A stretch of 64,000 nucleotides of DNA from Burkholderia sp. TSV86. Its GTDB lineage: Bacteria; Pseudomonadota; Gammaproteobacteria; Burkholderiales; Burkholderiaceae. The notes beneath the pieces were generated by a model, which had not been told where the DNA came from, did no database searches, and worked only from the letters and a program-made list of their open reading frames with translations. The stretch spans positions 62,001-126,000 of the forward strand of contig NZ_LOWB01000070.1 in assembly GCF_001522865.1 (NCBI RefSeq). Reading direction: 5' to 3'. Shown in pieces: positions 1 through 64,000 of the stretch (the stretch's first letter is position 1; every line of letters begins with the position of its first letter). The position numbers were made by a program, and so were the translations under genes.

Positions 1-629
1 CATGCGGCGTGCGCGGGCAGCCGGATCAGCATTGGCGCCATGAACACGAGCGCGGCGAGCGCCTGCACATAAGTCGACTGCCATGCCGGCAAATGGCCGA
101 TACGCCAGCGTTTGAGCAGCACGCCATAGAGCGCATAAGCGGCCGACGCGGCCAGCATCAGCAGGTCACCGACATGCACACCACGCGCCGCGATCGCCAT
201 GGGATGCCCTTCGGCGATCAGGTAGACAACGCCTGCGAGCGACAGCATGCCGCCGCCCACCATCCCCGCACCCGGCGGATCGCCAAGCAGCATCGAGCTG
301 AGCACCATCGTCATCAACGGCACGAGCGCGGTGATGATCGCCATGTTGGTCGCGCTCGCCGTTTTCGCGGCCTCGTAGGACAGGCTCTGGAACAGCGCCA
401 TCGCGAGAAAGCCGAGTGCCGCGAGCTTCGGCAGATATGCGACAAGCGCCGCGCGATTGCGCCACGCGGGGCGCAGCGTGAAGACGCTCATCAGCGCGAC
501 CGCGAGCAGCAGCCGATAGAACGTGATCGCAGACGGGTCGATCGTCGACGCGGACAGCTTCGATACGACGACGTTGCCGGCCCACAGTGCGATCGCGCAA
601 AAGGGAAACAGAAAAGGAGACTTGTTCAT
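1..629 (-). CDS. DMT-superfamily (EamA-type) transporter, 3' end outside the window
   Basis: About 209 N-terminal codons of an inner-membrane drug/metabolite transporter read leftwards from an ATG at 629 and run off the window edge. The start (MNKSPFLFPFCAIALWAGN) and the regular alternation of hydrophobic helices with short polar loops fit the ten-helix EamA family, in which the WAGN-type motif in helix 1 is typical. About six to seven helices are visible. The gene is divergent from an AraC regulator 89 bp away, the usual arrangement for a small-molecule exporter and its local regulator. The substrate cannot be told. A long frame antisense to it is a GC-rich shadow. Confidence 0.85.
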   Translation of the reverse strand, partial: MNKSPFLFPFCAIALWAGNVVVSKLSASTIDPSAITFYRLLLAVALMSVFTLRPAWRNRAALVAYLPKLAALGFLAMALFQSLSYEAAKTASATNMAIITALVPLMTMVLSSMLLGDPPGAGMVGGGMLSLAGVVYLIAEGHPMAIAARGVHVGDLLMLAASAAYALYGVLLKRWRIGHLPAWQSTYVQALAALVFMAPMLIRLPAHAA

Positions 630-718
630 CGCGTTTGACGGATTAAGATAGCGACACGGCTTGGCGTGCAGCGGAACGCCATCGTGCCAGCCCGCCCACC
701 TGCCTGTCTCGCGCCAAC

Positions 719-1519
719 ATGCCACGACTTGTCGCCAATCGGACAATCGAGTCCACGCCGCCCTTTGCACACCTGCGCTACGAATCGACACCGATGCCCG
801 TGTCGGCGATGGCGGCAATGTACGCGCACGGCACATCGATCGCGCCGCACCGCCATCGCCGCGCGCAATTGCTCTACGCGATCGAGGGTGTGATGCACGT
901 GCAGTCCGAAGGCGCGTCGTGGGTCGTGCCGCCCACGCGCGGCGTATGGCTCGAAGCCGGCCTCGACCATACGGTGCAGATGAGCGGCGACGTTCAGATG
1001 CGCACCGTGTTCGTCGAGCCAGGCGCGATCGAGCGCCTGCCCACGCGCAGTTGCGTGGTGGAAGTGCATCCGCTGCTGCGCGAACTGATCCTCGCCGCAG
1101 TGGATATGCCTCTCGACTACGCGCCAGGCTCGCGCCACGATCACCTGGCGCACCTGCTGCTCGCCGAGGTGACGGCCGCGCCGCTGCTGCCGCTGTATTT
1201 GCCGTGGCCGCACGACGCGCGTCTGCGGACGATCTGCGACACACTCGTCGCCGCACCGGACGACCCGCGCACGATTGCTGAGTGGGCCGATCTGCTCGGC
1301 CTGTCGGTACGCACGCTTCATCGCGCGTTCCAGCGCGAGACTGGCCTCAACTTCCGCCGCTGGCGCGAGCAGGCACGGCTGCTGCTCGCCCTCAAGCGCC
1401 TTGCGCGCGGCGAGAAGGTATTGACCGTCGCGATGGATCACGGCTACAGCAGCCAGAGCGCGTTCTCCGCGATGTTCAAGCGGCACTTCGGTGTGCCGCC
1501 ATCAGCGTTTTATGCGTAG
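719..1519 (+). CDS. AraC-family transcriptional regulator with N-terminal cupin
   Basis: A 266-residue regulator. Residues about 30-110 form a cupin-like sensor (the HRHRRAQLLYAIEG stretch is the usual metal- or ligand-pocket strand pair). The C-terminal ~100 residues carry two helix-turn-helix motifs: TIAEWADLLGLSVRTLHRAF, then the conserved GYSSQSAFSAMFKRHFGVPP signature. The order resembles NimR-type AraC proteins, which control a neighbouring exporter. Here the divergent DMT transporter is the obvious candidate target, an inference from position only. No strong Shine-Dalgarno precedes the ATG at 719. An internal start (MPVSAM, 26 codons in) is possible but would cut into the cupin. Confidence 0.88.
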   Translation: MPRLVANRTIESTPPFAHLRYESTPMPVSAMAAMYAHGTSIAPHRHRRAQLLYAIEGVMHVQSEGASWVVPPTRGVWLEAGLDHTVQMSGDVQMRTVFVEPGAIERLPTRSCVVEVHPLLRELILAAVDMPLDYAPGSRHDHLAHLLLAEVTAAPLLPLYLPWPHDARLRTICDTLVAAPDDPRTIAEWADLLGLSVRTLHRAFQRETGLNFRRWREQARLLLALKRLARGEKVLTVAMDHGYSSQSAFSAMFKRHFGVPPSAFYA

Positions 1520-1735
1520 CGGCGCTGTCGCAGCGGCGTTTCCGCGATGAAGAACGCGCGCGCCGACGCCATCGTCCGGAGGTGATTCCGCTCGCCCAGC
1601 CATGCACGGCACAGGTTCACGGCGCGGTGCCCGGCGTGATCGCCGGATCGGCTGCTGCAAGCGGTTCGCAGCACATCCCGAACAGGGGGTTACACCGAGG
1701 CCCCGGTGCCCCCCTCAACCAAGGTCGGCCGCCTC

Positions 1736-3790
1736 TTATTTCAAGATCGTGAAGTTCGTGGGTGTCACGGCGAAGAACACGTTGTCAGTGCAACTTACCC
1801 GGATGCGCGCCTTGTTCGACGCCACCGCCGGCAGCGTGACCCTGGCCTTGCCGTTATTGGACGTACTCGCCAGCAGCGGCTCGGACAGATAGTGATACCC
1901 CCCGTCCAGCGATAAATCCAGCTTGACGTTAGTGCAGGCGATCGGCGCGGCGTTGGTCTGCGCCACATTCCAGGCCACGGTTTGCTCGGAACCCGCCTCC
2001 CATTTCACCGCAGATCTCGGCGCGGTGACGGCGAACGGGCTGCCGGTATCGACCACGTTCACATACATGTTGCCGCTCGCAGTGTTCGGTCCCACGCCTA
2101 GTGAACGAGCCATCGCGACGTTGTCTCGCACCGCCACCCGGAAGCTGAGTTTGCGATTGGTCGCGGGATAGACTTCGCCATTGCCAAGCGGCTCGTCGCC
2201 CAGCACGGCGGCCAGGTGCGGGAACGTCTGCTCGGCTTGGGCATGCGGCTTGAACGAGCGGAAGATTGGACCTTGGCCGTCGTCCTTCAGCTTGCCGAAT
2301 TGCTCCGGACCGAAATCGAATTGCTCCCAGGTATAGGTCAAGCCGCTTGCCTTGCTGCCTTTAGCCGCCGCCACCTTCAGCGTGAAAGGCGTTTTGGCCG
2401 GAATGGTGTAGTGTTCGCGGGCATCCGGCGGAACCAGCGATTCAGGATCGAGCCACGGCGCGCTGTTCTTGTTGAGCGTGCGCGTCGCGCAACTTCCGCC
2501 CGCGCTGGAGATCCAATCCTGGATCATGCCGATGCTGCTGCTGTTGAAATAAGGATCGCTATGCGGTTGGTAGGAAAACTCAGGGTAGTCCCGACGAAAC
2601 ACGCCTGCGTAGCCCATGATGGTGGAACCCTCGCCGGGTTCGACCGCATCCTCTTCCGGTGTACTGCGCTTGGCATTGAACGAATGGTACGAGCCGAATG
2701 AATGCCCCAGCTCGTGCGCCACATAATCCACCGCGAACGCATCGCCCACCGGATTGGGCCGGCCAGTGCTGCCTGCCGCCTTGGTCGCATCCTGACAGGT
2801 GCTGGCGATCGACGCCATGCCACCGGAGCCATCGCCCGCCACGACATGGCCGACGTCGAAGTTCTTGTTGCCGATCACCTTGGCGAGATTCTTCACGTTC
2901 TTGTTGTTGATCACGTCACTACCGGGAGACAGCCCCGCGTATGGATCGGTTTTGGTATCCGTGTAAATGATCTTGTCTTCGTTGTCGATCAGGGTCAGGT
3001 GTACGCCCAGATCGTTCTCGTAAATTTCGTTGATGCGGTTGACCATCGTTGCCACCGCGGCCAGCCCATCGACGACAGTTTCGCCAAAGCTCTTGGTATA
3101 CGTGCTGGTCGCCGCCATGGCCAGACGGTAGTCATACATGACGGAGCCGCTTGCACGCGCGCCGGTTGCATTGCCAGCCGCCGCCTTGGCCGAATTCTTT
3201 CGCACCCCGCTGCCGTTGAGCAGGTTCTTGTCGAACCCATCCTCGTTGAACGGGGATGAACCACGCAGCGCGGCCCGTCTGAACGACCAATACACGTCGC
3301 CGCTGTCTGCCGCCTTACTGGCCCGTCCGGACAGTTGTCCCGCCGGCTGCACCAGCCACATGCCGTCCGAGTCTCCGTACACTGCCGCCTGCAGCCCCTG
3401 CGGTGTGATGTCGATCCTGGCGCGGCGTCCCTTGTCATCCACCCCCTTGTAGCTTTTCAGTGTCGGATAGCGTTTGGCCAATGCAGGCGGCAATACATTG
3501 GATTCGGACAGCGTGAAGTATGTCACGCCGCCTTCCGGCAGTGGCAACGCGAGCTTGTTGCTCTGCGCGCTTTTGATCGCCGCGGCGTTCGCCAACAGTT
3601 CCGACTTGAGGTTACCAAAATTGAGCGTAACCGCCCGATAGGACGCGGGCTCGGACGTTGTCGCGCCGCGAGCCGAGACTCCCGACGAAGCCGGAACGTC
3701 ATACCAAAATCCGGCCGTATCGGCCGCCTGCGCCAGCGATGCACACCCCCAGGCAGCCAGTACCGCGCACGTCATCAGCAACTTCTTCAT
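1736..3790 (-). CDS. Secreted metzincin zinc metalloprotease (reprolysin/M12B-like)
   Basis: A 684-residue exported protease. Residues 1-22 (MKKLLMTCAVLAAWGCASLAQA) form a signal peptide; a lipobox reading is less likely. The catalytic site is HELGHSFGSYH with zinc ligands H359, H363 and H369 and general base E360, the metzincin HExxHxxGxxH pattern. A Met-turn follows (IMGY, about 391-394). The ~330 residues before it look like a pro-region plus catalytic N-lobe. The C-terminal ~200 residues are beta-rich, Ig/PKD-like and suited to substrate or surface binding. It is the first of three unrelated secreted zinc peptidases in a row. Upstream DNA is AT-rich and no operon partner is visible. Physiological substrate unknown. 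Confidence 0.9.
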   Translation of the reverse strand: MKKLLMTCAVLAAWGCASLAQAADTAGFWYDVPASSGVSARGATTSEPASYRAVTLNFGNLKSELLANAAAIKSAQSNKLALPLPEGGVTYFTLSESNVLPPALAKRYPTLKSYKGVDDKGRRARIDITPQGLQAAVYGDSDGMWLVQPAGQLSGRASKAADSGDVYWSFRRAALRGSSPFNEDGFDKNLLNGSGVRKNSAKAAAGNATGARASGSVMYDYRLAMAATSTYTKSFGETVVDGLAAVATMVNRINEIYENDLGVHLTLIDNEDKIIYTDTKTDPYAGLSPGSDVINNKNVKNLAKVIGNKNFDVGHVVAGDGSGGMASIASTCQDATKAAGSTGRPNPVGDAFAVDYVAHELGHSFGSYHSFNAKRSTPEEDAVEPGEGSTIMGYAGVFRRDYPEFSYQPHSDPYFNSSSIGMIQDWISSAGGSCATRTLNKNSAPWLDPESLVPPDAREHYTIPAKTPFTLKVAAAKGSKASGLTYTWEQFDFGPEQFGKLKDDGQGPIFRSFKPHAQAEQTFPHLAAVLGDEPLGNGEVYPATNRKLSFRVAVRDNVAMARSLGVGPNTASGNMYVNVVDTGSPFAVTAPRSAVKWEAGSEQTVAWNVAQTNAAPIACTNVKLDLSLDGGYHYLSEPLLASTSNNGKARVTLPAVASNKARIRVSCTDNVFFAVTPTNFTILK

Positions 3791-5236
3791 ATTCAGTTAT
3801 CCTATTTAAATTGGACAAAGTTCGTTGGACAAGCACATTCCAACTTTCCATTCCCCCCGATTGATCAACCGAAGGGCACAGACGCGTAACCGCTCATGCT
3901 GACGCCGGAACGTGATCAGTACGGGCGGCACCGTGCCCGGTCGTATTCCTGCGACCGAGGTGAAAGACTTTCGGATCGTTTCCGATACCTGACCTGCCGG
4001 CGGAGATAAAACCGGCAGGCTCCGAGCCAAAGTGGATGGCGATACCTCACCCTTGCCGAATATCTACGGCAAAAAACAGTCTCCGATATCGCATTTAAAT
4101 AGACAAATAACTACGTGTAGACATTCATGATGGCCGACCTTTTCGTTTATTTAAAATCGGTAAACAAGCTGAATTCTTTCACGCACACTTGCTCGTGAAT
4201 TTCAAGAGCGACTGATTATTGCTTGGCAGTTATCACTCTAAGAAACGACATTCCGTTCGCAGCGTTCGATGGAGCGGCGCGATCGATGCACTCCCTATCC
4301 AGCACAGCCAGCGCACTAAGCCTTTCCCGCACCAAACGTCACCCGATCTTTGGATAGACATACTTCGCAAAATCTCGGAATGAAATATGAATACATTAGA
4401 TTTCAAAAAATTACAAATCCACCGACACATTGAAATCGATTCATTGACAATCACGCAAATAAAATTCCATGGGCTTCCAAGGAAGCGCTAATGTGGGCGC
4501 CGGCGTACCAATAAGAGTTGGCTTCCCATAGCGCTGCCAGGCCGGCTAAATCGCGGAAGATGGTGCGCACGCAGTCGGCCAGTACGGCATCGAACACGAC
4601 ATCCTGCCGCAGAAACGCCGAGTCACGGCCGCTGCGCAACACTTTTCCTGCGCCTGCCTTGAGGGCCAGAAGGAATCATCACCGATCAACTGTCGTTACC
4701 CGGCCACGAAGACAGCACCTCCGAAGCCGGCAAATATCCAGCACGTGTCGTCAAATCTGCGCCGGCCAGATCGACTGCAACAACCGAAAGCCTTTGACCG
4801 TCATAGAACGATTTTGGCTTTTACCCCCCTTTTCCGAGGCGTTTAAAAACCAAACGCCTACAGTTCCCAAGGATTACATTCGATTTATTGGCAATTATTT
4901 TCGATATAAGAAATTATGAATTTCGGATGCGAAATATACGATATATCTCAATGTGAAAATTTGATGATTCACGGCTTCCTTTTCAAAATTTTGCCGTATA
5001 TATTCGACGACAAGTTGATGCAGTGGAGCCTGCATGCTTCCCCGCAAAAACAAGGCTTTGTTTAGCGAAAAAATAAACAAGAGGGCCATCGATTTTGAAT
5101 ATATTCAATTAATTTATCGCAACACCTCTCAAGTACTTAGCGTTATCTCATTTCGTCGTTGATTAACGACGAAGGGCTCTTATTGCCGGTGAATTTATGT
5201 GGAGCCGATCCACCTTATTTCATTCGAGGTCTCAGT
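3791..5236. other. 1.45-kb largely noncoding, partly AT-rich spacer between two protease genes
   Basis: No convincing intact gene. It holds a hairpin at 3993-4019 (arms CCTGCCGG/CCGGCAGG) upstream of the metzincin gene. A GC-rich open stretch on the minus strand at about 4451-4675 is stopped at both ends and encodes about 75 residues in ordinary codon use; it may be the tail of a decayed gene, but I do not recognise it. From about 4810 to 5236 the DNA is strongly AT-rich, unlike the flanking genes. GAGG at 5226-5229 is the ribosome binding site of the next gene. Confidence 0.5.
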
Positions 5237-7453
5237 ATGCGGATAATCGTTCATACGATTCGCTATCTATATTTGACCGGGGCACTGGCGCTTGCCGCCT
5301 GCGGCGGTGACGATGGCGGCGTGGGCGGCTCGCCTACCCTGCTCGGCTCCGCACATAACCCGGCGGCGAACTCCGTCACCGCCCAACCCGTCGCGGAAAA
5401 TCCGGCGGCCAATCCCGTTACCGCCACCCCCATCGCTCAAACGCCGGCAAATAAAAGTACCAAGCCCGTCGAGTTGCCTGACACGGTCATGCCGCTCAAC
5501 TACCGGCTCTGGTTCCGCCCGAACGCCGACTTGAACCAGTTCGACGGACGCGCCGATGTCGAGATCAAGGTGCTCAAACCGGTTGACGCGATCGTGGTCG
5601 CAGCTCATCGGCTCCAGTTCATCAACGGCAAAACCACATTGCAGCCGGGAAACGTACAACTGATCGCGACACCTCAAAACAAGGGCGATTACTATCAACT
5701 TCGCCCGGCAAATGGCTCAATCGCGCCCGGCAACTATTCGCTGCACATGGAATGGCAAGGCATCATCAATTTCATGTCGCAGGGTGACCCTACAAAGGGC
5801 ACTGTCGGCAGTTGCGACAACGATCCATATCCTGGCTGCTCGGCCGCCGAAGGCGTGTTCCGCGTAGACCTGAAGGGCACCGACGGCAAGACGAGCGGCG
5901 CGATCCTGACACAGGGCGAAACCGACCTGGCTCGGCAGTGGTTCCCCGGCTGGGACGAGCCGGCGTTCCGCCCGACCTACGAGGTGACGGCCGAGGTGCC
6001 TCAGGCATGGCGAGTTGTGTCCAATGCGGCGGAGAAGCCCGCCGCAAACGTTGGCGGCGGCTACAAACTGGTGTCGTTCGAGAAGACTCCGCCAATGCCG
6101 TCGTACCTGCTGTTCTTCGGTGGCGGCCTGTTCGACGTGCTCGAGGACGATTTCACGAGCCCCCTGCCCGACGGCAAGGGGCTGCATCTGCGCATCTTCA
6201 CGCCGCCCGGCATGCGTGACTGGGCCAAGCCCGCGATGGAGCGCACCAAGCAGGCGCTCAACTTCTACTACCAATACACCGGCATTGCGCTGCCGCTCAC
6301 CAAGTTCGACACCGTCGCGGCCAACGACGCATTCAAAGCCCAGAAGAATCTGAACTTCGGCGGCATGGAGAACTGGGGGGCGATTCTCGAATTTGCCGAC
6401 GATATCTTGCCCAAGCCCGGCGAACCAATGTCCACCTTTGGAGACGAGGTGCTAACACACGAAATCGCGCATCAATGGTTCGGCGATCTCGTGACCGCCG
6501 ACTGGTGGGACAACGTTTGGCTTAACGAATCGTTCGCGACGTACTTCGAGACTCGCACCACAATCCAGTTCTTCCCGGACAAATTCAACTGGATCGATGA
6601 CGTCAGCGATCGCTACGGCGTGATTGAAGCGGACATCAGCTCGAACGCCTACCCGATCGCACCGAACTTCAACGCGTGGGGGTCGAACGACTTCGTGATC
6701 GGCGGCTCCACGTTCGTCTACAGAAAAGGCGGCCACGTGCTGAAGATGCTCGAGGGCTTCATCGGCGATGAAGCGATGCGCAAGGGGCTGCGGCAGTATC
6801 TGACCGACTATTCGTTCGGCAACGGCACGCCAAAGCGTCTGTGGGACGCGCTGTCGAAAGCGAGCGGCCAGCCTATCGGCGCGATCGGCGACAGCTACGT
6901 GCGTCAGACCGGCGTGCCCCTGCTGTCGCTCGACACGCAGTGCGATCTTACGAAAAACCAAAATATCGTAACGATCAAGCAAGCGCCGTTTCCGAACAAG
7001 AACGCGTACCCAGGCACGCAATGGACTGTACCCGTGACGCTCGCCTATGGCGACAGTCTCGTCAATCGCAAGACGCTCGTACTGAAGGACACGCAGGCAC
7101 AGATCCGTCTGAATGGCTGCTCGGCCGTGCTCGTCAACCCGACGGGCCACGACTACTACGTGACGAACTATGCCGACGCCGCATGGAGCGCGCTGCTCAC
7201 GCAGCTTAATCGATCGACGGATCCGGTCCTGCTGCAAAGTCTCAAGAGCGAAGCGGCGCTGCTAGTCAACTCGAACCTCGCGCCACAGACACGCTTGACG
7301 AGCATCGAGTCAATCAACTCACCGGCCGCGATGTCGCTGCGTCAGCTGCCGCCCAGGAGTGCGCTGCCGTCCCCGGCCGCGACGCCGCAGAGGGTGCACC
7401 CAATGCTGCGTTACCAGGGTGAATTCAAACTCCGGCGACAACACAGTGAGTGA
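5237..7453 (+). CDS. M1-family zinc aminopeptidase, predicted lipoprotein
   Basis: An aminopeptidase predicted to be lipid-anchored. The ATG at 5237 is chosen because GAGG lies 7 bp upstream and because it gives a signal peptide ending in a lipobox (LALAAC, Cys22); the frame is open further upstream but that part is not signal-like. After a low-complexity Ala/Pro/Asn linker (about 35-75) come the M1 beta domain and catalytic domain: GGMEN at 375-379 (exopeptidase motif, GxMEN type) and HEIAH-x18-E with zinc ligands H408, H412, E431 and general base E409. After about residue 640 the sequence stops looking like a folded M1 helical domain and ends in a Pro/Ser-rich tail. This may be natural shortening or an old frameshift. 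Confidence 0.9.
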   Translation: MRIIVHTIRYLYLTGALALAACGGDDGGVGGSPTLLGSAHNPAANSVTAQPVAENPAANPVTATPIAQTPANKSTKPVELPDTVMPLNYRLWFRPNADLNQFDGRADVEIKVLKPVDAIVVAAHRLQFINGKTTLQPGNVQLIATPQNKGDYYQLRPANGSIAPGNYSLHMEWQGIINFMSQGDPTKGTVGSCDNDPYPGCSAAEGVFRVDLKGTDGKTSGAILTQGETDLARQWFPGWDEPAFRPTYEVTAEVPQAWRVVSNAAEKPAANVGGGYKLVSFEKTPPMPSYLLFFGGGLFDVLEDDFTSPLPDGKGLHLRIFTPPGMRDWAKPAMERTKQALNFYYQYTGIALPLTKFDTVAANDAFKAQKNLNFGGMENWGAILEFADDILPKPGEPMSTFGDEVLTHEIAHQWFGDLVTADWWDNVWLNESFATYFETRTTIQFFPDKFNWIDDVSDRYGVIEADISSNAYPIAPNFNAWGSNDFVIGGSTFVYRKGGHVLKMLEGFIGDEAMRKGLRQYLTDYSFGNGTPKRLWDALSKASGQPIGAIGDSYVRQTGVPLLSLDTQCDLTKNQNIVTIKQAPFPNKNAYPGTQWTVPVTLAYGDSLVNRKTLVLKDTQAQIRLNGCSAVLVNPTGHDYYVTNYADAAWSALLTQLNRSTDPVLLQSLKSEAALLVNSNLAPQTRLTSIESINSPAAMSLRQLPPRSALPSPAATPQRVHPMLRYQGEFKLRRQHSE

Positions 7454-7459
7454 TCAAGG

Positions 7460-7488
7460 CCCACGGCACGGCTTTGCCGTGCCGTGGG
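7460..7488. terminator. Strong GC-rich hairpin after the M1 peptidase gene
   Basis: A perfect 12-bp stem CCACGGCACGGC (7461-7472) / GCCGTGCCGTGG (7476-7487) with a TTT loop, extended by one further C-G pair, begins 7 bp after the stop codon. No U-run follows, so it may be an intrinsic terminator of weak type or an mRNA 3'-end stabiliser. Confidence 0.55.
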
Positions 7489-7667
7489 GCATGCGGCATG
7501 CATTCACAACGTCTCGCCTCTGCTCAGGGAAAGAGGCGTGAAAACTCATCGGCCGGGTATGGTTCGCCGGTAGAGCAAAAGATCGATTTGATAGGCCTTT
7601 ATGAAAGGAGGGGTAAGCAACGAGAGATTATAAATTTCGGATTACTAATATACTTCTGAGAGATGAT

Positions 7668-9356
7668 ATGAAAAACTTATATTATTTTGTTTGTGCCCCC
7701 ATCCTCGTGACGGCCTGCGCCAGTGCATTCGCCCAAGTAACCGACAAGCAGGCCGCTGTCGACCGCGCACTTGCATTGATCCAAGCCAATCCGTCGGCTT
7801 TTCAGTTGGCTCCGAGCCGCGTCGAACGTTCCGCGAAGGCGCTCGATTTTAATGTGGCAAGTAACGCCGCAATAACGGCCGGTGTGGCTGTGGATCAATT
7901 TAAAGCCCGCGACGTGATCGTAGATCACGACGGCACGGAACATGTCCGGTTCGAGCGGTTTTATGGTGGATTGCCCGTGATTGGCGCAGACGTTGTCGTA
8001 CATTCGAAACAAGGTCAAATGTTGCAACCGAGTGCGACGCTGGCTGCCCCGATCAGCTTGCCGAACTTAACCGCAACTCAAGGAAAAATGGCTAGCGCAC
8101 CGGATATCGGCGCTGCCGGGGCAGAGAAAATTGCTGTTGCCCAGTTTGCATCGACCGTCAAACGCACTGACAGTCCGGTCAAAGTTATCTATGCACGCGA
8201 TACCTCTCCCGTTCTTGCGTATCAAGTCAATGTGTACGGTCCGTCCACGAAAGACCATTCGTCCGCGATGCGCTATTCAATTGATGCGCGCACGGGGCGC
8301 GTTTTGGATATCGAAAGCTTGATACAGCAAGATGCAGCAACGGGCATCGGACGTTCTTACTATTATGGCGACGTGCAGTTGACGACGGATCAAACGTCCG
8401 CCAATGGTTATCGCATGCTGGATCCGCAGCGCGGCAGTGGATCGGTGCATGACGGAAGCAACTTAGAGGATTATGACGTTGCATCCCAGGCAGATAGTCT
8501 GCCGATTTATACCAGCACCACCAATACATGGGGCAATAACACGACGAGTGATCGTCAAACGGTGGCTGCGGATATCGATTATGGCTTGGCGATGACGTGG
8601 GATTACTACAAGAACACTCATGGCCGCGCTGGAGTCGCGAATGATGGAAAGGGTGTGAGGAGTTACGCCCACGTGTTGTTCAAGGGTGACGGAGGCAATG
8701 CTTCATGGGCTCCATCTCCGGGAATTATGCTGTACGGTGACGGAGCGTCCTATCTCGGTAACAAGCCGGTGGTGACGATTGATGTGGCCGGACACGAAAT
8801 GACCCACGGCGTTACCAGCAAGACAGCAAATCTCGTTTACAACTTCAAGGACTCGGGTGGTCTCAACGAATCGACGTCCGATATTTTTGGAACGCTGGTC
8901 AAGTTCTATGCGAACAATCCGAAGGATCCGGGCAATTACGTCATCGGCGCATCGCTGTTGCCAGGTGGACTGCGCAAGATGTATAAGCAGGATTTGGACG
9001 GTAACTCGTCCAGTTGTTATCCGAAAAGCGGATTCACGCGAACCGACCCGCACTATTCGTCCGGTGTCGGCAATCGGTTCTTCTATCTGCTTGCTGAAGG
9101 AGCAACGGTCCCTGTCACCGATCCGAAGCTGACCCGAAACCAGCTCGTATGCAATGGTGATACGTCACTCGTTGGCATCGGGCGGGACAAGGCAGGCAAA
9201 ATCTGGTATCGGGCACTAACGGTCTATTTGACGTCTAGTTCGACATACCCTGATGCCAGGAAAGCATCGATCCGGGCAGCGGGTGATTTATATGGTTCGA
9301 CTTCCGCTGAAGCGACAGCCGTGGCACGGGCATGGTCCGCGGTGAACGTCAAGTAA
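7668..9356 (+). CDS. Secreted thermolysin-like metallopeptidase (M4 family)
   Basis: A 562-residue preproenzyme: signal peptide ending near FAQ (about 23), FTP and PepSY-type pro-domains (about 25-220), then the M4 catalytic domain. Zinc site HEMTH (H376, E377, H380) is followed by the third ligand in GGLNESTSD (E401). The catalytic His lies in the DPHYSSGVGNRFFYLL stretch. This is the extracellular elastase/thermolysin type that self-processes. Codon use and base composition are less GC-rich than in neighbouring metabolic genes, a hint of separate origin. Start chosen at ATG 7668 with a GAGAG-type site just upstream. It lies about 210 bp after the M1 gene with a hairpin between, so probably has its own promoter. 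Confidence 0.94.
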   Translation: MKNLYYFVCAPILVTACASAFAQVTDKQAAVDRALALIQANPSAFQLAPSRVERSAKALDFNVASNAAITAGVAVDQFKARDVIVDHDGTEHVRFERFYGGLPVIGADVVVHSKQGQMLQPSATLAAPISLPNLTATQGKMASAPDIGAAGAEKIAVAQFASTVKRTDSPVKVIYARDTSPVLAYQVNVYGPSTKDHSSAMRYSIDARTGRVLDIESLIQQDAATGIGRSYYYGDVQLTTDQTSANGYRMLDPQRGSGSVHDGSNLEDYDVASQADSLPIYTSTTNTWGNNTTSDRQTVAADIDYGLAMTWDYYKNTHGRAGVANDGKGVRSYAHVLFKGDGGNASWAPSPGIMLYGDGASYLGNKPVVTIDVAGHEMTHGVTSKTANLVYNFKDSGGLNESTSDIFGTLVKFYANNPKDPGNYVIGASLLPGGLRKMYKQDLDGNSSSCYPKSGFTRTDPHYSSGVGNRFFYLLAEGATVPVTDPKLTRNQLVCNGDTSLVGIGRDKAGKIWYRALTVYLTSSSTYPDARKASIRAAGDLYGSTSAEATAVARAWSAVNVK

Positions 9357-9414
9357 TCCAAACCGTTGTTATCATTTCGCTTGGATATTTGATTGCGCGA
9401 AAGCTCTGACGAAG

Positions 9415-9447
9415 AAAATGTCTCGTGCCAAAAGCACGGGACATTTT
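9415..9447. terminator. Intrinsic terminator after the M4 protease gene
   Basis: Arms AAAATGTCTCGTGC (9415-9428) and GCACGGGACATTTT (9434-9447) pair with a single G-U wobble around a 5-nt loop. The T-run on the plus strand and the A-run at the other end make it suitable for both directions; the next gene on the opposite strand ends at 9873. Confidence 0.8.
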
Positions 9448-9872
9448 CAAATCGGATCCATTGAGTATGGTTGGCTCGATCTCGCAGCCGTACAGGGTGC
9501 TGATGCGCGAGGTTCGATGTATCGCTGATGCCGGATATTGCTTCGCCACTGCTGCCGGGACTGCGGATCGTGCGAATACCGTTACCGAAGAAGATGAAAC
9601 CAAGGCGCTTCAGTGTGCAGCGGCAACGTGGATCGGCGCGAGAAAAACTTGTTCGAAATTTACTCGGAATCACACATGAGGTCGCGCGAAGCACGCGACC
9701 GCGATGAGCGTTGGGATGTGGGACAAGCCGCTTGCGGAAGTACGCCCGGCTAAACGCAGGTCGTTATCCAGAGCAAGCCTAATCGGATAAGCAGCGCATC
9801 GGCTCAGACGTTTGATATCCAATCATACGGCGCGCCTCCGTTTTGCACGCTCGGATCACAATCGAATAACCG
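9448..9872. other. Intergenic region between convergent genes, nothing recognised
   Basis: About 425 bp between the M4 terminator and the 3' end of the molybdoenzyme operon. No frame with convincing coding character, no RNA gene and no repeat was seen. Confidence 0.5.
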
Positions 9873-10826
9873 TTAGGCTTGCCGATAATACAAATTCTGA
9901 GGATGTCTTGCTTCGGCAAAGAAGAACCACCGCTCCGCGACGAGCCCCGCATACTGAATCGCAGACGCCGCGCATAACAGCACGAACGAACCATAGATCG
10001 AACGAATGCTGCCGCCGAGTGCCACTAGAAAAATCGGTACGACGAAGGCAGCAACGATGAACGTCCACTTGATGCGCTCAAGCGTCTCGGGCGTCTTGCC
10101 GTGAAAGAATTCGTGCAGATTGAAGGCGCCCGCCGTAAAGCCGCGTGACTTCTGCTCGACCCGCGCGGCACGTATGCCGGTCGCGCTCTGCACCGTCGAT
10201 TTCGGTTTGAGCCGCGCATTGCGCGCAAGCGATGCACTGCGCGATGCGAAACCCGCGAGCGTCAATGTGCAGGCGGCTACCGCAAGCGGTGTCAAAAGCG
10301 TGGGCGCGAGCAATGCAGCACAAGCGGTAGCAACAGTGAAACCCGATGCGCAACCCAGCAGGGCGAAATTGATCAGCGTAAGCGGTGTCGCCCATTCCTG
10401 CAGAAAACGCAAACATGCGTAAATCATTGCCGTACAGATGAACAACGCCGCGCTCGCAATAGCCGCAATCATGCCGATCGCCAGTGCATAAGGCGATGAA
10501 ACGGCATGTGCTACGCCATAAACAAACGTGCATGCGAGAAACAGCGGCAACGCCAGACATTCGCGTGAGAGCCACGATGTTCGCCACATCGCGATAGCGC
10601 GCCACGCGCGTTCAGGATGACCCAAATGGAAGAACGATGCAAAGAGCCCCAGTGCAGCGAGCAGACATGACAGTGCCGCACCGGCGACGTAGAACACCGG
10701 CGGCACGGCGGCAGCATCGCCGAAACCGAGCCGTAACGCGGCTTGGCTGCCGACAAGCGCGATCAACAACCCCTGCCCCGCACCGCTCAGCGTCGTGAGA
10801 AACACCACGGAAAATGCTGGATTCAT
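9873..10826 (-). CDS. soeC: Membrane anchor subunit of a molybdenum oxidoreductase (DmsC/SoeC-like)
   Basis: A 317-residue integral membrane protein with about eight hydrophobic segments. It carries the DmsC-family motif around residues 66-88 (FHLGHPERAWRA, then WRTSWLSRE), which lies in the quinone-binding anchor subunit of DMSO-reductase-type complexes. It ends the three-gene operon, 24 bp after the iron-sulfur subunit gene, and would pass electrons between the membrane quinone pool and the two cytoplasm-facing subunits. The size matches SoeC (about 315-320 residues). The symbol is by analogy with SoeABC; a DmsABC-type reductase cannot be excluded on this subunit alone. Confidence 0.78.
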   Translation of the reverse strand: MNPAFSVVFLTTLSGAGQGLLIALVGSQAALRLGFGDAAAVPPVFYVAGAALSCLLAALGLFASFFHLGHPERAWRAIAMWRTSWLSRECLALPLFLACTFVYGVAHAVSSPYALAIGMIAAIASAALFICTAMIYACLRFLQEWATPLTLINFALLGCASGFTVATACAALLAPTLLTPLAVAACTLTLAGFASRSASLARNARLKPKSTVQSATGIRAARVEQKSRGFTAGAFNLHEFFHGKTPETLERIKWTFIVAAFVVPIFLVALGGSIRSIYGSFVLLCAASAIQYAGLVAERWFFFAEARHPQNLYYRQA

Positions 10827-10850
10827 TGTCTTTTCCCCAAGCGTTCGGAT

Positions 10851-11588
10851 TCAGACCCGCGTCGCGATGGAAGCGAGATGAAGCTCGCCGCGCTCGAGCT
10901 GAGCCTCGATTGATGCAATGTCGTCGCGCTCAGGAGGTGTCTTGCATGAGCATGACCCGCCGCCGCACGACGACACTTTTTGGCGCGGCAGATAGTGATT
11001 CGCGGGCCGCGTACCCCACTCTGGCATCAACTGATAGCCGCCGCGTTCGCGGATCGCTTTCGATACGGTCGAATCCGGATCATGTATATCGCCAAACAAC
11101 CGCGCCGAGGTCGGGCAGGCAAGTACGCATGCAGGCTTGCGATCGCGCTCGGGCAACGTTTCATTGTGGATCCGGTCCGCACACAGCGTGCACTTGGTCA
11201 TTTCCTTGCGTGCTTCGTCGATTTCGCGTGCGCCGTAAGGGCAAGCCCATGAACAGTACTTGCAACCGATACACCGGTCATAGTCGACCAGCACCAGCCC
11301 GTCTTCCTTGCGCTTGTAGCTCGCGCCAGTCGGGCAGACAGGCACGCACGGCGGATCCTCGCAGTGCAGGCACGACTTCGGAAAATGAATGGTATCAGCG
11401 AGCGGAAACTCGCCGGCTTCGAAGGTCTGCACGCGGTTGAAGAAGGTGCCGGACGGATCGGCGTCATATGGGCGAAAGTCGGCGAGACTGCCCGCTTCGC
11501 CAGACGTGTTCCATTCCTTGCAACTCGTCACGCAGGCGTGGCAGCCCACGCAGACATTCAGATCGATTACGAGTGCCATCTGGGTCAT
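10851..11588 (-). CDS. soeB: 4Fe-4S ferredoxin-type electron-transfer subunit (DmsB/SoeB-like)
   Basis: A 245-residue iron-sulfur subunit with four cysteine clusters: CVGCHACVTSC near the N-terminus (about 13-23), CLHCEDPPCVPVC (about 73-85), CIGCKYCSWAC (about 106-116) and CTLCADR...CVLAC (about 132-155). Together they bind four [4Fe-4S] centres and form the wire between the molybdenum subunit and the membrane anchor. It is encoded 12 bp downstream of the catalytic gene. The C-terminal tail contains an unusual Cys/Gly-rich segment (SSCGGGSCSC) not needed for the core clusters. No signal peptide, so a cytoplasmic-face location is expected. Confidence 0.85.
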   Translation of the reverse strand: MTQMALVIDLNVCVGCHACVTSCKEWNTSGEAGSLADFRPYDADPSGTFFNRVQTFEAGEFPLADTIHFPKSCLHCEDPPCVPVCPTGASYKRKEDGLVLVDYDRCIGCKYCSWACPYGAREIDEARKEMTKCTLCADRIHNETLPERDRKPACVLACPTSARLFGDIHDPDSTVSKAIRERGGYQLMPEWGTRPANHYLPRQKVSSCGGGSCSCKTPPERDDIASIEAQLERGELHLASIATRV

Positions 11589-11600
11589 GCCATGCTCCGT

Positions 11601-14540
11601 TCAATTGCGCTGTGTCGATTTGCGCAGCCGCGCCGCGAATTCGCCGCGGCCCGCGAAATATGTCTGCACGATGCGATGAAGCAGGCCGCCGGAATCCGTG
11701 CCCACCAGCCCGGGCATAGCCGCAGGCATCGGCGCGAATTGCGGCAGGGTATGGTTGGCGTGCGCCTCGGCAGGATAGACGCGCACGCGCACGTCATACC
11801 AAGCGGCCTGTCCCGTCACGGGATCGGAGTTGGAGGTGCGCGCATGATGCGGGTCGGCAACGGGAATCTCATCCGTGATCAGGTGATTCAGCAGGAAGCC
11901 ACGCTGCGATTCGTTCGCCTCCGGGCCGAGATTCCATGCGCCGGCCGCCTTGCCGATCGCATTCCATGTCCATACCGTGCCCGGCTCGACGGCCTCGCTA
12001 TAGCGCGCAAGACAGCGCACCTTGCCCCATTGCGATTCGACATAGATCCACCCGCCGTCCTCGATACCCTGCGCGGCAGCCATGCGTGGATTCATGTACA
12101 GATAGTTTTCGCCATGGATCTGGCGCAACCAGGCGTTCTGCGAATCCCACGAGTGATACATCGCCATTGGACGCTGCGTGATGGCCGCCAGCGGAAAACG
12201 CGCGTGATCGGTCGTCCCGTGTTCGAGCGGCGGATGCCAGAACGGTAGCGGATCGAAATAGTGCGCCACGCGCGCACGCAAATGGTCGGGCGGCTGCCGC
12301 CCTTCGGTCTTGCCCTGCGCGGCGAGCCTGAATTTCTGCATCACATCCGAATACAACGCAATAACGATCGGCTCTGCGAATTTGCGAAAACCCTTCTCGA
12401 CTGCGAATTGCAGGTATGGGCCGTTCGCATTGCGCATGTACTGCAACGGCTCGGGCAGCGTGTAGTGATAAACGCAGTTGTGCTGCGCATAGGCTTCCCA
12501 TTGCCGCGGATTCGGCTCACCGACCAGGGCATCCTGACCGTCCTTGCCGCGCCAGCCGATCAGGAAGCCAACTCCGGAACCTGGCGCTGTCTGGTAATTG
12601 ACGACGAAATCGGGATAGTCGCGATACTTGCGTTTGCCGTCCGGTGTCGTGAAGGCGGGGAGTTTCAGCCGGCTTGCCAGCTCGACGAGCACCTCCTGAA
12701 ACGGTTTGCATTCGCCCGTCGGCGGCACGACAGGAACGCGCACGGAGTCGACCGGGCCATCGAATTCGGAGATCGGGCGGTCTAGCATCGACATCGCATC
12801 GTAGCGTTCAAGATAAGTCGTGTCGGGCAGGATGAGATCGGCAAATGCCGTCATTTCCGACTGGAACGCATCGCATACGACGATGAATGGAATTTTGTAC
12901 TCGCCGTTTTCATTACGATCCGCGAGCATCTTGCGGACCTCCACGGTGTTCATCGACGAATTCCATGCCATGTTGGCCATGAAAATCAGCAGCGTATCGA
13001 TTGGATAGGGATCGCCGCGCCACGCGTTGGTGATGACGCTGTGCATCAGGCCATGCACGGCGAGCGGATATTCCCATGAAAACGCCTTGTCGATGCGCAC
13101 CGGGTCGCCATTGTCGTGAATGAACAGGTCTTCGGGGCCGGCCGGCCAGCCCAGCGGGCCATTGGCGAGCGGCGTATTCGGCTTGACGTCGCTGGGGCTG
13201 TTCGGCGGCTTCGCCGATGGCGGCACGGCACGCGGATATGGCGACTTGTGCCGGAAGCCGCCCGGCCTATCAATGGTGCCGAGCAGCGACATCAGCACGG
13301 CAAGCGCGCGGATCGTCTGAAAGCCGTTCGAATGCCCGGCCAGACCGCGCATTGCGTGGAATGCGATCGGCGCCCCCGTCACGGTGTCATGCGTTTGCCC
13401 CCAGGCATCGGTCCATTGAATCGGCAACGAGATCTTTTGGTCGCGCGCGACGTCGGCCATTTCCTGCGCGAGCCGGCGGATCGTATCGGGGGCAATGCCC
13501 GTGATGTCCGACGCCCATTGAGGTGTGCAGCCCGCCACTTGTTCGCGCAGCAGCTCAAACGACGGCGCGACGGGCGTGCCGTTTGCTAGCGTATAACGTC
13601 CGTCAAGCGCGGGACGCACCCCCGGCGTATGATGCAGGACTTCACGCCGGCTTACGGGGTCCCACCACATATGGTTCTGTGGAAATAGGGCATTGCGTTC
13701 TTGCACCCCTTCGTCTCGCACGAAAAGGCCATATGTGCTGGAACCCTCGCGCATGTCGAGCAATTCGCCCGCATTCGTATAACGCTCCACGAACTCGCGG
13801 TCATACGCATTGTTTTCGATCAGCTCATGCATCAACGCCATGAACAGCGCGCCGTCGGTTCCAGGACGGATCGGCACCCATTCGTCCGCGATTGCCGCAT
13901 AGCCCGTGCGGACCGGATTGATCGCGATGAAGCGGCCGCCCGCGCGCTTGAACTTCGAGATCGCAATCTTGAGCGGATTCGAATGATGGTCTTCGGCGGT
14001 GCCGATCATGAAGAACAGCTTCGCGCGATCGAGATCGGGGCCGCCAAACTCCCAGAACGAGCCGCCCATCGTATAAATCATGCCCGCAGCCATGTTCACC
14101 GAGCAGAAGCCGCCATGCGCGGCATAATTAGGGGTGCCGAACTGCTTCGCGAAAAGCCCCGTCAAAGCCTGCATCTGATCGCGACCGGTGAAGAGCGCGA
14201 ATTTTTTCGGGTCGGTCGCGCGCAGATGCGCAAGGCGCTTTTCGAGCACGTCGAATGCGACATCCCATGAAACTGGCTCGAACTGCGCCGTGCCACGCAA
14301 CGCATCGGGCTTACGCATCAAAGGCTGCGTGAGCCGCGCGGGCGAATATTGCTTCATGATGCCCGACGAACCCTTCGCGCAGATCACTCCCTGATTGAGC
14401 GGATGGGCCGGATTGCCGTCGATATAACGCACCTCGCCGTCGCGCAGATGCACACGAATCCCACACCGGCAGGCGCACATGTAGCAGGTCGTCGTCTTGA
14501 CTTCCAATTTTTCGTTTTGCGTGCGTGCTTTGCGCTCCAT
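11601..14540 (-). CDS. soeA: Molybdopterin oxidoreductase catalytic subunit, SoeA-like (probable sulfite dehydrogenase)
   Basis: A catalytic subunit of about 979 residues of the DMSO-reductase superfamily. The start at 14540 is preferred over the longer frame from 14690 because GGAGG lies 5 bp upstream. A [4Fe-4S] site is formed by C19, C22, C26 and C54 (CYMCACRCG ... GVICAKG). A Cys in HGGFCSVNMAAG (about residue 140) is the likely molybdenum ligand, as in polysulfide reductase/SoeA relatives. There is no twin-arginine signal, so the enzyme should face the cytoplasm. That, the A-B-C gene order and the sizes match SoeABC sulfite:quinone oxidoreductase rather than periplasmic Dms/Phs/Psr. No sulfur-oxidation genes lie next to it, so the substrate is an inference. 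Confidence 0.85.
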   Translation of the reverse strand: MERKARTQNEKLEVKTTTCYMCACRCGIRVHLRDGEVRYIDGNPAHPLNQGVICAKGSSGIMKQYSPARLTQPLMRKPDALRGTAQFEPVSWDVAFDVLEKRLAHLRATDPKKFALFTGRDQMQALTGLFAKQFGTPNYAAHGGFCSVNMAAGMIYTMGGSFWEFGGPDLDRAKLFFMIGTAEDHHSNPLKIAISKFKRAGGRFIAINPVRTGYAAIADEWVPIRPGTDGALFMALMHELIENNAYDREFVERYTNAGELLDMREGSSTYGLFVRDEGVQERNALFPQNHMWWDPVSRREVLHHTPGVRPALDGRYTLANGTPVAPSFELLREQVAGCTPQWASDITGIAPDTIRRLAQEMADVARDQKISLPIQWTDAWGQTHDTVTGAPIAFHAMRGLAGHSNGFQTIRALAVLMSLLGTIDRPGGFRHKSPYPRAVPPSAKPPNSPSDVKPNTPLANGPLGWPAGPEDLFIHDNGDPVRIDKAFSWEYPLAVHGLMHSVITNAWRGDPYPIDTLLIFMANMAWNSSMNTVEVRKMLADRNENGEYKIPFIVVCDAFQSEMTAFADLILPDTTYLERYDAMSMLDRPISEFDGPVDSVRVPVVPPTGECKPFQEVLVELASRLKLPAFTTPDGKRKYRDYPDFVVNYQTAPGSGVGFLIGWRGKDGQDALVGEPNPRQWEAYAQHNCVYHYTLPEPLQYMRNANGPYLQFAVEKGFRKFAEPIVIALYSDVMQKFRLAAQGKTEGRQPPDHLRARVAHYFDPLPFWHPPLEHGTTDHARFPLAAITQRPMAMYHSWDSQNAWLRQIHGENYLYMNPRMAAAQGIEDGGWIYVESQWGKVRCLARYSEAVEPGTVWTWNAIGKAAGAWNLGPEANESQRGFLLNHLITDEIPVADPHHARTSNSDPVTGQAAWYDVRVRVYPAEAHANHTLPQFAPMPAAMPGLVGTDSGGLLHRIVQTYFAGRGEFAARLRKSTQRN

Positions 14541-15110
14541 CCCATCCTCCGTCGACACTCTTGTCAGCAGCGGCACAAGCTCGGCAAACAACGGCAACGG
14601 CCACGATGCGTATGCTTGCCGGACTTCATTGATCTCCATGCTAAGAGCGACACGCGCAAAAGAAAAATCGCCATTTCGTATCAAAATCATCGCAGCAACC
14701 GATAGTTAGGCATGCTGCGTGCGGTGGCTCACGATGCGGCTGCACGGCGAAAATCGCTGCCGCTGCGTCGCGGTGAGCGGCACCCAGCAATCGGCCGGCA
14801 TGTTGCGCGGCGCCGGCCAGATGCGTTTCACTCGCACCTCGCCTTTCGGAAAGCATCCTCGAGTCGAGCCTTGAGGGTCAAGGGTGGCTGCGAACTGATA
14901 TGTTCAAATGCCGAGTCGAATTCGCGCGCCTGAGCGCAGGCGGCCAAGCCATGCGGCTGCCGTCCGGTGAACGGCCCATCGGCTGGCTACGCCAATCGCA
15001 TCGGGCAGCCGGCGTGGAGCCGATCTCGATCAAATGCGCCATGCCGGGCAATCGGGCATGCCGATCGATAATGGAATCGGCATTTCACCGGCATCCGCCA
15101 CATCGCGTTA
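14541..15110. other. Upstream region of the molybdoenzyme operon, no gene recognised
   Basis: The frame of the catalytic subunit stays open to 14690 but has no family-like residues there. From about 14700 to 15110 I see no supported coding sequence. The promoter of the molybdoenzyme operon should lie here, but no clear regulator site could be identified. Confidence 0.4.
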
Positions 15111-15326
15111 CTAGACTGCACTAGCCGCGCTCGCCGCCTTTGTCTTCTTCGCCGCGTGATGATGGCCAAGCGCGCACCCCGCTGCCGAGCCGACTACGCC
15201 ATGATGACCGGCAACGTGGCCGGCGACAGCGCCCACCGCCGCCCCCTTCAAACACCCTTCTGCCCGCGCCGAAACGGAGATGGCTAACAATGCGGCGCAG
15301 GTCGCTGTGATCGCGAAGAATTTCAT
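15111..15326 (-). CDS. Small exported glycine-zipper protein
   Basis: A 71-residue protein with a signal peptide (MKFFAITATCAALLAISVSARA) and a short mature part rich in Gly, Ala and His (GAAVGAVAGHVAGHHGVVGSAAG), a glycine-zipper repeat typical of small outer-membrane or periplasmic proteins. Start at 15326 is supported by GGAGA 7 bp upstream; the longer open frame above it is not signal-like. It follows the YqjK/YqjE/YqjD-like genes on the same strand after about 160 bp and may be a separate unit. His content (HHGV, GHHHAAKK) could bind metal, which is speculative. Confidence 0.75.
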   Translation of the reverse strand: MKFFAITATCAALLAISVSARAEGCLKGAAVGAVAGHVAGHHGVVGSAAGCALGHHHAAKKTKAASAASAV

Positions 15327-15487
15327 TGCAGGTTCTCCTTGCAAAAACGAGTAATCAGCGCGGGACTCTCCCACACGACAACGTACACGCCGTATTCTCA
15401 AAAACGCGTTTGGCAAGCAAGGGCGCAGGCAGGACGCTCGCGCCGTCCGCTCAAACACATCCAATTTTCGTCCGATGCCGCGCCGCC

Positions 15488-15805
15488 CTATTTCTGGACG
15501 GCGTCCCGCGCCATTCGTCCGACCAGCGCGGCGAGGCCTGCGCGCGCGGCCGTCATGACCAAGCGCCGTGGCCCCAGCACCACGCATCCGACGAGTGCCA
15601 CCGCGATTGCAACGCCTGCCGATCCGCCGAGGTTCGGCAGCGTCATCGCCCGATAGCCAGCAGTATTGCCGCCCGCGGAAATCGGCCTCGTCATGTCGAT
15701 CACTCGATTCGATGAAGATAATTCGGTGCGCGTCGCGGCCATGCGGGCAAGCAGCACCCTGCGTTGTGCTTCCGGCGAACGCTCTGCTGCTCGTCGTTTC
15801 ATCAC
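15488..15805 (-). CDS. YqjK-like protein
   Basis: A 105-residue protein with a basic, arginine-rich N-terminal half (MKRRAAERSPEAQRRVLLARMAATR) and one hydrophobic segment (about 64-80), the layout of YqjK-family proteins. Its start overlaps the end of the YqjE-like gene by 4 bp (ATGA), so the two are translationally coupled. Function in the family is unknown; the yqjDEK genes are stress/stationary-phase induced in enterobacteria. Confidence 0.7.
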   Translation of the reverse strand: MMKRRAAERSPEAQRRVLLARMAATRTELSSSNRVIDMTRPISAGGNTAGYRAMTLPNLGGSAGVAIAVALVGCVVLGPRRLVMTAARAGLAALVGRMARDAVQK

Positions 15806-16197
15806 ATACTCTCTTTAATGGTCTGAATGTCGCGCTGCAATTCCGCGGCCAGAACGGAAAACGTGCCGCGCTCATCCCGCATGCGCACCGCAACCCAGCA
15901 CCCGATGGACACGAGCATCCAGAACGCGGCAACACTCCACGCGATCTCGATCAGGTACGGTGTCGCCGCAGCACTGACAATCGCTGCCACGGACACGAAC
16001 GCCAGCCCCAGCATGACGCTCAAGCCGAGCAGCGCATACAGGATCAAATCGCGCAGGAAGTACTTCCGGGCGAGATTGAACTCGACTGCCGCCAGACCTG
16101 CATAATCGGTCAGACGCGAGACCGAGAATTGGGCGGCGTTTTGCCATTTTCTGATTTTTGAAAGCACAACCATGAGATGTTCCCGTGATGACTTCAC
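15802..16197 (-). CDS. YqjE-like membrane protein (phage-holin-type family)
   Basis: A 131-residue protein with an N-terminal amphipathic part, two adjacent transmembrane segments (about 55-75 and 80-103) and a charged C-terminal helix, as in YqjE/putative actinobacterial holin-X family proteins. Second gene of a yqjD-yqjE-yqjK-like operon, 28 bp after the first. The name holin refers to the fold family only; nothing phage-like is nearby. An internal start (MVVLSKIRKW) nine codons later is an alternative. Confidence 0.75.
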   Translation of the reverse strand: MKSSREHLMVVLSKIRKWQNAAQFSVSRLTDYAGLAAVEFNLARKYFLRDLILYALLGLSVMLGLAFVSVAAIVSAAATPYLIEIAWSVAAFWMLVSIGCWVAVRMRDERGTFSVLAAELQRDIQTIKESM

Positions 16198-16225
16198 CGC
16201 GCGCGGACCTTTTCCTCTAAAGCGA

Positions 16226-16474
16226 TTAGCGCTTCGACCACATTGCGCCGATGATGAAGCTCACAGCCGCAACAGCGGCCAGCGTCGCAAGCGGGTTGTT
16301 TGCCGCAACGTCGCGCACTTGCTCGAGCGCCTCGCCATAGGACTGTTGGACCTTGCCTGCCACCTCGCGTACCGTTCCCTCGACCTGCAGGTCGGTATTG
16401 CCCACGGCGTCGCCCACCGCCGCCTGCGCCTTGCCCACCAGCTTCTGTACCGTACCTTCGGCTTTTTCGAACAT
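16226..16474 (-). CDS. CsbD/YqjD-like stress protein with C-terminal membrane anchor
   Basis: An 82-residue protein. The N-terminal part (about residues 2-45, with repeats such as KAEGTVQKLVGKAQ and QVEGTVREVAGKVQ) is CsbD-like. The C-terminus has one transmembrane helix followed by WSKR, as in YqjD/ElaB/YgaM ribosome-anchoring proteins. Start set at 16474, where GAGG precedes the ATG, rather than the longer frame from 16510. It leads the operon with the YqjE- and YqjK-like genes. Likely role: envelope or ribosome-associated stress response, inferred from family. Confidence 0.75.
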   Translation of the reverse strand: MFEKAEGTVQKLVGKAQAAVGDAVGNTDLQVEGTVREVAGKVQQSYGEALEQVRDVAANNPLATLAAVAAVSFIIGAMWSKR

Positions 16475-16859
16475 AATTGACCTCGTCGTTAAGTTTGCTT
16501 GTCTAATCATCGGGATAACGTTGGCTCAAATCCGCGAAGCCATTCGATATCCCGGGACTCAGTGTAGAAAAGCCGTCGTTGGCGCACCATGTTCAAACGT
16601 ACCGGAACAATTAGTGCATTTGAGGGATGGGAGGGTGCGGGCTCAACCGCCGTGCATATCGATTTAGCGTGATATGTGCCGATCAAACGGAACGGGAAAA
16701 GAAATAGCAGAATAATTCAGGACGACCAACGACAGCGCGATCGACACGACGCAATTTGAATGCGGATATTCACCCGGACGCCTCGCGAAGTATCCCGACG
16801 TCATCGTCATGCTTCGCGGAGCAATGGCGGCAACGCTGCGCGCCATATGCCAACTTCTG
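16475..16859. other. Intergenic region, nothing recognised
   Basis: About 385 bp between the start of the YqjD-like operon and the 3' end of the HD-domain oxygenase gene. It should hold the promoter of the operon; no clear sigma factor or regulator site could be assigned. Confidence 0.4.
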
Positions 16860-17444
16860 TTACCGTCGACCGTGGCCGGCAGTCACCTTCTTCTCGTGGC
16901 TATTCATTACACGCGCAACCACTTCGATGAAGTGCTCAAGCGGCGGCGTCTCGTATCCAGCCTGTTTAGCCGTGTCGTCCCACCGCCGCAAACGTAACGC
17001 ATCTTCGGCGAATGGTTTTCGCATGAATTCCACGGCCTCGGTTCGAGAGAATATCCCGCCTTGCAATCGCAGGCTACGCACCGAATCCGCGGATAATCGA
17101 CTCAAGTATTCAGCGTCGATCAAACACAAATAGCGTTTGGCATCCACATGAAGCCGGATCGGCTCAAGTACGGCGTCTGGCAGAACAAGACGAAGAAAAG
17201 GCAAGATGCAATATTGATGCAAGTCATCGGCGTCATGATCGGCCGGGCCGTTGGCGCGATGTGCCAGAAGATGGCCCAGGTCGTGCAAAAATGCCGCGCA
17301 GACGAGATGATCGTGCGCGCCTTCGGCTTGCGCAAGCGTGCCGCATTGCAATGCATGCTCAAGCTGGGTGACGGGCTCGCCGCTATAGGCCAGAGAACCG
17401 TGCGACCGGAACAGGCTTCGAATATCTTCGAGATTGAATGCCAT
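16860..17444 (-). CDS. phnZ: PhnZ-type HD-domain mixed-valent diiron oxygenase (organophosphonate C-P cleavage)
   Basis: A 194-residue HD-domain protein. AGGAGG just upstream fixes the ATG at 17444; the upstream extension of the frame is GC-rich noise. PhnZ cleaves 2-amino-1-hydroxyethylphosphonate to glycine and phosphate with two irons. The ligand pattern is fully conserved: H30, H54-D55, H58, H76, H99 and D156, and the Tyr/Glu pair that gates the site in PhnZ is present at Y20 and E23 (spacing identical to Y24/E27 of the characterised enzyme, numbering from memory). No phnY hydroxylase, transporter or other phosphonate gene is adjacent, so its partner must be elsewhere or its substrate differs. 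Confidence 0.8.
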   Translation of the reverse strand: MAFNLEDIRSLFRSHGSLAYSGEPVTQLEHALQCGTLAQAEGAHDHLVCAAFLHDLGHLLAHRANGPADHDADDLHQYCILPFLRLVLPDAVLEPIRLHVDAKRYLCLIDAEYLSRLSADSVRSLRLQGGIFSRTEAVEFMRKPFAEDALRLRRWDDTAKQAGYETPPLEHFIEVVARVMNSHEKKVTAGHGRR

Positions 17445-17730
17445 CGGTCCTCCTGAAAGCGGCCGGCTCGATCGCGCACGATCGCCCTGCCTCAGCGGAA
17501 GGTTAGCAGACAGCGATGACAACCGAATGACGTTATCTGGACATCTAGACCTATCGAGATGGGCAATCGGCAAGCCGCCGACGCATCGAGCGCACGGCCG
17601 GCCGCGGCCGAAATGGACTCGTGCCCCGCCGATATTCGGCGGCTCAATGTCCGGCGCTGATGCACCGCAACGCATAACGCCGCCGCACCGCGAAACCAAG
17701 CCCAATGCGCCACTTCGAGCGGCCGACCAT

Positions 17731-18660
17731 CTAAGCGGCTTCGACGCGGCGGCGCTGCACGATGCCATCCGTCGCGCGAGCGTCAAGCGGCGTGATCGCG
17801 AAGTCGAAAGCGATCTCGGCAAACGGAGCGCTCAAGCCGCGCGCCTGGAGCGACGCAGCATCGCTACGCTCGACGATGTCGGCAATCAGATCGTCACGCG
17901 TCGCGAACGCGAAGTCGTCGTGCAAATACGCATCGCCGGCGATGTTGATTTGCGTCGTCAACTGGCGATGGCAGGGCGCGCTGACGAAGAAATGGATGTG
18001 CGCCGGGCGCTGACCGTGGCGGCCGATCTGATTGAGCAAATGCTGGGTCGGGCCGTCCGGCGGGCAGCCGTAGCCGGACGGCAGAATGCTGCGGAATTCG
18101 TAGCGGCCGTCGGCGCCGGTCCGAATCCGGCGGCGCAGGTTGTACCGGCTCTGCGATTTGTCGAAGAATGAATACATCCCTTTCGTATTCGCGTGCCAGA
18201 CGTCGACGATCGCGTTCGGAACCGGCTCGCCCGCGAGATTGCGCACGACGCCGTGCATGATCAGCGTGCGGCCTGCGTCGGTGCCGTCGTCCAGGCGCGC
18301 GGCGCCGTCCGACAGCGGCGCGCCGCCGACGTACAGCGGCCCTTCGATCGTGCGCGACGTCCCGGTTTGGATGCCGGCGGCAGCGTCTTGCGCGTCCATC
18401 CGGACGTCCAGATAGCGCTCGAGGCCGAGACCGGCGGCGAGCAGCCCCGCCTCGCCCGCCGCGCCGAGATCGTTCAGGTACGCGATACCCGCCCAGATTT
18501 CGTCGGGCGTGATATCGAGGTCGTCGATCGCCTTAAACAGATCGGTCAGCAAACGATGGACGATTTGCTTCGCGCGACGCGAGCCCTGCTCCGATGTCAG
18601 TCCGCTGGCGAGTTCGACGAATGCGCGCATTTCGGGCGTGATTGCGATCTTGATGCTCAT
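17731..18660 (-). CDS. catA: Catechol 1,2-dioxygenase
   Basis: A 309-residue intradiol dioxygenase converting catechol to cis,cis-muconate, the first step of the catechol branch of the beta-ketoadipate pathway. The non-heme Fe(III) ligands are visible: Y163 (GMYSFFD), Y197 (PSGYGCPPDG) and H221/H223 (RPAHIHFF). The N-terminal ~100 residues form the helical dimer/lipid-tunnel domain. Start at 18660 with AGGAGA upstream. Third gene of catBCA, 65 bp after catC. Expected regulation is muconate-dependent activation by the divergent CatR. Confidence 0.95.
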   Translation of the reverse strand: MSIKIAITPEMRAFVELASGLTSEQGSRRAKQIVHRLLTDLFKAIDDLDITPDEIWAGIAYLNDLGAAGEAGLLAAGLGLERYLDVRMDAQDAAAGIQTGTSRTIEGPLYVGGAPLSDGAARLDDGTDAGRTLIMHGVVRNLAGEPVPNAIVDVWHANTKGMYSFFDKSQSRYNLRRRIRTGADGRYEFRSILPSGYGCPPDGPTQHLLNQIGRHGQRPAHIHFFVSAPCHRQLTTQINIAGDAYLHDDFAFATRDDLIADIVERSDAASLQARGLSAPFAEIAFDFAITPLDARATDGIVQRRRVEAA

Positions 18661-18725
18661 CTGAGCAGTCTCCTGAATGATGGGCGGCGCGGCGGCCGCG
18701 CCTTTCGGTATCGGCAGCGGCGGAA

Positions 18726-19016
18726 TTAGCGGTCGTCGTCGAGCAGCGACGACGGATGCCGGCACAACGGCATCACGTCGATCCGCATGTACGGAAAAAG
18801 CGGCAGCGACATCAGATAGTCGTGCAGTTGCGCGGGGCTCTCGACGTCGAAGATGCTCACGTTCGCGTATTGCCCGACGATGCGCCAGATATGGCGCCAT
18901 GCACCGCTGCGCTGCAATTGCTGAAAGCGCGTCTTCTCGTCGGCCTTGAGCTGGGCGGCGACGTCGGCCGGCATGTCGTGCGGCAGTTTCACGTCCATAC
19001 GCACATGGAACAGCAT
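18726..19016 (-). CDS. catC: Muconolactone delta-isomerase
   Basis: A 96-residue protein, exactly the usual family length, opening MLFHVRMDVKLPHDMP and containing the conserved stretch with WRIVGQYANVSIFDVES. It converts (+)-muconolactone to beta-ketoadipate enol-lactone and forms a decamer in characterised species. The ATG at 19016 is chosen over longer upstream frame because this length and N-terminus match the family. It lies 29 bp after catB and 65 bp before catA. Confidence 0.95.
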   Translation of the reverse strand: MLFHVRMDVKLPHDMPADVAAQLKADEKTRFQQLQRSGAWRHIWRIVGQYANVSIFDVESPAQLHDYLMSLPLFPYMRIDVMPLCRHPSSLLDDDR

Positions 19017-19045
19017 GGGTTCGTCTCCTCGAATCAATGTCGAAT

Positions 19046-20221
19046 TCAACGGCGCGCAGCCGCGAACGTCACGCGCGGGCGATCGCGCCGCAGCGCATCG
19101 ACACGCGCTTCGTCGAGCGCGATGCCCAGACCGGGGCCTGTCGGCACATGCAGTTCGAACGCCTCGTAGCGCAGCGGCTCGGTCAGGATTTCCTCCGTCA
19201 GCAGCAGCGGCCCGAACAGCTCGGTGCCCCATTGCAAGCGCGCAAAGGTCGAGAAAAGCTGCGCCGACGCAATGGTGCCCACCGCGCCTTCAAGCATCGT
19301 GCCGCCATAAAGCTCGATACCCGCCGCATCGGCAATGGCGGCCACCTGCGCCGCGGCGAACAGCCCGCCCGATTGCTCGATCTTCACCGCGAACACATCG
19401 GCGGCTTCGAGGCGCGCGAGTTCGAGCGCCGTCTGCGGACCTTGCAGCGATTCGTCGGCCATCACCGCGACCGGAAAGCGCCGGACGAGCCGCGCAAGCG
19501 CGCGCGGCGACGCGACCGGCTGCTCGACGAGATCGCATCCCGCGTGCGCGAGCGCCGCGAGCCCGCGCGCCGCCTCGGTCTCGCTCCACGCCATGTTCAC
19601 GTCCACCCGCACGCTCGCGCGCCCGCCGAGCGCGCGCTTAATCGCCGCGACATGCGCAATGTCGTGCGCGAGCGGCCGGCCGCCGATTTTCAGCTTGAAC
19701 ACGTTGTGACGGCGCAGCGCGAGCATCTGCTCGGCTTCGGCGATATCTCGCGCGGTGTCGCCGGACGCAAGCGTCCAGGCTACCGGCAACGTATCGCGAC
19801 GACGCCCGCCGAGCAGCTCCGATACCGGCAGGCCGGCGCGCCGGCCGAGCGCGTCGAGCAGCGCGGTCTCGACCGCGCACTTCGCGAAATGATTGCCTTT
19901 GACGAACTGGCCGATCCGCGCCATCAGCGCCTGCACGCGCGTCGCATCCGCGCCGACCAGTTGCGGCGCGATGTAACGGTCGATCGTCAGCTTCATGCCT
20001 TCGGGGCTTTCCGCACCGTAGGCCATGCCGGCGATCGTCGTGCCCTCTCCAATGCCGACGATGCCGTCGGCGGTATGAATGCGCACGAGCATCAGCGTCT
20101 GGCTCTGCATCGTCGCCATCGACAACCGATGCGCGCGGATCGTCGGAATGTCGAGCAGCAGGGTTTCCACGCGCTCGATGCGCGCTTCGGCATGGCGGGA
20201 AAGAGTGAGTGCGGTATCCAT
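19046..20221 (-). CDS. catB: Muconate cycloisomerase
   Basis: About 391 residues of the enolase superfamily, cyclising cis,cis-muconate to muconolactone. Visible: the capping domain with the loop after RAHRLSMATMQ, the KxK catalytic base region (VFKLKIGG), acidic metal ligands in the barrel strands (RVDVNMAWSE, LVEQPVA, VMADESL) and the late strand VFAVKIEQSGG. The ATG at 20221 gives the usual length; an in-frame GTG at 20245 is the alternative. First gene of catBCA, with the CatR operator 58-72 bp upstream. Confidence 0.95.
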   Translation of the reverse strand: MDTALTLSRHAEARIERVETLLLDIPTIRAHRLSMATMQSQTLMLVRIHTADGIVGIGEGTTIAGMAYGAESPEGMKLTIDRYIAPQLVGADATRVQALMARIGQFVKGNHFAKCAVETALLDALGRRAGLPVSELLGGRRRDTLPVAWTLASGDTARDIAEAEQMLALRRHNVFKLKIGGRPLAHDIAHVAAIKRALGGRASVRVDVNMAWSETEAARGLAALAHAGCDLVEQPVASPRALARLVRRFPVAVMADESLQGPQTALELARLEAADVFAVKIEQSGGLFAAAQVAAIADAAGIELYGGTMLEGAVGTIASAQLFSTFARLQWGTELFGPLLLTEEILTEPLRYEAFELHVPTGPGLGIALDEARVDALRRDRPRVTFAAARR

Positions 20222-20278
20222 GGGCACGAGTCTAGAAATGCGCACACGCCGAATCCAACACTATTTGCGTCTTATTGA

Positions 20279-20293
20279 ATACCTTGAAGGTAT
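20279..20293. promoter_or_regulatory. CatR/BenM-type operator, ATAC-N7-GTAT
   Basis: ATACCTTGAAGGTAT is a near-perfect palindrome around a central G and matches the ATAC-N7-GTAT consensus of CatM/BenM/CatR regulators. It lies 58 bp upstream of catB and 82 bp upstream of catR, in the right place for muconate-dependent activation of catBCA. Confidence 0.75.
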
Positions 20294-20339
20294 GATGTGA
20301 AGTAAATATTTGATTTTTTTCTGATTTTTATCGATCAAA

Positions 20340-20354
20340 ATACCTTGATCGATA
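20340..20354. promoter_or_regulatory. Second, imperfect CatR-type site near catR
   Basis: ATACCTTGATCGATA repeats the left half (ATACCTTGA) of the first site with an imperfect right half (GATA in place of GTAT). It ends 21 bp before the catR ATG, a position fitting autorepression. Centres of the two sites are 61 bp apart. Weaker evidence than the first site. Confidence 0.4.
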
Positions 20355-20375
20355 GGAATACCGGAGATTGACTCG

Positions 20376-21269
20376 ATGGACCTCAGACAACTGCGCTACT
20401 TCGTTGCCGTCGCGAACGAACGCAACGTCACGCGCGCGGCCGAGTTGCTGCATATCGCGCAGCCGCCGCTGAGCCGGCAAATCCAGCAGCTCGAGGACGA
20501 GCTGGGCGTGCCGCTGCTGATCCGCACGAGCCGGCCGCTGAAGCTCACCGAGGCCGGGCGACTCTTTTACGAGCAGGCGCTGCAGATTCTCGGGCGCGTC
20601 GAGCAGGTGAAAAACATGACGCGCCGCGTCGGCAACGGCGAGCGCAGTGTGTTGTCGATCGGCTTCGTCGCGTCGACGCTTTACAGCGGGCTGCCAACGC
20701 TGGTGCGGCGTCTGCGGCAGCACGATCCCGCGCTCGACGTGCAATTGATCGAGATGTATTCGATCCAGCAAACGCAAGCGCTGAAAAGCGGACGGATCGA
20801 TCTCGGCTTCGGGCGATTGCGCGTCACGGACCCGGGCGTCGAGCGGCTCGTGATACACGCGGAACGGCTGATGGCCGCGTATTCGCCCGAGCACCCGTTC
20901 GCTGACGACACCGCGCCGCTGCCGGTCGGCCTGCTCGACGGCCAGCGCGTGATCATTTACCCGAAGGAGCCGCGGCCGAGTTATGCGGACCAGGTGCTGT
21001 CGCTGCTGCACGATCATGGCGTGCATCCGCCGGAAATCACCGAAGTTCGAGAACTGCAAACCGCGCTCGGGCTCGTGGCCGCGGACGCCGGAATCTGCAT
21101 CGTGCCTTCGTCCGCGCGCTTCATCCGCCCGGACGTGCTGTACCGGCCGCTCGCCGACGAATTCGCGACATCGCCGATCGTGCTCAGCCATCGGCGGCAC
21201 GACCGGTCCGAGTATGTCGAGTTCGTAAAGGCATTGACGCTGGAGATGTACCGCGAGCATCCGGGCTGA
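20376..21269 (+). CDS. catR: LysR-type regulator of the catechol pathway
   Basis: A 297-residue LysR protein. The N-terminal winged HTH (MDLRQLRYFVAVANERNVTRAAELLHIAQPPLSRQIQQLE) is followed by a type 2 periplasmic-binding effector domain (about 90-290). The opening and the conserved SxxTLYSGLP-like effector pocket region fit CatR/CatM/BenM proteins, which bind cis,cis-muconate. GGAG lies upstream of the ATG. It is divergent from catBCA across 154 bp containing the ATAC-N7-GTAT operator. Confidence 0.9.
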   Translation: MDLRQLRYFVAVANERNVTRAAELLHIAQPPLSRQIQQLEDELGVPLLIRTSRPLKLTEAGRLFYEQALQILGRVEQVKNMTRRVGNGERSVLSIGFVASTLYSGLPTLVRRLRQHDPALDVQLIEMYSIQQTQALKSGRIDLGFGRLRVTDPGVERLVIHAERLMAAYSPEHPFADDTAPLPVGLLDGQRVIIYPKEPRPSYADQVLSLLHDHGVHPPEITEVRELQTALGLVAADAGICIVPSSARFIRPDVLYRPLADEFATSPIVLSHRRHDRSEYVEFVKALTLEMYREHPG

Positions 21270-21721
21270 GCCGAGCTGGCCGGATCACGCCGGATAAGAA
21301 TATCGAGACTGGACAGTCGGCCTTGCCGGCTCGGCTCCCCCCGACAAACCGGCTTGCCAGCCAAGCCGCGCCGATTGTTTCAATCGGAACTCAGCAATCC
21401 CGATGAATTGCCTTCAACAGCGAACGATGCCGATTGCCGCTTGTTTAAAACATGCGAAACGGCGACGTAAAACTAAAGGAAATAGGCTGAATCTTCGGTT
21501 CCGGCAGCATACGGACATCTGTATCCGGCGGTATATTCGGATAACGAATGAACGACAAAATGGCTGTTTGGATATAAAGTCCGTCAGGCGCCCCGGCGTG
21601 CTTCGAGTCTGCATTCGAACGCATCGGTCGACAACGCTTGCGCCGTCGCAGCGCAAGCGCTGCTGCACAGCAAAACCGCGGGACGCTAAATAAATTCAAT
21701 ATAGAAACAGGGAGACATGAA
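21270..21721. other. Intergenic region between catR and the paralogue pair
   Basis: About 450 bp with no supported gene. Inverted GC-rich words just after catR (AGCCGAGC at 21269-21276 and CCGGCTCGGCT near 21330) could pair over a long loop, but no clear intrinsic terminator is present. AGGGAGA at about 21709-21716 is the ribosome binding site of the next gene. Confidence 0.4.
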
Positions 21722-22846
21722 ATGCAGGATGGAAAAAGGGGATGGCCTCCCCTGCTCGGCGTGGCAGCGGCGTTGCTGTCGCTCGCGCACTGCCCGGCGG
21801 CCGGCGCGGCGGCGGACCCGTCGAATCCGGCCGGGGCTTACCCGGCGAGCGCCGCGTTGGCGGCAGTATCCGCGCAGTGCGCCGACCGGCGGGCGACGCG
21901 CTTCATCGCCAATAATCTCGAATTCCGCTTTTCCGGCGACGCGGGTTTTCAAATCCGCCACGTGAATGCGTGGCTGAACGCCAACGATCCGTCGCGCCCC
22001 ATCGTGATGGACGATCCCGAATCGTTCCGGGTCGATGTGTCGAACGGCGAAATATCGATGACCGGCGCCAATCTTGCCGCGCTGCTGAACCGCGAACTGT
22101 CGGACGCGCACGCGCCGATTCGCAACACACAAATCAAGGTCGTCAAGAACGGGCTGCAAATTGTCGGCGAACTGCTGCGCGGCAAAAGCTGGCTGCCGAT
22201 GACGCTCACCGGACGCCTGATGCTGGACGATGCGGCAACGCTCGGCTTCGAAGCCGACAATATCCTGATCGACGGCGTCGAGGTCGCCCCCAGCCTGCAT
22301 GTCGCGCGGCTGACCATCCAGAGCATCGTGCCGTTGCACACCCGCTCGATCTCGCTGCGGGACAACCGCATCGTGATCCGTGTGATGTCGATGCTGCCAC
22401 CGCCGCAATTCCGCTTCTCGATTCAGGCAATCAGCCAAACCGGCGAGCGCATCGTCATGACGCTGGGCCCCAACCTAGGTTCGCGTTCGGCTTCGAACCC
22501 GGCCACAAGTGCGGCGGCCGGCGTCAACGCCGCCCCCCATGCCAACGCGAAAGCCGGCGCAGATGCGTGTGGCGAGCCGCCGCTTGCATCGATCGCCACC
22601 GGGCTAATCAGCGATCCGGCCCGCAGCTATCTGCTGCTGTCGGGCGGCGACATTCGCGTCGAGCGCGTGCTCGCCCGAGACACCACGCTCGCATTTTCCA
22701 GCGCCGATGCGTCAGAAACGCTGACGTTCAGCCTTTACGATTACCGCACCCTGCTGCAGCGCTGCAACGTCCGCTTGGGAACAGACGGCAGCGTTTCGAT
22801 CATCAAGCGGCCGGATGCCGATAGACAAGCAAGGGGGCTCCAATGA
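21722..22846 (+). CDS. Uncharacterised exported protein, first of a coupled paralogous pair
   Basis: A 374-residue protein with a signal peptide (hydrophobic stretch about 9-28, ending near GAAA). The mature part has repeated beta-strand patterns: a small-residue/acidic start, then KVVKNGLQIVGELLRG, LPMTLTGRLMLDD, LTIQSIVPLHTRSISLRDNRIVI and LPPPQFRFSIQ. These resemble, remotely, DUF2993/LmeA or YceB-like TULIP-type lipid-binding folds; this is my inference. A Pro/Ala linker (about 265-290) separates a second beta-rich part. The start at 21722 is chosen for the signal peptide and the GGAGA upstream. It overlaps the next gene by 4 bp and shares the same architecture. Confidence 0.7.
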   Translation: MQDGKRGWPPLLGVAAALLSLAHCPAAGAAADPSNPAGAYPASAALAAVSAQCADRRATRFIANNLEFRFSGDAGFQIRHVNAWLNANDPSRPIVMDDPESFRVDVSNGEISMTGANLAALLNRELSDAHAPIRNTQIKVVKNGLQIVGELLRGKSWLPMTLTGRLMLDDAATLGFEADNILIDGVEVAPSLHVARLTIQSIVPLHTRSISLRDNRIVIRVMSMLPPPQFRFSIQAISQTGERIVMTLGPNLGSRSASNPATSAAAGVNAAPHANAKAGADACGEPPLASIATGLISDPARSYLLLSGGDIRVERVLARDTTLAFSSADASETLTFSLYDYRTLLQRCNVRLGTDGSVSIIKRPDADRQARGLQ

Positions 22847-24051
22847 AGCCGATCTGCGCATGGCGATGGGCGATGGCGGCCGCCATTTGCAGCGCCGCCG
22901 CGTTGCCAGTCTTGGGCGCGGACACCGCCCCGGCTGCACGCCCGCAATGCGACCGTTTGACGTCGGCCGCACCATCGCCGGTCGCGCCTGACTCGCCGGA
23001 TGACGACACGGCCATCGCGCAAGCCGTCATCGATCCGGTGTCCGGCTACGCAACGCTGCGCAAAAAAAGCGCCGCCGGCGATGCTGGCCGGCCGTCGACC
23101 AGCTATGCCGCATGGCGCAAGTTCTGGCAAGCCGACATCACGCCGCTGCCCGCCAGCGCGCGGCCACCTTGCCCGCCTGCCGCGACCGACCGCCGCTCGG
23201 GCTATCCCCGCGTCGGCATCCAGATCCGGAACAGTGACATCTATTTGAATCAGGATCTCGGTTTTCATGTGTTGCAGCTGGATGGCTGGCTCGAACCCAA
23301 GCGCGCCGACATGCCGGTCGATTTCGACGCGCCCGACAGTTACAACCTGCGCATCGAGAGCGGCGAAATCATGGTGCCGTTCGAGGTGCTCGCGACGCTG
23401 TTCAACCGCTACATTCTGACTTACCCGGGCGCGCGGTTCACCGACGTCAAAACGAGCTACTACACGGCCAAGCAACTGATGATCACCGGCCGCGCGAATC
23501 CGTGGGGCCTGCTGCCGCATCCCAGCGTGCCAGTGACGATGATCGCCGACATCGCGACCATCGACGACCGGCCGGTGCTGCGGCTGACACCCCAGCAAAC
23601 TCAGGCGTTCGGCCTGCCGCTCACGACGATGATGCACTTGACGGGCATCGGGCTGGCGTCGGTCGTGCCGATCACCGCGGCGGGCGTGGACTTCAAGGGC
23701 AATACGCTCGATATCGACTATCAGACGCTGTTCCCGCCGCCAAAGATCGTCGGCAACGCAAGCGCGGCGTGGGTCGGCGCGCGCGGGCTGTATCTGCGCT
23801 TCGGCAAACAGGGCGAAACGGCCATGACTTTCGCGCCGCCCGGCACGTTGCCGCAGTCGTACATCTGGCTGCAATCGGGCGACGTCAAGTTTTTCAACCT
23901 GACCTTGCTCAATGCGCGAGCGTTGATCCGGCCGGCGCCGTTTACGCGCACGTTCAGGTTCGCGCTCAACGATTACCGGCAGCGGCTCGCGTCCGGCGAC
24001 GCGACCATCGCGCCCGACGGTACGCTCGAAATCGCGCTTCCGCCGAATTGA
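22843..24051 (+). CDS. Uncharacterised exported protein, second of the coupled paralogous pair
   Basis: A 402-residue exported protein (signal peptide MKPICAWRWAMAAAICSAAALPVLGA). Its order of elements mirrors the preceding protein: DLGFHVLQLDGWL / DAPDSYNLRIESGEIMVPFEVLATLFNRYI, then KQLMITGRAN, LPHPSVPVTMIADIATIDDRPVLRL, a DFKGNTLDIDYQTLFPPPKI strand pair and a closing FRFALNDYRQRL. The first protein ends with the equivalent LTFSLYDYRTLL. Translational coupling (ATGA overlap) and shared layout suggest two subunits of one periplasmic assembly. Function unknown; lipid or small-molecule binding is only a guess from the beta-rich TULIP-like pattern. Confidence 0.72.
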   Translation: MKPICAWRWAMAAAICSAAALPVLGADTAPAARPQCDRLTSAAPSPVAPDSPDDDTAIAQAVIDPVSGYATLRKKSAAGDAGRPSTSYAAWRKFWQADITPLPASARPPCPPAATDRRSGYPRVGIQIRNSDIYLNQDLGFHVLQLDGWLEPKRADMPVDFDAPDSYNLRIESGEIMVPFEVLATLFNRYILTYPGARFTDVKTSYYTAKQLMITGRANPWGLLPHPSVPVTMIADIATIDDRPVLRLTPQQTQAFGLPLTTMMHLTGIGLASVVPITAAGVDFKGNTLDIDYQTLFPPPKIVGNASAAWVGARGLYLRFGKQGETAMTFAPPGTLPQSYIWLQSGDVKFFNLTLLNARALIRPAPFTRTFRFALNDYRQRLASGDATIAPDGTLEIALPPN

Positions 24052-24302
24052 CGCGATGGCTGACGCCGCAGGCTCCCCGGCGGCCCGATCCGGCGTGACG
24101 CGGCGCGACGCCGCGCTCGCATCCGGCATCGCGCCGGCCTCGGCAGCCTGCTTCGCGTCCGGCCGCTCGTCGCGGGGCGCGCTCATCGATCCCGGCCGCG
24201 ACGCCGCCGCCCGCCCGGCTCGTTCGACGCCTCGCCGATCGAGCTGACCGGGGGCGTCTGCCGCTGCTGCATCAGTGCTATCCACAACCTTCTCGCTTGC
24301 GC

Positions 24303-24334
24303 TTTATCGTTACATCGTGCAATGTAACGATAAA
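24303..24334. promoter_or_regulatory. Long perfect palindrome, probable operator of the amidohydrolase gene
   Basis: Arms TTTATCGTTACAT (24303-24315) and ATGTAACGATAAA (24322-24334) match perfectly around a 6-bp spacer. It ends 63 bp before the amidohydrolase ATG, where a repressor dimer-of-dimers would block transcription. TTACAT-N6-ATGTAA fits TetR- or PadR-type operators; the PadR gene 2 kb downstream is the nearest candidate. Confidence 0.65.
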
Positions 24335-24397
24335 TAGAGACGCAGCCGTCTGCCCGCGCGCCGTCTGCGCTCGGAATACGACACGGAGACACGCCCG

Positions 24398-26152
24398 ATG
24401 GCGCATTACGACACAATCATCCGCAATGGCTTATGGTTCGACGGCACGGGCGCCGCACCGCGCACCCGCGATCTTGGCATCCGTAACGGAAGCGTCGCCA
24501 CGGTGTCGGACACCCCGCTCGCCGCCGACGGCGTGCAATCGATCGACGCAAGCGGCAAATGGGTGATGCCCGGCTTCGTCGACATCCACACGCACTATGA
24601 CGCCGAGATTCTTGTGTCGCCGGGCCTGCCCGAATCGGTGCGGCATGGCGTGACGAGCGTTTTTCTCGGCTCGTGCTCGCTGTCGACCGTGCATGCCGAC
24701 GCGCTCGACTGCACCGACCTCTTCAGCCGCGTCGAGGCGTTGCCGCGCGAGCAGATGCTCAGCGTGCTGTCGCGCGTGAAGACCTGGGATAGCGCCGCCG
24801 GTTACGTCAGCCATCTCGAATCGCTGCCGCTCGGTCCGAACGTTGCCGCGTTCCTCGGCCATTCGGACTTGCGCACGTATGTAATGGGGCTCGGACGCGC
24901 GGTCGACGACCACGTGCGCCCCGACCGCGCCGAATTGCAGCGCATGGAAGCACTGCTCGACGACGCGCTCGACGCGGGCTTCGTCGGACTGTCGTCGATG
25001 ACGACACCGTGGGACAAGCTCGACGGCGAGCGATACCGGTCGAAATCGCTGCCGTCGACATTCGCGACATGGCACGAATATCGGCGTCTGAACCGTGTGC
25101 TGCGCCGCCGCGGGCGGGTGTTGCAAAGCGCGCCGAACACGACTAATCCGCTGAACGGCCTGCTGTTCATGGCCGCGAGCGCGGGCTATTTCCTGCGCAA
25201 ACCGCTGCGCACGTCGCTGCTCGTCGCCGCCGACAGCAAGGCGGCCCCGAAAGGCACGCTCGACGTGCTGCTGAACGGCGTGAAGTTCGCGAACGCGCTG
25301 CTGCGCGCCAAGCTCGTCTGGCAGCATTTGCCGGTGCCGTTCGAGGTGTACGCGGACGGCATCGATTTCGTGATCTTCGAGGAATTCGGCGCGGGGCGCG
25401 CAGCGCTGCACCTGAACGACGCGCTCGAGCGCAACAAGCTGCTGCAAAATGAAGGCTATCGGCGCCAATTCCGCAAGCAGGTCGACAAGGGGCTCGATCT
25501 GCGGCTGTGGACCCGCGATTTGTACGATACGTTGATTGTCAACTGTCCCGATGCGTCGGTGATCGGTAAATCGTTCGGCCAGGTCGCCGACGAGCGCGGG
25601 CTGCATCCGGCCGATGCGCTGCTCGATCTCGTCGTCGCGCACGGCAAGCAAGTGCGCTGGCGGATGACGATCGCGAATCATCGCGCCGACGTGCTCGACC
25701 GGGTCGCGACGCATCCCGCATTGCAGATCGGTTTTGCCGATTCGGGCGCGCATCTGCGCAACATGGCGTTCTATAACGCCCCGGTGCGTTTCCTGCGGCG
25801 CGTGCACGAAGCCGAGCGGGCCGGGCGGCCGTTCATGACGATCCAGCAGGCCGTGCATCGCGTAACGGGCGAACTGGCCGCGTATTTCGGCATCGATGCC
25901 GGCACGTTGCGCATCGGCGATCGCGCGGATATCGCGATCATCGATCCCGCGCATCTGGACGCGTCGGTCGACGCATATCACGAGCAGGCGATGCCGGTAT
26001 TCGACGGGCTGCGCCGGCTCGTGAACCGCAGCGGCTCGGCCGTCGCGGCAACGCTCGTCAACGGACAGACCGTGTACCGCGACGGCGCGTTCGCCGACGG
26101 TTATGGCGAGCGGCAACGCACCGGGCGTTTTTTGCGCGCGGCAACCCGCTAG
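24398..26152 (+). CDS. Amidohydrolase, N-acyl-D-amino-acid deacylase (D-aminoacylase) family
   Basis: A 584-residue metal-dependent hydrolase. The N-terminal beta domain (YDTIIRNGLWFDGTG) and the barrel opening with the metal-binding HTHYD motif (GFVDIHTHYD, about 60-69) are those of the D-aminoacylase branch of the amidohydrolase superfamily, which deacylates N-acyl-D-amino acids or related amides. The late strand with DSGAHLRNMAFY supplies the catalytic Asp. The C-terminal beta domain ends with GDRADIAIIDPAHLD and VNGQTVYRDG. GGAGA precedes the ATG. No signal peptide, so cytoplasmic. The actual substrate is not evident. A long antisense frame covering it is a shadow. Confidence 0.88.
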   Translation: MAHYDTIIRNGLWFDGTGAAPRTRDLGIRNGSVATVSDTPLAADGVQSIDASGKWVMPGFVDIHTHYDAEILVSPGLPESVRHGVTSVFLGSCSLSTVHADALDCTDLFSRVEALPREQMLSVLSRVKTWDSAAGYVSHLESLPLGPNVAAFLGHSDLRTYVMGLGRAVDDHVRPDRAELQRMEALLDDALDAGFVGLSSMTTPWDKLDGERYRSKSLPSTFATWHEYRRLNRVLRRRGRVLQSAPNTTNPLNGLLFMAASAGYFLRKPLRTSLLVAADSKAAPKGTLDVLLNGVKFANALLRAKLVWQHLPVPFEVYADGIDFVIFEEFGAGRAALHLNDALERNKLLQNEGYRRQFRKQVDKGLDLRLWTRDLYDTLIVNCPDASVIGKSFGQVADERGLHPADALLDLVVAHGKQVRWRMTIANHRADVLDRVATHPALQIGFADSGAHLRNMAFYNAPVRFLRRVHEAERAGRPFMTIQQAVHRVTGELAAYFGIDAGTLRIGDRADIAIIDPAHLDASVDAYHEQAMPVFDGLRRLVNRSGSAVAATLVNGQTVYRDGAFADGYGERQRTGRFLRAATR

Positions 26153-26341
26153 CATGTCCCGGCCCGGCCGCCGCAACGCGACGACCGCCCGTCTACGCAC
26201 GCGTCTTCGACGCGCCGAGCAACGGCAGCCCGCCGGGCTGGTTTTGCCGGCCCTGCGGCGGTGGTGCAGGACAGGCCCAAGCGTTGCGATATGGCAAGAT
26301 GACGGAAATTCGATCATTGGCCTTGCGCCGTCCGCCGTCCC

Positions 26342-26899
26342 ATGTCACTGCCTCATGCGCTGCTCACCTCCCTCGCCGAACGCCCGGGCTCCGGCTCCGA
26401 GCTGACTCGCCGCTTCGACCGGTCGATCGGCTACTTCTGGCATGCGACGCATCAGCAGATCTATCGCGAGCTGGCGCGGCTCGAGCAACGAGGCTGGGTG
26501 GAATCGTCGCCGGTCGAACAGGCGCGCGGACGCAAGCGCGCGTACCGGATTCTGCCTGCCGGATGCGAGGAACTCAGGCGCTGGGTCGCTCAGCACGACG
26601 ATCCGAAGCCGCAACGCGACGAATTGTTGATCCGGCTGCGCGCGGAGGCGGCGGTAGGACCGACCGGGCTCGTCGATACGGTCCGGCAGCGGCTCGAACA
26701 GCATCGGCAAAAGCTCACGCTCTATCGCGAAATTGAAGCGCGCGATTTCGCACTCGATGGGCAGACAAAAAATCGGCGCTTGCAGCATCTCGTGCTACAA
26801 GCCGGAATCATGTACGAGCGAACCCAGGCCGAGCTGCTGCAACAAGCGCTGGACATTCTGGCGCTGCCGGACGAACAAGCGCGGCCGAGCGACGCATGA
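26342..26899 (+). CDS. PadR-family transcriptional regulator
   Basis: A 185-residue regulator. The N-terminal winged helix (SLPHALLTSLAERPGSGSELTRRF ... FWHATHQQIYRELARLEQRGWVE) is the PadR signature, followed by the coiled-coil C-terminal dimerisation half (about 95-175, Vir_act_alpha_C type). PadR proteins usually repress an adjacent detoxification or efflux gene. Here the upstream amidohydrolase with its palindrome is the likely target. No obvious Shine-Dalgarno is present. Its stop overlaps the ATG of a tiny ORF by 4 bp. Confidence 0.88.
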   Translation: MSLPHALLTSLAERPGSGSELTRRFDRSIGYFWHATHQQIYRELARLEQRGWVESSPVEQARGRKRAYRILPAGCEELRRWVAQHDDPKPQRDELLIRLRAEAAVGPTGLVDTVRQRLEQHRQKLTLYREIEARDFALDGQTKNRRLQHLVLQAGIMYERTQAELLQQALDILALPDEQARPSDA

Positions 26900-27009
26900 C
26901 GCAGAACGCCGCTCGCGAAACGGCGCCGGCGGTTCCGTTCGCCCCCAAGCGATTCATCAGCGCTCCTGCCGAACCGGTCGCACCGGCCGAAAAGCAGCGG
27001 CTGGCTTGA
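26896..27009 (+). CDS. Possible small ORF coupled to padR (37 aa), perhaps a decayed gene start
   Basis: The ATG overlaps the padR stop (ATGA) and the frame runs 37 codons (MTQNAARETAPAVPFAPKR...) before a TGA. Composition is Ala/Pro-rich with no recognised domain. It could be a genuine coupled micro-protein or the surviving N-terminus of a lost PadR-controlled gene. Evidence is only position and codon use. The following ~420 bp up to 27430 show no supported gene. Confidence 0.3.
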   Translation: MTQNAARETAPAVPFAPKRFISAPAEPVAPAEKQRLA

Positions 27010-27430
27010 CGGCAACGGCGAACGGCTTCGCCCGCCGATCGAAATAAACGGCATGAAAGCCGCCGCATCGCTATCCGCGCCCCTTTTCGAGCATTTCACC
27101 GAGATCCGCCATCCCAAAAAATACCCGGCGCCCGGCAAATCCGCCCAAATCGACGGTACAGCGCGGCAATACAGGCACGATCGTTGCCGGCATCGCTTTG
27201 TTCGGAACACAAACCATTCGTTCGCTCCGCCGATTCATCGCCGGACAGTTTGCCCTCCATTCATCGCCCGGCATGCGCGAAGCGTTACATATCCAACATG
27301 TCAAGCCGATGTGCATCGGCGTTTCGATGTATTAAAATAAGCGGCTGACCCTTACGCCGGCATCTCGTCCGGCTCCGCTCAACCGCCCGCGCGCTGTGCT
27401 CGAGCGCAACGCGCCAACCTGGAGACATAC

Positions 27431-27877
27431 GTGTTCGACATGCATGTGGCCCTCCTCGCGCATGACTACGCACATCGCGAGCCACGCGACGTGATGGGTG
27501 ATCAAGGGCTCGTGATCGTCGGCGTCGGCAGGAGCGGCGAACGCGGTTTTCAAATGCTGTACCGGTTCGCGGATGTTTGCGCGTGCCTTGAGTCGTGCGG
27601 GACGAACGTGATCTTCGTCTATCCGAAAGAATCGGCGCGTCACGTGCTCGACCCGATTTCGGTGTCCAGCGCGCGAATCAGACGCAGCCCGAGCCTCTTT
27701 CTCGATGCCGAAGGGCTCTTCTTTCGCCGGCCGTGCCCGCCGAGATCATTAGCGCTCGCGCATCTAAGCCGCGACATGGAGCCGCTCGATACGGCAACGG
27801 TCGTGCTGCAAGACAATGGATGGGAAAGTGAACTGCGTGCGTTCCTCGCCCGCGCGCAGGCTCGCGTAATGCATTGA
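27431..27877 (+). CDS. Hypothetical protein with thioredoxin/peroxiredoxin-like pattern lacking a CxxC
   Basis: A 148-residue protein starting at GTG 27431 (GGAGA 6 bp upstream). The order LVIVGVGRSGERGFQMLYRFADVCACLESCGTNVIFVYPKE then SPSLFLDAEGLFFRR looks like the beta-alpha-beta core of peroxiredoxin/AhpC proteins, but no PxxxTxxC or CxxC catalytic motif is present; Cys residues sit in the helix (CACLESC) instead. I would treat it as a thioredoxin-fold protein of unknown activity, if the fold reading is right. It precedes a small zinc-ribbon gene by about 76 bp. Confidence 0.5.
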   Translation: MFDMHVALLAHDYAHREPRDVMGDQGLVIVGVGRSGERGFQMLYRFADVCACLESCGTNVIFVYPKESARHVLDPISVSSARIRRSPSLFLDAEGLFFRRPCPPRSLALAHLSRDMEPLDTATVVLQDNGWESELRAFLARAQARVMH

Positions 27878-27953
27878 ACCGGCGGTGCCGGTGCAATGCG
27901 ATGATCGCGCCGGAAATGGCGAAGAGGCCGAACGACGGCCTGGAATTGTGTCG

Positions 27954-28205
27954 ATGAAGCCTTGTGATGTTTGTCTGCCGTTCGCCGACGAGCGGCCCCC
28001 GAGCGACGCGCCGCTGATCGCTATCGGCAAGCCGACGAAGTTGCGGCCGCTGATGAGCAAGCCGCTGATCGTCGGCAAATTTCGTTGCCACACATGCGGC
28101 GCATACTGGATGCGGGAAACCGATATGTCCGAGCCGCAACGCGACCAATGGCTATTTCTCGGCAACGCGACGAGCATTCTCGAACCGGCCGCGCGCCGGC
28201 CGTGA
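27954..28205 (+). CDS. Small protein with two Cys pairs (zinc-ribbon-like)
   Basis: An 83-residue protein opening MKPCDVCLPF and containing FRCHTCGAYW about 40 residues later. The two CxxC pairs are spaced as in a small zinc ribbon. Start chosen at 27954 so that the first CxxC lies at the N-terminus; a longer frame begins at 27888. No partner is known. It sits between the preceding hypothetical gene and the convergent carbonic anhydrase terminator. Confidence 0.5.
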   Translation: MKPCDVCLPFADERPPSDAPLIAIGKPTKLRPLMSKPLIVGKFRCHTCGAYWMRETDMSEPQRDQWLFLGNATSILEPAARRP

Positions 28206-28428
28206 CCGACCGCCGGCCGGCAATGCCGCCGGCTCTGCGCAACGCATGTGCCGCGCCCGCCTGCAGGCAGATATGCCTATCGTGCCGTCCAAAACGAATT
28301 CGAATCCTTGCCAGCCCGCGCGCTGGCCGGTTACGCGAGCCGGCGGCGACGGCAAAAGATCGGCACTGCCATGCCCCCCGCAGCCGGAGCCGCCGGATAT
28401 CCGCCACATCTGCAATAAGCCGCGAAAA

Positions 28429-28451
28429 TAAAAACCGGCTATCGTGCCGGC
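28429..28451 (-). terminator. Intrinsic terminator of the carbonic anhydrase gene
   Basis: On the minus strand GCCGGCACGATAGCCGG is followed by TTTTTATTTT, starting 14 bp after the stop codon: a short GC stem with a strong U-run. Confidence 0.7.
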
Positions 28452-28464
28452 AATTCAAACCGCA

Positions 28465-29124
28465 TCACACCTGTTCGCGGCTGCGCGCAGTCACCGCAAC
28501 GGTGGTCGGTGACTCGGCGAGCGGCACAAAGCGTCGCGTTGCGCCATCGAGCGCGTCGATACTGCCTGTTTCGATGTCGTAGACCCAGCCGTGCAGCGTC
28601 ATGCGCCCTTGTTCGAGCGCAAGCGCCACCGAAGGATGTGTGCGCAGATTCGCCAGCTGGGCGATCACGTTTTCGCGCACGAGCCCATCGAGCTTGGCGC
28701 GAGGCGTATCGAACTGATGCGCGGCATTGATCGCCTTCGCGGCATCCGAATGGCGCAGCCAGTTGGCCACCGCTGGCAGATGATCGAGGCATGTGCAACG
28801 CGAAATCGCGCCCATCGCGCCGCAGTCGGAATGACCGCAAATCACGATGTCCCGCACACCTAGTACCGCAACCGCATATTCGACGGTAGCCGACACACCG
28901 CCCGGTTCCGGGCCGTAAGACGGCACGATATTGCCCGCATTGCGAATCACGAACAGCTCGCCCGGCTCGCGCTGCGTGAGGAGTTCGGGTACGACGCGAC
29001 TGTCCGAGCAGGTGACGAATAATGCCTTCGGATTTTGCGTCGTCGCGAGTTGCTTGAAAAGCTCGACGCGCTGCCGATAGATCTCGCGCTGAAAACGCAG
29101 AAAGCCGTCGATGATGTCACGCAT
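28465..29124 (-). CDS. can: Beta-class carbonic anhydrase
   Basis: A 219-residue zinc enzyme for CO2/bicarbonate interconversion in the cytoplasm. Zinc ligands and dyad are clear: C39-S-D41-S-R43 (VTCSDSRV) and H98-S-D-C101 ([10 protein letters not shown]). Length and the [11 protein letters not shown] strand are those of typical beta-CAs. Single gene with its own terminator. The ATG at 29124 is followed by [16 protein letters not shown], the usual N-terminal helix of this group. Confidence 0.95.
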
Positions 29125-29621
29125 GTAACGTCCTCCAGATTCGATTGCTGGTACGGCCGTTCGATAAGCTGCCGCACCGGGCGGCCGCCATTATCGCCGA
29201 AATCGAATATCCGCCGAACATCCATGTCCGTTTTAATGCACTCATTGTGATGCGCTCGTCCACGCCGCGCCGCCGGCGCAAACATGCCACGCCAGCATCA
29301 GTGGCACATACGAATACCGCGCCGACGAGCAAGCCGTCAGCAGGCTGATTCGTGCCGCGGCCGGGTTGCCACTTTCGTCATTCAGGACGGCCGCGCCACT
29401 GCCGACATCGTCCGCGCTTGCGCATATCGGGCCTGCTACCCGGCCCGCGTCCATTCAACCGTCAAGCGCAAAGCATTGCCGGTGAAACTGCACACAGCGC
29501 GCGGGCGCAAACACGCCGCCGTCACCGATCCGGTGGCCCGATCACGTCCGGGTCCACATCAAGCGTACTGGAATTCGGACATCGCGCGCGCCGGTTCGGT
29601 TGAGCAGCGCTGCCGCGCATT
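29125..29621. other. Intergenic region between carbonic anhydrase and hsp20
   Basis: About 500 bp without a supported gene. Frames that run through it have no domain resemblance and overlap the Hsp20 gene as shadows. The can promoter must lie near 29130-29200 on the minus strand; no confident site was found. Confidence 0.4.
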
Positions 29622-29658
29622 CACCGTGGCGGCACGCGCGAGCGCTGCCGCCACGGTG
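29622..29658 (-). terminator. Perfect 13-bp hairpin directly after the second hsp20 gene
   Basis: CACCGTGGCGGCA (29622-29634) and TGCCGCCACGGTG (29646-29658) pair perfectly around an 11-nt loop, beginning 1-2 nt after the hsp20 stop. No U-tract follows, so it may act as an RNA stabiliser or a factor-dependent terminator. Confidence 0.5.
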
Positions 29659-29659
29659 C

Positions 29660-30091
29660 TCACGCCGCCTCGCTGCCGGCGCGTCCGGCCGTTTTCACCT
29701 CAATACGCCGCGGGCGTGCCTCTTCGCGACGTGGAATCGTCAGTTTCAGCACGCCGTCCTGAAGGCTGGCCTCGATTTTCGCCGCATCGAAATCCGGTGA
29801 CAGCGTGAAAGTACGCGCGAAATGCGGCTCGCGTACTTCGGCATGCTGCAACTGGAGATTGGCGGGCGTCGGCACGATGGCTTCAGCTTCGATGGAAAGG
29901 TTGCCGTCATGAACCCGCACGTCGAGCTTGTCTTTCGTCACTCCAGGCAGATCAGCCCATAGCGTCACGCCGTGGCTGTTCTCATAGATGTCGACTGCCG
30001 GCGTGACTGCCGTGCGGCGCGCGGACCGCTCGCCTTGCGTGCGCGTGACGGCGGATCGTTCAGGTTGAGTGAGTCCGGTGGTGTCGCTCAT
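29660..30091 (-). CDS. Hsp20/alpha-crystallin small heat-shock protein
   Basis: A 143-residue ATP-independent holdase. The alpha-crystallin domain spans about residues 28-125: VDIYENSHGVTLWADLPGVTKDKLDVRVHDGNLSIEAEA, the FARTFTLSPDFD strand, and the A-x-x-x-n-G-V-L signature ASLQDGVLKLTIPR. The N-terminal arm is short and Arg/Thr-rich. The C-terminal extension lacks a clear I-x-I, reading RRIEVK instead. It follows the first Hsp20 gene by 15 bp and probably shares its heat-shock promoter. Confidence 0.93.
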   Translation of the reverse strand: MSDTTGLTQPERSAVTRTQGERSARRTAVTPAVDIYENSHGVTLWADLPGVTKDKLDVRVHDGNLSIEAEAIVPTPANLQLQHAEVREPHFARTFTLSPDFDAAKIEASLQDGVLKLTIPRREEARPRRIEVKTAGRAGSEAA

Positions 30092-30106
30092 TTTCAGCTC
30101 CTCGAA

Positions 30107-30544
30107 TTACTGAATGGTGATTGCACGCGGTTTGGACGATTCGCGCTTGCCCACTTTGATCGACAGGCAACCATTTTCGTAACGTGCATCGACCTTGTCG
30201 GGATCTGCCGTTTGCGGCAGTTCGATGACGCGCCGGAACGTGCCGGTGAAGCGCTCCTGCGCATAGGCGCGCATTTCCTCTTCGCCCGGTTGCACGGGTT
30301 TGCGTTCACCGCTGATAGTCAGCAACCCTTTGTCGATCGAGACATCGAGCGCCGCAGCGTCGACGCCCGGCACAAACGCGACGATCTCGATCGAGTCATC
30401 GGTCGCCCCGATGTTGATGGCTGGAAAAGTGCCGAAACGGCTCGCCCGAATGCTGGACGGGAAAGTGCCGAACAGGCCCTCCATCTGCCGCTGCAAGCGG
30501 TCGAGCTCCCTGAAAAGACCCGTGCCGGAATAAAGATCGCTCAT
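30107..30544 (-). CDS. Hsp20/alpha-crystallin small heat-shock protein
   Basis: A 145-residue small heat-shock protein. Start at 30544 has GGAGAG 6 bp upstream. The N-terminal arm (LFRELDRLQRQMEGLFGTFP) is of the class found beside a second Hsp20 in many proteobacteria. The alpha-crystallin domain runs about 38-140 with SIEIVAFVPGVDAAALDVSIDKGLLTISGE, FTGTFRRVIELP and YENGCLSIKVGK (the A/G-x-L signature). The C-terminus ends PRAITIQ, an I-x-I tail used in oligomer assembly. First gene of a two-gene operon. Confidence 0.93.
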   Translation of the reverse strand: MSDLYSGTGLFRELDRLQRQMEGLFGTFPSSIRASRFGTFPAINIGATDDSIEIVAFVPGVDAAALDVSIDKGLLTISGERKPVQPGEEEMRAYAQERFTGTFRRVIELPQTADPDKVDARYENGCLSIKVGKRESSKPRAITIQ

Positions 30545-30681
30545 GATGGTGCTCTCCTCATGTGATGCGTGGAGGCGAACGGGCCTACGCGCTCCAGTTC
30601 GCCTGCCAACGTCTGGCAAACAAATCGAAACACGCAGCGCACGGCGCAGGTACTCGCCATGCCTCTGCTTGAGCGAAGCTT

Positions 30682-30710
30682 TAGATAGGCACTCGGATGA
30701 GGAATTCAAG
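30682..30710 (-). promoter_or_regulatory. Sigma-32 (RpoH)-like heat-shock promoter of the hsp20 pair
   Basis: On the minus strand CTTGAAT (30710-30704), 14 bp spacer, CCTATCTA (30689-30682) approximates CTTGAAA-N(11-15)-CCCCATNT. Transcription would start near 30675, leaving a 5' leader of about 130 nt before the first hsp20 gene, long enough for an RNA thermometer, though I could not identify one. Confidence 0.55.
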
Positions 30711-30801
30711 AGGCCAAGAGGCGAAAACGAAATCGCGGCCTTGGAAATCGTCCGACAGATCCTATCATCGCAGGCAACGGCAACCCCGAACGGAGGACTC
30801 G

Positions 30802-31185
30802 ATGGAATTCGACACTGACTGGATGACGCTCGGCAGGCACCGCGTGCGGCTACGCTCGACCAAGGGCTTTCCGACGGAAGCGATGCGCACCGCGGCGGAA
30901 GTGGTCCGAATTGCGATCGACAACAACATGAGCGCCCGTGCGCGGCTGGTCGAACTCGTCTGCCGGCAGGAAAAGGCCTACGACATCGTCATCGGAACCA
31001 CGATAGCCGAGGACAAGGTTTGTGCGCCGCAGCTCGAAGCCGCCATTGCGGTCGTGCTCGGACTGCTGCCGCAGCAGATCAATATCACCGTCACGCCGGT
31101 CGCGCAGGCGGACGTGGACCTGCACTTCGGCGTCTACGAGCGGATGCTGGCCGAAAAATTGGGCACGGCACCGCCGATCCAGTAG
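30802..31185 (+). CDS. Hypothetical protein
   Basis: A 127-residue soluble protein. GGAGG 5 bp upstream fixes the ATG at 30802; earlier in-frame codons are not coding-like. It is alpha/beta with no Cys-rich, membrane or signal features beyond a single Cys in the ELVCRQEK helix. Conserved-looking elements are DTDWMTLGRHRVRLRSTKGF and a long hydrophobic helix at about 80-95 (LEAAIAVVLGLLPQQ). I do not recognise the family. It is divergent from the hsp20 operon across about 260 bp and so might be co-regulated with heat shock, which is only positional inference. Confidence 0.65.
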   Translation: MEFDTDWMTLGRHRVRLRSTKGFPTEAMRTAAEVVRIAIDNNMSARARLVELVCRQEKAYDIVIGTTIAEDKVCAPQLEAAIAVVLGLLPQQINITVTPVAQADVDLHFGVYERMLAEKLGTAPPIQ

Positions 31186-31367
31186 CGCGGCATGCAACGG
31201 AAATTCTGCGCGCGGCGTCCGCCTGAACGGCAATGCGCCCGATACGAAGACACGCGCCGGGACACGCCGCGCCACGCCCCTCCGGCATGCGGCGTGTGCG
31301 CCCTGCCAGGCCGCCTGGCATGTAGCGGCAGCGGAACACGCACGCATGCGGTGGCGCCGCATGCCGG

Positions 31368-31397
31368 CATCGCGCCTCTAAACATCGCGCCTCTAAA
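31368..31397. repeat. Tandem 15-bp repeat, two perfect copies
   Basis: CATCGCGCCTCTAAA occurs twice without spacer (31368-31382 and 31383-31397) in the intergenic region between convergent genes. Confidence 0.85.
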
Positions 31398-31480
31398 ATA
31401 TGAAGAAATACCGGCGATGGCGGCCGGCATGGAACCCGGGTGTTGAAATTTGCCCACGCTAACGGGCCGGCTCACGCAAT

Positions 31481-31516
31481 CGGCTCAATCGGTTCGATCG
31501 GCTCAACCGGTTCGAT
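31481..31516. repeat. Tandem 18-bp repeat, two copies with one mismatch, spanning the kinase stop codon
   Basis: CGGCTCAATCGGTTCGAT (31481-31498) is followed by CGGCTCAACCGGTTCGAT (31499-31516). The repeat overlaps the last codons of the histidine kinase gene, whose stop is at 31503-31505, so copy-number change would alter the kinase C-terminus. Confidence 0.85.
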
Positions 31517-32966
31517 CGTCGAAAAACTGCATCGACTTGGTTCGCCCATTCGGCAAGCCTCGCGCCGCCTCGCTCGATAGCGGCAGCGTCACCGTCGCGA
31601 TCAATCCGCCGCCCGCGGCATCGGTCAGCTCGACCCGCCCTTGGTGCAACCGCGCGATCTCCCGCACGATCGACAGCCCGAGCCCAGTGCCTTCGACCGT
31701 CTGCGCATTGCTGCCGCGATGGAAACGGGCAAACACGGCATCGCGCTCGTGCGCCGCAATCCCCGGCCCGTTGTCGATCACGTCGAGCCGTGCGCCGTCG
31801 CCTTCGCGCCCCACGCGCACGGTGATCACCGCGCGATTGCCTGCATAGCGGATCGCGTTGTCGATCAGATTGCCGATCATCTCCGACAGCAATTCGGGCC
31901 GCCCGTCCACGACGACATTCGCCTCGTGCTCGAAGCCGAGGTCGATGTCGCGCGAGCGTGCGACAGGCGACCAGTCGAGCGTCACGCTGCGCGCGACACG
32001 GTGCAGCGCGACCGGCTCGTGCGTGGCCATCTGGCCGCTGTCCGAATCGAGCCGCGACAGCGACAGCAATTGCTGAACGGTCTTCGCTGCCTGCCGCACC
32101 GCGCCATCCACGCGCTGCAAATGCACGCCGACCCGCTGTTGCTCGGCTGGCCGCAGCGCAAGCTCGACGCCCGCCTGCACGGCCGCGAGCGGCGTTTTCA
32201 ACTGATGCGCGGCATCCGCGAAAAAGCGCCGCCGCGCGATCTGCATGCGCTGGGTGCGGCCGATGTACTGATTGATCGATTCGACAAGCGGCGCAAGCTC
32301 GCTCGGCATGCCAAGCGTATCGAGCGGAGCCGGATCGTCCTCGGCGCGCGCGGCGACCGTCGCGGACAGCCTGCTCAGCGGGCGCAGCCCGCGCGCCACA
32401 CCCAGCCAAACGATGCCAAGCGCCAGCACGACGAGCAGCCCTTCCTGCAGCAGCGAGCCGGTCAGAATCTCGCGCGCGAGCGCCTGGCGCGCTTCGATCG
32501 TTTCGCCAACCATCACCCAGACGACTCGCGATTGCGCACTCGGCACATCGTGGATCGGCAGGCGCAGCGCCGCCATGCGCAGCCGCTCGCCGCGATAGAC
32601 GGCATCGTAGTAATGCGTGACGAACGGCTCGCCGCTGCCAGCGCCGAGCACCTCCGGCAACGGCAGGTCGGGATAGCCGGTAACCGCGCGGCCGCCGCTC
32701 TCGCGAATCAGATAGTAGATCTTGCCGCCGTCGTTCGATTCGAACATCTCCAGCGCGAGATACGGCAAATTGACTTGGATCTCGCCGCCATTGAGCTGCA
32801 CGCCCTCGCAGATCGATTTCAGCGACGACAACAGCGTGCGGTCGAACGCGACATGCGCGGCGTTCATCGCGCGCTGATAAGTGAGCCACGAATCGAGGAC
32901 GAGCAGCCCCAAAAGCGGCAGCAGCAGCCATAGCGTAAGCTGCGTGCGCAGATTCGGACGCATCAT
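31503..32966 (-). CDS. Two-component sensor histidine kinase, TctE-like
   Basis: A 487-residue inner-membrane sensor. TM1 lies at about 10-28, a periplasmic 2CSK_N-type sensor domain at about 30-168, TM2 at about 172-192, then HAMP, the HisKA H-box FFADAAHQLKTPLAAV with phospho-acceptor H254, and HATPase motifs (N-box MIGNLIDNAIRYAG, G1 DVIDNGPGIA, G2 GTGLGLSIV). The gene overlaps the response regulator by 4 bp. TctE-type kinases sense organic acids or related nutrients and control a transporter; the divergent ABC importer and porin are the likely regulon. A tandem repeat sits on the stop codon. Confidence 0.93.
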   Translation of the reverse strand: MMRPNLRTQLTLWLLLPLLGLLVLDSWLTYQRAMNAAHVAFDRTLLSSLKSICEGVQLNGGEIQVNLPYLALEMFESNDGGKIYYLIRESGGRAVTGYPDLPLPEVLGAGSGEPFVTHYYDAVYRGERLRMAALRLPIHDVPSAQSRVVWVMVGETIEARQALAREILTGSLLQEGLLVVLALGIVWLGVARGLRPLSRLSATVAARAEDDPAPLDTLGMPSELAPLVESINQYIGRTQRMQIARRRFFADAAHQLKTPLAAVQAGVELALRPAEQQRVGVHLQRVDGAVRQAAKTVQQLLSLSRLDSDSGQMATHEPVALHRVARSVTLDWSPVARSRDIDLGFEHEANVVVDGRPELLSEMIGNLIDNAIRYAGNRAVITVRVGREGDGARLDVIDNGPGIAAHERDAVFARFHRGSNAQTVEGTGLGLSIVREIARLHQGRVELTDAAGGGLIATVTLPLSSEAARGLPNGRTKSMQFFDDRTG

Positions 32967-33637
32967 GCCGAAGCGCTCGCTTCGAGCAGATAGCCCAGCC
33001 CGCGCAGCGTCACGATCGCCACGCCGCGATTGTCGAGCTTCCTGCGCAGCCGATGCACGTAAATCTCGATCGCGTCTGTGTTGACCGATTCGTCGAGCCC
33101 GAAGATCTTCTCCGACAGCGTTTCCTTATTGATCGCGCGGCCGTTGCGCAGGATCAGCACTTCGAGCACGGAACGCTCGCGCGGCGTCAGCGGCAGCGCT
33201 TCGCCGGCCAGCCGGAAGTTGCGATCAACGCTGTCGTAGACGAGCGGCCCGCATTCGACGCGCGAATGCTCGTGTCCCAGGCTGCGCCGGATCAGCGCGC
33301 GGGCGCGCGCCTCCAGTTCGGTCAAATCGAACGGCTTGGACAGATAGTCGTCGGCGCCCAGGTCGAGCCCCCTCACACGATCCTCGACCGAGCCGTGCGC
33401 GGTGAGGATCAGCACTGGCACCGGGTTGCGCCGCGCGCGCAGACGCCTGAGCACTTCGAGCCCGTCGAGCTTCGGCAACCCGAGGTCGAGAATCACGAGC
33501 GCGTAATCCTGGGTGTGCAGCACGTGGTCCGCCGCCTCCCCGTCCGCCATGTGATCGACCGCGAAGCACGCGGTGCTCAGCGCGTCGGTGAGCGACTGCG
33601 CAAGGATTGGGTTGTCTTCAACGAGCAGCACACGCAT
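32963..33637 (-). CDS. OmpR-family response regulator, TctD-like
   Basis: A 224-residue regulator. The receiver domain MRVLLVEDNPILAQSL has phospho-acceptor D51 (VILDLGLPKLDG), the conserved Thr/Ser in LILTAHG and Lys in DYLSKPF. The C-terminal winged helix (about 130-220) holds LTPRERSVLEVLILRNG and the recognition helix ending VHRLRRKLDNRGV. The ATG at 33637 is the family-typical start. It is co-transcribed with and overlaps the kinase, and is divergent from the ABC importer across 124 bp, where its binding sites should lie. Confidence 0.95.
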   Translation of the reverse strand: MRVLLVEDNPILAQSLTDALSTACFAVDHMADGEAADHVLHTQDYALVILDLGLPKLDGLEVLRRLRARRNPVPVLILTAHGSVEDRVRGLDLGADDYLSKPFDLTELEARARALIRRSLGHEHSRVECGPLVYDSVDRNFRLAGEALPLTPRERSVLEVLILRNGRAINKETLSEKIFGLDESVNTDAIEIYVHRLRRKLDNRGVAIVTLRGLGYLLEASASA

Positions 33638-33761
33638 GGGAACCTCGGGAAATCCATGACACAAAATGCATTATTTTGAACCGAAATGAAAGCAGGCTGA
33701 AAGTGCGCCGCCCTTACCATCCGCGTCACTCGAACAACACAACAAATCATTGGAGGAAGAC

Positions 33762-34862
33762 ATGCCGTTCACATCCAAGCGCGCAGCCGCGCTCGCCACG
33801 ATCGTCGCGAGCGTGGCCGCCAGCGCCGTTTGCGCGCAGGTTCCCGCCGGATATCCGGGAAATTACCAAGGCACGATCGACGCAGCGAAAAAGGAAGGCA
33901 AGCTGATCGTCTATTCGACGACCGACACCGGCCTGGTGCGGCCGTTGCTCAAGGATTTCGAAAGCCTATACGGCGTGAAGGTCGAATACAACGATATGAA
34001 CAGCACCGAACTGTACAACCGCTACATCAGCGAGAACGCAGCGAACAGCACGAGCGCCGACGTGCTGTGGAGTTCCGCGATGGATCTGCAGATCAAGCTG
34101 GTCAACGACGGCCTGATGACGTCATACGATTCGCCGGAGAGTGCGCACATCCCGCAATGGGCGCAGTACCAGAAGCAGGCTTACGGCACGACCTTCGAGC
34201 CGCTATCGATCGTCTATAACAAGCGGTTGATTGCCGGCAACGAAGTGCCCAAGACCCGCGCCGATCTGATCCGGCTGCTGCAATCGCAGCCCGAACGCTT
34301 CAAGGGCAAGGTCACGACTTACGACATCGAGAAATCCGGCGTCGGCTTCAACTATCTGACCCAGGATGCGCACGTCAACGAGAAGGTCACCTGGGAGCTG
34401 GTGAAGGCGATCGGCGCCACCGGGCCAAAGCTGCAATCCAGCACTGGCGCGATGATGGAGCGGATCTCGTCCGGCGAGAACCTGATCGGCTACAACATCA
34501 TCGGCTCGTATGCATACGCGAAAGCGAAGAAGGACAAATCGATCGGCTATGTGTTTCCGAGCGACTACACGCAAATCGTCAGCCGCCTCGCGACGATCTC
34601 GAAAAAAGCGAAGAGCCCGAATGCCGCCCGGCTGTGGATCGATTACCTGCTGTCGCAGCGCGGCCAGACGTTGATCGCGAATCAGGCGAATCTGTATGCG
34701 ATCCGCTCGGACGTGAACGGCGAGACGTCGGCGGCGGGCCTGTCGAAGGCGCTCGGCGATTCGTTGAAGCCGATCCAGATCGGCACGGGCCTGCTCGTCT
34801 ATCTCGACCAGTCGAAGCGCCTCGCGTTCCTCAAGCAATGGCAACAGTCGATCAAGCGCTGA
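33762..34862 (+). CDS. Periplasmic binding protein of an Fbp/Afu-type ABC importer
   Basis: A 366-residue class II solute-binding protein with a signal peptide of about 27 residues ending CAQ. GGAGG precedes the ATG at 33762. The domain is of the ferric-iron/AfuA-type (SBP_bac): AAKKEGKLIVYSTTDTGLVRPLLKDFE, YNRYISE, SADVLWSSAMD. The paired Tyr residues that bind Fe in FbpA are not clearly present, so organophosphates or sugar phosphates (as for AfuA) or another anion are alternatives. First gene of an SBP-permease-ATPase set, then a porin. Confidence 0.9.
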   Translation: MPFTSKRAAALATIVASVAASAVCAQVPAGYPGNYQGTIDAAKKEGKLIVYSTTDTGLVRPLLKDFESLYGVKVEYNDMNSTELYNRYISENAANSTSADVLWSSAMDLQIKLVNDGLMTSYDSPESAHIPQWAQYQKQAYGTTFEPLSIVYNKRLIAGNEVPKTRADLIRLLQSQPERFKGKVTTYDIEKSGVGFNYLTQDAHVNEKVTWELVKAIGATGPKLQSSTGAMMERISSGENLIGYNIIGSYAYAKAKKDKSIGYVFPSDYTQIVSRLATISKKAKSPNAARLWIDYLLSQRGQTLIANQANLYAIRSDVNGETSAAGLSKALGDSLKPIQIGTGLLVYLDQSKRLAFLKQWQQSIKR

Positions 34863-34966
34863 GCGCCGCCTAGCGCGCCGCCCGCGCGGCGCGCCCTTCC
34901 CCTTTAGACGACTTCCCTTTCGACGATTTTCTTTTCAGGCGGCCCGCGGGCCGCAGGGGCAAACTC

Positions 34967-36748
34967 ATGCTTTCAACCAGTACACGCGGCGCCCCGCCGG
35001 GCGCGTCCCCGCGCGTCGCGCAGCCCACGGCCGGCGGCGCGGCGCAACCGCTGCCGGCAAGCAGTTTGCAGCCGCTTGCCGGCATGCTGCGCTGGATCGT
35101 CATCGCGACGCTTACCGTCGCGGTCGCGCTGCCGCTCGGCTTCATTCTGTTCCAGAGCCTGCTGTCCGCGCCGTTCTTCGACGCGAACAAAACGCTGGGC
35201 ATCGACGGCTTCCGTTTCATCTTCGACGATCCCGATTTCTGGTCAGCGGCGAAAAACTCGTTCGTGATCGCGGGCGGGATGCTGCTGATCTCGATTCCGC
35301 TCGGCGGTATCCTCGCGTTCCTGATGGTACGCACCGACCTGCCCGGCCGCCGCTGGCTCGAACCGCTGTTGCTCACGCCGGTATTCGTGTCGCCGATGGT
35401 GCTTGCGTTCGGCTATGTCGTCGCAGCGGGCCCGGTCGGCTTCTATTCGGTGTGGTTCCGCGAATTGACGGGCGCCGCGAGCGCGCCGTGGAACATCTAT
35501 TCGATCGCCGCGATCACCGTGATCGTCGGTCTCACGCACGTACCGCACGTGTACCTGTATTCGTCGGCCGCGTTGCGCAACCTCGGCTCGGACGCCGAGG
35601 AAGCCGCGCGCGTGACGGGCGCGCGGCCATTTCGCGTCGCGCTCGACGTGAGCCTGCCGATGACGATGCCCGCGCTGCTGTTCGCCGGCGTGCTGGTGTT
35701 CTTTCTCGGCTTCGAGGTGTTCGGCCTGCCGCTGGTGCTCGGCGACCCGGAAGGCCATCTCGTGCTCGCAACCTATCTGTACAAGCTGACCAACAAGCTT
35801 GGCGTACCGTCGTATCACCTGATGGCCGCGGTGGCGATCTGCATCGTCGCGATCACGTTCCCGCTCGTGCTGTTGCAGCGCCGCCTGCTGAAAAGCGCGA
35901 ACCGCTTCGTCACCGTCAAGGGCAAGGCCGCACGCATGACGGTGCTGCCGCTTGGCGCATGGCGCTGGGTCGCGGTCGCGCTCGTCGCGCTGTGGCTCAC
36001 GCTGAGCGTGATCGTGCCGCTGTCCGGCATCGTGCTGCGCGCGTTCGTGACGAACTGGGGCGAAGGCGTGGCGCTTGCCGAGGTGCTGACGCTTGCGAAC
36101 TTCGTCGAGCTGTTCGAGCAGGACAACCTAGTGCGCGCGATCGTCAACACGCTCGGCATCGGCGTGGCCGGCGGCGCGCTGTCGGTCGGCTTCTATTCGC
36201 TCGTCGCGTTCGCCGGCCACCGGCGCCACGACTGGGCAACCAAGCTGCTCGACTACCTGGTGCTGCTGCCGCGCGCGGTGCCGGGCTTGCTCGCGGGGCT
36301 CGCGTTCCTGTGGATCTTCCTGTTCGTGCCGGGCCTGCGTGAATTGAAGAACTCGATGTGGAGCATCTGGATCGCATACACGGTGGTCTGGCTTGCGTAT
36401 GGCATCCGGCTCATTCAGAGCGCGCTGCTGCAGGTCGGCCCGGAGCTGGAGGAAGCCGCGCGCAGCGTCGGCGCGACGCGCGAGCGCGCATCGCTCGACG
36501 TGACGCTGCCGCTCGTGCGCTTCGGCCTGCTCGCCGCGTGGCTGCTGATCTTCATGATCTTCGAGCGCGAATACTCGACGGCCGTCTACCTGCTGTCGCC
36601 CGGCACCGAGGTGATCGGCTCGCTGCTCGTGTCGCTATGGGCAACGGGCGCAGTCGATCAGGTTGCGGCGCTGTCTGTCATCAACATCGCGATGGTCGGC
36701 GCCGGTCTCGGCGTGGCATTGCGCGTCGGAGTAAAACTTCATGGATAA
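34967..36748 (+). CDS. ABC transporter permease, fused double-domain (FbpB/AfuB type)
   Basis: A 593-residue inner-membrane permease made of two BPD_transp_1 domains, each about 250 residues with six helices. Each half carries an EAA loop: DAEEAARVTGARPFRVALDVSLPMTMPA (about 210-235) and ELEEAARSVGATRERASLDVTLPLVR (about 490-515), which dock on the ATPase. The N-terminal ~35 residues are a Pro/Ala-rich cytoplasmic tail. The gene starts about 105 bp after the binding protein gene and overlaps the ATPase gene by 8 bp. Double-domain permeases are normal for Fbp/Afu-type importers. Confidence 0.92.
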   Translation: MLSTSTRGAPPGASPRVAQPTAGGAAQPLPASSLQPLAGMLRWIVIATLTVAVALPLGFILFQSLLSAPFFDANKTLGIDGFRFIFDDPDFWSAAKNSFVIAGGMLLISIPLGGILAFLMVRTDLPGRRWLEPLLLTPVFVSPMVLAFGYVVAAGPVGFYSVWFRELTGAASAPWNIYSIAAITVIVGLTHVPHVYLYSSAALRNLGSDAEEAARVTGARPFRVALDVSLPMTMPALLFAGVLVFFLGFEVFGLPLVLGDPEGHLVLATYLYKLTNKLGVPSYHLMAAVAICIVAITFPLVLLQRRLLKSANRFVTVKGKAARMTVLPLGAWRWVAVALVALWLTLSVIVPLSGIVLRAFVTNWGEGVALAEVLTLANFVELFEQDNLVRAIVNTLGIGVAGGALSVGFYSLVAFAGHRRHDWATKLLDYLVLLPRAVPGLLAGLAFLWIFLFVPGLRELKNSMWSIWIAYTVVWLAYGIRLIQSALLQVGPELEEAARSVGATRERASLDVTLPLVRFGLLAAWLLIFMIFEREYSTAVYLLSPGTEVIGSLLVSLWATGAVDQVAALSVINIAMVGAGLGVALRVGVKLHG

Positions 36749-37784
36749 GCTTACCGTCGATAATCTCCATCTCAGCTACGGCACGAACGCGATTCTCAAC
36801 GGCGTGTCGTTCGAACTGAAGGCGGGCGAGGTGGTGTGCCTGCTCGGCGCGTCCGGCAGCGGCAAAACCACGCTGCTGCGCGCGGTCGCGGGCCTCGAAC
36901 AACCGTCCGGCGGGCGCATTCAACTCGACGAGCAGGTTTTCTTCGACGGCGCGCGGCGCATCGATCTGCCCGTCGAGCAGCGCTCGCTCGGGCTCGTATT
37001 CCAGTCGTATGCGCTGTGGCCGCATCGCACCGTCGCCGACAACGTCGGCTACGGGCTGAAGCTGCGCCGCGTCGCGCCCGCCGAACAGCAGCGCCGCGTG
37101 CGCGGCGCGCTCGAGCAACTCGGCCTCGGCCACCTCGCCGAGCGCTTCCCTCACCAGCTCTCCGGCGGTCAGCAGCAGCGCGTCGCGATCGCGCGCGCGC
37201 TCGTCTACAACCCGCCCGTGATCCTGCTCGACGAGCCGCTGTCGAATCTCGACGCGAAGCTGCGCGAATTGATCGTGTCGCTTGGGCTTTCAGCGCTGTG
37301 CGTGACGCACGACCAGACAGAGGCGATGGCGATGTCCGACCGCATCCTGCTGCTGCGCAACGGCCGCATCGAGCAGGAAGGCACGCCCGCCGAACTGTAC
37401 GGCGCGCCGCGCTCACTCTATGCGGCCGAGTTCATGGGCAGCAACAACCGGATCGACGCACAGGTCGCGGCCGTCGACGGCGATTGCGTGACGCTCGCCG
37501 GCGACGGCTGGCAGTTGCGCGCGCGCGCGCGCGATACGTTCGCGCCGGGCCAGCACGCGCAGGCGGTGATCCGCCTGGAGCGCGTGCAGCTTGCCGACGG
37601 CCCCGGCGCGAACCGGTTGCAGGCTGAGCTTGTCACGTCGATGTATCTCGGCGATCGCTGGGAATACCTGTTCCATTGCGGCGGCTTGCGGCTGCGCGCA
37701 TTCGGCACTGGGCCGCGCGCGGCCGGCAAGCACTGGCTGGAGTTTCCGACCAACGACTGCTGGGCGTTCGCGAAAGCGGGCTGA
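36741..37784 (+). CDS. ABC transporter ATP-binding protein (FbpC/AfuC type)
   Basis: A 347-residue ATPase. Walker A GASGSGKTT (about 38-46), Q-loop (LVFQSYALWPHRTV), signature LSGGQQQR, Walker B VILLDEPLSNLD and switch His in CVTHDQTEAMAMSD are all intact. The C-terminal ~110 residues form a TOBE regulatory domain as in FbpC/PotA-type subunits. It follows the permease with an 8-bp overlap and is the last importer gene before the porin. Confidence 0.94.
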   Translation: MDKLTVDNLHLSYGTNAILNGVSFELKAGEVVCLLGASGSGKTTLLRAVAGLEQPSGGRIQLDEQVFFDGARRIDLPVEQRSLGLVFQSYALWPHRTVADNVGYGLKLRRVAPAEQQRRVRGALEQLGLGHLAERFPHQLSGGQQQRVAIARALVYNPPVILLDEPLSNLDAKLRELIVSLGLSALCVTHDQTEAMAMSDRILLLRNGRIEQEGTPAELYGAPRSLYAAEFMGSNNRIDAQVAAVDGDCVTLAGDGWQLRARARDTFAPGQHAQAVIRLERVQLADGPGANRLQAELVTSMYLGDRWEYLFHCGGLRLRAFGTGPRAAGKHWLEFPTNDCWAFAKAG

Positions 37785-37817
37785 GCGTTGCGCAGCGGCG
37801 CGCCGGCCGATCCGGCA

Positions 37818-37845
37818 GCCGCGCATGCGGCGTGCCATGCGCGGC
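37818..37845. repeat. Hairpin between the ABC ATPase gene and the porin gene
   Basis: GCCGCGCATG (37818-37827) pairs with CATGCGCGGC (37836-37845) around an 8-nt loop. No U-run follows. It may partially terminate or set the 5' end of the porin message, giving the porin a different expression level. Confidence 0.45.
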
Positions 37846-37913
37846 GGCGCACCCGCGCAGCGGCGCGCGCCGCGCCGATTTTCCCCAACCATAAGAAATT
37901 GGAGACACCGTCA

Positions 37914-38999
37914 ATGAAGTCATTCGCGAAACGCGCGCTGCGCACCGCGGCAGCCGGCGGCTCGGCCGCCGCGCTCGCGGCCGCCCCCACCGCCCATGCG
38001 CAATCGTCGGTCACGATCTACGGGATCATGGATGCCGGCGTCGAATATACGAACCACGCGGCGCCGGACGGCGGCAACGCATTAAGGCTCAAGTCCGGCA
38101 ACAAGAACACGTCGCGCTGGGGATTGCGCGGCGTCGAGGATCTCGGCGGCGGGCTCAAGGCGATCTTCCGCCTCGAAAGCGGCATCGACCTGGCGAACGG
38201 CGGATTCGACGACGGTCCCGATTCTATCTTCGCGCGCCGCGCGACGATCGGGCTGAAAGGCAAATGGGGAGAACTGACGCTCGGGCGGACGTTCACCGTC
38301 ACCTACGACTACATGCTGCCGTTCGACCCGATGGGCTACGCGCAAAATTATTCGTGGGCGACGTCGTCGATGGCCACCGGCGCACGCAAGGATGGCATGC
38401 TCACGCGCTCGTCCAACGCGGTGCGTTATGACGGCGATTTCAGCGGCGTCAAGTTCGGCGCGATGTACGGTTTCGGCAATGTGCCGGGCAGCTTGAAGAC
38501 CAGCTCGACATACGATTTCGCGCTCGGCTACGCAGCCGGGCCGTTTGCCGCGGCGGTCACGTTCGACCGGCAAAACGGCGCGGCCGACAGCGTGACGCCC
38601 GCCGATCCGGTTAACTACACGCAGAGCATTCATGCGGGCCTGTCCTACGACTTCGGCGCGTTGAAGACGATGGCGGGCTACCGCCATTACCGGCGCACGT
38701 TCCATGCGGCGGCCAAGCAGTTGAGCGATATGTATTGGATCGGCGGCTCGTATCAGCTCACGCCGGCGTTTTCGTTGGTCGCCGCGGTGTATCACCAGAA
38801 CATCAAGGGCGCCACCGATGCCGACCCGACACTCGTTTCGATGCGTGCGCAATATGCGCTGTCCAAGCGCACGGTGTTATACGCGGCGGGCGGTTTCGCG
38901 ATCGCCAAGCATGGCAGCAAGGTCGGCGTATCGCGCGACGTCGCCGGGTACGGCAATACGCAAGTCGGCGTGACCGCGGGCATTCAGCAACGGTTTTAA
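37914..38999 (+). CDS. Gram-negative trimeric porin (Porin_4 / OmpC-like)
   Basis: A 361-residue outer-membrane porin. GGAG precedes ATG 37914; the signal peptide ends AHAQ (about 30). The mature start QSSVTIYGIMDAGVEYTNHA and the loop-3 region with LESGIDLANGGFDDG...FARRATIGLKGKWGELTLGRTFTV are the hallmark of beta-proteobacterial 16-strand porins. It ends in a terminal Phe (QQRF), the Bam recognition signal. Lying 130 bp after the ABC importer and next to the TctDE-like system, it probably lets the importer's substrate through the outer membrane. Confidence 0.93.
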   Translation: MKSFAKRALRTAAAGGSAAALAAAPTAHAQSSVTIYGIMDAGVEYTNHAAPDGGNALRLKSGNKNTSRWGLRGVEDLGGGLKAIFRLESGIDLANGGFDDGPDSIFARRATIGLKGKWGELTLGRTFTVTYDYMLPFDPMGYAQNYSWATSSMATGARKDGMLTRSSNAVRYDGDFSGVKFGAMYGFGNVPGSLKTSSTYDFALGYAAGPFAAAVTFDRQNGAADSVTPADPVNYTQSIHAGLSYDFGALKTMAGYRHYRRTFHAAAKQLSDMYWIGGSYQLTPAFSLVAAVYHQNIKGATDADPTLVSMRAQYALSKRTVLYAAGGFAIAKHGSKVGVSRDVAGYGNTQVGVTAGIQQRF

Positions 39000-39162
39000 C
39001 AGTGGCCGGCGCACGCGACCTCTCGAGGTTCTGCCGTCGAGCGCCGCCAGCCGCGCGCATCACTTTCGCGCGTATTCGGGCCTGTATTCAGAGCGTGTTC
39101 AGGGCATATCGATCAGCCGCGAACGAACTGCATGCCGCGTCAATTCGGGCAGCCGAAACGGC

Positions 39163-39189
39163 GCGGGCCCGGCAATTCGCCGGGCCCGC
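39163..39189 (-). terminator. GC-rich hairpin after the entericidin-like gene
   Basis: GCGGGCCCGGC (39163-39173) and GCCGGGCCCGC (39179-39189) form an 11-bp perfect stem with a 5-nt loop, 48 bp downstream of the small lipoprotein gene. Only a short T-rich stretch follows on the minus strand. Confidence 0.5.
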
Positions 39190-39237
39190 CCTGCATCGCA
39201 TGCGTAGGCTCGTCGAGCCGGCTGCTTGCTTTACCGC

Positions 39238-39372
39238 TTACTTGGCCTTTTCGGCCGTGTTCGAGATGGCTTGGCCACCCTTCGAAATGTCCTGGCCGAC
39301 GCCCGCGATCGTATTGCAACCAGCCAACGCGGCAGTGAAGATCAACAGTGCTGCGGCGATCACACGGTTCAT
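39238..39372 (-). CDS. Entericidin-family small lipoprotein (44 aa)
   Basis: A 44-residue lipoprotein. The signal peptide MNRVIAAALLIFTAALAGC ends in a lipobox (LAGC, Cys19), followed by NTIAGVGQDISKGGQAISNTAEKAK, the typical short amphipathic tail of entericidin A/B proteins. GGAG lies upstream of the ATG. These lipoproteins are stress-regulated and associated with membrane integrity or lysis in stationary phase. It is followed by a strong GC hairpin. Confidence 0.88.
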   Translation of the reverse strand: MNRVIAAALLIFTAALAGCNTIAGVGQDISKGGQAISNTAEKAK

Positions 39373-39601
39373 TCGTTTTCTCCTGATCAATGCGGTCGCG
39401 TCGACGAGCGCCCGTTAGTAGCGAAACTCACCCGCGCATGGGCGCGCGGGGGCGGGGTCAGATTATACGGATGCACCGGCTGTTCGAGACACTGCAATTG
39501 TTAAACGTCGTGCGGTGCGGGCAGTGCTGAATGCCGCCGCGCGGCAGTGGCTCAGGGGACTTAACGGAAGCGCGCAGCGGGATGGCGGGCCGCTCCAGCG
39601 G

Positions 39602-39633
39602 CCTGTTCGCCTGTTCGCCTGTTCGCCCGTTCG
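39602..39633. repeat. 8-bp tandem repeat, four copies
   Basis: CCTGTTCG repeats three times exactly and a fourth time as CCCGTTCG. A simple-sequence tract of this kind is a likely VNTR. It is intergenic, about 150 bp upstream of the HTH-ATCase promoter. Confidence 0.85.
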
Positions 39634-39757
39634 CCGGCAGTATCGGTTCCGAAGCGCCGCCAGTCCCGCTCAAAGCTACCGGCCGGGGGCGGATCACGCT
39701 CAAATCAGTTCGCCGCATTCCAGCCGTCGCGGCATGCAGTCTCGCCCGCATTTTTAC

Positions 39758-39785
39758 TTGACTTCAATCGCCACCCGCATATTAT
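39758..39785 (+). promoter_or_regulatory. Sigma-70-type promoter of the HTH-ATCase gene
   Basis: TTGACT (39758-39763), 16-bp spacer, TATTAT (39780-39785): each hexamer matches five of six consensus bases. Transcription would start near 39792, giving a leader of about 30 nt. The -10 is overlapped by a palindrome. Confidence 0.65.
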
Positions 39786-39799
39786 ACGCATCGCGTATA
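39783..39799. promoter_or_regulatory. Palindromic operator in the HTH-ATCase promoter
   Basis: TATACGC-ATC-GCGTATA is a perfect 7-3-7 inverted repeat overlapping the -10 and predicted start site. The same half-sites recur as ATATACGC-AAA-GCGTATAT at 40029-40047 inside the gene, so it is a specific site and not chance. Confidence 0.7.
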
Positions 39800-39822
39800 T
39801 TTTCACCTGCCTCCACCGACCG

Positions 39823-41118
39823 ATGACTATCCCTCAACAAGCGTTTCTGCGCGACGCGATGCGCCGTCTCAACATGACCCGCGATGCGTTCGCCCACCGC
39901 ATCGGCGTCAGCCGCCGCGCGCTCGACACCTGGCTGCTGCCCGATGACTCGCAGGAATCGCGCGGCATGCCCGAGATCGTCGAACGCTTCGTGTCGGAGA
40001 TCGTCGCCGGGCCATTACCTGCCGCAGGATATACGCAAAGCGTATATTCCCGGCAGCCGCTTACGAATCAGATCCTGCACGAAGGCAAGCCCCAGTTGCT
40101 GTCGGTCGATCAGTTCTCGCGCGATTCGGTCGAGGCCCTGTTCCGCGTGGCCGACGTGATGCAGCCGATCGCCCGCCGCCGCAAGATTTCGCGCGTACTC
40201 GAAGGCGCGGTGCTCGGCAATCTGTTCTTCGAAGCCAGCACGCGCACCCGCGTGTCATTCGGCGCGGCGTTCTGCCGGCTCGGCGGCTCGGTGTGCGATA
40301 CGACGGGCTTCACGTTCTCGTCGATGGCCAAGGGCGAATCGATCTACGATACGAGCCGCGTGATGGCGGGCTACGTCGACGCGCTGGTGATCCGCCACCC
40401 CGAGCAAGGCTCGGTCGCCGAATTCGCCCGCGCGACGAACCTGCCCGTGATCAACGGCGGCGACGGCCCCGGCGAGCATCCGAGCCAGGCGCTGCTCGAT
40501 CTGTACACGATTCAGCGCGAATTCTCGCGGCTCGGCAAGATTGTTGACGGCGCGCATATCGCGCTGGTCGGCGACCTCAAGTACGGCCGCACGGTCCATT
40601 CGCTCGTGAAACTGCTCGCGCTCTACCGCGGGCTGAAATTCACGCTCGTTTCGCCGCCGACACTGGAAATGCCCGCACACATCGTCGAGCAGATCGCGAA
40701 AAACGGCCATGTGATCGAGCAGACGCACGATCTCGCGCACGGGTTGAAAGGCGCGGATGTTGTCTATGCGACACGAATCCAGAAGGAGCGCTTCACCGAC
40801 GAGTCGTTCGAGGGCTACACGCCGGATTTCCAGATCAATCAGGCGCTCGTCGACGCAACCTGTGGCCGCGATACGCTGATCATGCACCCGCTGCCGCGCG
40901 ACAGCCGTCCAGGCGCCAACGACCTGTCGACCGACTTGAACCGCGACTCGCGCCTCGCAATCTTCCGGCAGACCGACAATGGGATTCCGGTGCGGATGGC
41001 GATTTTCGCGGTGCTGCTCGGCGTCGAGCATCTGGTCCAGCACTCGATGCGCGACGCGGCTTGGCGCCCGCCGGCTTACCTGGGACCGGAAGACGCACCG
41101 TTTCACGGGATCGATTGA
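39823..41118 (+). CDS. pyrB: Aspartate carbamoyltransferase with N-terminal helix-turn-helix domain
   Basis: A 431-residue fusion. Residues about 6-40 (FLRDAMRRLNMTRDAFAHRIGVSRRALDTWLLP) read as an XRE/Cro-type HTH; a linker (about 62-80) follows. Residues 85-425 are an ATCase catalytic chain: carbamoyl-phosphate site S139-T-R-T-R, the 80s-loop equivalent SSMAKGESIYDT, H219-P-S-Q, GDLKYGRTVHSL, TRIQKERF and H355-P-L-P-R. All active-site motifs are present, so catalysis of carbamoyl-aspartate formation is expected. No pyrI or pyrC is adjacent. Promoter and linker carry matching palindromes, suggesting autoregulation by the HTH. Classic catalytic chains are about 310 residues, so about 75 are extra here. 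Confidence 0.88.
   Translation: MTIPQQAFLRDAMRRLNMTRDAFAHRIGVSRRALDTWLLPDDSQESRGMPEIVERFVSEIVAGPLPAAGYTQSVYSRQPLTNQILHEGKPQLLSVDQFSRDSVEALFRVADVMQPIARRRKISRVLEGAVLGNLFFEASTRTRVSFGAAFCRLGGSVCDTTGFTFSSMAKGESIYDTSRVMAGYVDALVIRHPEQGSVAEFARATNLPVINGGDGPGEHPSQALLDLYTIQREFSRLGKIVDGAHIALVGDLKYGRTVHSLVKLLALYRGLKFTLVSPPTLEMPAHIVEQIAKNGHVIEQTHDLAHGLKGADVVYATRIQKERFTDESFEGYTPDFQINQALVDATCGRDTLIMHPLPRDSRPGANDLSTDLNRDSRLAIFRQTDNGIPVRMAIFAVLLGVEHLVQHSMRDAAWRPPAYLGPEDAPFHGID
40029..40047. promoter_or_regulatory. Second palindrome, inside the HTH-ATCase gene at the domain junction
   Basis: ATATACGC-AAA-GCGTATAT, a perfect 8-3-8 repeat in codons about 69-75, encodes part of the linker between HTH and ATCase domains. 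It shares TATACGC-N3-GCGTATA with the promoter operator 246 bp upstream, the arrangement of a primary and an auxiliary operator. Confidence 0.65.
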
Positions 41119-41178
41119 ACCGGCGGCGACGCACCCCGCGTCTCGCCCCCCCGCCCGCATCTTTCAACAAACATGAAC

Positions 41179-41197
41179 GATAACGCTTCTCATTTAT
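41179..41197 (+). promoter_or_regulatory. Probable Fur box upstream of the siderophore receptor gene
   Basis: GATAACGCTTCTCATTTAT matches about 12 of 19 positions of the Fur consensus. It lies 127 bp upstream of the receptor start in an AT-rich promoter region; iron repression is expected for this operon type. Confidence 0.5.
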
Positions 41198-41323
41198 AAA
41201 TTTATTTACTAAAATGTCGCCCGAAAACAATTTGTAATATTCGGACGCGAGCTGTCGAGCTATCCCGCAGGCTCTCATGGCGCCCTCGTCCGATCGAGTC
41301 TTATCTGGCAAGGATTACCATCG

Positions 41324-43570
41324 ATGAAGTCGCGCCCCGACGAGCTGAAGCTCGGAAAATTCACCACGCTGGTCGGCGTACTCGCCACCAGCCCGGCGTT
41401 CGCGCAGAACGCCTCGCCGAGCGCCGCGCCCGCCGGCCACGACAACGAGCTTGCACCGATCCAGATCAAGGGCGCCGCCGAGCATAGCTACAAGGCCGAT
41501 TTCGCGTCGTCCGCGAAATTCACCGCCCCGCTCGTCGACACGCCGAAATCGGTCACCGTGATTCCGCAGGCGCTGATCGAAAGCAGCGGCGCGTCCACCC
41601 TCACCGAAGCGTTGCGCACGGTGCCCGGCATCACGTTCGGCGCGGGCGAAGGCGGCAATCCGCTCGGCGACCGCCCGTTCCTGCGCGGCTACGACACGCA
41701 AGGCAGCCTGTTCGCCGACGGCATGCGCGACGTCGGCGCGACGACGCGCGAAATCTTCAACACCGAGCGCATCGAGATCACGAAAGGCTCGGACGGCGCC
41801 TACGGCGGGCGCGGCGGCGCGGGCGGCAGCATCAACCTGGTGACGAAGACGCCGCGCCTCGGCACGACGGCCGCCGCGAGCGCCGGGCTCGGCACCGACC
41901 GCTACCGCCGCTTCACCGCCGACGGCAACTGGCAGTTCGCCGAACACGCGGCATTCCGGCTCAACGTGATGAGCCACAACAACGACGTCGCCGGCCGCGA
42001 CTGGGTGAACAACGAACGCTGGGGCGTCGCGCCGTCGATCGCGTTCGGCCTCGGCACGCCCACGCGCGTCACCGCAAGCTACTATCACCTGTCGACCGAC
42101 GACCTGCCCGACAGCGGTATCCCGTACTTCTACACGACGTCGAACAAGCCGGCGAACGTCGATACGATCTATCCGGCGAACGTGAACCGGCACAATTTCT
42201 ACGGCCTCGTCGACCGCGATTTCCGCAAGACCACGTCCGACATCGGCACCGTGCGTATCGAGCACGACATCACGCCGTCGCTGACGGTGCGCAACACGAC
42301 GCGCTACACCAAATCGACGCAGGACTACATCTGGACCCAGCCGGACGACAGCCAAGGCAACGTGATCAACGGCCGCGTCTGGCGCCGCAACAACAATCGC
42401 GACAGTTCCGTCCATAGCATCGCGAACCAGACCGAACTGTTCGGCGAGTTCAAGACCGGACCGTTCAAGCACAACTTCACGACGGGCATCGAACTGTCGC
42501 GCGAATCGTCCGAGCGCGACGCGTACACGGTCGCGACCGGCAACGGCAAGAGCTGCGCAGCCGGAATCGGCGCGGCGTCCAGCTACAACTGCACGAGCCT
42601 GTGGTCACCGAGCCCGAGCGATCCGTGGGCCGGCTCGATCACGCGAAACAACGATCCGTCGTATGCGCGCACGGTAACGAAGTCGATCTACGGCTTCGAT
42701 ACGATCGAACTCAGCAAGCGCTGGCAGGTGAACGCCGGCGTGCGGATCGACGATTACTCGACCCGCTTCACCGACACCCGCGCGAACGGCTCGAAGACCT
42801 ACACGCGCGACGACACGCTCGTCAACTGGCAGTTGGGCGTCGTGTTCAAGCCCGCGCCGAACGGCAGCGTCTATGCGTCGTATGCGACGTCGTCGACGCC
42901 CGCGGGCGCGCTGCTCGGCGAAGGTGCCGAAACGCAGTCGCTCACGCCCGGCCGCGGCGGCGTCGGCGCGAACGCAGACCAACTCGCGCCCGAGAAAAAC
43001 CACAGCATCGAGCTGGGCACCAAGTGGAACGTGCTGGCCGACAAGCTGTCGCTGACGGCCGCGCTGTTCCAGATCGATACGACGAATGCGCGCGTCACGC
43101 TGCCGAACAACGAATACGCGATGGCCGGCAACAAACGCGTGCAAGGGCTCGAACTCGGCTTCGCGGGCCGGCTCACGCGCGCGTGGCAAGTGTTCGGCGG
43201 CTACACATACATGAAGAGCGTGTTGCGCGACAACGGCAAAAACTGGGCCGACAACGGCCATCAATTCCCGAACACGCCGAAGCATAGCTTCACTTTGTGG
43301 ACGAACTACGACGTGACGCCGAAATTCACGCTCGGCGGCGGCGCATTCTATATGTCGAAGGTGTTCGGCGATACCGCGAACCTGCGCGCCGTGCCGTCGT
43401 ACTGGCGCTTCGACGCGACGGCGCAGTACCGGATCAACAAGAAGCTCGATGTGCAGTTGAACGTGCAGAATCTGTTCAACCGCACGTACTACGATCAAGC
43501 GTATCCGGCGCACTATGCGTCGATCGCGCCAGGCCGCTCGGCGTTCGTCACGCTCAATGCGCGCTACTGA
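41324..43570 (+). CDS. fiu: TonB-dependent catecholate siderophore receptor, Fiu/PiuA type
   Basis: A 748-residue outer-membrane receptor. A signal-like region ends near AFAQ (about 29). The plug domain (about 50-170) contains TPKSVTVIPQALIESSGASTLTEALRTVPGITF and RIEITKGSDGAYGGRGGAGGSINLVTK. The rest is a 22-strand barrel ending with the C-terminal aromatic motif (LNARY). The N-terminal extension before the plug is short, so there is no FecA-like signalling domain. The following Sel1 and PiuC genes define the Fiu/PiuA iron-uptake operon. Fur control is likely. Confidence 0.93.
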   Translation: MKSRPDELKLGKFTTLVGVLATSPAFAQNASPSAAPAGHDNELAPIQIKGAAEHSYKADFASSAKFTAPLVDTPKSVTVIPQALIESSGASTLTEALRTVPGITFGAGEGGNPLGDRPFLRGYDTQGSLFADGMRDVGATTREIFNTERIEITKGSDGAYGGRGGAGGSINLVTKTPRLGTTAAASAGLGTDRYRRFTADGNWQFAEHAAFRLNVMSHNNDVAGRDWVNNERWGVAPSIAFGLGTPTRVTASYYHLSTDDLPDSGIPYFYTTSNKPANVDTIYPANVNRHNFYGLVDRDFRKTTSDIGTVRIEHDITPSLTVRNTTRYTKSTQDYIWTQPDDSQGNVINGRVWRRNNNRDSSVHSIANQTELFGEFKTGPFKHNFTTGIELSRESSERDAYTVATGNGKSCAAGIGAASSYNCTSLWSPSPSDPWAGSITRNNDPSYARTVTKSIYGFDTIELSKRWQVNAGVRIDDYSTRFTDTRANGSKTYTRDDTLVNWQLGVVFKPAPNGSVYASYATSSTPAGALLGEGAETQSLTPGRGGVGANADQLAPEKNHSIELGTKWNVLADKLSLTAALFQIDTTNARVTLPNNEYAMAGNKRVQGLELGFAGRLTRAWQVFGGYTYMKSVLRDNGKNWADNGHQFPNTPKHSFTLWTNYDVTPKFTLGGGAFYMSKVFGDTANLRAVPSYWRFDATAQYRINKKLDVQLNVQNLFNRTYYDQAYPAHYASIAPGRSAFVTLNARY

Positions 43571-43574
43571 CGCG

Positions 43575-44312
43575 ATGCAGACGGTATCGCTTGCCGCGCT
43601 TGCGTCGGCCACGCGCGAATCGCTCGCCGAGATCCTCGGCGGCCCGCCCGAGCGCGCCGCCGCATGGGTCGCGGCGGCGGCCGAAAACGGCATCGTCGAC
43701 GCACAGGCCGTGTACGGCCAATATCTGCTCGACGGCCGCGGCGTCGCGCGCGATCCCGCCGCCGCGCTCGAATGGTTCAAGCATGCGGCGCGCGCCGATC
43801 ATCCGATGGCAATGAACATGGTCGGACGCTGCTACGAGTTCGGCTGGGGGACGGCCGCGAGCGCGGCCGTCGCCGTGTATTGGTATCGCGAGGCCGCGCG
43901 TGCCGGGCTCGATTGGGGCATGTACAACTACGCGACGATGCTCGCCCTCGGCAATGGCATCGACGAAAACCGTGCCGCCGCGCTCGAATGGTTCGAGAAA
44001 GCAGCCGCGCTCGGCCACGCGAAATCGATCAACCTGATCGGCGGATTTTACGAGGACGGCTGGACCGTCGCCGCGAACCGCGACATCGCCTTCGATTACT
44101 ACCGGCGCGCCGCGCAGGCCGGCGATTTTCGCGGGCAGTTCAATTACGCGCGGCTGCTCGCCGAGCGCGGATGCATCGCGCAAGCGCTCGAATGGCTTGC
44201 GCGCGTACCGCGCACCGCCACGCCCGCGTTCATCGCGAAGATGCGCGCCTATCTGGCGGCTTCGCCAATCGATGCGTTTCGCGCCGCGGCAGCGCAGGAG
44301 TTCGCCGGATGA
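43575..44312 (+). CDS. Sel1-like repeat protein of the PiuA-PiuC operon
   Basis: A 245-residue solenoid with about five Sel1-type TPR repeats of 36 residues, such as [46 protein letters not shown] and its successors. No signal peptide, so cytoplasmic. Start at 43575 (5 bp after the receptor stop). It overlaps piuC by 4 bp. Tetratricopeptide proteins between fiu/piuA and piuC recur in proteobacterial iron operons; the role is unknown but coupling suggests partnership with PiuC. Confidence 0.88.
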
Positions 44313-44992
44313 TGCTCAGAATTGCCGGCGTACTGACGAAAGACGAGGTCGCGCAATGCCGGGCCGTGCTGGACCGCGCGGACTGGACCGACGGCAACGC
44401 GACGTCCGGCGCGCAATCCGCGCTCGCCAAGCGCAATCTGCAATTGCCGGAAGATTCGGCCGCCGCGCGCGCGGTCGGCAACGCGATCCAGGACGCGCTC
44501 GCGCGCCATCCGCTGTTTTTCTCGGCCGCGCTGCCGCTCAAGGTATTTCCGCCGCTGTTCAACCGCTACGCAGGCGGCGACGCGTTCGGCACGCACGTCG
44601 ACAACGCGATCCGTCTGCTGCGCGGCACCGATTTTCGCGTGCGCAGCGATCTGTCCGCGACGCTCTTTCTCGAAGAGCCCAATGCATACGACGGCGGCGA
44701 GCTGTGCGTTGAGGACACGTTCGGCGTGCATCGCGCGAAGCTGCCGGCGGGCGATATGGTGCTGTATCCGGCGTCGAGCCTGCATCGCGTGACGCCGGTG
44801 ACGCGCGGCGTGCGGGTTGCGTCGTTTTTCTGGATTCAGAGCATGGTGCGCGACGATGCCGAGCGCACGCTGCTCTTCCAACTCGATACGCAGATCCAAC
44901 AGCTCACCGCGGAAAAAGGCGCGGACGACGCGGGCGTGATCGCGCTCACCGGGATTTACCACAACTTGCTGCGGCGCTGGGCGGATGCGTGA
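44309..44992 (+). CDS. piuC: Fe(II)/2-oxoglutarate-dependent dioxygenase PiuC (PKHD-type hydroxylase)
   Basis: A 227-residue PKHD-type dioxygenase. Iron ligands lie in THVDNAIR (HxD) and [13 protein letters not shown] (distal His with the 2-oxoglutarate-binding Arg), the double-stranded beta-helix arrangement. Length and order match PiuC/YbiX, always linked with Fiu/PiuA receptors. ATG 44309 overlaps the Sel1 gene stop (ATGATG leaves two adjacent starts, MM). Expected role: iron-starvation adaptation; substrate unknown. Confidence 0.93.
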
Positions 44993-45067
44993 CGGCCGGG
45001 GGTGCACGACATGCCGGCTGCGGCCGGCCGCGCTTGCATCCTGCACAACCAGCGCGGCGCGGCGAAC

Positions 45068-45652
45068 TCATCTGCCAGCCTGAACCGCGCGCCCGACGAT
45101 CTCTCGCGTATCCATGATCGTCGCGTAATCCATCGCGAGATTGCTCAGCGATAGCGCATGAACGTCGGCCGCGGCCCAAACACGCCCCGACAAATCGCGC
45201 TGATCGAACGTGAAACACGCATCGCTCGCGACGATCGTATCGAAGCCGAGATTACCCGCCGAGCGCGCAGTCGATTCCACCGAATTGTTCGTGATCACGC
45301 CGGCGATCACGAGTTGCGCGATGCCCCGCTCGTGCAGCCAGCGCGCGAGCCCCGTCGCCGCGAACGCGTCAGGGACGTTTTTTTCGATCACGTGCTCGCG
45401 CGCGAGCGGTGCGAATGCGTCGTGGAATTCCGCGCCGGGCTGGCCTGGCCGGAATACCGAATCCGGCGAGCGGGAAATATGCCGGACATGCACGATCGGC
45501 CGGGCGGTACGGCGCCAGCAGTCGAGCAGCGCCGCCCAATGCGTTTGCGCATCGGGATTGTTGCGCGGGACCGCCGGATTCGGCGCGAGAATGCCTTTTT
45601 GCAGATCGATGAGCAACAGCGCGGCATGCGCGCAAAGCGGCGGCGTATCCAT
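45068..45652 (-). CDS. Isochorismatase-fold hydrolase with Ser in place of the catalytic Cys
   Basis: A 194-residue cysteine-hydrolase (isochorismatase-like) fold protein. D16 (LLLIDLQKG) and K91 (VIEKNVPDAF) of the usual Asp-Lys-Cys triad are present. The nucleophile position in GVITNNSVESTARSAGN is S124, where nicotinamidase-type members have Cys. The TNNSVEST pattern recurs in a sub-group annotated as isochorismatase-like, so it may be a natural variant with a non-thiol mechanism. Single gene on the minus strand; no pathway context. Confidence 0.85.
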   Translation of the reverse strand: MDTPPLCAHAALLLIDLQKGILAPNPAVPRNNPDAQTHWAALLDCWRRTARPIVHVRHISRSPDSVFRPGQPGAEFHDAFAPLAREHVIEKNVPDAFAATGLARWLHERGIAQLVIAGVITNNSVESTARSAGNLGFDTIVASDACFTFDQRDLSGRVWAAADVHALSLSNLAMDYATIMDTREIVGRAVQAGR

Positions 45653-45840
45653 GCGAGGGGACGGAAGCGGGAGTTGAAATAAGCGATTCTAGCGGCGCGC
45701 GGCGAACTTCACGCCGCGCCGCGCCCGCGCGCATCGCGCCGGCCGGCTGGCCGGACGCCCCGCAATGGGACTGCGCGTGCTTGCGTCTGCTTCTCCTGCA
45801 TCGCACAATCGCGACATGTCCGCCACCGGTTACCTTTCTC

Positions 45841-46446
45841 ATGACGTACGCGCTGCGCGCCACCGGAATACTGCTGGCCGCCGGCTTCGGCACCCGCTTC
45901 GATCCCAGCGGCGTCCATAGCAAGCTGCTCGCGAAGCTGCCCGACGGGACGCCCGTCGCGGTCGCCGCCGCGCAACGGCTTGCCGCCGTGCTGCCCAACG
46001 TGATTGCAGTGGTACGGCCTAGCGCGGAAAAACTCGCGCGGCTGCTCAACGGCGTCGGCTGCCAAGTCGTGTTCGCGCCCGACGCCGTCCGGGGGATGGG
46101 CGCGAGCCTCGCGGCCGGCGTGGGCGCGAGCGCCGACAGCCCCGGCTGGATCGTCGCGCTCGCGGATATGCCGTGGATCGCGCCAGCGACGATCGAGGCG
46201 GTCGCGCGAACGCTCGAAGCAGCAGGCTCGGCGTCAATCGTCGCGCCCGCCTATCGCGGACAACGCGGGCATCCGGTCGGGTTCGCCCGCCGCCATGGCG
46301 AGGCGCTCGCCGCGCTCGACGGCGATTCGGGCGCTCGCGCGCTGCTTGCCGCGAATCCACCCGCGATCGTCGACGTTGACGATGCGGCCGTGCTGCGCGA
46401 CGTCGATACGCCCGCCGATTTACCCGGCTCGATGCCGCCCGGCTGA
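45841..46446 (+). CDS. MobA-like NTP transferase, molybdenum cofactor cytidylyltransferase type
   Basis: A 201-residue nucleotidyltransferase of the MobA/MocA (NTP_transf_3) type. N-terminal ILLAAGFGTRFDPSGVHSKLLAKL carries the LAAGxGxRF loop and the Lys of the NTP-binding site. MGASLAAGVGAS and LADMPWIAPATI (metal-binding D) follow. The C-terminal GQRGHPVGFARRH motif is the MocA/YgfJ signature. It would activate molybdopterin with CTP for xanthine-dehydrogenase-type enzymes. Start at 45841. No XDH genes are nearby. Confidence 0.85.
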   Translation: MTYALRATGILLAAGFGTRFDPSGVHSKLLAKLPDGTPVAVAAAQRLAAVLPNVIAVVRPSAEKLARLLNGVGCQVVFAPDAVRGMGASLAAGVGASADSPGWIVALADMPWIAPATIEAVARTLEAAGSASIVAPAYRGQRGHPVGFARRHGEALAALDGDSGARALLAANPPAIVDVDDAAVLRDVDTPADLPGSMPPG

Positions 46447-46606
46447 GAACCTGTTCACGGTCTCGCGAGCAGAAGTGTCAAGAAGGCTAAATAGGGAAAC
46501 TGCGGATCAATGTCGAGCTTGCCAAATAAGACGCGCTTGGTTACCGGTAAATTCCGTTCATCTCTTTTCATTCTTCCATGCGGCCATCTTATTTCACATA
46601 TCTCGA

Positions 46607-47671
46607 TCAATCGCCATAGAATATGAAAGGGCCATCATTGGTATTGTAGGACGTGGAAATTTGATTAACTTTAGTCGCGGGCATCCGTTTATTTTTAAGG
46701 TCCAACAAAGCCAGATCGACTTCAAATATAATTAACTTGGTTTTATTATCATCATCCGGATCCGGACCAAAAGCGGAAGCGCACGCACGACTAGTGTTAT
46801 ACCTTCCGTTAAAATAATATGGCGCAACCGATGGCGGCGACGTGACGCCAAATTCCCTGTTACCCTCCGAAAAAACTGCTATATCGACCGGCTCCAGTAA
46901 TTCCAGGCCGACCAAGTCAAAGACGTGACAGCGAAGCGTATCATTTGCGGACTTAGAAAACAAAAAAATATAATTATCAGTAACCCCATTCACAGCAAAC
47001 TCACCCATAATGGCGGATGGGCGTCCAACAATCACTTTATCGAAGGTTTTTAAATCTCCCAGCGTTTGATTCTGAAAACTTGTGATCAAAGAGCAAATTA
47101 TTCGCCCACTATCATCACAAGTAATTATCCACCCACAATCATCGCCAATCACACGTTGCACGATACTTGGATAACTCCTTGTCTGTACACTAGTAATTTT
47201 CACGTCATTGTTTCCCTTCCTCCACCACAAGGCTCCATCCTGAGTTTTATAGAACCAGTGGTACGTCAATGTTTTTCCTTTTTCATTATCCTGCCTAAAT
47301 GGAACGACTGCACTGGAGGGGGATGTCACATTGACCCGCGTCATGAAATTGAAATTTCCCTGCCCACCAGGGGTGGCAGTATAAGGTCTAACTGCATATG
47401 GGATTCCATCTCCCCCAGGAACCAAGATGAATTGAGGCTGCCTGGGATCTTTAATTCCGCCATTATAGAATACTCCGGTCGGCGGGTAATCAAGCGGATT
47501 TAAATCCAATGAATATTTATTTGGATATTCCCCACTTGTTCCGCCAGTCCTCATATATCTTTCCGGGGAGAACTTTTTATCATCCTGCCCAAACGATATA
47601 TATGCGGAATAGAAATAATAGTTTTTCACGGACCGCTCAATTATCGGATAGGTAATATAGTATTTTCCCAC
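46607..47671 (-). CDS. Orphan low-GC hypothetical protein (354 aa)
   Basis: A 354-residue protein of unlike base composition: AT-rich codons (AAA, AAT, ATT, TAT) in a GC-rich chromosome. The start is GTG at 47671 with GGGAG 7 bp upstream. It contains WxF/WW and beta-strand-like repeats (HWFYKTQDGALWWRKGNNDVKI, WIITCDDSGRIICSLI) suggestive of a beta-propeller or lectin-like fold, but no motif is certain. No signal peptide or membrane segment. It is divergent from another low-GC orphan gene pair and lies in a probable acquired island. Function unknown. Confidence 0.65.
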   Translation of the reverse strand: MGKYYITYPIIERSVKNYYFYSAYISFGQDDKKFSPERYMRTGGTSGEYPNKYSLDLNPLDYPPTGVFYNGGIKDPRQPQFILVPGGDGIPYAVRPYTATPGGQGNFNFMTRVNVTSPSSAVVPFRQDNEKGKTLTYHWFYKTQDGALWWRKGNNDVKITSVQTRSYPSIVQRVIGDDCGWIITCDDSGRIICSLITSFQNQTLGDLKTFDKVIVGRPSAIMGEFAVNGVTDNYIFLFSKSANDTLRCHVFDLVGLELLEPVDIAVFSEGNREFGVTSPPSVAPYYFNGRYNTSRACASAFGPDPDDDNKTKLIIFEVDLALLDLKNKRMPATKVNQISTSYNTNDGPFIFYGD

Positions 47672-48005
47672 GATATTACTCCCATTTTACCAGAGAATCA
47701 CAGCTCCGCCCAACCAACGACTGGATGGGCATATTACAACGCAAATCGACCCTCAACCTTCAAATTATACGGACACACTTTATAAAACAATGATAAATCG
47801 CTCCATTTCCATTTAAACCTCCCAACCGCAAGAGGGCGAGAGCACAAGAAAATCATCATCTTGAGTGAGAAGACAAACAATTCGGATAATGTAGGACATT
47901 TGTAAATTTTCAGAAATCAACAATTACCCCCCGATAAATAGCAGCTTCCACCACAATAAATGGCGGCGGTATATTTCCCAAACACTTCAAGCAGAGGAGG
48001 ATCAA
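47672..48005. other. AT-rich divergent promoter region of the low-GC island
   Basis: 334 bp between the two divergent island genes, AT-rich throughout. GAGGAGG at 47994-48000 is the ribosome binding site of the right-hand gene. No operator or repeat recognised. Confidence 0.5.
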
Positions 48006-48383
48006 ATGGCCAACATCACGAACATAAAAATGGTTATAAATAACACATTCAATATCCTTGTGCTCAAGGATGGAGAAAATAATTCAAAATTATTCTCCGT
48101 CCCGGCAAATGGGGTGTGGAACGGCGACATTTGGGTTCCATGGGTCAGCAGCCAAGACGATGAAAAAAAGGCAATAAACATTATTGACGCCGCCCCTTCA
48201 CAAATACTGGCTTTTCTATTTCAGGATTATTGGAACCCGCCGGGCGAAAATGCCGTTAAGTATTGCAACACTACGTTTTCATATAGTGGCGCAATCGAAG
48301 TTCCGGGCAACAATCGAGGTGGAGGCGAGAAAATTCTTATCGTAAATCCAGCCGAAAGCGGATTTTCGTTATTCATGAAATGA
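48006..48383 (+). CDS. Orphan low-GC hypothetical protein (125 aa)
   Basis: A 125-residue protein with GAGGAGG upstream. All-beta character (NITNIKMVINNTFNILVLKDGENNSKLFSVP ... SYSGAIEVPGNNRGGGEKILIVN), Asn-rich, no signal peptide. The strand/turn pattern suggests a small beta-sandwich, as in secreted lectins or pore-forming toxins that leave by non-classical routes, but I recognise no family. Codon use matches the divergent orphan gene, so they probably arrived together. Its last bases overlap a 64-codon ORF. Confidence 0.6.
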   Translation: MANITNIKMVINNTFNILVLKDGENNSKLFSVPANGVWNGDIWVPWVSSQDDEKKAINIIDAAPSQILAFLFQDYWNPPGENAVKYCNTTFSYSGAIEVPGNNRGGGEKILIVNPAESGFSLFMK

Positions 48384-48574
48384 ACCCCGGTCATTTTAAT
48401 CACGAGCAGCATCCCGCGGCAATTCAGCCATATTCCGATATGGCGGCGAATATAGATTTTTCGAATATCCCATCAGTGCCATTGCCGCTCGAAATTTCAA
48501 ATTCAAGAATGGCGACAAAAGACGATGTGGCGCAATATTTAACGCGTCCAATTAAAATTGGGCCGTCGATGTAG
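48380..48574 (+). CDS. Small ORF coupled to the low-GC orphan gene (64 aa)
   Basis: The ATG overlaps the stop of the 125-residue gene (ATGA). The product (MNPGHFNHEQHPAAIQPYSD ...) is Pro/Asn-rich with an ending PIKIGPSM, soluble, no known motif. Overlap and shared low-GC codon use favour a real gene; it ends 35 bp before the IS701 remnant and could itself be shortened by that insertion. Confidence 0.45.
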   Translation: MNPGHFNHEQHPAAIQPYSDMAANIDFSNIPSVPLPLEISNSRMATKDDVAQYLTRPIKIGPSM

Positions 48575-48608
48575 TCAAGCCGCTCAACACTGAGAAAACA
48601 ATTGATGT

Positions 48609-49026
48609 TTAAATGAGGCGCCGAGAGACAAGAAACCCATAAGCGGCAATGCACAACGATGCATGATGATGGAATCCGCGCCAACCACGTCCTTCGATGT
48701 GCCCCAGGCCGAATTCCTGCTCGAGAACCTGATCGTCCCGCTCGATACGCCAGCGTATCTTGGCGACACGAAGCATACGTTCGAACGCTGTATCTGGAGG
48801 CAAAGGTCAAAAGCCAATATTTGAGCAGCTCAGCATCCATCACCTTCGGGCATTCGTTCAGCAGCCATTTCTCATCGCGCAGTGTGGAGCGCCAATCATC
48901 GCGGCGTGACGCGCGCCCACGCATGGCGGCAACGCGCGAATTGAGTGCGGCGCATCGACCTTCGCGCCACAACACGTTGCGATAGCGCGACGCATCGAGC
49001 GTTGGGGCCGGATCCTTGGCGATCGG
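48609..49026 (-). pseudogene. IS701-family transposase remnant, 5'-truncated and frameshifted
   Basis: Only the C-terminal part of a transposase survives. In one frame: DASRYRNVLWREG, SRVAAMRGRASRRDDWRSTLRDEKWLLNE and LLKYWLLTF. After an extra base in the run at 48803-48805 the next frame continues LPPDTAFERMLRVAKIRWRIERD, then EFGLGHIEGRGWRGFHHHASL and CIAAYGFLVSRRLI, the familiar IS701/IS4-superfamily C-terminus (the Glu of the DDE set lies in WRIERD-EFGL). A stop at 49027-49029 ends the similarity upstream. It borders the low-GC island and marks past mobility. Confidence 0.85.
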
Positions 49027-49320
49027 CTAATGTCCCGGCGCCCGCAGCAACAAACTACGCGGCCAGCCCGATTTCCCACGGAAAGGCCCGGACGGTAGAG
49101 AAGCCGTGCCCGGCGCCCCTCACTCCCTCCGATTCGCCCGCCATCACCCAGCCGAGGAGCCGGCGGCACAACACGACTCAGCCGGCCGCGTATCCGGCGG
49201 TCTACGCCGAGATCCGGCAAACGCGCGCCCGATCACCTATAACAAGAAACGAAACCCGGCGCGCGCCGCGCGGCCGCGCCGGGCATGCATGCGCATTGCA
49301 AGACTTGCTGGCAGACCGTT
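49027..49320. other. Intergenic region upstream of the His-rich ORF
   Basis: About 290 bp, GC-rich again, with no supported gene. No terminal inverted repeat of the IS701 remnant could be identified on this side. Confidence 0.4.
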
Positions 49321-49473
49321 ATGACCGATCACACATCGCCGCAGCCGGAATCACCCATCGACCCTACTCGCGACCCCGAAGAGGACGCATTCGCGCCACC
49401 TTCGTCCGGTCATCACCACCATCACGAGCATCCGCAAAAACCGCAAGAGCCGCCCAGCAAAGATCCGGTTTGA
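49321..49473 (+). CDS. Small Pro/His-rich protein (50 aa)
   Basis: A 50-codon frame rich in Pro, Asp, Glu and His, with a GHHHHHEH run followed by PQKPQEPPSKDPV. Probably disordered; the His run could bind Ni or Zn. No clear Shine-Dalgarno; an alternative start at 49285 would add MHAHCKTCWQTV. Support is composition and codon use only. Confidence 0.4.
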   Translation: MTDHTSPQPESPIDPTRDPEEDAFAPPSSGHHHHHEHPQKPQEPPSKDPV

Positions 49474-49706
49474 CACAAAGCCGGCGTCGATTGGCACGCA
49501 GCGGGCGGGCACGATGGCGCGAAACGATTCGTTTGCACGCGCTGCCGCTTAGTGGCTTGTGCCCTTGAGCCTGCATCTGCGCCGCGCGTGCGCGGTTGGA
49601 TTGACACCGCCGCGCACCCGCCCCTACGAAACGATGCGGCAAACGGCGCGGCAATCACCGCCGGCGCAAAAATCGACGCAGCGCCCGTGCGGACCACGCG
49701 TCGAAA

Positions 49707-50624
49707 TCAACCGATAAATCCACGAATCAGCGCATTGATCCGTTCCGGCTGCTCGTGTATCACCCAATGCGATCCTTCCGGAATGCGCTCGATCCGCAGG
49801 TCCGGCACGAAGCGCTCGATACCGTCGAGCAGCGTTTTGGGCAGCGCGGTATCGCTTTCGCCCCAGATCACCATCGTCGGCACCTGCACGACCCATTCCT
49901 CGGGCACAAGCTTCGATACGTCCGCCGCAGCCTCGCCATCGGCCGGCGGATGCAGCGGCGACGCGCGGTAGTAGTTCAAGCCGCCCGTCAGGCCGTGCGA
50001 TCCGCCGTCGCCGGGCACAGACCACGCCGCATGATATTTGCCGCGCACTTCGGGCGTATACCACGACGCCCCGGACTGCCCGCCTCCCGTGAAAAATTTC
50101 TCCAGATTCTCGAAATCGTTGGCGGCAAGCGCGTCTTCCGAGCCGGGCTGCCGCAGCCAGTTCATATATGCGGAAGCGGCCCTCTGCGCGGGATCGTTTG
50201 CGAGCGCGTTCGCAAACAGCAACGGATGCGGCGCATTCACGATCACTAATTTGTCGATCAACTGAGGAAACTTGATCGCGAGACTCCAGCAAACCGCGCC
50301 GCCCCAATCGTGCGCGACGACAATCGCGCGGCTGTAGCCGAGCGCGTCGATCAGTTGAGCCAGATCGTCGACGATCAGCTTAGGATGGTATTCGCCCAGC
50401 TCCGCCGGCTTGCTCGACAAGTTGAAACCGCGCAAGTCCGGCGCGACCGCGTAATACGCATCGCCGAATGCGGCCAGCTGCGCTTGCCAGGCGTACCAGA
50501 ATTCGGGAAAGCCATGCACGAACAGCACCAACGGCTGGCCGGGCTGGCCCGCGCTCGCGTAATGCAGGCGCACGCCATTCTTCAGCGTCGCGAACTGCGG
50601 ATGAACGATGTTTCCATGATCCAT
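49707..50624 (-). CDS. Alpha/beta hydrolase, epoxide hydrolase/dehalogenase-like
   Basis: A 305-residue alpha/beta-hydrolase. The oxyanion motif HGFPEFWYAW (about 41-50) and the nucleophile elbow AHDWGG (Asp nucleophile) are those of soluble epoxide hydrolases and haloalkane dehalogenases; FPEFWY in the HGxP loop points to epoxide hydrolase. The acid and catalytic His follow in VIWGESDTALP and EGSHWVIHEQPE. The ATG at 50624 is chosen over a longer frame because MDHGNIVHPQFATLKNGVRLHY is the usual opening. Single gene; substrate unknown. Confidence 0.88.
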   Translation of the reverse strand: MDHGNIVHPQFATLKNGVRLHYASAGQPGQPLVLFVHGFPEFWYAWQAQLAAFGDAYYAVAPDLRGFNLSSKPAELGEYHPKLIVDDLAQLIDALGYSRAIVVAHDWGGAVCWSLAIKFPQLIDKLVIVNAPHPLLFANALANDPAQRAASAYMNWLRQPGSEDALAANDFENLEKFFTGGGQSGASWYTPEVRGKYHAAWSVPGDGGSHGLTGGLNYYRASPLHPPADGEAAADVSKLVPEEWVVQVPTMVIWGESDTALPKTLLDGIERFVPDLRIERIPEGSHWVIHEQPERINALIRGFIG

Positions 50625-51062
50625 GGGGAGTTCCGTCAGGTTTGAGGGTTCGAGGAAGAAATGCGGCCAGCGGTGGACACATCGGCATGGCGAGCCTGCC
50701 GTGATGATTGCACGCGGGCCCACCATGCCGACCGAGGCAAGACGGCCGCGCGGATATAACGCGGCCCGCATCCGGTGGGCAAGCCTTCACTGCGGCCAGC
50801 CATCTTGCCTGATATCAGGTTTTCTTGGCTATTTATTAAATATCGGAAAACAATCCACCGCCATATGCGTCCATCGGCAGACCGAATCGAGGCAGGAATC
50901 GCCAATTGCCTGGAAGCGTCGAATCCGGCCGTTGCTGCCGCCTGGCATCCCGCGGCGGCGCAAGCCGCTCGGCCTAGGGAATACCCGCCTGCGCTCGTGT
51001 CGCCCCACGCCGATAAACAGGCATCCCCGCCTCCACGCGCCACCACCCGGCGCTCCGAACCT
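50625..51062. other. Divergent region between hydrolase and chemotaxis receptor genes
   Basis: About 440 bp. The chemoreceptor frame is open through much of it but the translation is Ala/Pro/Arg-rich and not receptor-like. An AT-richer stretch near 50815-50850 (TTTTCTTGGCTATTTATTAAATATCGG) is the best place for a promoter. Confidence 0.4.
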
Positions 51063-52616
51063 ATGCGCAACCTGTCGTTGAACCACAAGCTCACATCGCT
51101 GATCGTCTTCGTCTGGATCGGGCTGCTGATGATCGGCGCGATCGGCGCGTGGCAAAACCGCGCATCGATGATCGCAGAGCGGCGCGCGCAGCTCGCGAAC
51201 CTCACCGCGCAAGCGTATGGCGTCAGCGAATACTTCCACGTGCTCGCCCAGCAGCGCGCGATGCCCGAAGCCGATGCGAAGCGCGCCGCGCTCGACGCGA
51301 TCGCCGCGATGCGCTACGGCAAGGACGGCTACGTATCGATCAACGATTCGAGACCCGTCATCGTGATGCACCCCATCAAACCCGAGCTGAACGGCAAAGA
51401 CGCGTCGAATCTCGCCGATCCGGCCGGCACGCGCGTGTTCGTCGAGATCGTCAAGGCCGCGAACGCCGGCGGCGGCCTCGGCTACGTCGAGTATCGATGG
51501 CCCAAGCCCGGCGCCGACCGGCCGATCGACAAGACGAGCGCCGTGCGCCATTTCGCGCCGTGGGACTGGTACATCGTGACCGGCATGTACATGGACGACG
51601 TGCAGGCGGCCGTGCTCGTCAGCATCGGCCGCTGGCTGGCGATGGCGGCCGCGCTCGGCGTGGTCGGGACCATCGTGATGGCGGGCGTGCTGCGCAGCGT
51701 GCGGCGCAGCCTCGGCGGCGATCTGGAGGCGGCCGTCGCCACCGCGCACCGGATCGCGCAGGGCGATCTGACCGCGCAGGTCGGCGTGCGCGGCAACGAT
51801 CGTTCCAGTCTGTTGCACGCGCTGCGCGCGATGCAGACGGCGTTGATCGACATGGTGTCGCGCGTGCGGCTCGGCACCGAGAACATCAATGTCGGCGCAT
51901 CCGAAATCGCGGCCGGCAATACCGACCTGTCGCAGCGCACCGAGCAGCAGGCGGCGGCGCTCGTGCAAACGGCCACGAGCATGGACCAGATGACGGCGAA
52001 CGTGAAACAGAATGCCGACAGCGCGCTGCAAGCCGCGCGGCTCGCCGACGAGGCGGCGCAGGTTGCCACGCGCGGCAGCGTGGTTGTCGGCGACGTCGTG
52101 CGGACGATGGCCGAGATCACCGGCGCATCGCGCAAGATTGGCGACATCATCGGCGTGATCGACGGCATTGCGTTCCAGACCAACATTCTGGCGCTGAACG
52201 CGGCCGTCGAGGCGGCGCGCGCGGGCGAGCAAGGGCGGGGCTTCGCGGTCGTCGCGAGCGAGGTGCGCTCGCTCGCGCAGCGCTCGGCGAGCGCGGCCAA
52301 GGAGATCAAATCGCTGATCGAGACGTCCAATGCGACGGTCGAGCACGGCGCGTCGCTCGTCACGCGCGCTGGGACGACGATGACCGAGATCGTTCAATCG
52401 GTCACGCGCGTCAACGAAATTCTCGACGAGATCAGCCATGCGTCGCGCGAACAAAGCATGGGAATCGAGCAGGTGAACCGGGCGGTCGGCGAGATGGATC
52501 AGGTCACTCAGCAAAACGCCGCGCTCGTCGAGCAGGCCGCCGCTGCCGCGCATTCGCTGAAGGATCAGGCGGATGCGTTGCGCGCGGCGGTTACCCAATT
52601 CGCGTTGCCGGCGTGA
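51063..52616 (+). CDS. Methyl-accepting chemotaxis protein with single Cache sensor
   Basis: A 517-residue receptor. TM1 about 12-30, a periplasmic Cache-type domain (about 33-180; [38 protein letters not shown] is the sCache_2 hallmark), TM2 about 183-207, HAMP, and the signalling domain with the hairpin tip [44 protein letters not shown]. Conserved Gln/Glu methylation helices flank it. No C-terminal CheR-tethering pentapeptide is visible. sCache_2 sensors usually bind small organic acids. Start [15 protein letters not shown] at 51063 by family comparison. Confidence 0.93.
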
Positions 52617-53121
52617 CGCGGCAGCGCCCGGCGCGACGTGGCTCGCGACGGGCGCGATGCGGCGCGCGCCCGGACGCGGGTGAGCGGCCGCAGACAACAA
52701 ACCCGCGGCCGGCGGATTCACGGCGGGCCGCGTCGCCGCAGGCCGCGCCGGCATGCGAAACACACGCAGGCACTCGCTCAGCCGCCTGAAAACGAAGCGC
52801 AAACGCCTGCACGAACGCCAAGCGCCCCGCTGCCGCCCGCGCGATGGCTAGCCGCCACGGCCACTGCGCGCCCAGGCGGCGTGCGCGGAAAATCGATCGC
52901 CTGCCACGCGACGCAGATCGCGGACAGCACGAAATCCGTGCGCAGCACCGCCGCGCACCCCGCACCCTTCCCGCGCCGCTTCCCTTCCTTCGCATCCGCC
53001 TCAAATTGTCAGATTTATCAAGATGTTGCCGTCATTTTCAGACGAAACTATTACTTATTAATTACAATTACATTCCTTCCAACCTCCTCTGGCCGCCCGA
53101 CGCACGCGATAGCCTCCCCTC
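52617..53121. other. Intergenic region upstream of the orphan PBP gene
   Basis: About 505 bp. The first ~380 bp are GC-rich without a supported gene; from about 53000 an AT-rich segment (TTATTAATTACAATTACATTCC) probably holds the PBP promoter. Confidence 0.4.
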
Positions 53122-54891
53122 ATGCGCCTGAAGAAGAAATCGACCTCGTCCTCCGATCCGTACCTCGCCGTCGCCAAAAACCCGATGCTGGCATCGAGCC
53201 TGCCGATGTGGCGCTCGAAACTTGTCGTGATCCTGGTCTTTGCCGGGTTCGCCGCGCTGATCGGCCGCGCGTTCTGGGTCCAAGTCGCCAACCAGGATTT
53301 CTATGTCGGACAAGGCCAGAAACGCTATCAGCGGACCATCGAGCTGGGCGCGATGCGCGGCAGCATCGTCGATCGCAACGGCGCGCTGCTCGCCGTGAGC
53401 CTGACGACCTATGAAATCTGGGCGAATCCCAAGCAGGTCGACGAAGCCGCTTACGCGCCGCTCGCGAAGCTGCTCGACATGCCGCTCGCCGAAGTGCGGC
53501 GGCGGCTGACGAGCGAGCGCTCGTTCGTGCTGCTCAAACGCCAAATCGATCCGGAAACGGCTGCCCGGATCGAGAAACTCGACGTCGACGGCATCACACA
53601 AATCGCCGATTCGAAGCGCTTCTATCCGGAAGGCGAATCGGCCGCGCACGTCGTCGGCTTCACGAACATCGAGGATCGCGGGCAAGAAGGCGTCGAGCTT
53701 GCCGCGAACGCACGCCTGTCCGGCACCGCGGGCGAGCGCCAGGTGATTCGCGACCGGCTCGGCCGGATCATTTCCGATACCCGTCCGCTCGTGCCGGCGC
53801 AGCACGGCGCGACGATCGAGCTGACGATCGACCGCCGCATCCAGCAACTCGCATATGCGCAACTGAAGTCGGCCGTTATCGCGAACCACGCGCAAGGCGG
53901 CAGCGTCGTCGTGCTGGACGCGAAAAACGGCGAGATCCTCGCGCTCGCGAACTATCCGACGTTCGATCCGAACGATCGCGCGCGCCTGACCGGTCAGCAA
54001 TTGCGCAATCGCGCGGTAATCGACACGTTCGAGCCTGGCTCGACGATCAAGCCGCTCGTCGTCGCACTGTCGATCGACGCGGGCAAAGTGCGGCCGCAAA
54101 CGGTGATCGATACGTCGCCCGGCTCGTACAGGATCGGGCCCGCCGTAATTCACGACACGTCGAACCACGGCGCGATCACCGTCGCACAGGCGTTACAGAT
54201 GTCGAGCAACATTGCGCTCGCGAAGCTCGCGCTCAACCTGCCTGCGGAGACGATCTGGAACAAGTATCAGGAATACGGAATCGGCCGCGCGCCGGAGCTG
54301 ACGTTTCCAGGCGTCGCATCGGGCCGGCTGCGCCCGTACAAGCGCTGGCGGCCGATCGAGCAGGCGACGATGGCTTACGGCTACGGGCTGTCGACGTCGC
54401 TGCTGCAAATCGCGCAGGTCTACACCGCGTATGCGGGCGACGGCACGTTGCATCCGGTGTCGCTGCTGAAGACGTCGGCCGATGCGCAACCCGACGCCGC
54501 GCACCGCGGCCATCGCGTGGCATCGCCCGCCACCGCGGCCGCGATCCGCTCGATGCTTGAAATGGCGGTCGGCCAGGGCGGAACTGGACGCGCGGCGCGT
54601 GTCGACGGCTACCGGATCGGTGGCAAGACGGGGACGGCGCGCAAGCAAGTCGGCGCGTCGTATGCGAAGGGCAAATACCGCGCGCTGTTCGCCGGCATGG
54701 CGCCGATGAGCGACCCGCGCCTGATCGTCGCGGTGATGATCGACGAGCCGAGCGGCAAAGGCTATTACGGCGGGACGGTCGCCGGTCCGGTGTTTTCTTC
54801 GGTGACGAGCGGCTCGCTGCAATTGCTCGGCGTGCCGCCGGACGCGCCGGCCGGCAACGACAAAGCAGCATCCGGAAAACCGAAGGCGTAA
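53122..54891 (+). CDS. Class B penicillin-binding protein, FtsI/PBP3-like D,D-transpeptidase outside the dcw cluster
   Basis: A 589-residue membrane-anchored transpeptidase. A short cytoplasmic tail and TM helix (about 33-52) precede the non-penicillin-binding pedestal (RGSIVDRNGALLAVS is box 1). The transpeptidase domain has S307-T-I-K310 (GSTIKP), S361-S-N363 and K502-T-G504 (GGKTGT), a full active site. It resembles FtsI but has no mraW/ftsL/murE neighbours, so it is an extra copy. Burkholderia species carry such additional PBP3-type genes, targets of ceftazidime. Role: septal or condition-specific peptidoglycan synthesis (inference). Confidence 0.92.
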   Translation: MRLKKKSTSSSDPYLAVAKNPMLASSLPMWRSKLVVILVFAGFAALIGRAFWVQVANQDFYVGQGQKRYQRTIELGAMRGSIVDRNGALLAVSLTTYEIWANPKQVDEAAYAPLAKLLDMPLAEVRRRLTSERSFVLLKRQIDPETAARIEKLDVDGITQIADSKRFYPEGESAAHVVGFTNIEDRGQEGVELAANARLSGTAGERQVIRDRLGRIISDTRPLVPAQHGATIELTIDRRIQQLAYAQLKSAVIANHAQGGSVVVLDAKNGEILALANYPTFDPNDRARLTGQQLRNRAVIDTFEPGSTIKPLVVALSIDAGKVRPQTVIDTSPGSYRIGPAVIHDTSNHGAITVAQALQMSSNIALAKLALNLPAETIWNKYQEYGIGRAPELTFPGVASGRLRPYKRWRPIEQATMAYGYGLSTSLLQIAQVYTAYAGDGTLHPVSLLKTSADAQPDAAHRGHRVASPATAAAIRSMLEMAVGQGGTGRAARVDGYRIGGKTGTARKQVGASYAKGKYRALFAGMAPMSDPRLIVAVMIDEPSGKGYYGGTVAGPVFSSVTSGSLQLLGVPPDAPAGNDKAASGKPKA

Positions 54892-54953
54892 CCTCGGCCG
54901 GCGCGCGGCGCATCCGCCAGATCGCACCGCCGCATTGACTGGGCCATCGGACG

Positions 54954-55427
54954 TCAGCCGATCCGCTTCGCGAAAAACGTCATCGCCTGCGGATCGTGCG
55001 CGTCGCCGATCGTCGCGAGTTCCGCATAGCCGCATCGAAGATAAAATCCGGGCGCTTGAAACCGGTACGTATGCAGCCACACGTGCGACACACCCTTCTC
55101 GCGCGCCCACGCCTCGGCGTGCCGCAGCAGCCGCTCGCCGACACCGCGCCCCCTGAAGCATTTATCGACGTGGATCAAATCGACGTAGAGCCGGCCATAC
55201 AACAGACTGCCGGTTATGCCGCCGGCCACGGCTCCATCCGTGCCGACGAGCGCGGCGACTTCGAGCGTGCATTCGTCGTGCGGCCGGCCCCCGTCAGCCG
55301 CATCGCACTTCAAACGCTCGAGCAGCCGCGCGCGCAAGCCCACGCTCGAACCGTCCACGAGCCGCACGGCGACGCCCGCGTCTTGCGCCGCCGCCACAAG
55401 CGTCACCCATGCGCCAGGCGGCTTCAC
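54954..55427 (-). CDS. GNAT-family N-acetyltransferase, last gene of the cyclitol operon
   Basis: A 157-residue GNAT. Motif A with the acetyl-CoA P-loop is DLIHVDKCFRGRGVGERLLRHAEAWAREKG (RGxGVG), followed by the motif B strand HVWLHTYRFQAPGFYLRCGYAEL. The ATG overlaps the aminotransferase stop by 4 bp, so the two are coupled. In this operon it could acetylate the amino-cyclitol made by the preceding enzymes, either as the final tailoring step or as self-protection; this is inferred from context. An in-trans housekeeping role is the alternative. Confidence 0.88.
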   Translation of the reverse strand: MKPPGAWVTLVAAAQDAGVAVRLVDGSSVGLRARLLERLKCDAADGGRPHDECTLEVAALVGTDGAVAGGITGSLLYGRLYVDLIHVDKCFRGRGVGERLLRHAEAWAREKGVSHVWLHTYRFQAPGFYLRCGYAELATIGDAHDPQAMTFFAKRIG

Positions 55428-56656
55428 GATGCCGAAAGAATCGCGTCGCGAAGCGTGCGCGCACGCGCGTCGATCGTCTCGTCGTCATCCTGGACCGAGA
55501 TCCCGAAGCCCGCGCCGAGGTATCGGTCCGACACGCCGATCGATATGCCGACCGAGCGACTGAGCAGATCGTCGGTCCGGGTAAGCGAAGGAAATGTGCC
55601 GAGCGCCGGATCGCCCGCGTAATGCCGATGAAACACCGCCGACGATTTCCCGCGATCGCCAAGCCGATGCAATTGCGACATATTCCGGTAGTAATGCCGG
55701 CCCGAATCGTCGAGCGTCTTCGAACCGAGCGTCGTGGCGAGGCGCTGCGCCTGCTCGCGTTCCGCGCAGGTCAGCACCAGCACCGTCGCGCAATCGCCCG
55801 CTTCGTCGTTCAATCGGCGCGGCCGGATCGGGCAGCCGCCCGGCAGCGCGAGCCGGCTTAGCAGCGCCGATTTCGCGCGGCGCGTCGCGGCGAGCACCCG
55901 ATCGAGCTTCGCGATCTGCGCGACCGCCACCGCGCCGGCAAGCTCCGCCATGCGCAGATTGAGCCCGAACAGGATATCGCCGTCGCCGGTGTCGCGGCGC
56001 AGCGGGAACCAACCCTGATCCTGAAACGCGTATGCACGCTGGTACAAATGCGGATCGTCGGTGATGACGAGCCCGCCTTCGCCCGACGTGATCACCTTGA
56101 ACGGATTCAGCGAGAATGCGCCGATATCGCCGTGCGCGCCCAACCGCCGCCCCTGAAAACTGCCGCCGCACGCCTGCGCGACATCCTCGACGATCTTCAG
56201 CCCGTGACGCCGCGCGAGCGCGCCTAGCGCATGCATGTCGCACGCCGCGCCGAGCATGTGAACCGGCATGATCGCCTTTGTCTTGCTCGTGATCTTGCGT
56301 TCGACGTCAGCCGGATCGATCGTCAGCGTATCGTCGATTTCCGCGAGCACGGGCGTCGCGCCGCTCAGCACGATGCTGCCGATCGACGCGACGAACGTGT
56401 ACCCCGGCACGATCACCTCGTCTCCCGGTCCGACGCCAAGCGCGGCGAGACTCGTGATCAGCGCGGACGTCCCGCTGTTGACGGCGATCGCATGCCGCAC
56501 GCCGGCAAGCGACGCGAATGCCTCTTCGGTCTGCCGGACGAACGACGTGAAGTTCGGCACGTCGTATGCGAAACGCGTCAGGCCCCACGTATCGAGCACT
56601 TGGTTGACGTTGTCCCGCTCTTCGTCGCCCAAAAAGGAATATCCCGGTCCTGCCAT
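55424..56656 (-). CDS. DegT/DnrJ/EryC1/StrS-family PLP aminotransferase
   Basis: A 410-residue PLP enzyme of the sugar/cyclitol aminotransferase family. PLP-binding features: SGTSALITSLAALGVGPGDEVIVPGYTFVAS near the N-terminus, D158 (VEDVAQACGG) facing the pyridine nitrogen, and K187 in FSLNPFKVITSGEGG. The FxxxKxxTSGEGG form is nearer the AHBA-synthase/StsC-like side than the classical HPTKN form. AGGAG lies upstream of ATG 56656. It follows the GMC oxidoreductase by 31 bp and overlaps the GNAT gene. Expected role: transamination of an oxidised (keto) cyclitol. Confidence 0.9.
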   Translation of the reverse strand: MAGPGYSFLGDEERDNVNQVLDTWGLTRFAYDVPNFTSFVRQTEEAFASLAGVRHAIAVNSGTSALITSLAALGVGPGDEVIVPGYTFVASIGSIVLSGATPVLAEIDDTLTIDPADVERKITSKTKAIMPVHMLGAACDMHALGALARRHGLKIVEDVAQACGGSFQGRRLGAHGDIGAFSLNPFKVITSGEGGLVITDDPHLYQRAYAFQDQGWFPLRRDTGDGDILFGLNLRMAELAGAVAVAQIAKLDRVLAATRRAKSALLSRLALPGGCPIRPRRLNDEAGDCATVLVLTCAEREQAQRLATTLGSKTLDDSGRHYYRNMSQLHRLGDRGKSSAVFHRHYAGDPALGTFPSLTRTDDLLSRSVGISIGVSDRYLGAGFGISVQDDDETIDARARTLRDAILSAS

Positions 56657-56687
56657 GTCGTTAGCTCCTCTAATGATGGAATGGGGT

Positions 56688-58196
56688 TCAGCCGCCGGCC
56701 AGCGATTCGGCCGCGAGCATCGCGAGCGCCATGATCGGCGCGCACGTGTTCGCCCTCGTGATCGACGGAATCACCGATCCGTCGACGATCCTGACGTTGT
56801 CCAGGCCGATGACCTTGAAGTCCGGCGCGACCACCGCGTCGGCGCCGCGCCCCGCCTTGCAGGTGCCGACCGGATGAAATTGCGTGTGCGCGTGCGCGCG
56901 GCAGAAGCGCCGGATCGCGTCGCCCTCCCGCAATCGGTCGAAATCCATGCCCGTCGTGCCGGCAAGCGCCGACAACCGCGGATGGCCGACGATCTCGCGG
57001 CAGATCGACACGCCGCTGGCGAGCACCGCGAGATCGCGCTCGTCGCTCAGATAAGCGGGATCGATACTGATTCGCAGCCGGCCCGCCACACGCCGGATAC
57101 CAACCCGGCAGCGGCTCGCCGGCAAGCCGACCGACGGCCCAAGCGAAAATCCGCCGCCGATGTCGCCGCCGCGGCTCAAGCCGATGATCGGCGCGAACGC
57201 AAGCTGCGTCGACGACTGCTCGGCCGATGCCGGCGTATTCAGAAAACCGCCGACTTCACCGAGATTCGACGTGCGCGCAACGGGCGCGCTGGTGAGCGAC
57301 CGGACGGACAACGTCACCTGCACGTGATCGTGCAAATTCGCGCCGACACCTTCGAGCGCATGCGCGATCGGAATGTCCGCCGCGCGCAACGCGCACGCGG
57401 GACCAACGCCCGAGCGCAACAGAATGGCGGGCGAGCCGATCGTGCCCGCACACAGAATCGCCTCGCGTTCAACGCGGACCGGCTGCGCGCCGTCCATGCA
57501 CTCGACGATCACTTGCCGCGCGCTGCGGCGGTCGAATCCCAGCCGCTCGACCCGGCAATGCGTGAGCATCGTGAAATTCGGCCGCGCCAACGCTCTTGCC
57601 AGGCAAGTCCGCGCGGGAAACGAACGCAAGCCGCCGCGCTGCATCACGTGGTATCGGCCCACTCCCGGCCGCGCGCACACGTCGACCATCTCGCGGCACG
57701 GCAAGCCGAGCGTCTGCGCGACATCGAGGAATGCTTCGCAGAAAGGATGCAACGACGTCGGCCGCTCGACCGACACGATCTCGCCGCTCCGTTGCTCGAA
57801 CCGCTCGAAAAAGCGCTGCAGGCTCGCCCAACCCCACGAAGGCGCAACCTCGTCCGCCCAGCGCGCGAAATCACCCGGATGGCCGCGAACGTACACCATC
57901 GCATGCATTGCCGCCGAGCCGCCGACCATCTTGCCGCGCGGCCAAGCGAGCGCGCGATTCCCGAGCGCCGGCTGCGGCTCGGTTCGATGTGCCCAATCGT
58001 GCGCCGAATCGATCAGCGCCGGCCAGCGGCTCGGCGTGAGCACGTCTTCGCAGGCTGACAGATCGTCGCCCGCCTCCAGCAACAGCACGCTCACCGAAGG
58101 ATCGCGCGACAGGCGCTCGGCGACGATGCAGCCGGCCGGTCCTGCGCCGACGATCACGTAATCGTAGACAGGCGCCACGGCGTCGTTCAGTAGCAC
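56688..58196 (-). CDS. GMC-family FAD-dependent oxidoreductase (choline dehydrogenase-like)
   Basis: A 502-residue flavoenzyme. The ADP-binding fold YDYVIVGAGPAGCIVAERL is at the N-terminus, the GMC signatures include WPRGKMVGGSAAMHAMVYVRG and the second ILCAGTIGSPAILLRSG, and the catalytic His lies in QFHPVGTCKAGRGADAVVAPDF. GTG at 58196 is the start, with GGAGG 6-7 bp upstream; it overlaps the SDR gene by 10 bp. GMC enzymes oxidise alcohols to carbonyls with FAD. Here it would supply the ketone for the aminotransferase. A choline dehydrogenase role is unlikely given the operon. Confidence 0.9.
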   Translation of the reverse strand: MLLNDAVAPVYDYVIVGAGPAGCIVAERLSRDPSVSVLLLEAGDDLSACEDVLTPSRWPALIDSAHDWAHRTEPQPALGNRALAWPRGKMVGGSAAMHAMVYVRGHPGDFARWADEVAPSWGWASLQRFFERFEQRSGEIVSVERPTSLHPFCEAFLDVAQTLGLPCREMVDVCARPGVGRYHVMQRGGLRSFPARTCLARALARPNFTMLTHCRVERLGFDRRSARQVIVECMDGAQPVRVEREAILCAGTIGSPAILLRSGVGPACALRAADIPIAHALEGVGANLHDHVQVTLSVRSLTSAPVARTSNLGEVGGFLNTPASAEQSSTQLAFAPIIGLSRGGDIGGGFSLGPSVGLPASRCRVGIRRVAGRLRISIDPAYLSDERDLAVLASGVSICREIVGHPRLSALAGTTGMDFDRLREGDAIRRFCRAHAHTQFHPVGTCKAGRGADAVVAPDFKVIGLDNVRIVDGSVIPSITRANTCAPIMALAMLAAESLAGG

Positions 58197-58930
58197 GATG
58201 CACCTCCATCTATGCCGACGATCTGGCCATTGATGAACGAAGCGCCGGACGAAAACAGGAACATCACCGTCTGCGCGACCTCGTCCTCCGTACCGATGCG
58301 CCCGAGCGGAATGCGCGACGGCCAGGCGTTCGCGTCGGCGCTGTCGACGAGGCTGCGGCGGTACATGTCCGTATCGATCGGCCCCGGCGCGATGCCGTTC
58401 ACCCTGACACCCGCCGGCCCGGCCTCGAGCGCGGCCGCTTTGGTCAGCGCCGCCCCCGCCGCCTTCGATGCCGCATAGATGCCGACGCCGGAAAATACCG
58501 TGCGGACCGCATGAATCGAATGGTTATTAACGATGACGCCCTGCCCCGCGCTCGTCATGCCGGCCAGTTGGAACCGCAAGTTCGCCCACAGGCCGAACAC
58601 GTTCGTATCGAAGCAGCGCCTCACCGCGTCGGCGTCGATCGTCGCGAGCGAGCCGGCGGCGGCAATGCCGGCATTGTTGAATGCATACGCGATGCGGTGC
58701 TGGCCGGCGAGCCGCTCGTACTCGCGCTCCAGCGCCGCGAAATTCGAAACGTCGACCTGACGGTAGAAGCACTCGCCCGGGCCTTCGGAGAGCGCATGCA
58801 CGAGCGCCTCGCCCGCGCGCGCGTCCCGCCCCCACGCATAAACGATCCAGCCGGCATGCACCGCATGACGGGCGACAGCGGCGCCGATCCCCCGCGTCCC
58901 CCCTGTAATCAGCAGAATCGGCGCCGTCAT
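58187..58930 (-). CDS. Short-chain dehydrogenase/reductase of the cyclitol operon
   Basis: A 247-residue classical SDR. The TGGTRGIG cofactor loop (about 9-16), the NNAG motif, catalytic Ser in VNNHSIHAV and YAASK (Tyr/Lys) are intact, and the C-terminus GQIVGIDGG is typical. The ATG overlaps the cyclase stop by 4 bp; the GTG of the GMC gene lies inside its end. It probably acts on a hydroxyl or keto group of the cyclitol. Whether it oxidises or reduces, and with NAD or NADP, cannot be told here. Confidence 0.9.
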   Translation of the reverse strand: MTAPILLITGGTRGIGAAVARHAVHAGWIVYAWGRDARAGEALVHALSEGPGECFYRQVDVSNFAALEREYERLAGQHRIAYAFNNAGIAAAGSLATIDADAVRRCFDTNVFGLWANLRFQLAGMTSAGQGVIVNNHSIHAVRTVFSGVGIYAASKAAGAALTKAAALEAGPAGVRVNGIAPGPIDTDMYRRSLVDSADANAWPSRIPLGRIGTEDEVAQTVMFLFSSGASFINGQIVGIDGGASCY

Positions 58931-60075
58931 GTCGCGTAGGTCTCCATGGGAAAACCCGAGCTGCGGCCCGTTGCCGAAATCCGTGACAACGCCTCGGATG
59001 CAGTGCGCATCTCGACAAGCGTCAGATCGTTGACGAATACCGCATCGCCAAGGCCGCGCATCAGAGGCAAATTCTGATTGCCGTCGCGATGAATGATCGT
59101 GTCACGTAACGCATCGGCAACGAGTTGCCCATCGCCGAAGCCGCGATGGTACAGAGGAAGCCGAAGCTTTTTCGCGATATCGAAAATCCGATCGACATCG
59201 GCTTCGGCCAACATGCCGCGCTGCCTCGACAGCAGCGCCGAATATAGACAGTCGACCGCGACGGCTTCGCCGTGCAGCAACTCGTCGATATAGGTCATCT
59301 CGATTAACGGACTGAACGAATGCCCATAGTCGACGATGCGGCGCAGATCGCGTTCCCACAGGTTCGGCTCCAGCTCTTCGGCCATCGCCATCGCCGCCAG
59401 ATGGATGATTTCCTTGACGAACGGATTCGATTCGACACCCGGCTCGAAGAATGCATGCCCATGCTCGTCAAGCAGATCGAGCAAACGGCGGCTTTTGATC
59501 AGCGCGACCTTGAATACTTCGGCCAAACCGTTCGCGACATGCCGGCCGGGCAGCGTATCGAGAAAGCCGGGACACAAATAAGTGGCGACTGCCGGATGAA
59601 ATGAGCCGAGCCTGTTTCGGTAACCAAAATGATTGACCGCCGTCTTTGCGGCAACGCTCACATCGACCATGCCAAGCAGCGTGGTCGGTACGCGAATGAA
59701 CGGAATACCGCGACGATAGAGACTGCATGCAAATCCCACCAGGTCGCAGACCACACCGCCGCCGATCACGGCCGGCGGCGAGGAACGGCGCTTCGTGCCG
59801 GACCGATTCAATATCTCCGCAATCCGCAGCGCATTGTCGATCGTCTTTTGCTCTTCATCTGCGTTGACGCAATGGCAGCGCACGCTGACCCCGGCGAAGC
59901 GAAGCGCGGCCACAAACGCGTCGGCATGCGCGCGCGGCAAACCCTGGTCGATGAAAACGCTCATCGCACCGCCATCGGCAAAAGACGCGACACCCGCCGC
60001 CATTTGTTCCAGAGAATCGTGCGATTCGATGCTGTACTCGATCTCTTGCGCCGCGCAGATTCTGATTTTCTTCAT
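58927..60075 (-). CDS. Sugar phosphate cyclase, sedoheptulose-7-phosphate type (2-epi-5-epi-valiolone synthase-like)
   Basis: A 382-residue dehydroquinate-synthase-superfamily enzyme. GGGVVCDLVGFACSLYRRGIP (105-125), RVPTTLLGMVDVSVAAKTAVNH and YRNRLGSFHP match sedoheptulose-7-phosphate cyclases; DHQS has KNMIGAF-type wording instead of the RNRLGSF here. Metal ligands E186, H252 and H268 are present. ATG 60075 with AGGGGAT upstream; a TTG at 60096 is the alternative. It opens a five-gene operon. EEVS, EVS and DDGS cannot be separated reliably by eye; the aminotransferase favours EEVS and an aminocyclitol product. Confidence 0.83.
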   Translation of the reverse strand: MKKIRICAAQEIEYSIESHDSLEQMAAGVASFADGGAMSVFIDQGLPRAHADAFVAALRFAGVSVRCHCVNADEEQKTIDNALRIAEILNRSGTKRRSSPPAVIGGGVVCDLVGFACSLYRRGIPFIRVPTTLLGMVDVSVAAKTAVNHFGYRNRLGSFHPAVATYLCPGFLDTLPGRHVANGLAEVFKVALIKSRRLLDLLDEHGHAFFEPGVESNPFVKEIIHLAAMAMAEELEPNLWERDLRRIVDYGHSFSPLIEMTYIDELLHGEAVAVDCLYSALLSRQRGMLAEADVDRIFDIAKKLRLPLYHRGFGDGQLVADALRDTIIHRDGNQNLPLMRGLGDAVFVNDLTLVEMRTASEALSRISATGRSSGFPMETYAT

Positions 60076-60728
60076 CGAAATCCCCTGCGTTTCCAAACAC
60101 CGTCATTCCCTTGAAATTCCCCTTAAATTCAAAAGGAACCAGCATTCGGGATGAGAGAAAACATCTCGACAAAATCATTCCGCCACCCCACGATAATGAC
60201 AAATATTTAAAAAATCGTCATGAAAATTTTTCGGAAATATTCAAACCACAATATGCATCGCGTATCACTTCACCATGCTCAACACACCTCATCGCAATAT
60301 TCCAGATCGATATCCGATAGTGCACATGGCCTGCACGACCACATTTTAATTGACCGAATAAATCACAAAAAAATACAAACAGAGTCTAAACACGGTCAAG
60401 AAAAAATCAAGAAAACATCACCATCAACCTATAAATCTTGGCAGGTTTACTCGGCCATTTTGTTTAAAATCCATCAATACTTATCAAATTAAAATTATTT
60501 GATTAAATTAAATTTCGAAATGCATGAATCGCCAACGGACTGTTGGCGCGGTCCGCTGCGACGGATGACTGCGGCCGATTTCCGGTTGCATACGAGCAGC
60601 TCGAACACCGGGATCGCGCCGGCGCCCGGAAGACCACCGCGATGCGGCTCCGTGGCCCGAGCGGCGTCGAAACTCTTTATCATACGAAACGCAATGAGCT
60701 GACGATGCGCGCCACTCGGGAGACGACG
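60076..60728. other. AT-rich divergent region upstream of the cyclase operon
   Basis: About 650 bp. From 60100 to 60510 the DNA is strongly AT-rich, unlike the flanking genes, and contains no supported gene; from 60520 the composition returns to GC-rich, still without a convincing frame before the ATG at 60729. It is the probable control region of the cyclase operon and a candidate silencing (H-NS/MvaT-type) target. No palindromic operator was recognised. Confidence 0.5.
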
Positions 60729-61262
60729 ATGATCCGGATTGCAATCGATATGGACGAGGTGATTGCCGACGCGTTCTCGGCAGAACTGGCCTGGTATCGA
60801 ACCACTCACCATTACGCGCTGTCGCGCACGGCTTGCATCGGCAAACCGCTCTCGGCATTCGTATCGCCCGAGCACGCGGCGATGATGGAAGCGCTGCTCG
60901 CCGACGGACGTTTTTTCGAAACGCTGCCCGTCATGCCGGGAGCGGAACACGCGCTGCGCACGCTGTCGAGCCGATTCGAACTCTTCGTGACCACCGCGGC
61001 GATGGAATATCCGAATTCGTGCGAATACAAATTCCGCTGGCTACGCCGGCATTTGCCGTTCATTGAGCCATCGAACATCGTGTTCTGCGGCGACAAAAGC
61101 ATCGTCCATGCCGATTATCTGATCGACGACAACGTTCGCCACTTTCGCCGTTTCAGCGGTCAAGGCCTGCTCTTCACCGCTCCGCACAATGCCGCTCTAG
61201 ACTGGCAGCCGCGCGTCGACGATTGGGATGCCGTCTTGCGATATTTCAGCAAGCACGGCTGA
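60729..61262 (+). CDS. 5'-nucleotidase-like HAD phosphatase (NT5C type)
   Basis: A 177-residue HAD hydrolase of the deoxyribonucleotidase (NT5C) family. The nucleophile motif is IAIDMDEVIADAF (D9, D11 by count). The helical cap, FELFVTTAAM (motif II Thr) and YLIDDNVRHF (acidic motif IV) follow. GGGAG precedes ATG 60729; the frame above is not coding-like. It is divergent from the cyclase operon, so it could dephosphorylate a pathway intermediate, but nucleotide salvage is as likely. Confidence 0.85.
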   Translation: MIRIAIDMDEVIADAFSAELAWYRTTHHYALSRTACIGKPLSAFVSPEHAAMMEALLADGRFFETLPVMPGAEHALRTLSSRFELFVTTAAMEYPNSCEYKFRWLRRHLPFIEPSNIVFCGDKSIVHADYLIDDNVRHFRRFSGQGLLFTAPHNAALDWQPRVDDWDAVLRYFSKHG

Positions 61263-61265
61263 TAC

Positions 61266-61316
61266 GCGGCTGCGGGAAGAGCCGCGCCGGTCAGACGGCA
61301 GGAGCAATTGCCGTCC
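61266..61316. terminator. Two hairpins between convergent genes
   Basis: GCGGCT (61267-61272)/AGCCGC (61281-61286) and GACGGCA (61295-61301)/TGCCGTC (61310-61316) lie between the HAD gene and the antiporter gene end. Neither has a U-run; plausible as a shared termination zone. Confidence 0.4.
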
Positions 61317-61327
61317 GATGGAGCATG

Positions 61328-63097
61328 CTAATGCGCAACCGCCTGCCTTTTATGCGCCGCATCCTTTCCCATTCGCGCGAGCACATGCTCGGTCATCCCG
61401 CGCGCCAACTCCGCCTCGCCGACGAACACCTCGCCCATCCTTTCGCTCGCGAGCAGCGCCGCTTCGTCGTCGCTGTTCGTGCATAGCGCGATTTCGAGTG
61501 GCGGATTGAGCGTGCGGGCAATTTCCACGATCTGCCGCACGTCGAACACATCCGGCAACGTAACGACGAGCATCGCCGCCCGCGCGACATGCGCCTGCAC
61601 GAGCACGATAGGCTCGATCGCGTCGCCGGACACGGCCGCGACGCCGTCTTGGCGCAGCTTCTCGACGATCTCGCGATTCTGCTCGACGACGACAAATGCA
61701 ATGCCCCGGCTGTCGAGCGCCTGCGCGATGCGCATGCCGACGCGCCCATAGCCGACGATCACCACTTGCCCCGTCAAATGAGCCTGCGGCGTGGACATCG
61801 GCAACGCCGCAAGCGGATCGTCGCGCGCCTCCAGCCGGCGCGCGAGCGCCGAGCGTTCGCGAATCCACGCGAGCGCCGGGTCGATCGCCGCGAACAGCAG
61901 CGTGTTGAGCGCGATCGACAGCAGCGCGACCGCAAGAATCAGGCTTTGCCCCTGCGTCGACAACAGGCCCAACGCGCGCCCAAGCCCCGCAAGAATGAAC
62001 GAGAACTCGCCGATCTGCGCGAGCCCCGCGCCAACCGTCAGCGCGGTATTGAGCGGATAACGGAACGCGAGCACGAGCGCCGCTGCGGCGATTGTCTTGC
62101 CGACCACGACGATCGCCGCGACTTCGAGCACGTGCAGCGGCTCGTCGATCAGCACGCGCGGATCGAACAGCATGCCCACGGAGATGAAGAACAGCACCGA
62201 GAATGCGTCGCGCAGCGGCAGCGTCTCGTCGGCCGCGCAGCGGCTGAATTCCGATTCGCGCATCATCATGCCGGCGAAAAACGCGCCGAGCGCGAACGAC
62301 ACGTCGAACAGCTTCGCCGCGCCGAACGCAACGCCCACCGCCGCCGCGATCATGCACAGCGTAAACAACTCGCGCGAGCCGGTACGCGCAACGAGCCACA
62401 GCACACGAGGGAACACGCGCTTGCCGACCACAAGCATCAGCGAGACGAACGCGGCGACTTTCATCAACGTGAGGCCGAGCGCGTGCCACAGATTGCCGCC
62501 CGCCGACGCGGCGCCGTGCGCATCGTGCGCGGCCTGCGTGCCGGCCGCGCCCGCGCCCACATCCGCGCCGCCGAGCAGCCCGGCCAGCGGCGGCAGCAGC
62601 ACCAGCACGAGCACCATCACGAGATCCTCGACGACAAGCCAGCCGATCGCGATGCGCCCGTTGACCGATTCGACGAGCCCGCGCCCTTCGAGCGCGCGCA
62701 ACAGCACCACCGTACTTGCAACCGACAGCGCAAGACCGAACACGAGCGCCCCGCCTACGTTCCATCCCCACAGCAGCGCAAGCCCCGCGCCGAGCGCCGT
62801 CGCAACGGCGATCTGCACGATCGCGCCGGGCAGCGCGATCTTGCGGACCGCCAATAGATCGCCGAGCGAGAAATGCAAGCCGACCCCGAACATCAGCAGC
62901 ATCACGCCAATTTCGGCGAGCTGCTGCGCGAGCGCGATGTCGCCGACGAAACCGGGCGTGCCCGGGCCGATCACGATGCCGGCGAGCAAATAGCCGACGA
63001 GCGGCGGCATTTTCAGCAGCGACGCGAGGTAACCGAAGATCATCGCGAGACCGAAACCGGCCGCGAGCAACGCAATCAGGCTAACGTCATGAGGCAT
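61328..63097 (-). CDS. CPA2-family monovalent cation:proton antiporter (YbaL/KefB type)
   Basis: A 589-residue inner-membrane protein. About 12-13 helices (residues 1-390) form the Na+/H+ exchanger domain, with GYLLAGIVIGPGTPGFV and LLMFGVGLHFSLGDL (antiporter motif). A linker leads to a C-terminal RCK_N (TrkA-N) domain beginning GQVVIVGYGRVGMRIAQAL (NAD-binding GxGxxG) at about 450. The RCK domain gates transport by nucleotide or thiol ligands. It is a single gene convergent with the HAD gene. K+ versus Na+ specificity is not readable. Confidence 0.93.
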   Translation of the reverse strand: MPHDVSLIALLAAGFGLAMIFGYLASLLKMPPLVGYLLAGIVIGPGTPGFVGDIALAQQLAEIGVMLLMFGVGLHFSLGDLLAVRKIALPGAIVQIAVATALGAGLALLWGWNVGGALVFGLALSVASTVVLLRALEGRGLVESVNGRIAIGWLVVEDLVMVLVLVLLPPLAGLLGGADVGAGAAGTQAAHDAHGAASAGGNLWHALGLTLMKVAAFVSLMLVVGKRVFPRVLWLVARTGSRELFTLCMIAAAVGVAFGAAKLFDVSFALGAFFAGMMMRESEFSRCAADETLPLRDAFSVLFFISVGMLFDPRVLIDEPLHVLEVAAIVVVGKTIAAAALVLAFRYPLNTALTVGAGLAQIGEFSFILAGLGRALGLLSTQGQSLILAVALLSIALNTLLFAAIDPALAWIRERSALARRLEARDDPLAALPMSTPQAHLTGQVVIVGYGRVGMRIAQALDSRGIAFVVVEQNREIVEKLRQDGVAAVSGDAIEPIVLVQAHVARAAMLVVTLPDVFDVRQIVEIARTLNPPLEIALCTNSDDEAALLASERMGEVFVGEAELARGMTEHVLARMGKDAAHKRQAVAH

Positions 63098-63194
63098 CCT
63101 GGCATCCTTGCATGTAAATCATTCGTAAAGTTCAAGGATAAGGGATAGCGATGAACAACGGGTGAATTGAATCAGCTGCAACGCTGCGGCGCAC

Positions 63195-63238
63195 AAAAAC
63201 GCGCGGCCCCGCGCACAGCTGATCGTGCACGGGGCCGC
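63195..63238 (-). terminator. Intrinsic terminator of the branched-chain amino acid binding protein gene
   Basis: On the minus strand a 14-bp stem (arms 63225-63238 and 63203-63216, one mismatch, 8-nt loop) is followed shortly by GTTTTTG (63195-63201), about 50 bp after the stop: stem plus U-run. Confidence 0.85.
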
Positions 63239-63288
63239 GAAACGCCGAACCGGGCCCCGGAAGAGCGGGCCGCGTTGTTCGAAACGCC

Positions 63289-64000
63289 TTACATCTCGAC
63301 CTGATCGAGGAACGTCTTCTTGCCGTCCTTGTAGTTGTACAGCGAGATCACGCCATGCGTGAGATCGCCCTTTGAATCGAAGGTCGTCTCGCCGATCACT
63401 CCCTTGTACTTCGTCGTCGGAATCGCCGACAAAATCTTCGCCGGGTCTGTCGAATTCGTGCGCTTCATCGCATCGACGATGATGTAGACCGCGTCATACG
63501 CGAACGGCGCATCGAACCGGATCGGCTGGTTGAAGCGCTTCTCGTATTTCGCCTTGAACGCAGGGCCGCCCGGCATCTTCTCAACCGCCGCGCCCGCCTG
63601 CGAGCAGATGATGTTACCCACTGCATCGCCCGCCAGGCTCGCGAGCCCGTCGGTGCACACGCCGTCGCCCGAGAGAATCTTCGCGCGCAGGCCGAGCTGC
63701 TTGGCCTGCTTCGCGAACGGGCCACCCGTCGCGTCCATCCCGCCGTACATGATCGCGTCCGGGTTTTCCCCCTTGATCTTCGTCAGAATCGCGCGGAAAT
63801 CGACCGCCTTGTCGTTCGTCGCGTCGTGCGACAACACTTTCAGGCCGAGCGATTTCGCTTTTTTCTCGAATTCGTTCGCGAGGCCCTGGCCATACGCGGT
63901 CGAATCGTCAACGACGGCCACCGTCTTCACGCCCTTCGACGACGCATAGTTCGCCAGCGCCGGGCCCTGCTGCGCATCGGTCGCGACGACGCGGAAGGTG
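63289..64000 (-). CDS. Branched-chain amino acid ABC transporter substrate-binding protein (LivK-like), 5' end outside the window
   Basis: The C-terminal ~236 residues of a Leu/Ile/Val-binding-type periplasmic protein; the N-terminus and signal peptide lie beyond position 64000. Visible: KTVAVVDDSTAYGQGLANEFEKKA, DFRAILTKIKGENPDAIMYGGMDATGGPFAKQAKQLG and the late lobe FDAPFAYDAVYIIVDAMKR, all Peripla_BP_6 features. It ends with YNYKDGKKTFLDQVEM, as in LivJ/LivK proteins. A strong terminator follows. Exact ligand unknown (branched-chain amino acids most common). Confidence 0.92.
   Translation of the reverse strand, partial: TFRVVATDAQQGPALANYASSKGVKTVAVVDDSTAYGQGLANEFEKKAKSLGLKVLSHDATNDKAVDFRAILTKIKGENPDAIMYGGMDATGGPFAKQAKQLGLRAKILSGDGVCTDGLASLAGDAVGNIICSQAGAAVEKMPGGPAFKAKYEKRFNQPIRFDAPFAYDAVYIIVDAMKRTNSTDPAKILSAIPTTKYKGVIGETTFDSKGDLTHGVISLYNYKDGKKTFLDQVEM

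Follow-up and report, generated by a model that had tools for sequence, protein, structure and literature searches.

The window, a 64,000-nucleotide stretch of the Burkholderia sp. TSV86 genome, carries a five-gene operon that we read, with a little better than even confidence, as horizontally acquired and as making a small N-acetylated C7N aminocyclitol, a carbocyclic mimic of an amino sugar. The cyclase would convert sedoheptulose 7-phosphate to 2-epi-5-epi-valiolone or to a stereoisomer close to it. Its product would be brought to the right oxidation state and stereochemistry by the SDR and the GMC flavoenzyme, DegT would turn a carbonyl into the one amine, and the GNAT would acetylate that amine. 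The presence of an aminotransferase and an N-acetyltransferase next to the cyclase suits an N-acetyl aminocyclitol; substrates, products, the order of the steps and the position of the amine are all predictions.

Organization of the insert

PBP2 and ybaL flank an insert that consists of the operon and a divergent NT5C gene. The five operon genes lie on the minus strand in the order cyclase, SDR, GMC oxidoreductase, DegT aminotransferase and GNAT, with junctions of -4, -10, +31 and -4 bp in gene order. The features are as follows.

54892..61327, no strand: whole insert, between PBP2 (53122-54891, plus strand) and ybaL (61328-63097, minus strand)
58927..60096, minus strand: putative sedoheptulose-7-phosphate cyclase, EEVS type (Pfam DHQ_synthase and DHQS_C; ValA 4p53; diagnostic residues)
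58187..58930, minus strand: SDR family oxidoreductase, 247 aa (Pfam adh_short_C2, 162 bits)
56688..58196, minus strand: GMC-family FAD oxidoreductase, 502 aa (Pfam GMC_oxred_N/C, 124/100 bits)
55424..56656, minus strand: DegT/DnrJ/EryC1/StrS aminotransferase, 410 aa (Pfam DegT, 272 bits)
54954..55427, minus strand: GNAT N-acetyltransferase, 157 aa (Pfam Acetyltransf_1, 53 bits)
60097..60626, no strand: A+T-rich spacer of 530 bp (41% G+C) that separates NT5C from the operon; presumed promoter region
60627..61262, plus strand: NT5C-family nucleotidase-like gene (Pfam NT5C, 124.5 bits), divergent from the operon and a possible accessory member

All the Pfam matches of the operon genes were above the curated cut-offs, and the DHQ_synthase match of the cyclase scored 105 bits. 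The cyclase was called from a TTG start (389 aa); an ATG at 60075, seven codons in, is equally likely (382 aa). An earlier note on this DNA had described a compact operon of five genes read in one direction with the junctions given above, and every gene and every exact junction was confirmed. The range that it had given, 54954..61262, holds the five named genes but also the NT5C-type gene on the plus strand, a sixth gene which the note did not mention. The overlaps suggest that the five genes are co-translated. Searches for promoters and terminators gave no excess over shuffled sequences: in the 6.9 kb scanned, the minus strand had two promoter-like matches where 1.4 were expected. No regulatory RNA reached the gathering score in 53000-62000.

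Distribution and genomic site

Two other genomes were found to carry all five genes in unchanged order and direction and with the four junctions preserved. One is that of Burkholderia singularis LMG 28154 (NZ_FXAN01000061), the other the MAG 'uncultured Paraburkholderia sp. isolate Vmac symbiont' (CALNWS010000001), probably from a leaf symbiont of Vangueria macrocalyx. Because both keep the junctions exactly, the arrangement is not due to chance. Gene by gene, the proteins are 89-98% identical to those of the window in B. singularis and 68-89% identical in Vmac, whose operon shares 84% DNA identity with the window. The spacer at 60097..60626 aligns end to end between the two Burkholderia, whereas the Vmac sequence is alignable with it, by eye, only across roughly the last 100 bp. 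NT5C accompanies the B. singularis operon as it does in the window, but it was not found in the roughly 26 kb around the Vmac operon. NT5C is therefore not supported as a constant member of the operon; where present, it perhaps dephosphorylates an intermediate. An ORF with a weak match to a carbamoyltransferase N-terminus follows the Vmac operon.

Among the 65 Burkholderia genomes, the cyclase was found in two and NT5C (E <= 1e-10) in three, namely the two with the operon and genome G036, which has a fragment at the same site. The 11.7-kb contig L011 contains only the cyclase, the SDR and NT5C of the insert's genes, with NT5C beside the cyclase-SDR pair. PBP2 and ybaL are 67-3170 bp apart, measured by hit edges, in 40 Burkholderia genomes that have no cyclase. 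The operon was probably acquired horizontally. Other matches of the window in the Vmac genome, at 65-78% identity, look like paralogues and give no housekeeping yardstick for the age of an exchange, so the case for exchange with Vmac is built only on how rare the operon is and where it lies. Of 72,556 plasmid records searched, 20 matched the cyclase at E <= 1e-40, none of them reaching 60% identity and 17 being from Streptomyces; the five-gene set was absent from the listed features of the five of these records that were examined, whose gene tables are incomplete.

Selection on the operon

Most of the operon genes are under purifying selection. Between the window and Vmac, dN/dS was 0.12-0.27 across the five genes and there were no premature stops. 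Whether the window was compared with Vmac or with B. singularis, no gene of the set had a higher dN/dS than the GNAT, which reached 0.79 between the two Burkholderia species, a value based on few substitutions. The GNAT is 68% identical to the Vmac protein, and its divergence is unlike that of a strongly constrained step. Intact frames and dN/dS speak for function, least so for the GNAT.

Identity of the cyclase

The best PDB relative of the cyclase is 4p53 (E 9.7e-89), which is ValA (PMC4426668). Further relatives are 5tpr (1.5e-61), DHQ synthases from 2.9e-34 and a 2-deoxy-scyllo-inosose synthase at 2e-23. In the alignment, the cyclases of the window, B. singularis, Vmac and L011 have D and H at the diagnostic columns of ValA 281 and 360, and two rows, 5tpr and Nostoc, have A and T. 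These two rows are both annotated as 3-dehydroquinate synthase; the DDGS label is our own assignment. The window cyclase is EEVS-like at 14 of 15 EEVS-versus-DDGS columns, a set of our own choosing that differs from the 14 published sites; the exception is ValA 169, where it has A as in DDGS. The 11 EEVS-type rows were chosen after the D/H check and all have both residues (StrepNBC467, with D but R, was excluded), and ValA is the only one that we take to be characterized.

The tree was a single build from 20 hand-picked rows that included no EVS or DOIS sequences. It placed the window cyclase in a clade of four (support 100/100) on a branch of 1.67. The DDGS pair (100/100) and the DHQS pair (100/99) were recovered, and the joins among ValA, DDGS, the leaf-type rows and the window's clade were unsupported. 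When the clade was held with EEVS-type, DDGS or DHQS rows, none of the placements was rejected (p-AU 0.266, 0.271 and 0.201). The EEVS-type cyclase proposed in the earlier note was therefore upheld by the match to ValA and the diagnostic residues, but the tree that was to check it did not reject a grouping with DHQS or DDGS. From the best solved relative and the diagnostic residues, the protein is most likely a sedoheptulose-7-phosphate cyclase of the EEVS type.

We consider it unlikely that the enzyme is a sugar phosphate cyclase of another specificity, resembling 5-epi-valiolone synthase or having a new stereochemical outcome, whose product would not belong to the known C7N aminocyclitols. 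The long branch to the clade and the unsupported joins would fit such an enzyme, as would 10 columns that are invariant among the 11 EEVS-type rows but not shared by any of the four clade rows; at one of these columns, ValA 169, the residue is that of DDGS. However, the EEVS-like state at 14 of the 15 columns, both diagnostic sites included, speaks against it in a comparison made without EVS sequences. A dehydroquinate or 2-deoxy-scyllo-inosose synthase paralogue that merely sits beside unrelated neighbours is very improbable. Pfam and NCBIfam do name the domain 3-dehydroquinate synthase, and the join with the two DHQS rows was among those not rejected, which is also expected if the clade is simply the deepest of the sedoheptulose-7-phosphate cyclases. 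Yet the score against the NCBIfam aroB equivalog (3-dehydroquinate synthase) was 195.5 bits, under the 305-bit cut-off, and the TSV86 genome has a stronger DHQ_synthase match elsewhere (C73; 170 versus 108 bits), so the operon cyclase need not serve shikimate synthesis. The PDB scores, the diagnostic residues and the conserved operon with DegT and GNAT also oppose this alternative.

Tailoring enzymes and the predicted product

For the SDR, no NCBIfam model was over its cut-off among the 25 listed of 224 matched, and no PDB relative was found at E <= 1e-40. The nearest solved relatives of the GMC enzyme are 3t37 (a probable dehydrogenase), 9lq0 (choline dehydrogenase) and 4ha6 (pyridoxine 4-oxidase). 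That of the DegT enzyme is 5k8b, an 8-amino-3,8-dideoxy-manno-octulosonate transaminase (E 1e-64, residues 4-373). K187 of the DegT enzyme aligns with a lysine of 5k8b, presumably the PLP lysine. The nearest PDB relative of the GNAT is 1y9w (E 1.7e-16), and weaker matches were to streptothricin/nourseothricin acetyltransferases (NCBIfam E 1.3e-11, far under the cut-off; PDB 5c82, E 8.9e-8).

The N-acetyl aminocarbasugar proposed in the earlier note is a plausible candidate product. The same note had the GMC enzyme and the SDR oxidize valiolone before transamination, a step that is not required for a ring amine: the EEVS product already bears a ring ketone and, therefore, a ring amine needs no prior oxidation. 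Going by their nearest solved relatives, the GMC and DegT enzymes could instead act as a pair on the exocyclic carbon. The GMC enzyme would oxidize the CH2OH (C7) to an aldehyde, DegT would aminate it, the GNAT would acetylate the amine and the SDR would reduce the ring ketone. The product would then be an N-acetyl-aminomethyl cyclitol and not a ring amine of the valienamine or kirkamide type. This variant is compatible with our preferred reading, and we regard it as rather unlikely. It would give the GMC gene a purpose, and the relatives of that gene include choline dehydrogenase/oxidase, alcohol oxidase and pyridoxine 4-oxidase, which oxidize primary alcohols. The alignment of DegT to 5k8b is near full-length, and the substrate of that transaminase is a terminal aldehyde. 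These solved relatives are distant, however (222 bits over 370 residues for DegT), the specificities of GMC and DegT enzymes are hard to predict, and the known C7N aminocyclitols mostly have ring amines. A further variant, also compatible with the preferred reading and quite unlikely in our estimation, makes the GNAT a self-resistance enzyme, with the free aminocyclitol as the active compound and the acetylated form stored and inactive. The faint similarity to streptothricin/nourseothricin acetyltransferases and the top dN/dS in the set would suit a protective role, but a last operon gene whose 4-bp overlap is kept in three genomes is also expected of a biosynthetic step.

Counted against the N-acetylated aminocyclitol reading as a whole were L011 with its reduced gene set, the divergence of the GNAT, the 10 columns at which the cyclase departs from the EEVS-type rows, and its long branch and unsettled position in the tree.

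Comparison with known cyclitol systems

Validamycin/acarbose-type clusters share the EEVS first step, and ValA is the nearest solved cyclase. In contrast to those clusters, the insert's six genes have no kinase, nucleotidyltransferase or (pseudo)glycosyltransferase domain in Pfam or NCBIfam, as the earlier note had said of its gene set; a pseudo-oligosaccharide pathway was rejected on the gene content of the insert. The cetoniacytone A cluster combines an EEVS, an aminotransferase and a GMC-type oxidoreductase to give an acetamido cyclitol, a possible parallel to the operon, which the earlier note had placed nearer to cetoniacytone-type logic.

More distant cyclases, with 37-39% identity to the window's over the alignment, occur in six genomes of the same family as the window. 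In stretches of 8.5-19 kb around it in these genomes (L020-L025), no match to the SDR, GMC or GNAT was found, and a DegT match was present in five of the six. The one that was Pfam-scanned, L024, holds EEVS, ROK, DegT, GH4-like, Gfo/Idh/MocA, HAD and cupin genes.

C7 cyclitols are well documented from Burkholderia leaf symbionts, one of which is linked to kirkamide, an N-acetylglucosamine analogue (PMC8599487). The kirkamide and streptol glucoside pathways share with the operon an EEVS-based cyclitol metabolism in Burkholderia, and kirkamide sets a precedent for an N-acetylated product. With these compounds known (PMC8599487) and the operon also present in B. singularis and the Vmac MAG, the earlier note's claim that this class would be little explored in the Burkholderiaceae was too strong. 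The operon is a kinase-less variant beside the already known C7 cyclitols of Burkholderia leaf symbionts.

Significance

In the portions of the literature that were searched, no description of the operon in B. singularis or its sister species was found, and 'cyclitol' and 'valiolone' have no occurrence in the main text of PMC8506256, PMC7912996 and PMC5592201. The Vmac operon may well have been described already in the leaf-symbiont papers (Kean et al. 2014; Pinto-Carbo et al. 2016; Danneels et al. 2023). Published work reports that B. singularis and a sister species have a high capacity for specialized metabolites (PMC8506256), that leaf-nodule Burkholderia are believed to protect their host plant and inhibit competitors by means of their cyclitols (PMC8599487), that endophytes of nodulated leaves are not cultivable (PMC10405798) and that B. 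singularis was isolated and grown (PMC5592201). Since B. singularis is cultivable and has the same operon as the Vmac MAG, the pathway and its product would be workable in an ordinary laboratory.

We propose only tentatively, and with some doubt, that the operon is a separate route of five enzymes, none of them a kinase, that leads to a small N-acetylated carbasugar, perhaps with the amine on the exocyclic carbon (C7), that its cyclase forms a lineage of its own, and that the operon moves between a plant symbiont and Burkholderia not known as leaf symbionts (B. singularis was recovered from patients and water). Should the predicted chemistry be right, a five-enzyme route to an N-acetylated carbasugar with no kinase or transferase would, to our knowledge, be among the simplest of its kind and would be useful for making glycosidase inhibitors. 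If the proposal is true, such Burkholderia, or a common donor, would be a reservoir that supplies cyclitol pathways to leaf symbionts.

Gene content of the operon

The source genome (5.8 Mb in 135 contigs) carries the following genes between PBP2 (53122-54891, plus strand) and ybaL (61328-63097, minus strand):

60096 down to 54954, minus strand: five-gene operon, cyclase, SDR, GMC oxidoreductase, DegT aminotransferase and GNAT, in that order
60627-61262, divergent from the operon: a sixth, NT5C-like gene

The gene order, single direction and junctions of -4, -10, +31 and -4 described in the earlier note were all found on the minus strand. The spacer between the operon and the NT5C-like gene is 530 bp long, with 41% G+C compared to 62.3% in the whole window. 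We classified the operon as a cyclitol operon of the 2-epi-5-epi-valiolone synthase (EEVS) type without kinase and transferase genes, a variant on an already known kind.

Assignment of the cyclase

PMC4426668 describes 14 fingerprint residues for these cyclases and a pair of sites by which EEVS can be told from demethyl-4-deoxygadusol synthase (DDGS). The EEVS ValA (4p53) was clearly the closest solved structure to the window cyclase (E 9.7e-89), followed by 5tpr (1.5e-61), dehydroquinate synthases (DHQS; 2.9e-34 and weaker) and a 2-deoxy-scyllo-inosose synthase (DOIS; 2e-23). With the NCBIfam aroB model the cyclase scored 195.5 bits, where 305 are required. On the DHQ_synthase domain, the genome's one other match, at contig C73, scored 170 bits, compared with 108 for the window cyclase. 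Using what we take to be the residues and position numbers of the diagnostic sites, with ValA numbering assigned via a constant offset, the ValA residues were found at both sites in the cyclases of the window, Burkholderia singularis LMG 28154, the "uncultured Paraburkholderia sp. isolate Vmac symbiont" MAG (Vmac) and a record titled Martelella alba (L011). The ValA residues were absent from 5tpr and from a gene on a Nostoc plasmid, the two rows to which we gave the DDGS label; their annotation is 3-dehydroquinate synthase. The cyclase was also EEVS-like at 14 of the 15 columns separating these two rows from 11 EEVS-type rows, which were picked after the diagnostic-site check and exclude the Streptomyces row StrepNBC467, which has the D but lacks the H.

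Ten columns invariant among the 11 EEVS-type rows were different in all four cyclases (window, B. singularis, Vmac and L011), which counts against a plain EEVS. In a 20-row tree, the four formed a clade (support 100/100, branch 1.67) that was not firmly joined to ValA, to DDGS or to the remaining EEVS-type rows, and one-clade grouping tests rejected neither the EEVS-type rows (p-AU 0.266) nor DDGS (0.271) nor DHQS (0.201). The assignment as EEVS is therefore based on scores and residues rather than on the tree; the earlier proposal of an EEVS-type cyclase was supported by the closeness to ValA, the diagnostic residues and the separating columns, and the tree tests left groupings with the DHQS or DDGS rows unrejected. 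After these tests, we lowered our main reading, an operon for an N-acetylated C7N aminocyclitol, from fairly probable to somewhat better than even, and a cyclase of other specificity, or a DHQS or DOIS, became slightly more probable.

Proposed pathway

We infer all of the chemistry from the gene families and cyclase residues observed. The cyclase would convert sedoheptulose 7-phosphate (S7P) to 2-epi-5-epi-valiolone (EEV) or a stereoisomer, the SDR and GMC enzymes would carry out redox steps, DegT would introduce the amine and GNAT would acetylate it. EEV itself bears a ring ketone and, thus, the GMC enzyme would not be needed first for a ring amine. Another possible explanation is that the amine is exocyclic, as might be suggested by the closest solved relative of DegT, the 8-amino-octulosonate transaminase 5k8b, and by those of the GMC enzyme, which include choline- and pyridoxine-oxidising enzymes. 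The closest relatives of GNAT were generic acetyltransferases, with weak matches to streptothricin/nourseothricin acetyltransferases.

Occurrence of the operon and cyclase

A pattern scan of genome contigs, whose single-sequence query reaches close relatives only, yielded 39 candidate stretches, three of them encoding cyclase relatives: B. singularis (91% identity), Vmac (83%) and L011 (65%). B. singularis is 94% identical to the window across 10 kb, and PMC5592201 gives its ANI to TSV86 as 94.40. Both B. singularis and Vmac have all five genes with identical order and junctions, at protein identities of 89-98% and 68-89% by gene, respectively; the Vmac operon DNA is 84% identical across 5.2 kb. 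Around the Vmac operon, the roughly 26 kb examined yielded no NT5C match. An ORF after that operon (L010, the Vmac stretch, 15403-15798) weakly matches a carbamoyltransferase N-terminus (E 3.4e-6), and its frame stops at 15798, short of the contig end.

L011 has consecutive cyclase, SDR and NT5C genes, and DegT matches in its genome reach at most 41% identity. The three genes are preceded, at 4775-6047, by those for a LuxR-type regulator and an autoinducer synthase, a hint of quorum control, and DAPG-hydrolase-like and mannitol-dehydrogenase genes come after them. The family of this record ("Martelella alba BGMRC 2031") includes 0.5-Mb as well as 4-5-Mb genomes among the 22 of 246 members shown. 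This mix of sizes looks enterobacterial and is not what would be expected of Aurantimonadaceae; the title of the record may be wrong.

The cyclase was present in 2 of 65 Burkholderia genomes at the set thresholds. Among other, overlapping genome sets, it was found in 8 of 398 sampled from the window's family (TSV86, B. singularis and six at only 41-43% identity), 2 of 144 from the genus of Vmac (Vmac and a genome whose cyclase is of the 42% type), 2 of 246 from the family of L011 (its own genome and one at 43%) and 4 of 369 sampled from the class (TSV86 and three at 36-41%). The stretches examined in the six family genomes had no SDR, GMC or GNAT matches. One of the six, L024, was scanned with Pfam and has a ROK-containing set unlike the window operon:

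L024, 843-7717: different cyclitol-type set of EEVS, ROK, DegT, GH4-like, Gfo/Idh/MocA, HAD and cupin genes

Stretches L020, L021, L022 and L025 were likened to this set via cyclase and DegT matches only. A longer cluster on Streptomyces clavuligerus plasmid pF1D18A (L050, 5187-13915) has an annotated S7P cyclase, ROK, DegT aminotransferase, HAD hydrolase and GNAT, and its cyclase match recurs across 16 S. clavuligerus plasmid records. PMC8599487 links C7 cyclitols, among them kirkamide and streptol, to a Burkholderia leaf symbiont and describes kirkamide as an N-acetylglucosamine analogue toxic to arthropods.

Insertion site and age

The gap between PBP2 and ybaL appears to be a site of variation. 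Measured between hit edges, it spanned 67-3170 bp in 40 Burkholderia genomes that lack the cyclase, with 27 at 700 bp or less and 13 at 2.0-3.2 kb. The 40 were 37 of the 39 same-genus genomes of a first comparison, excluding B. singularis (which has the operon) and G057 (PBP2 match only), plus G041, G016 and G024 of a second, whose other four genomes were repeats. Of 65 Burkholderia genomes, 3 gave an NT5C match: both operon carriers and G036, which has no cyclase match. In G036 the match is a fragment in two frames at the corresponding position, next to ybaL (L026, 2375-2766), and may be left over from an earlier insert. The gap in this genome also contains an SDR and a periplasmic-binding/LacI-type ORF.

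Between the window and B. singularis, dN/dS was 0.08-0.34 in four operon genes, 0.79 in GNAT (an uncertain value from few substitutions) and 0.03 and 0.09 in the flanks; between the window and Vmac, the operon genes gave 0.12-0.27. Synonymous divergence from B. singularis was 0.07-0.13 in the operon, with 0.14 for NT5C and 0.13-0.14 for the flanks; the operon is therefore probably older than the split between TSV86 and B. singularis.
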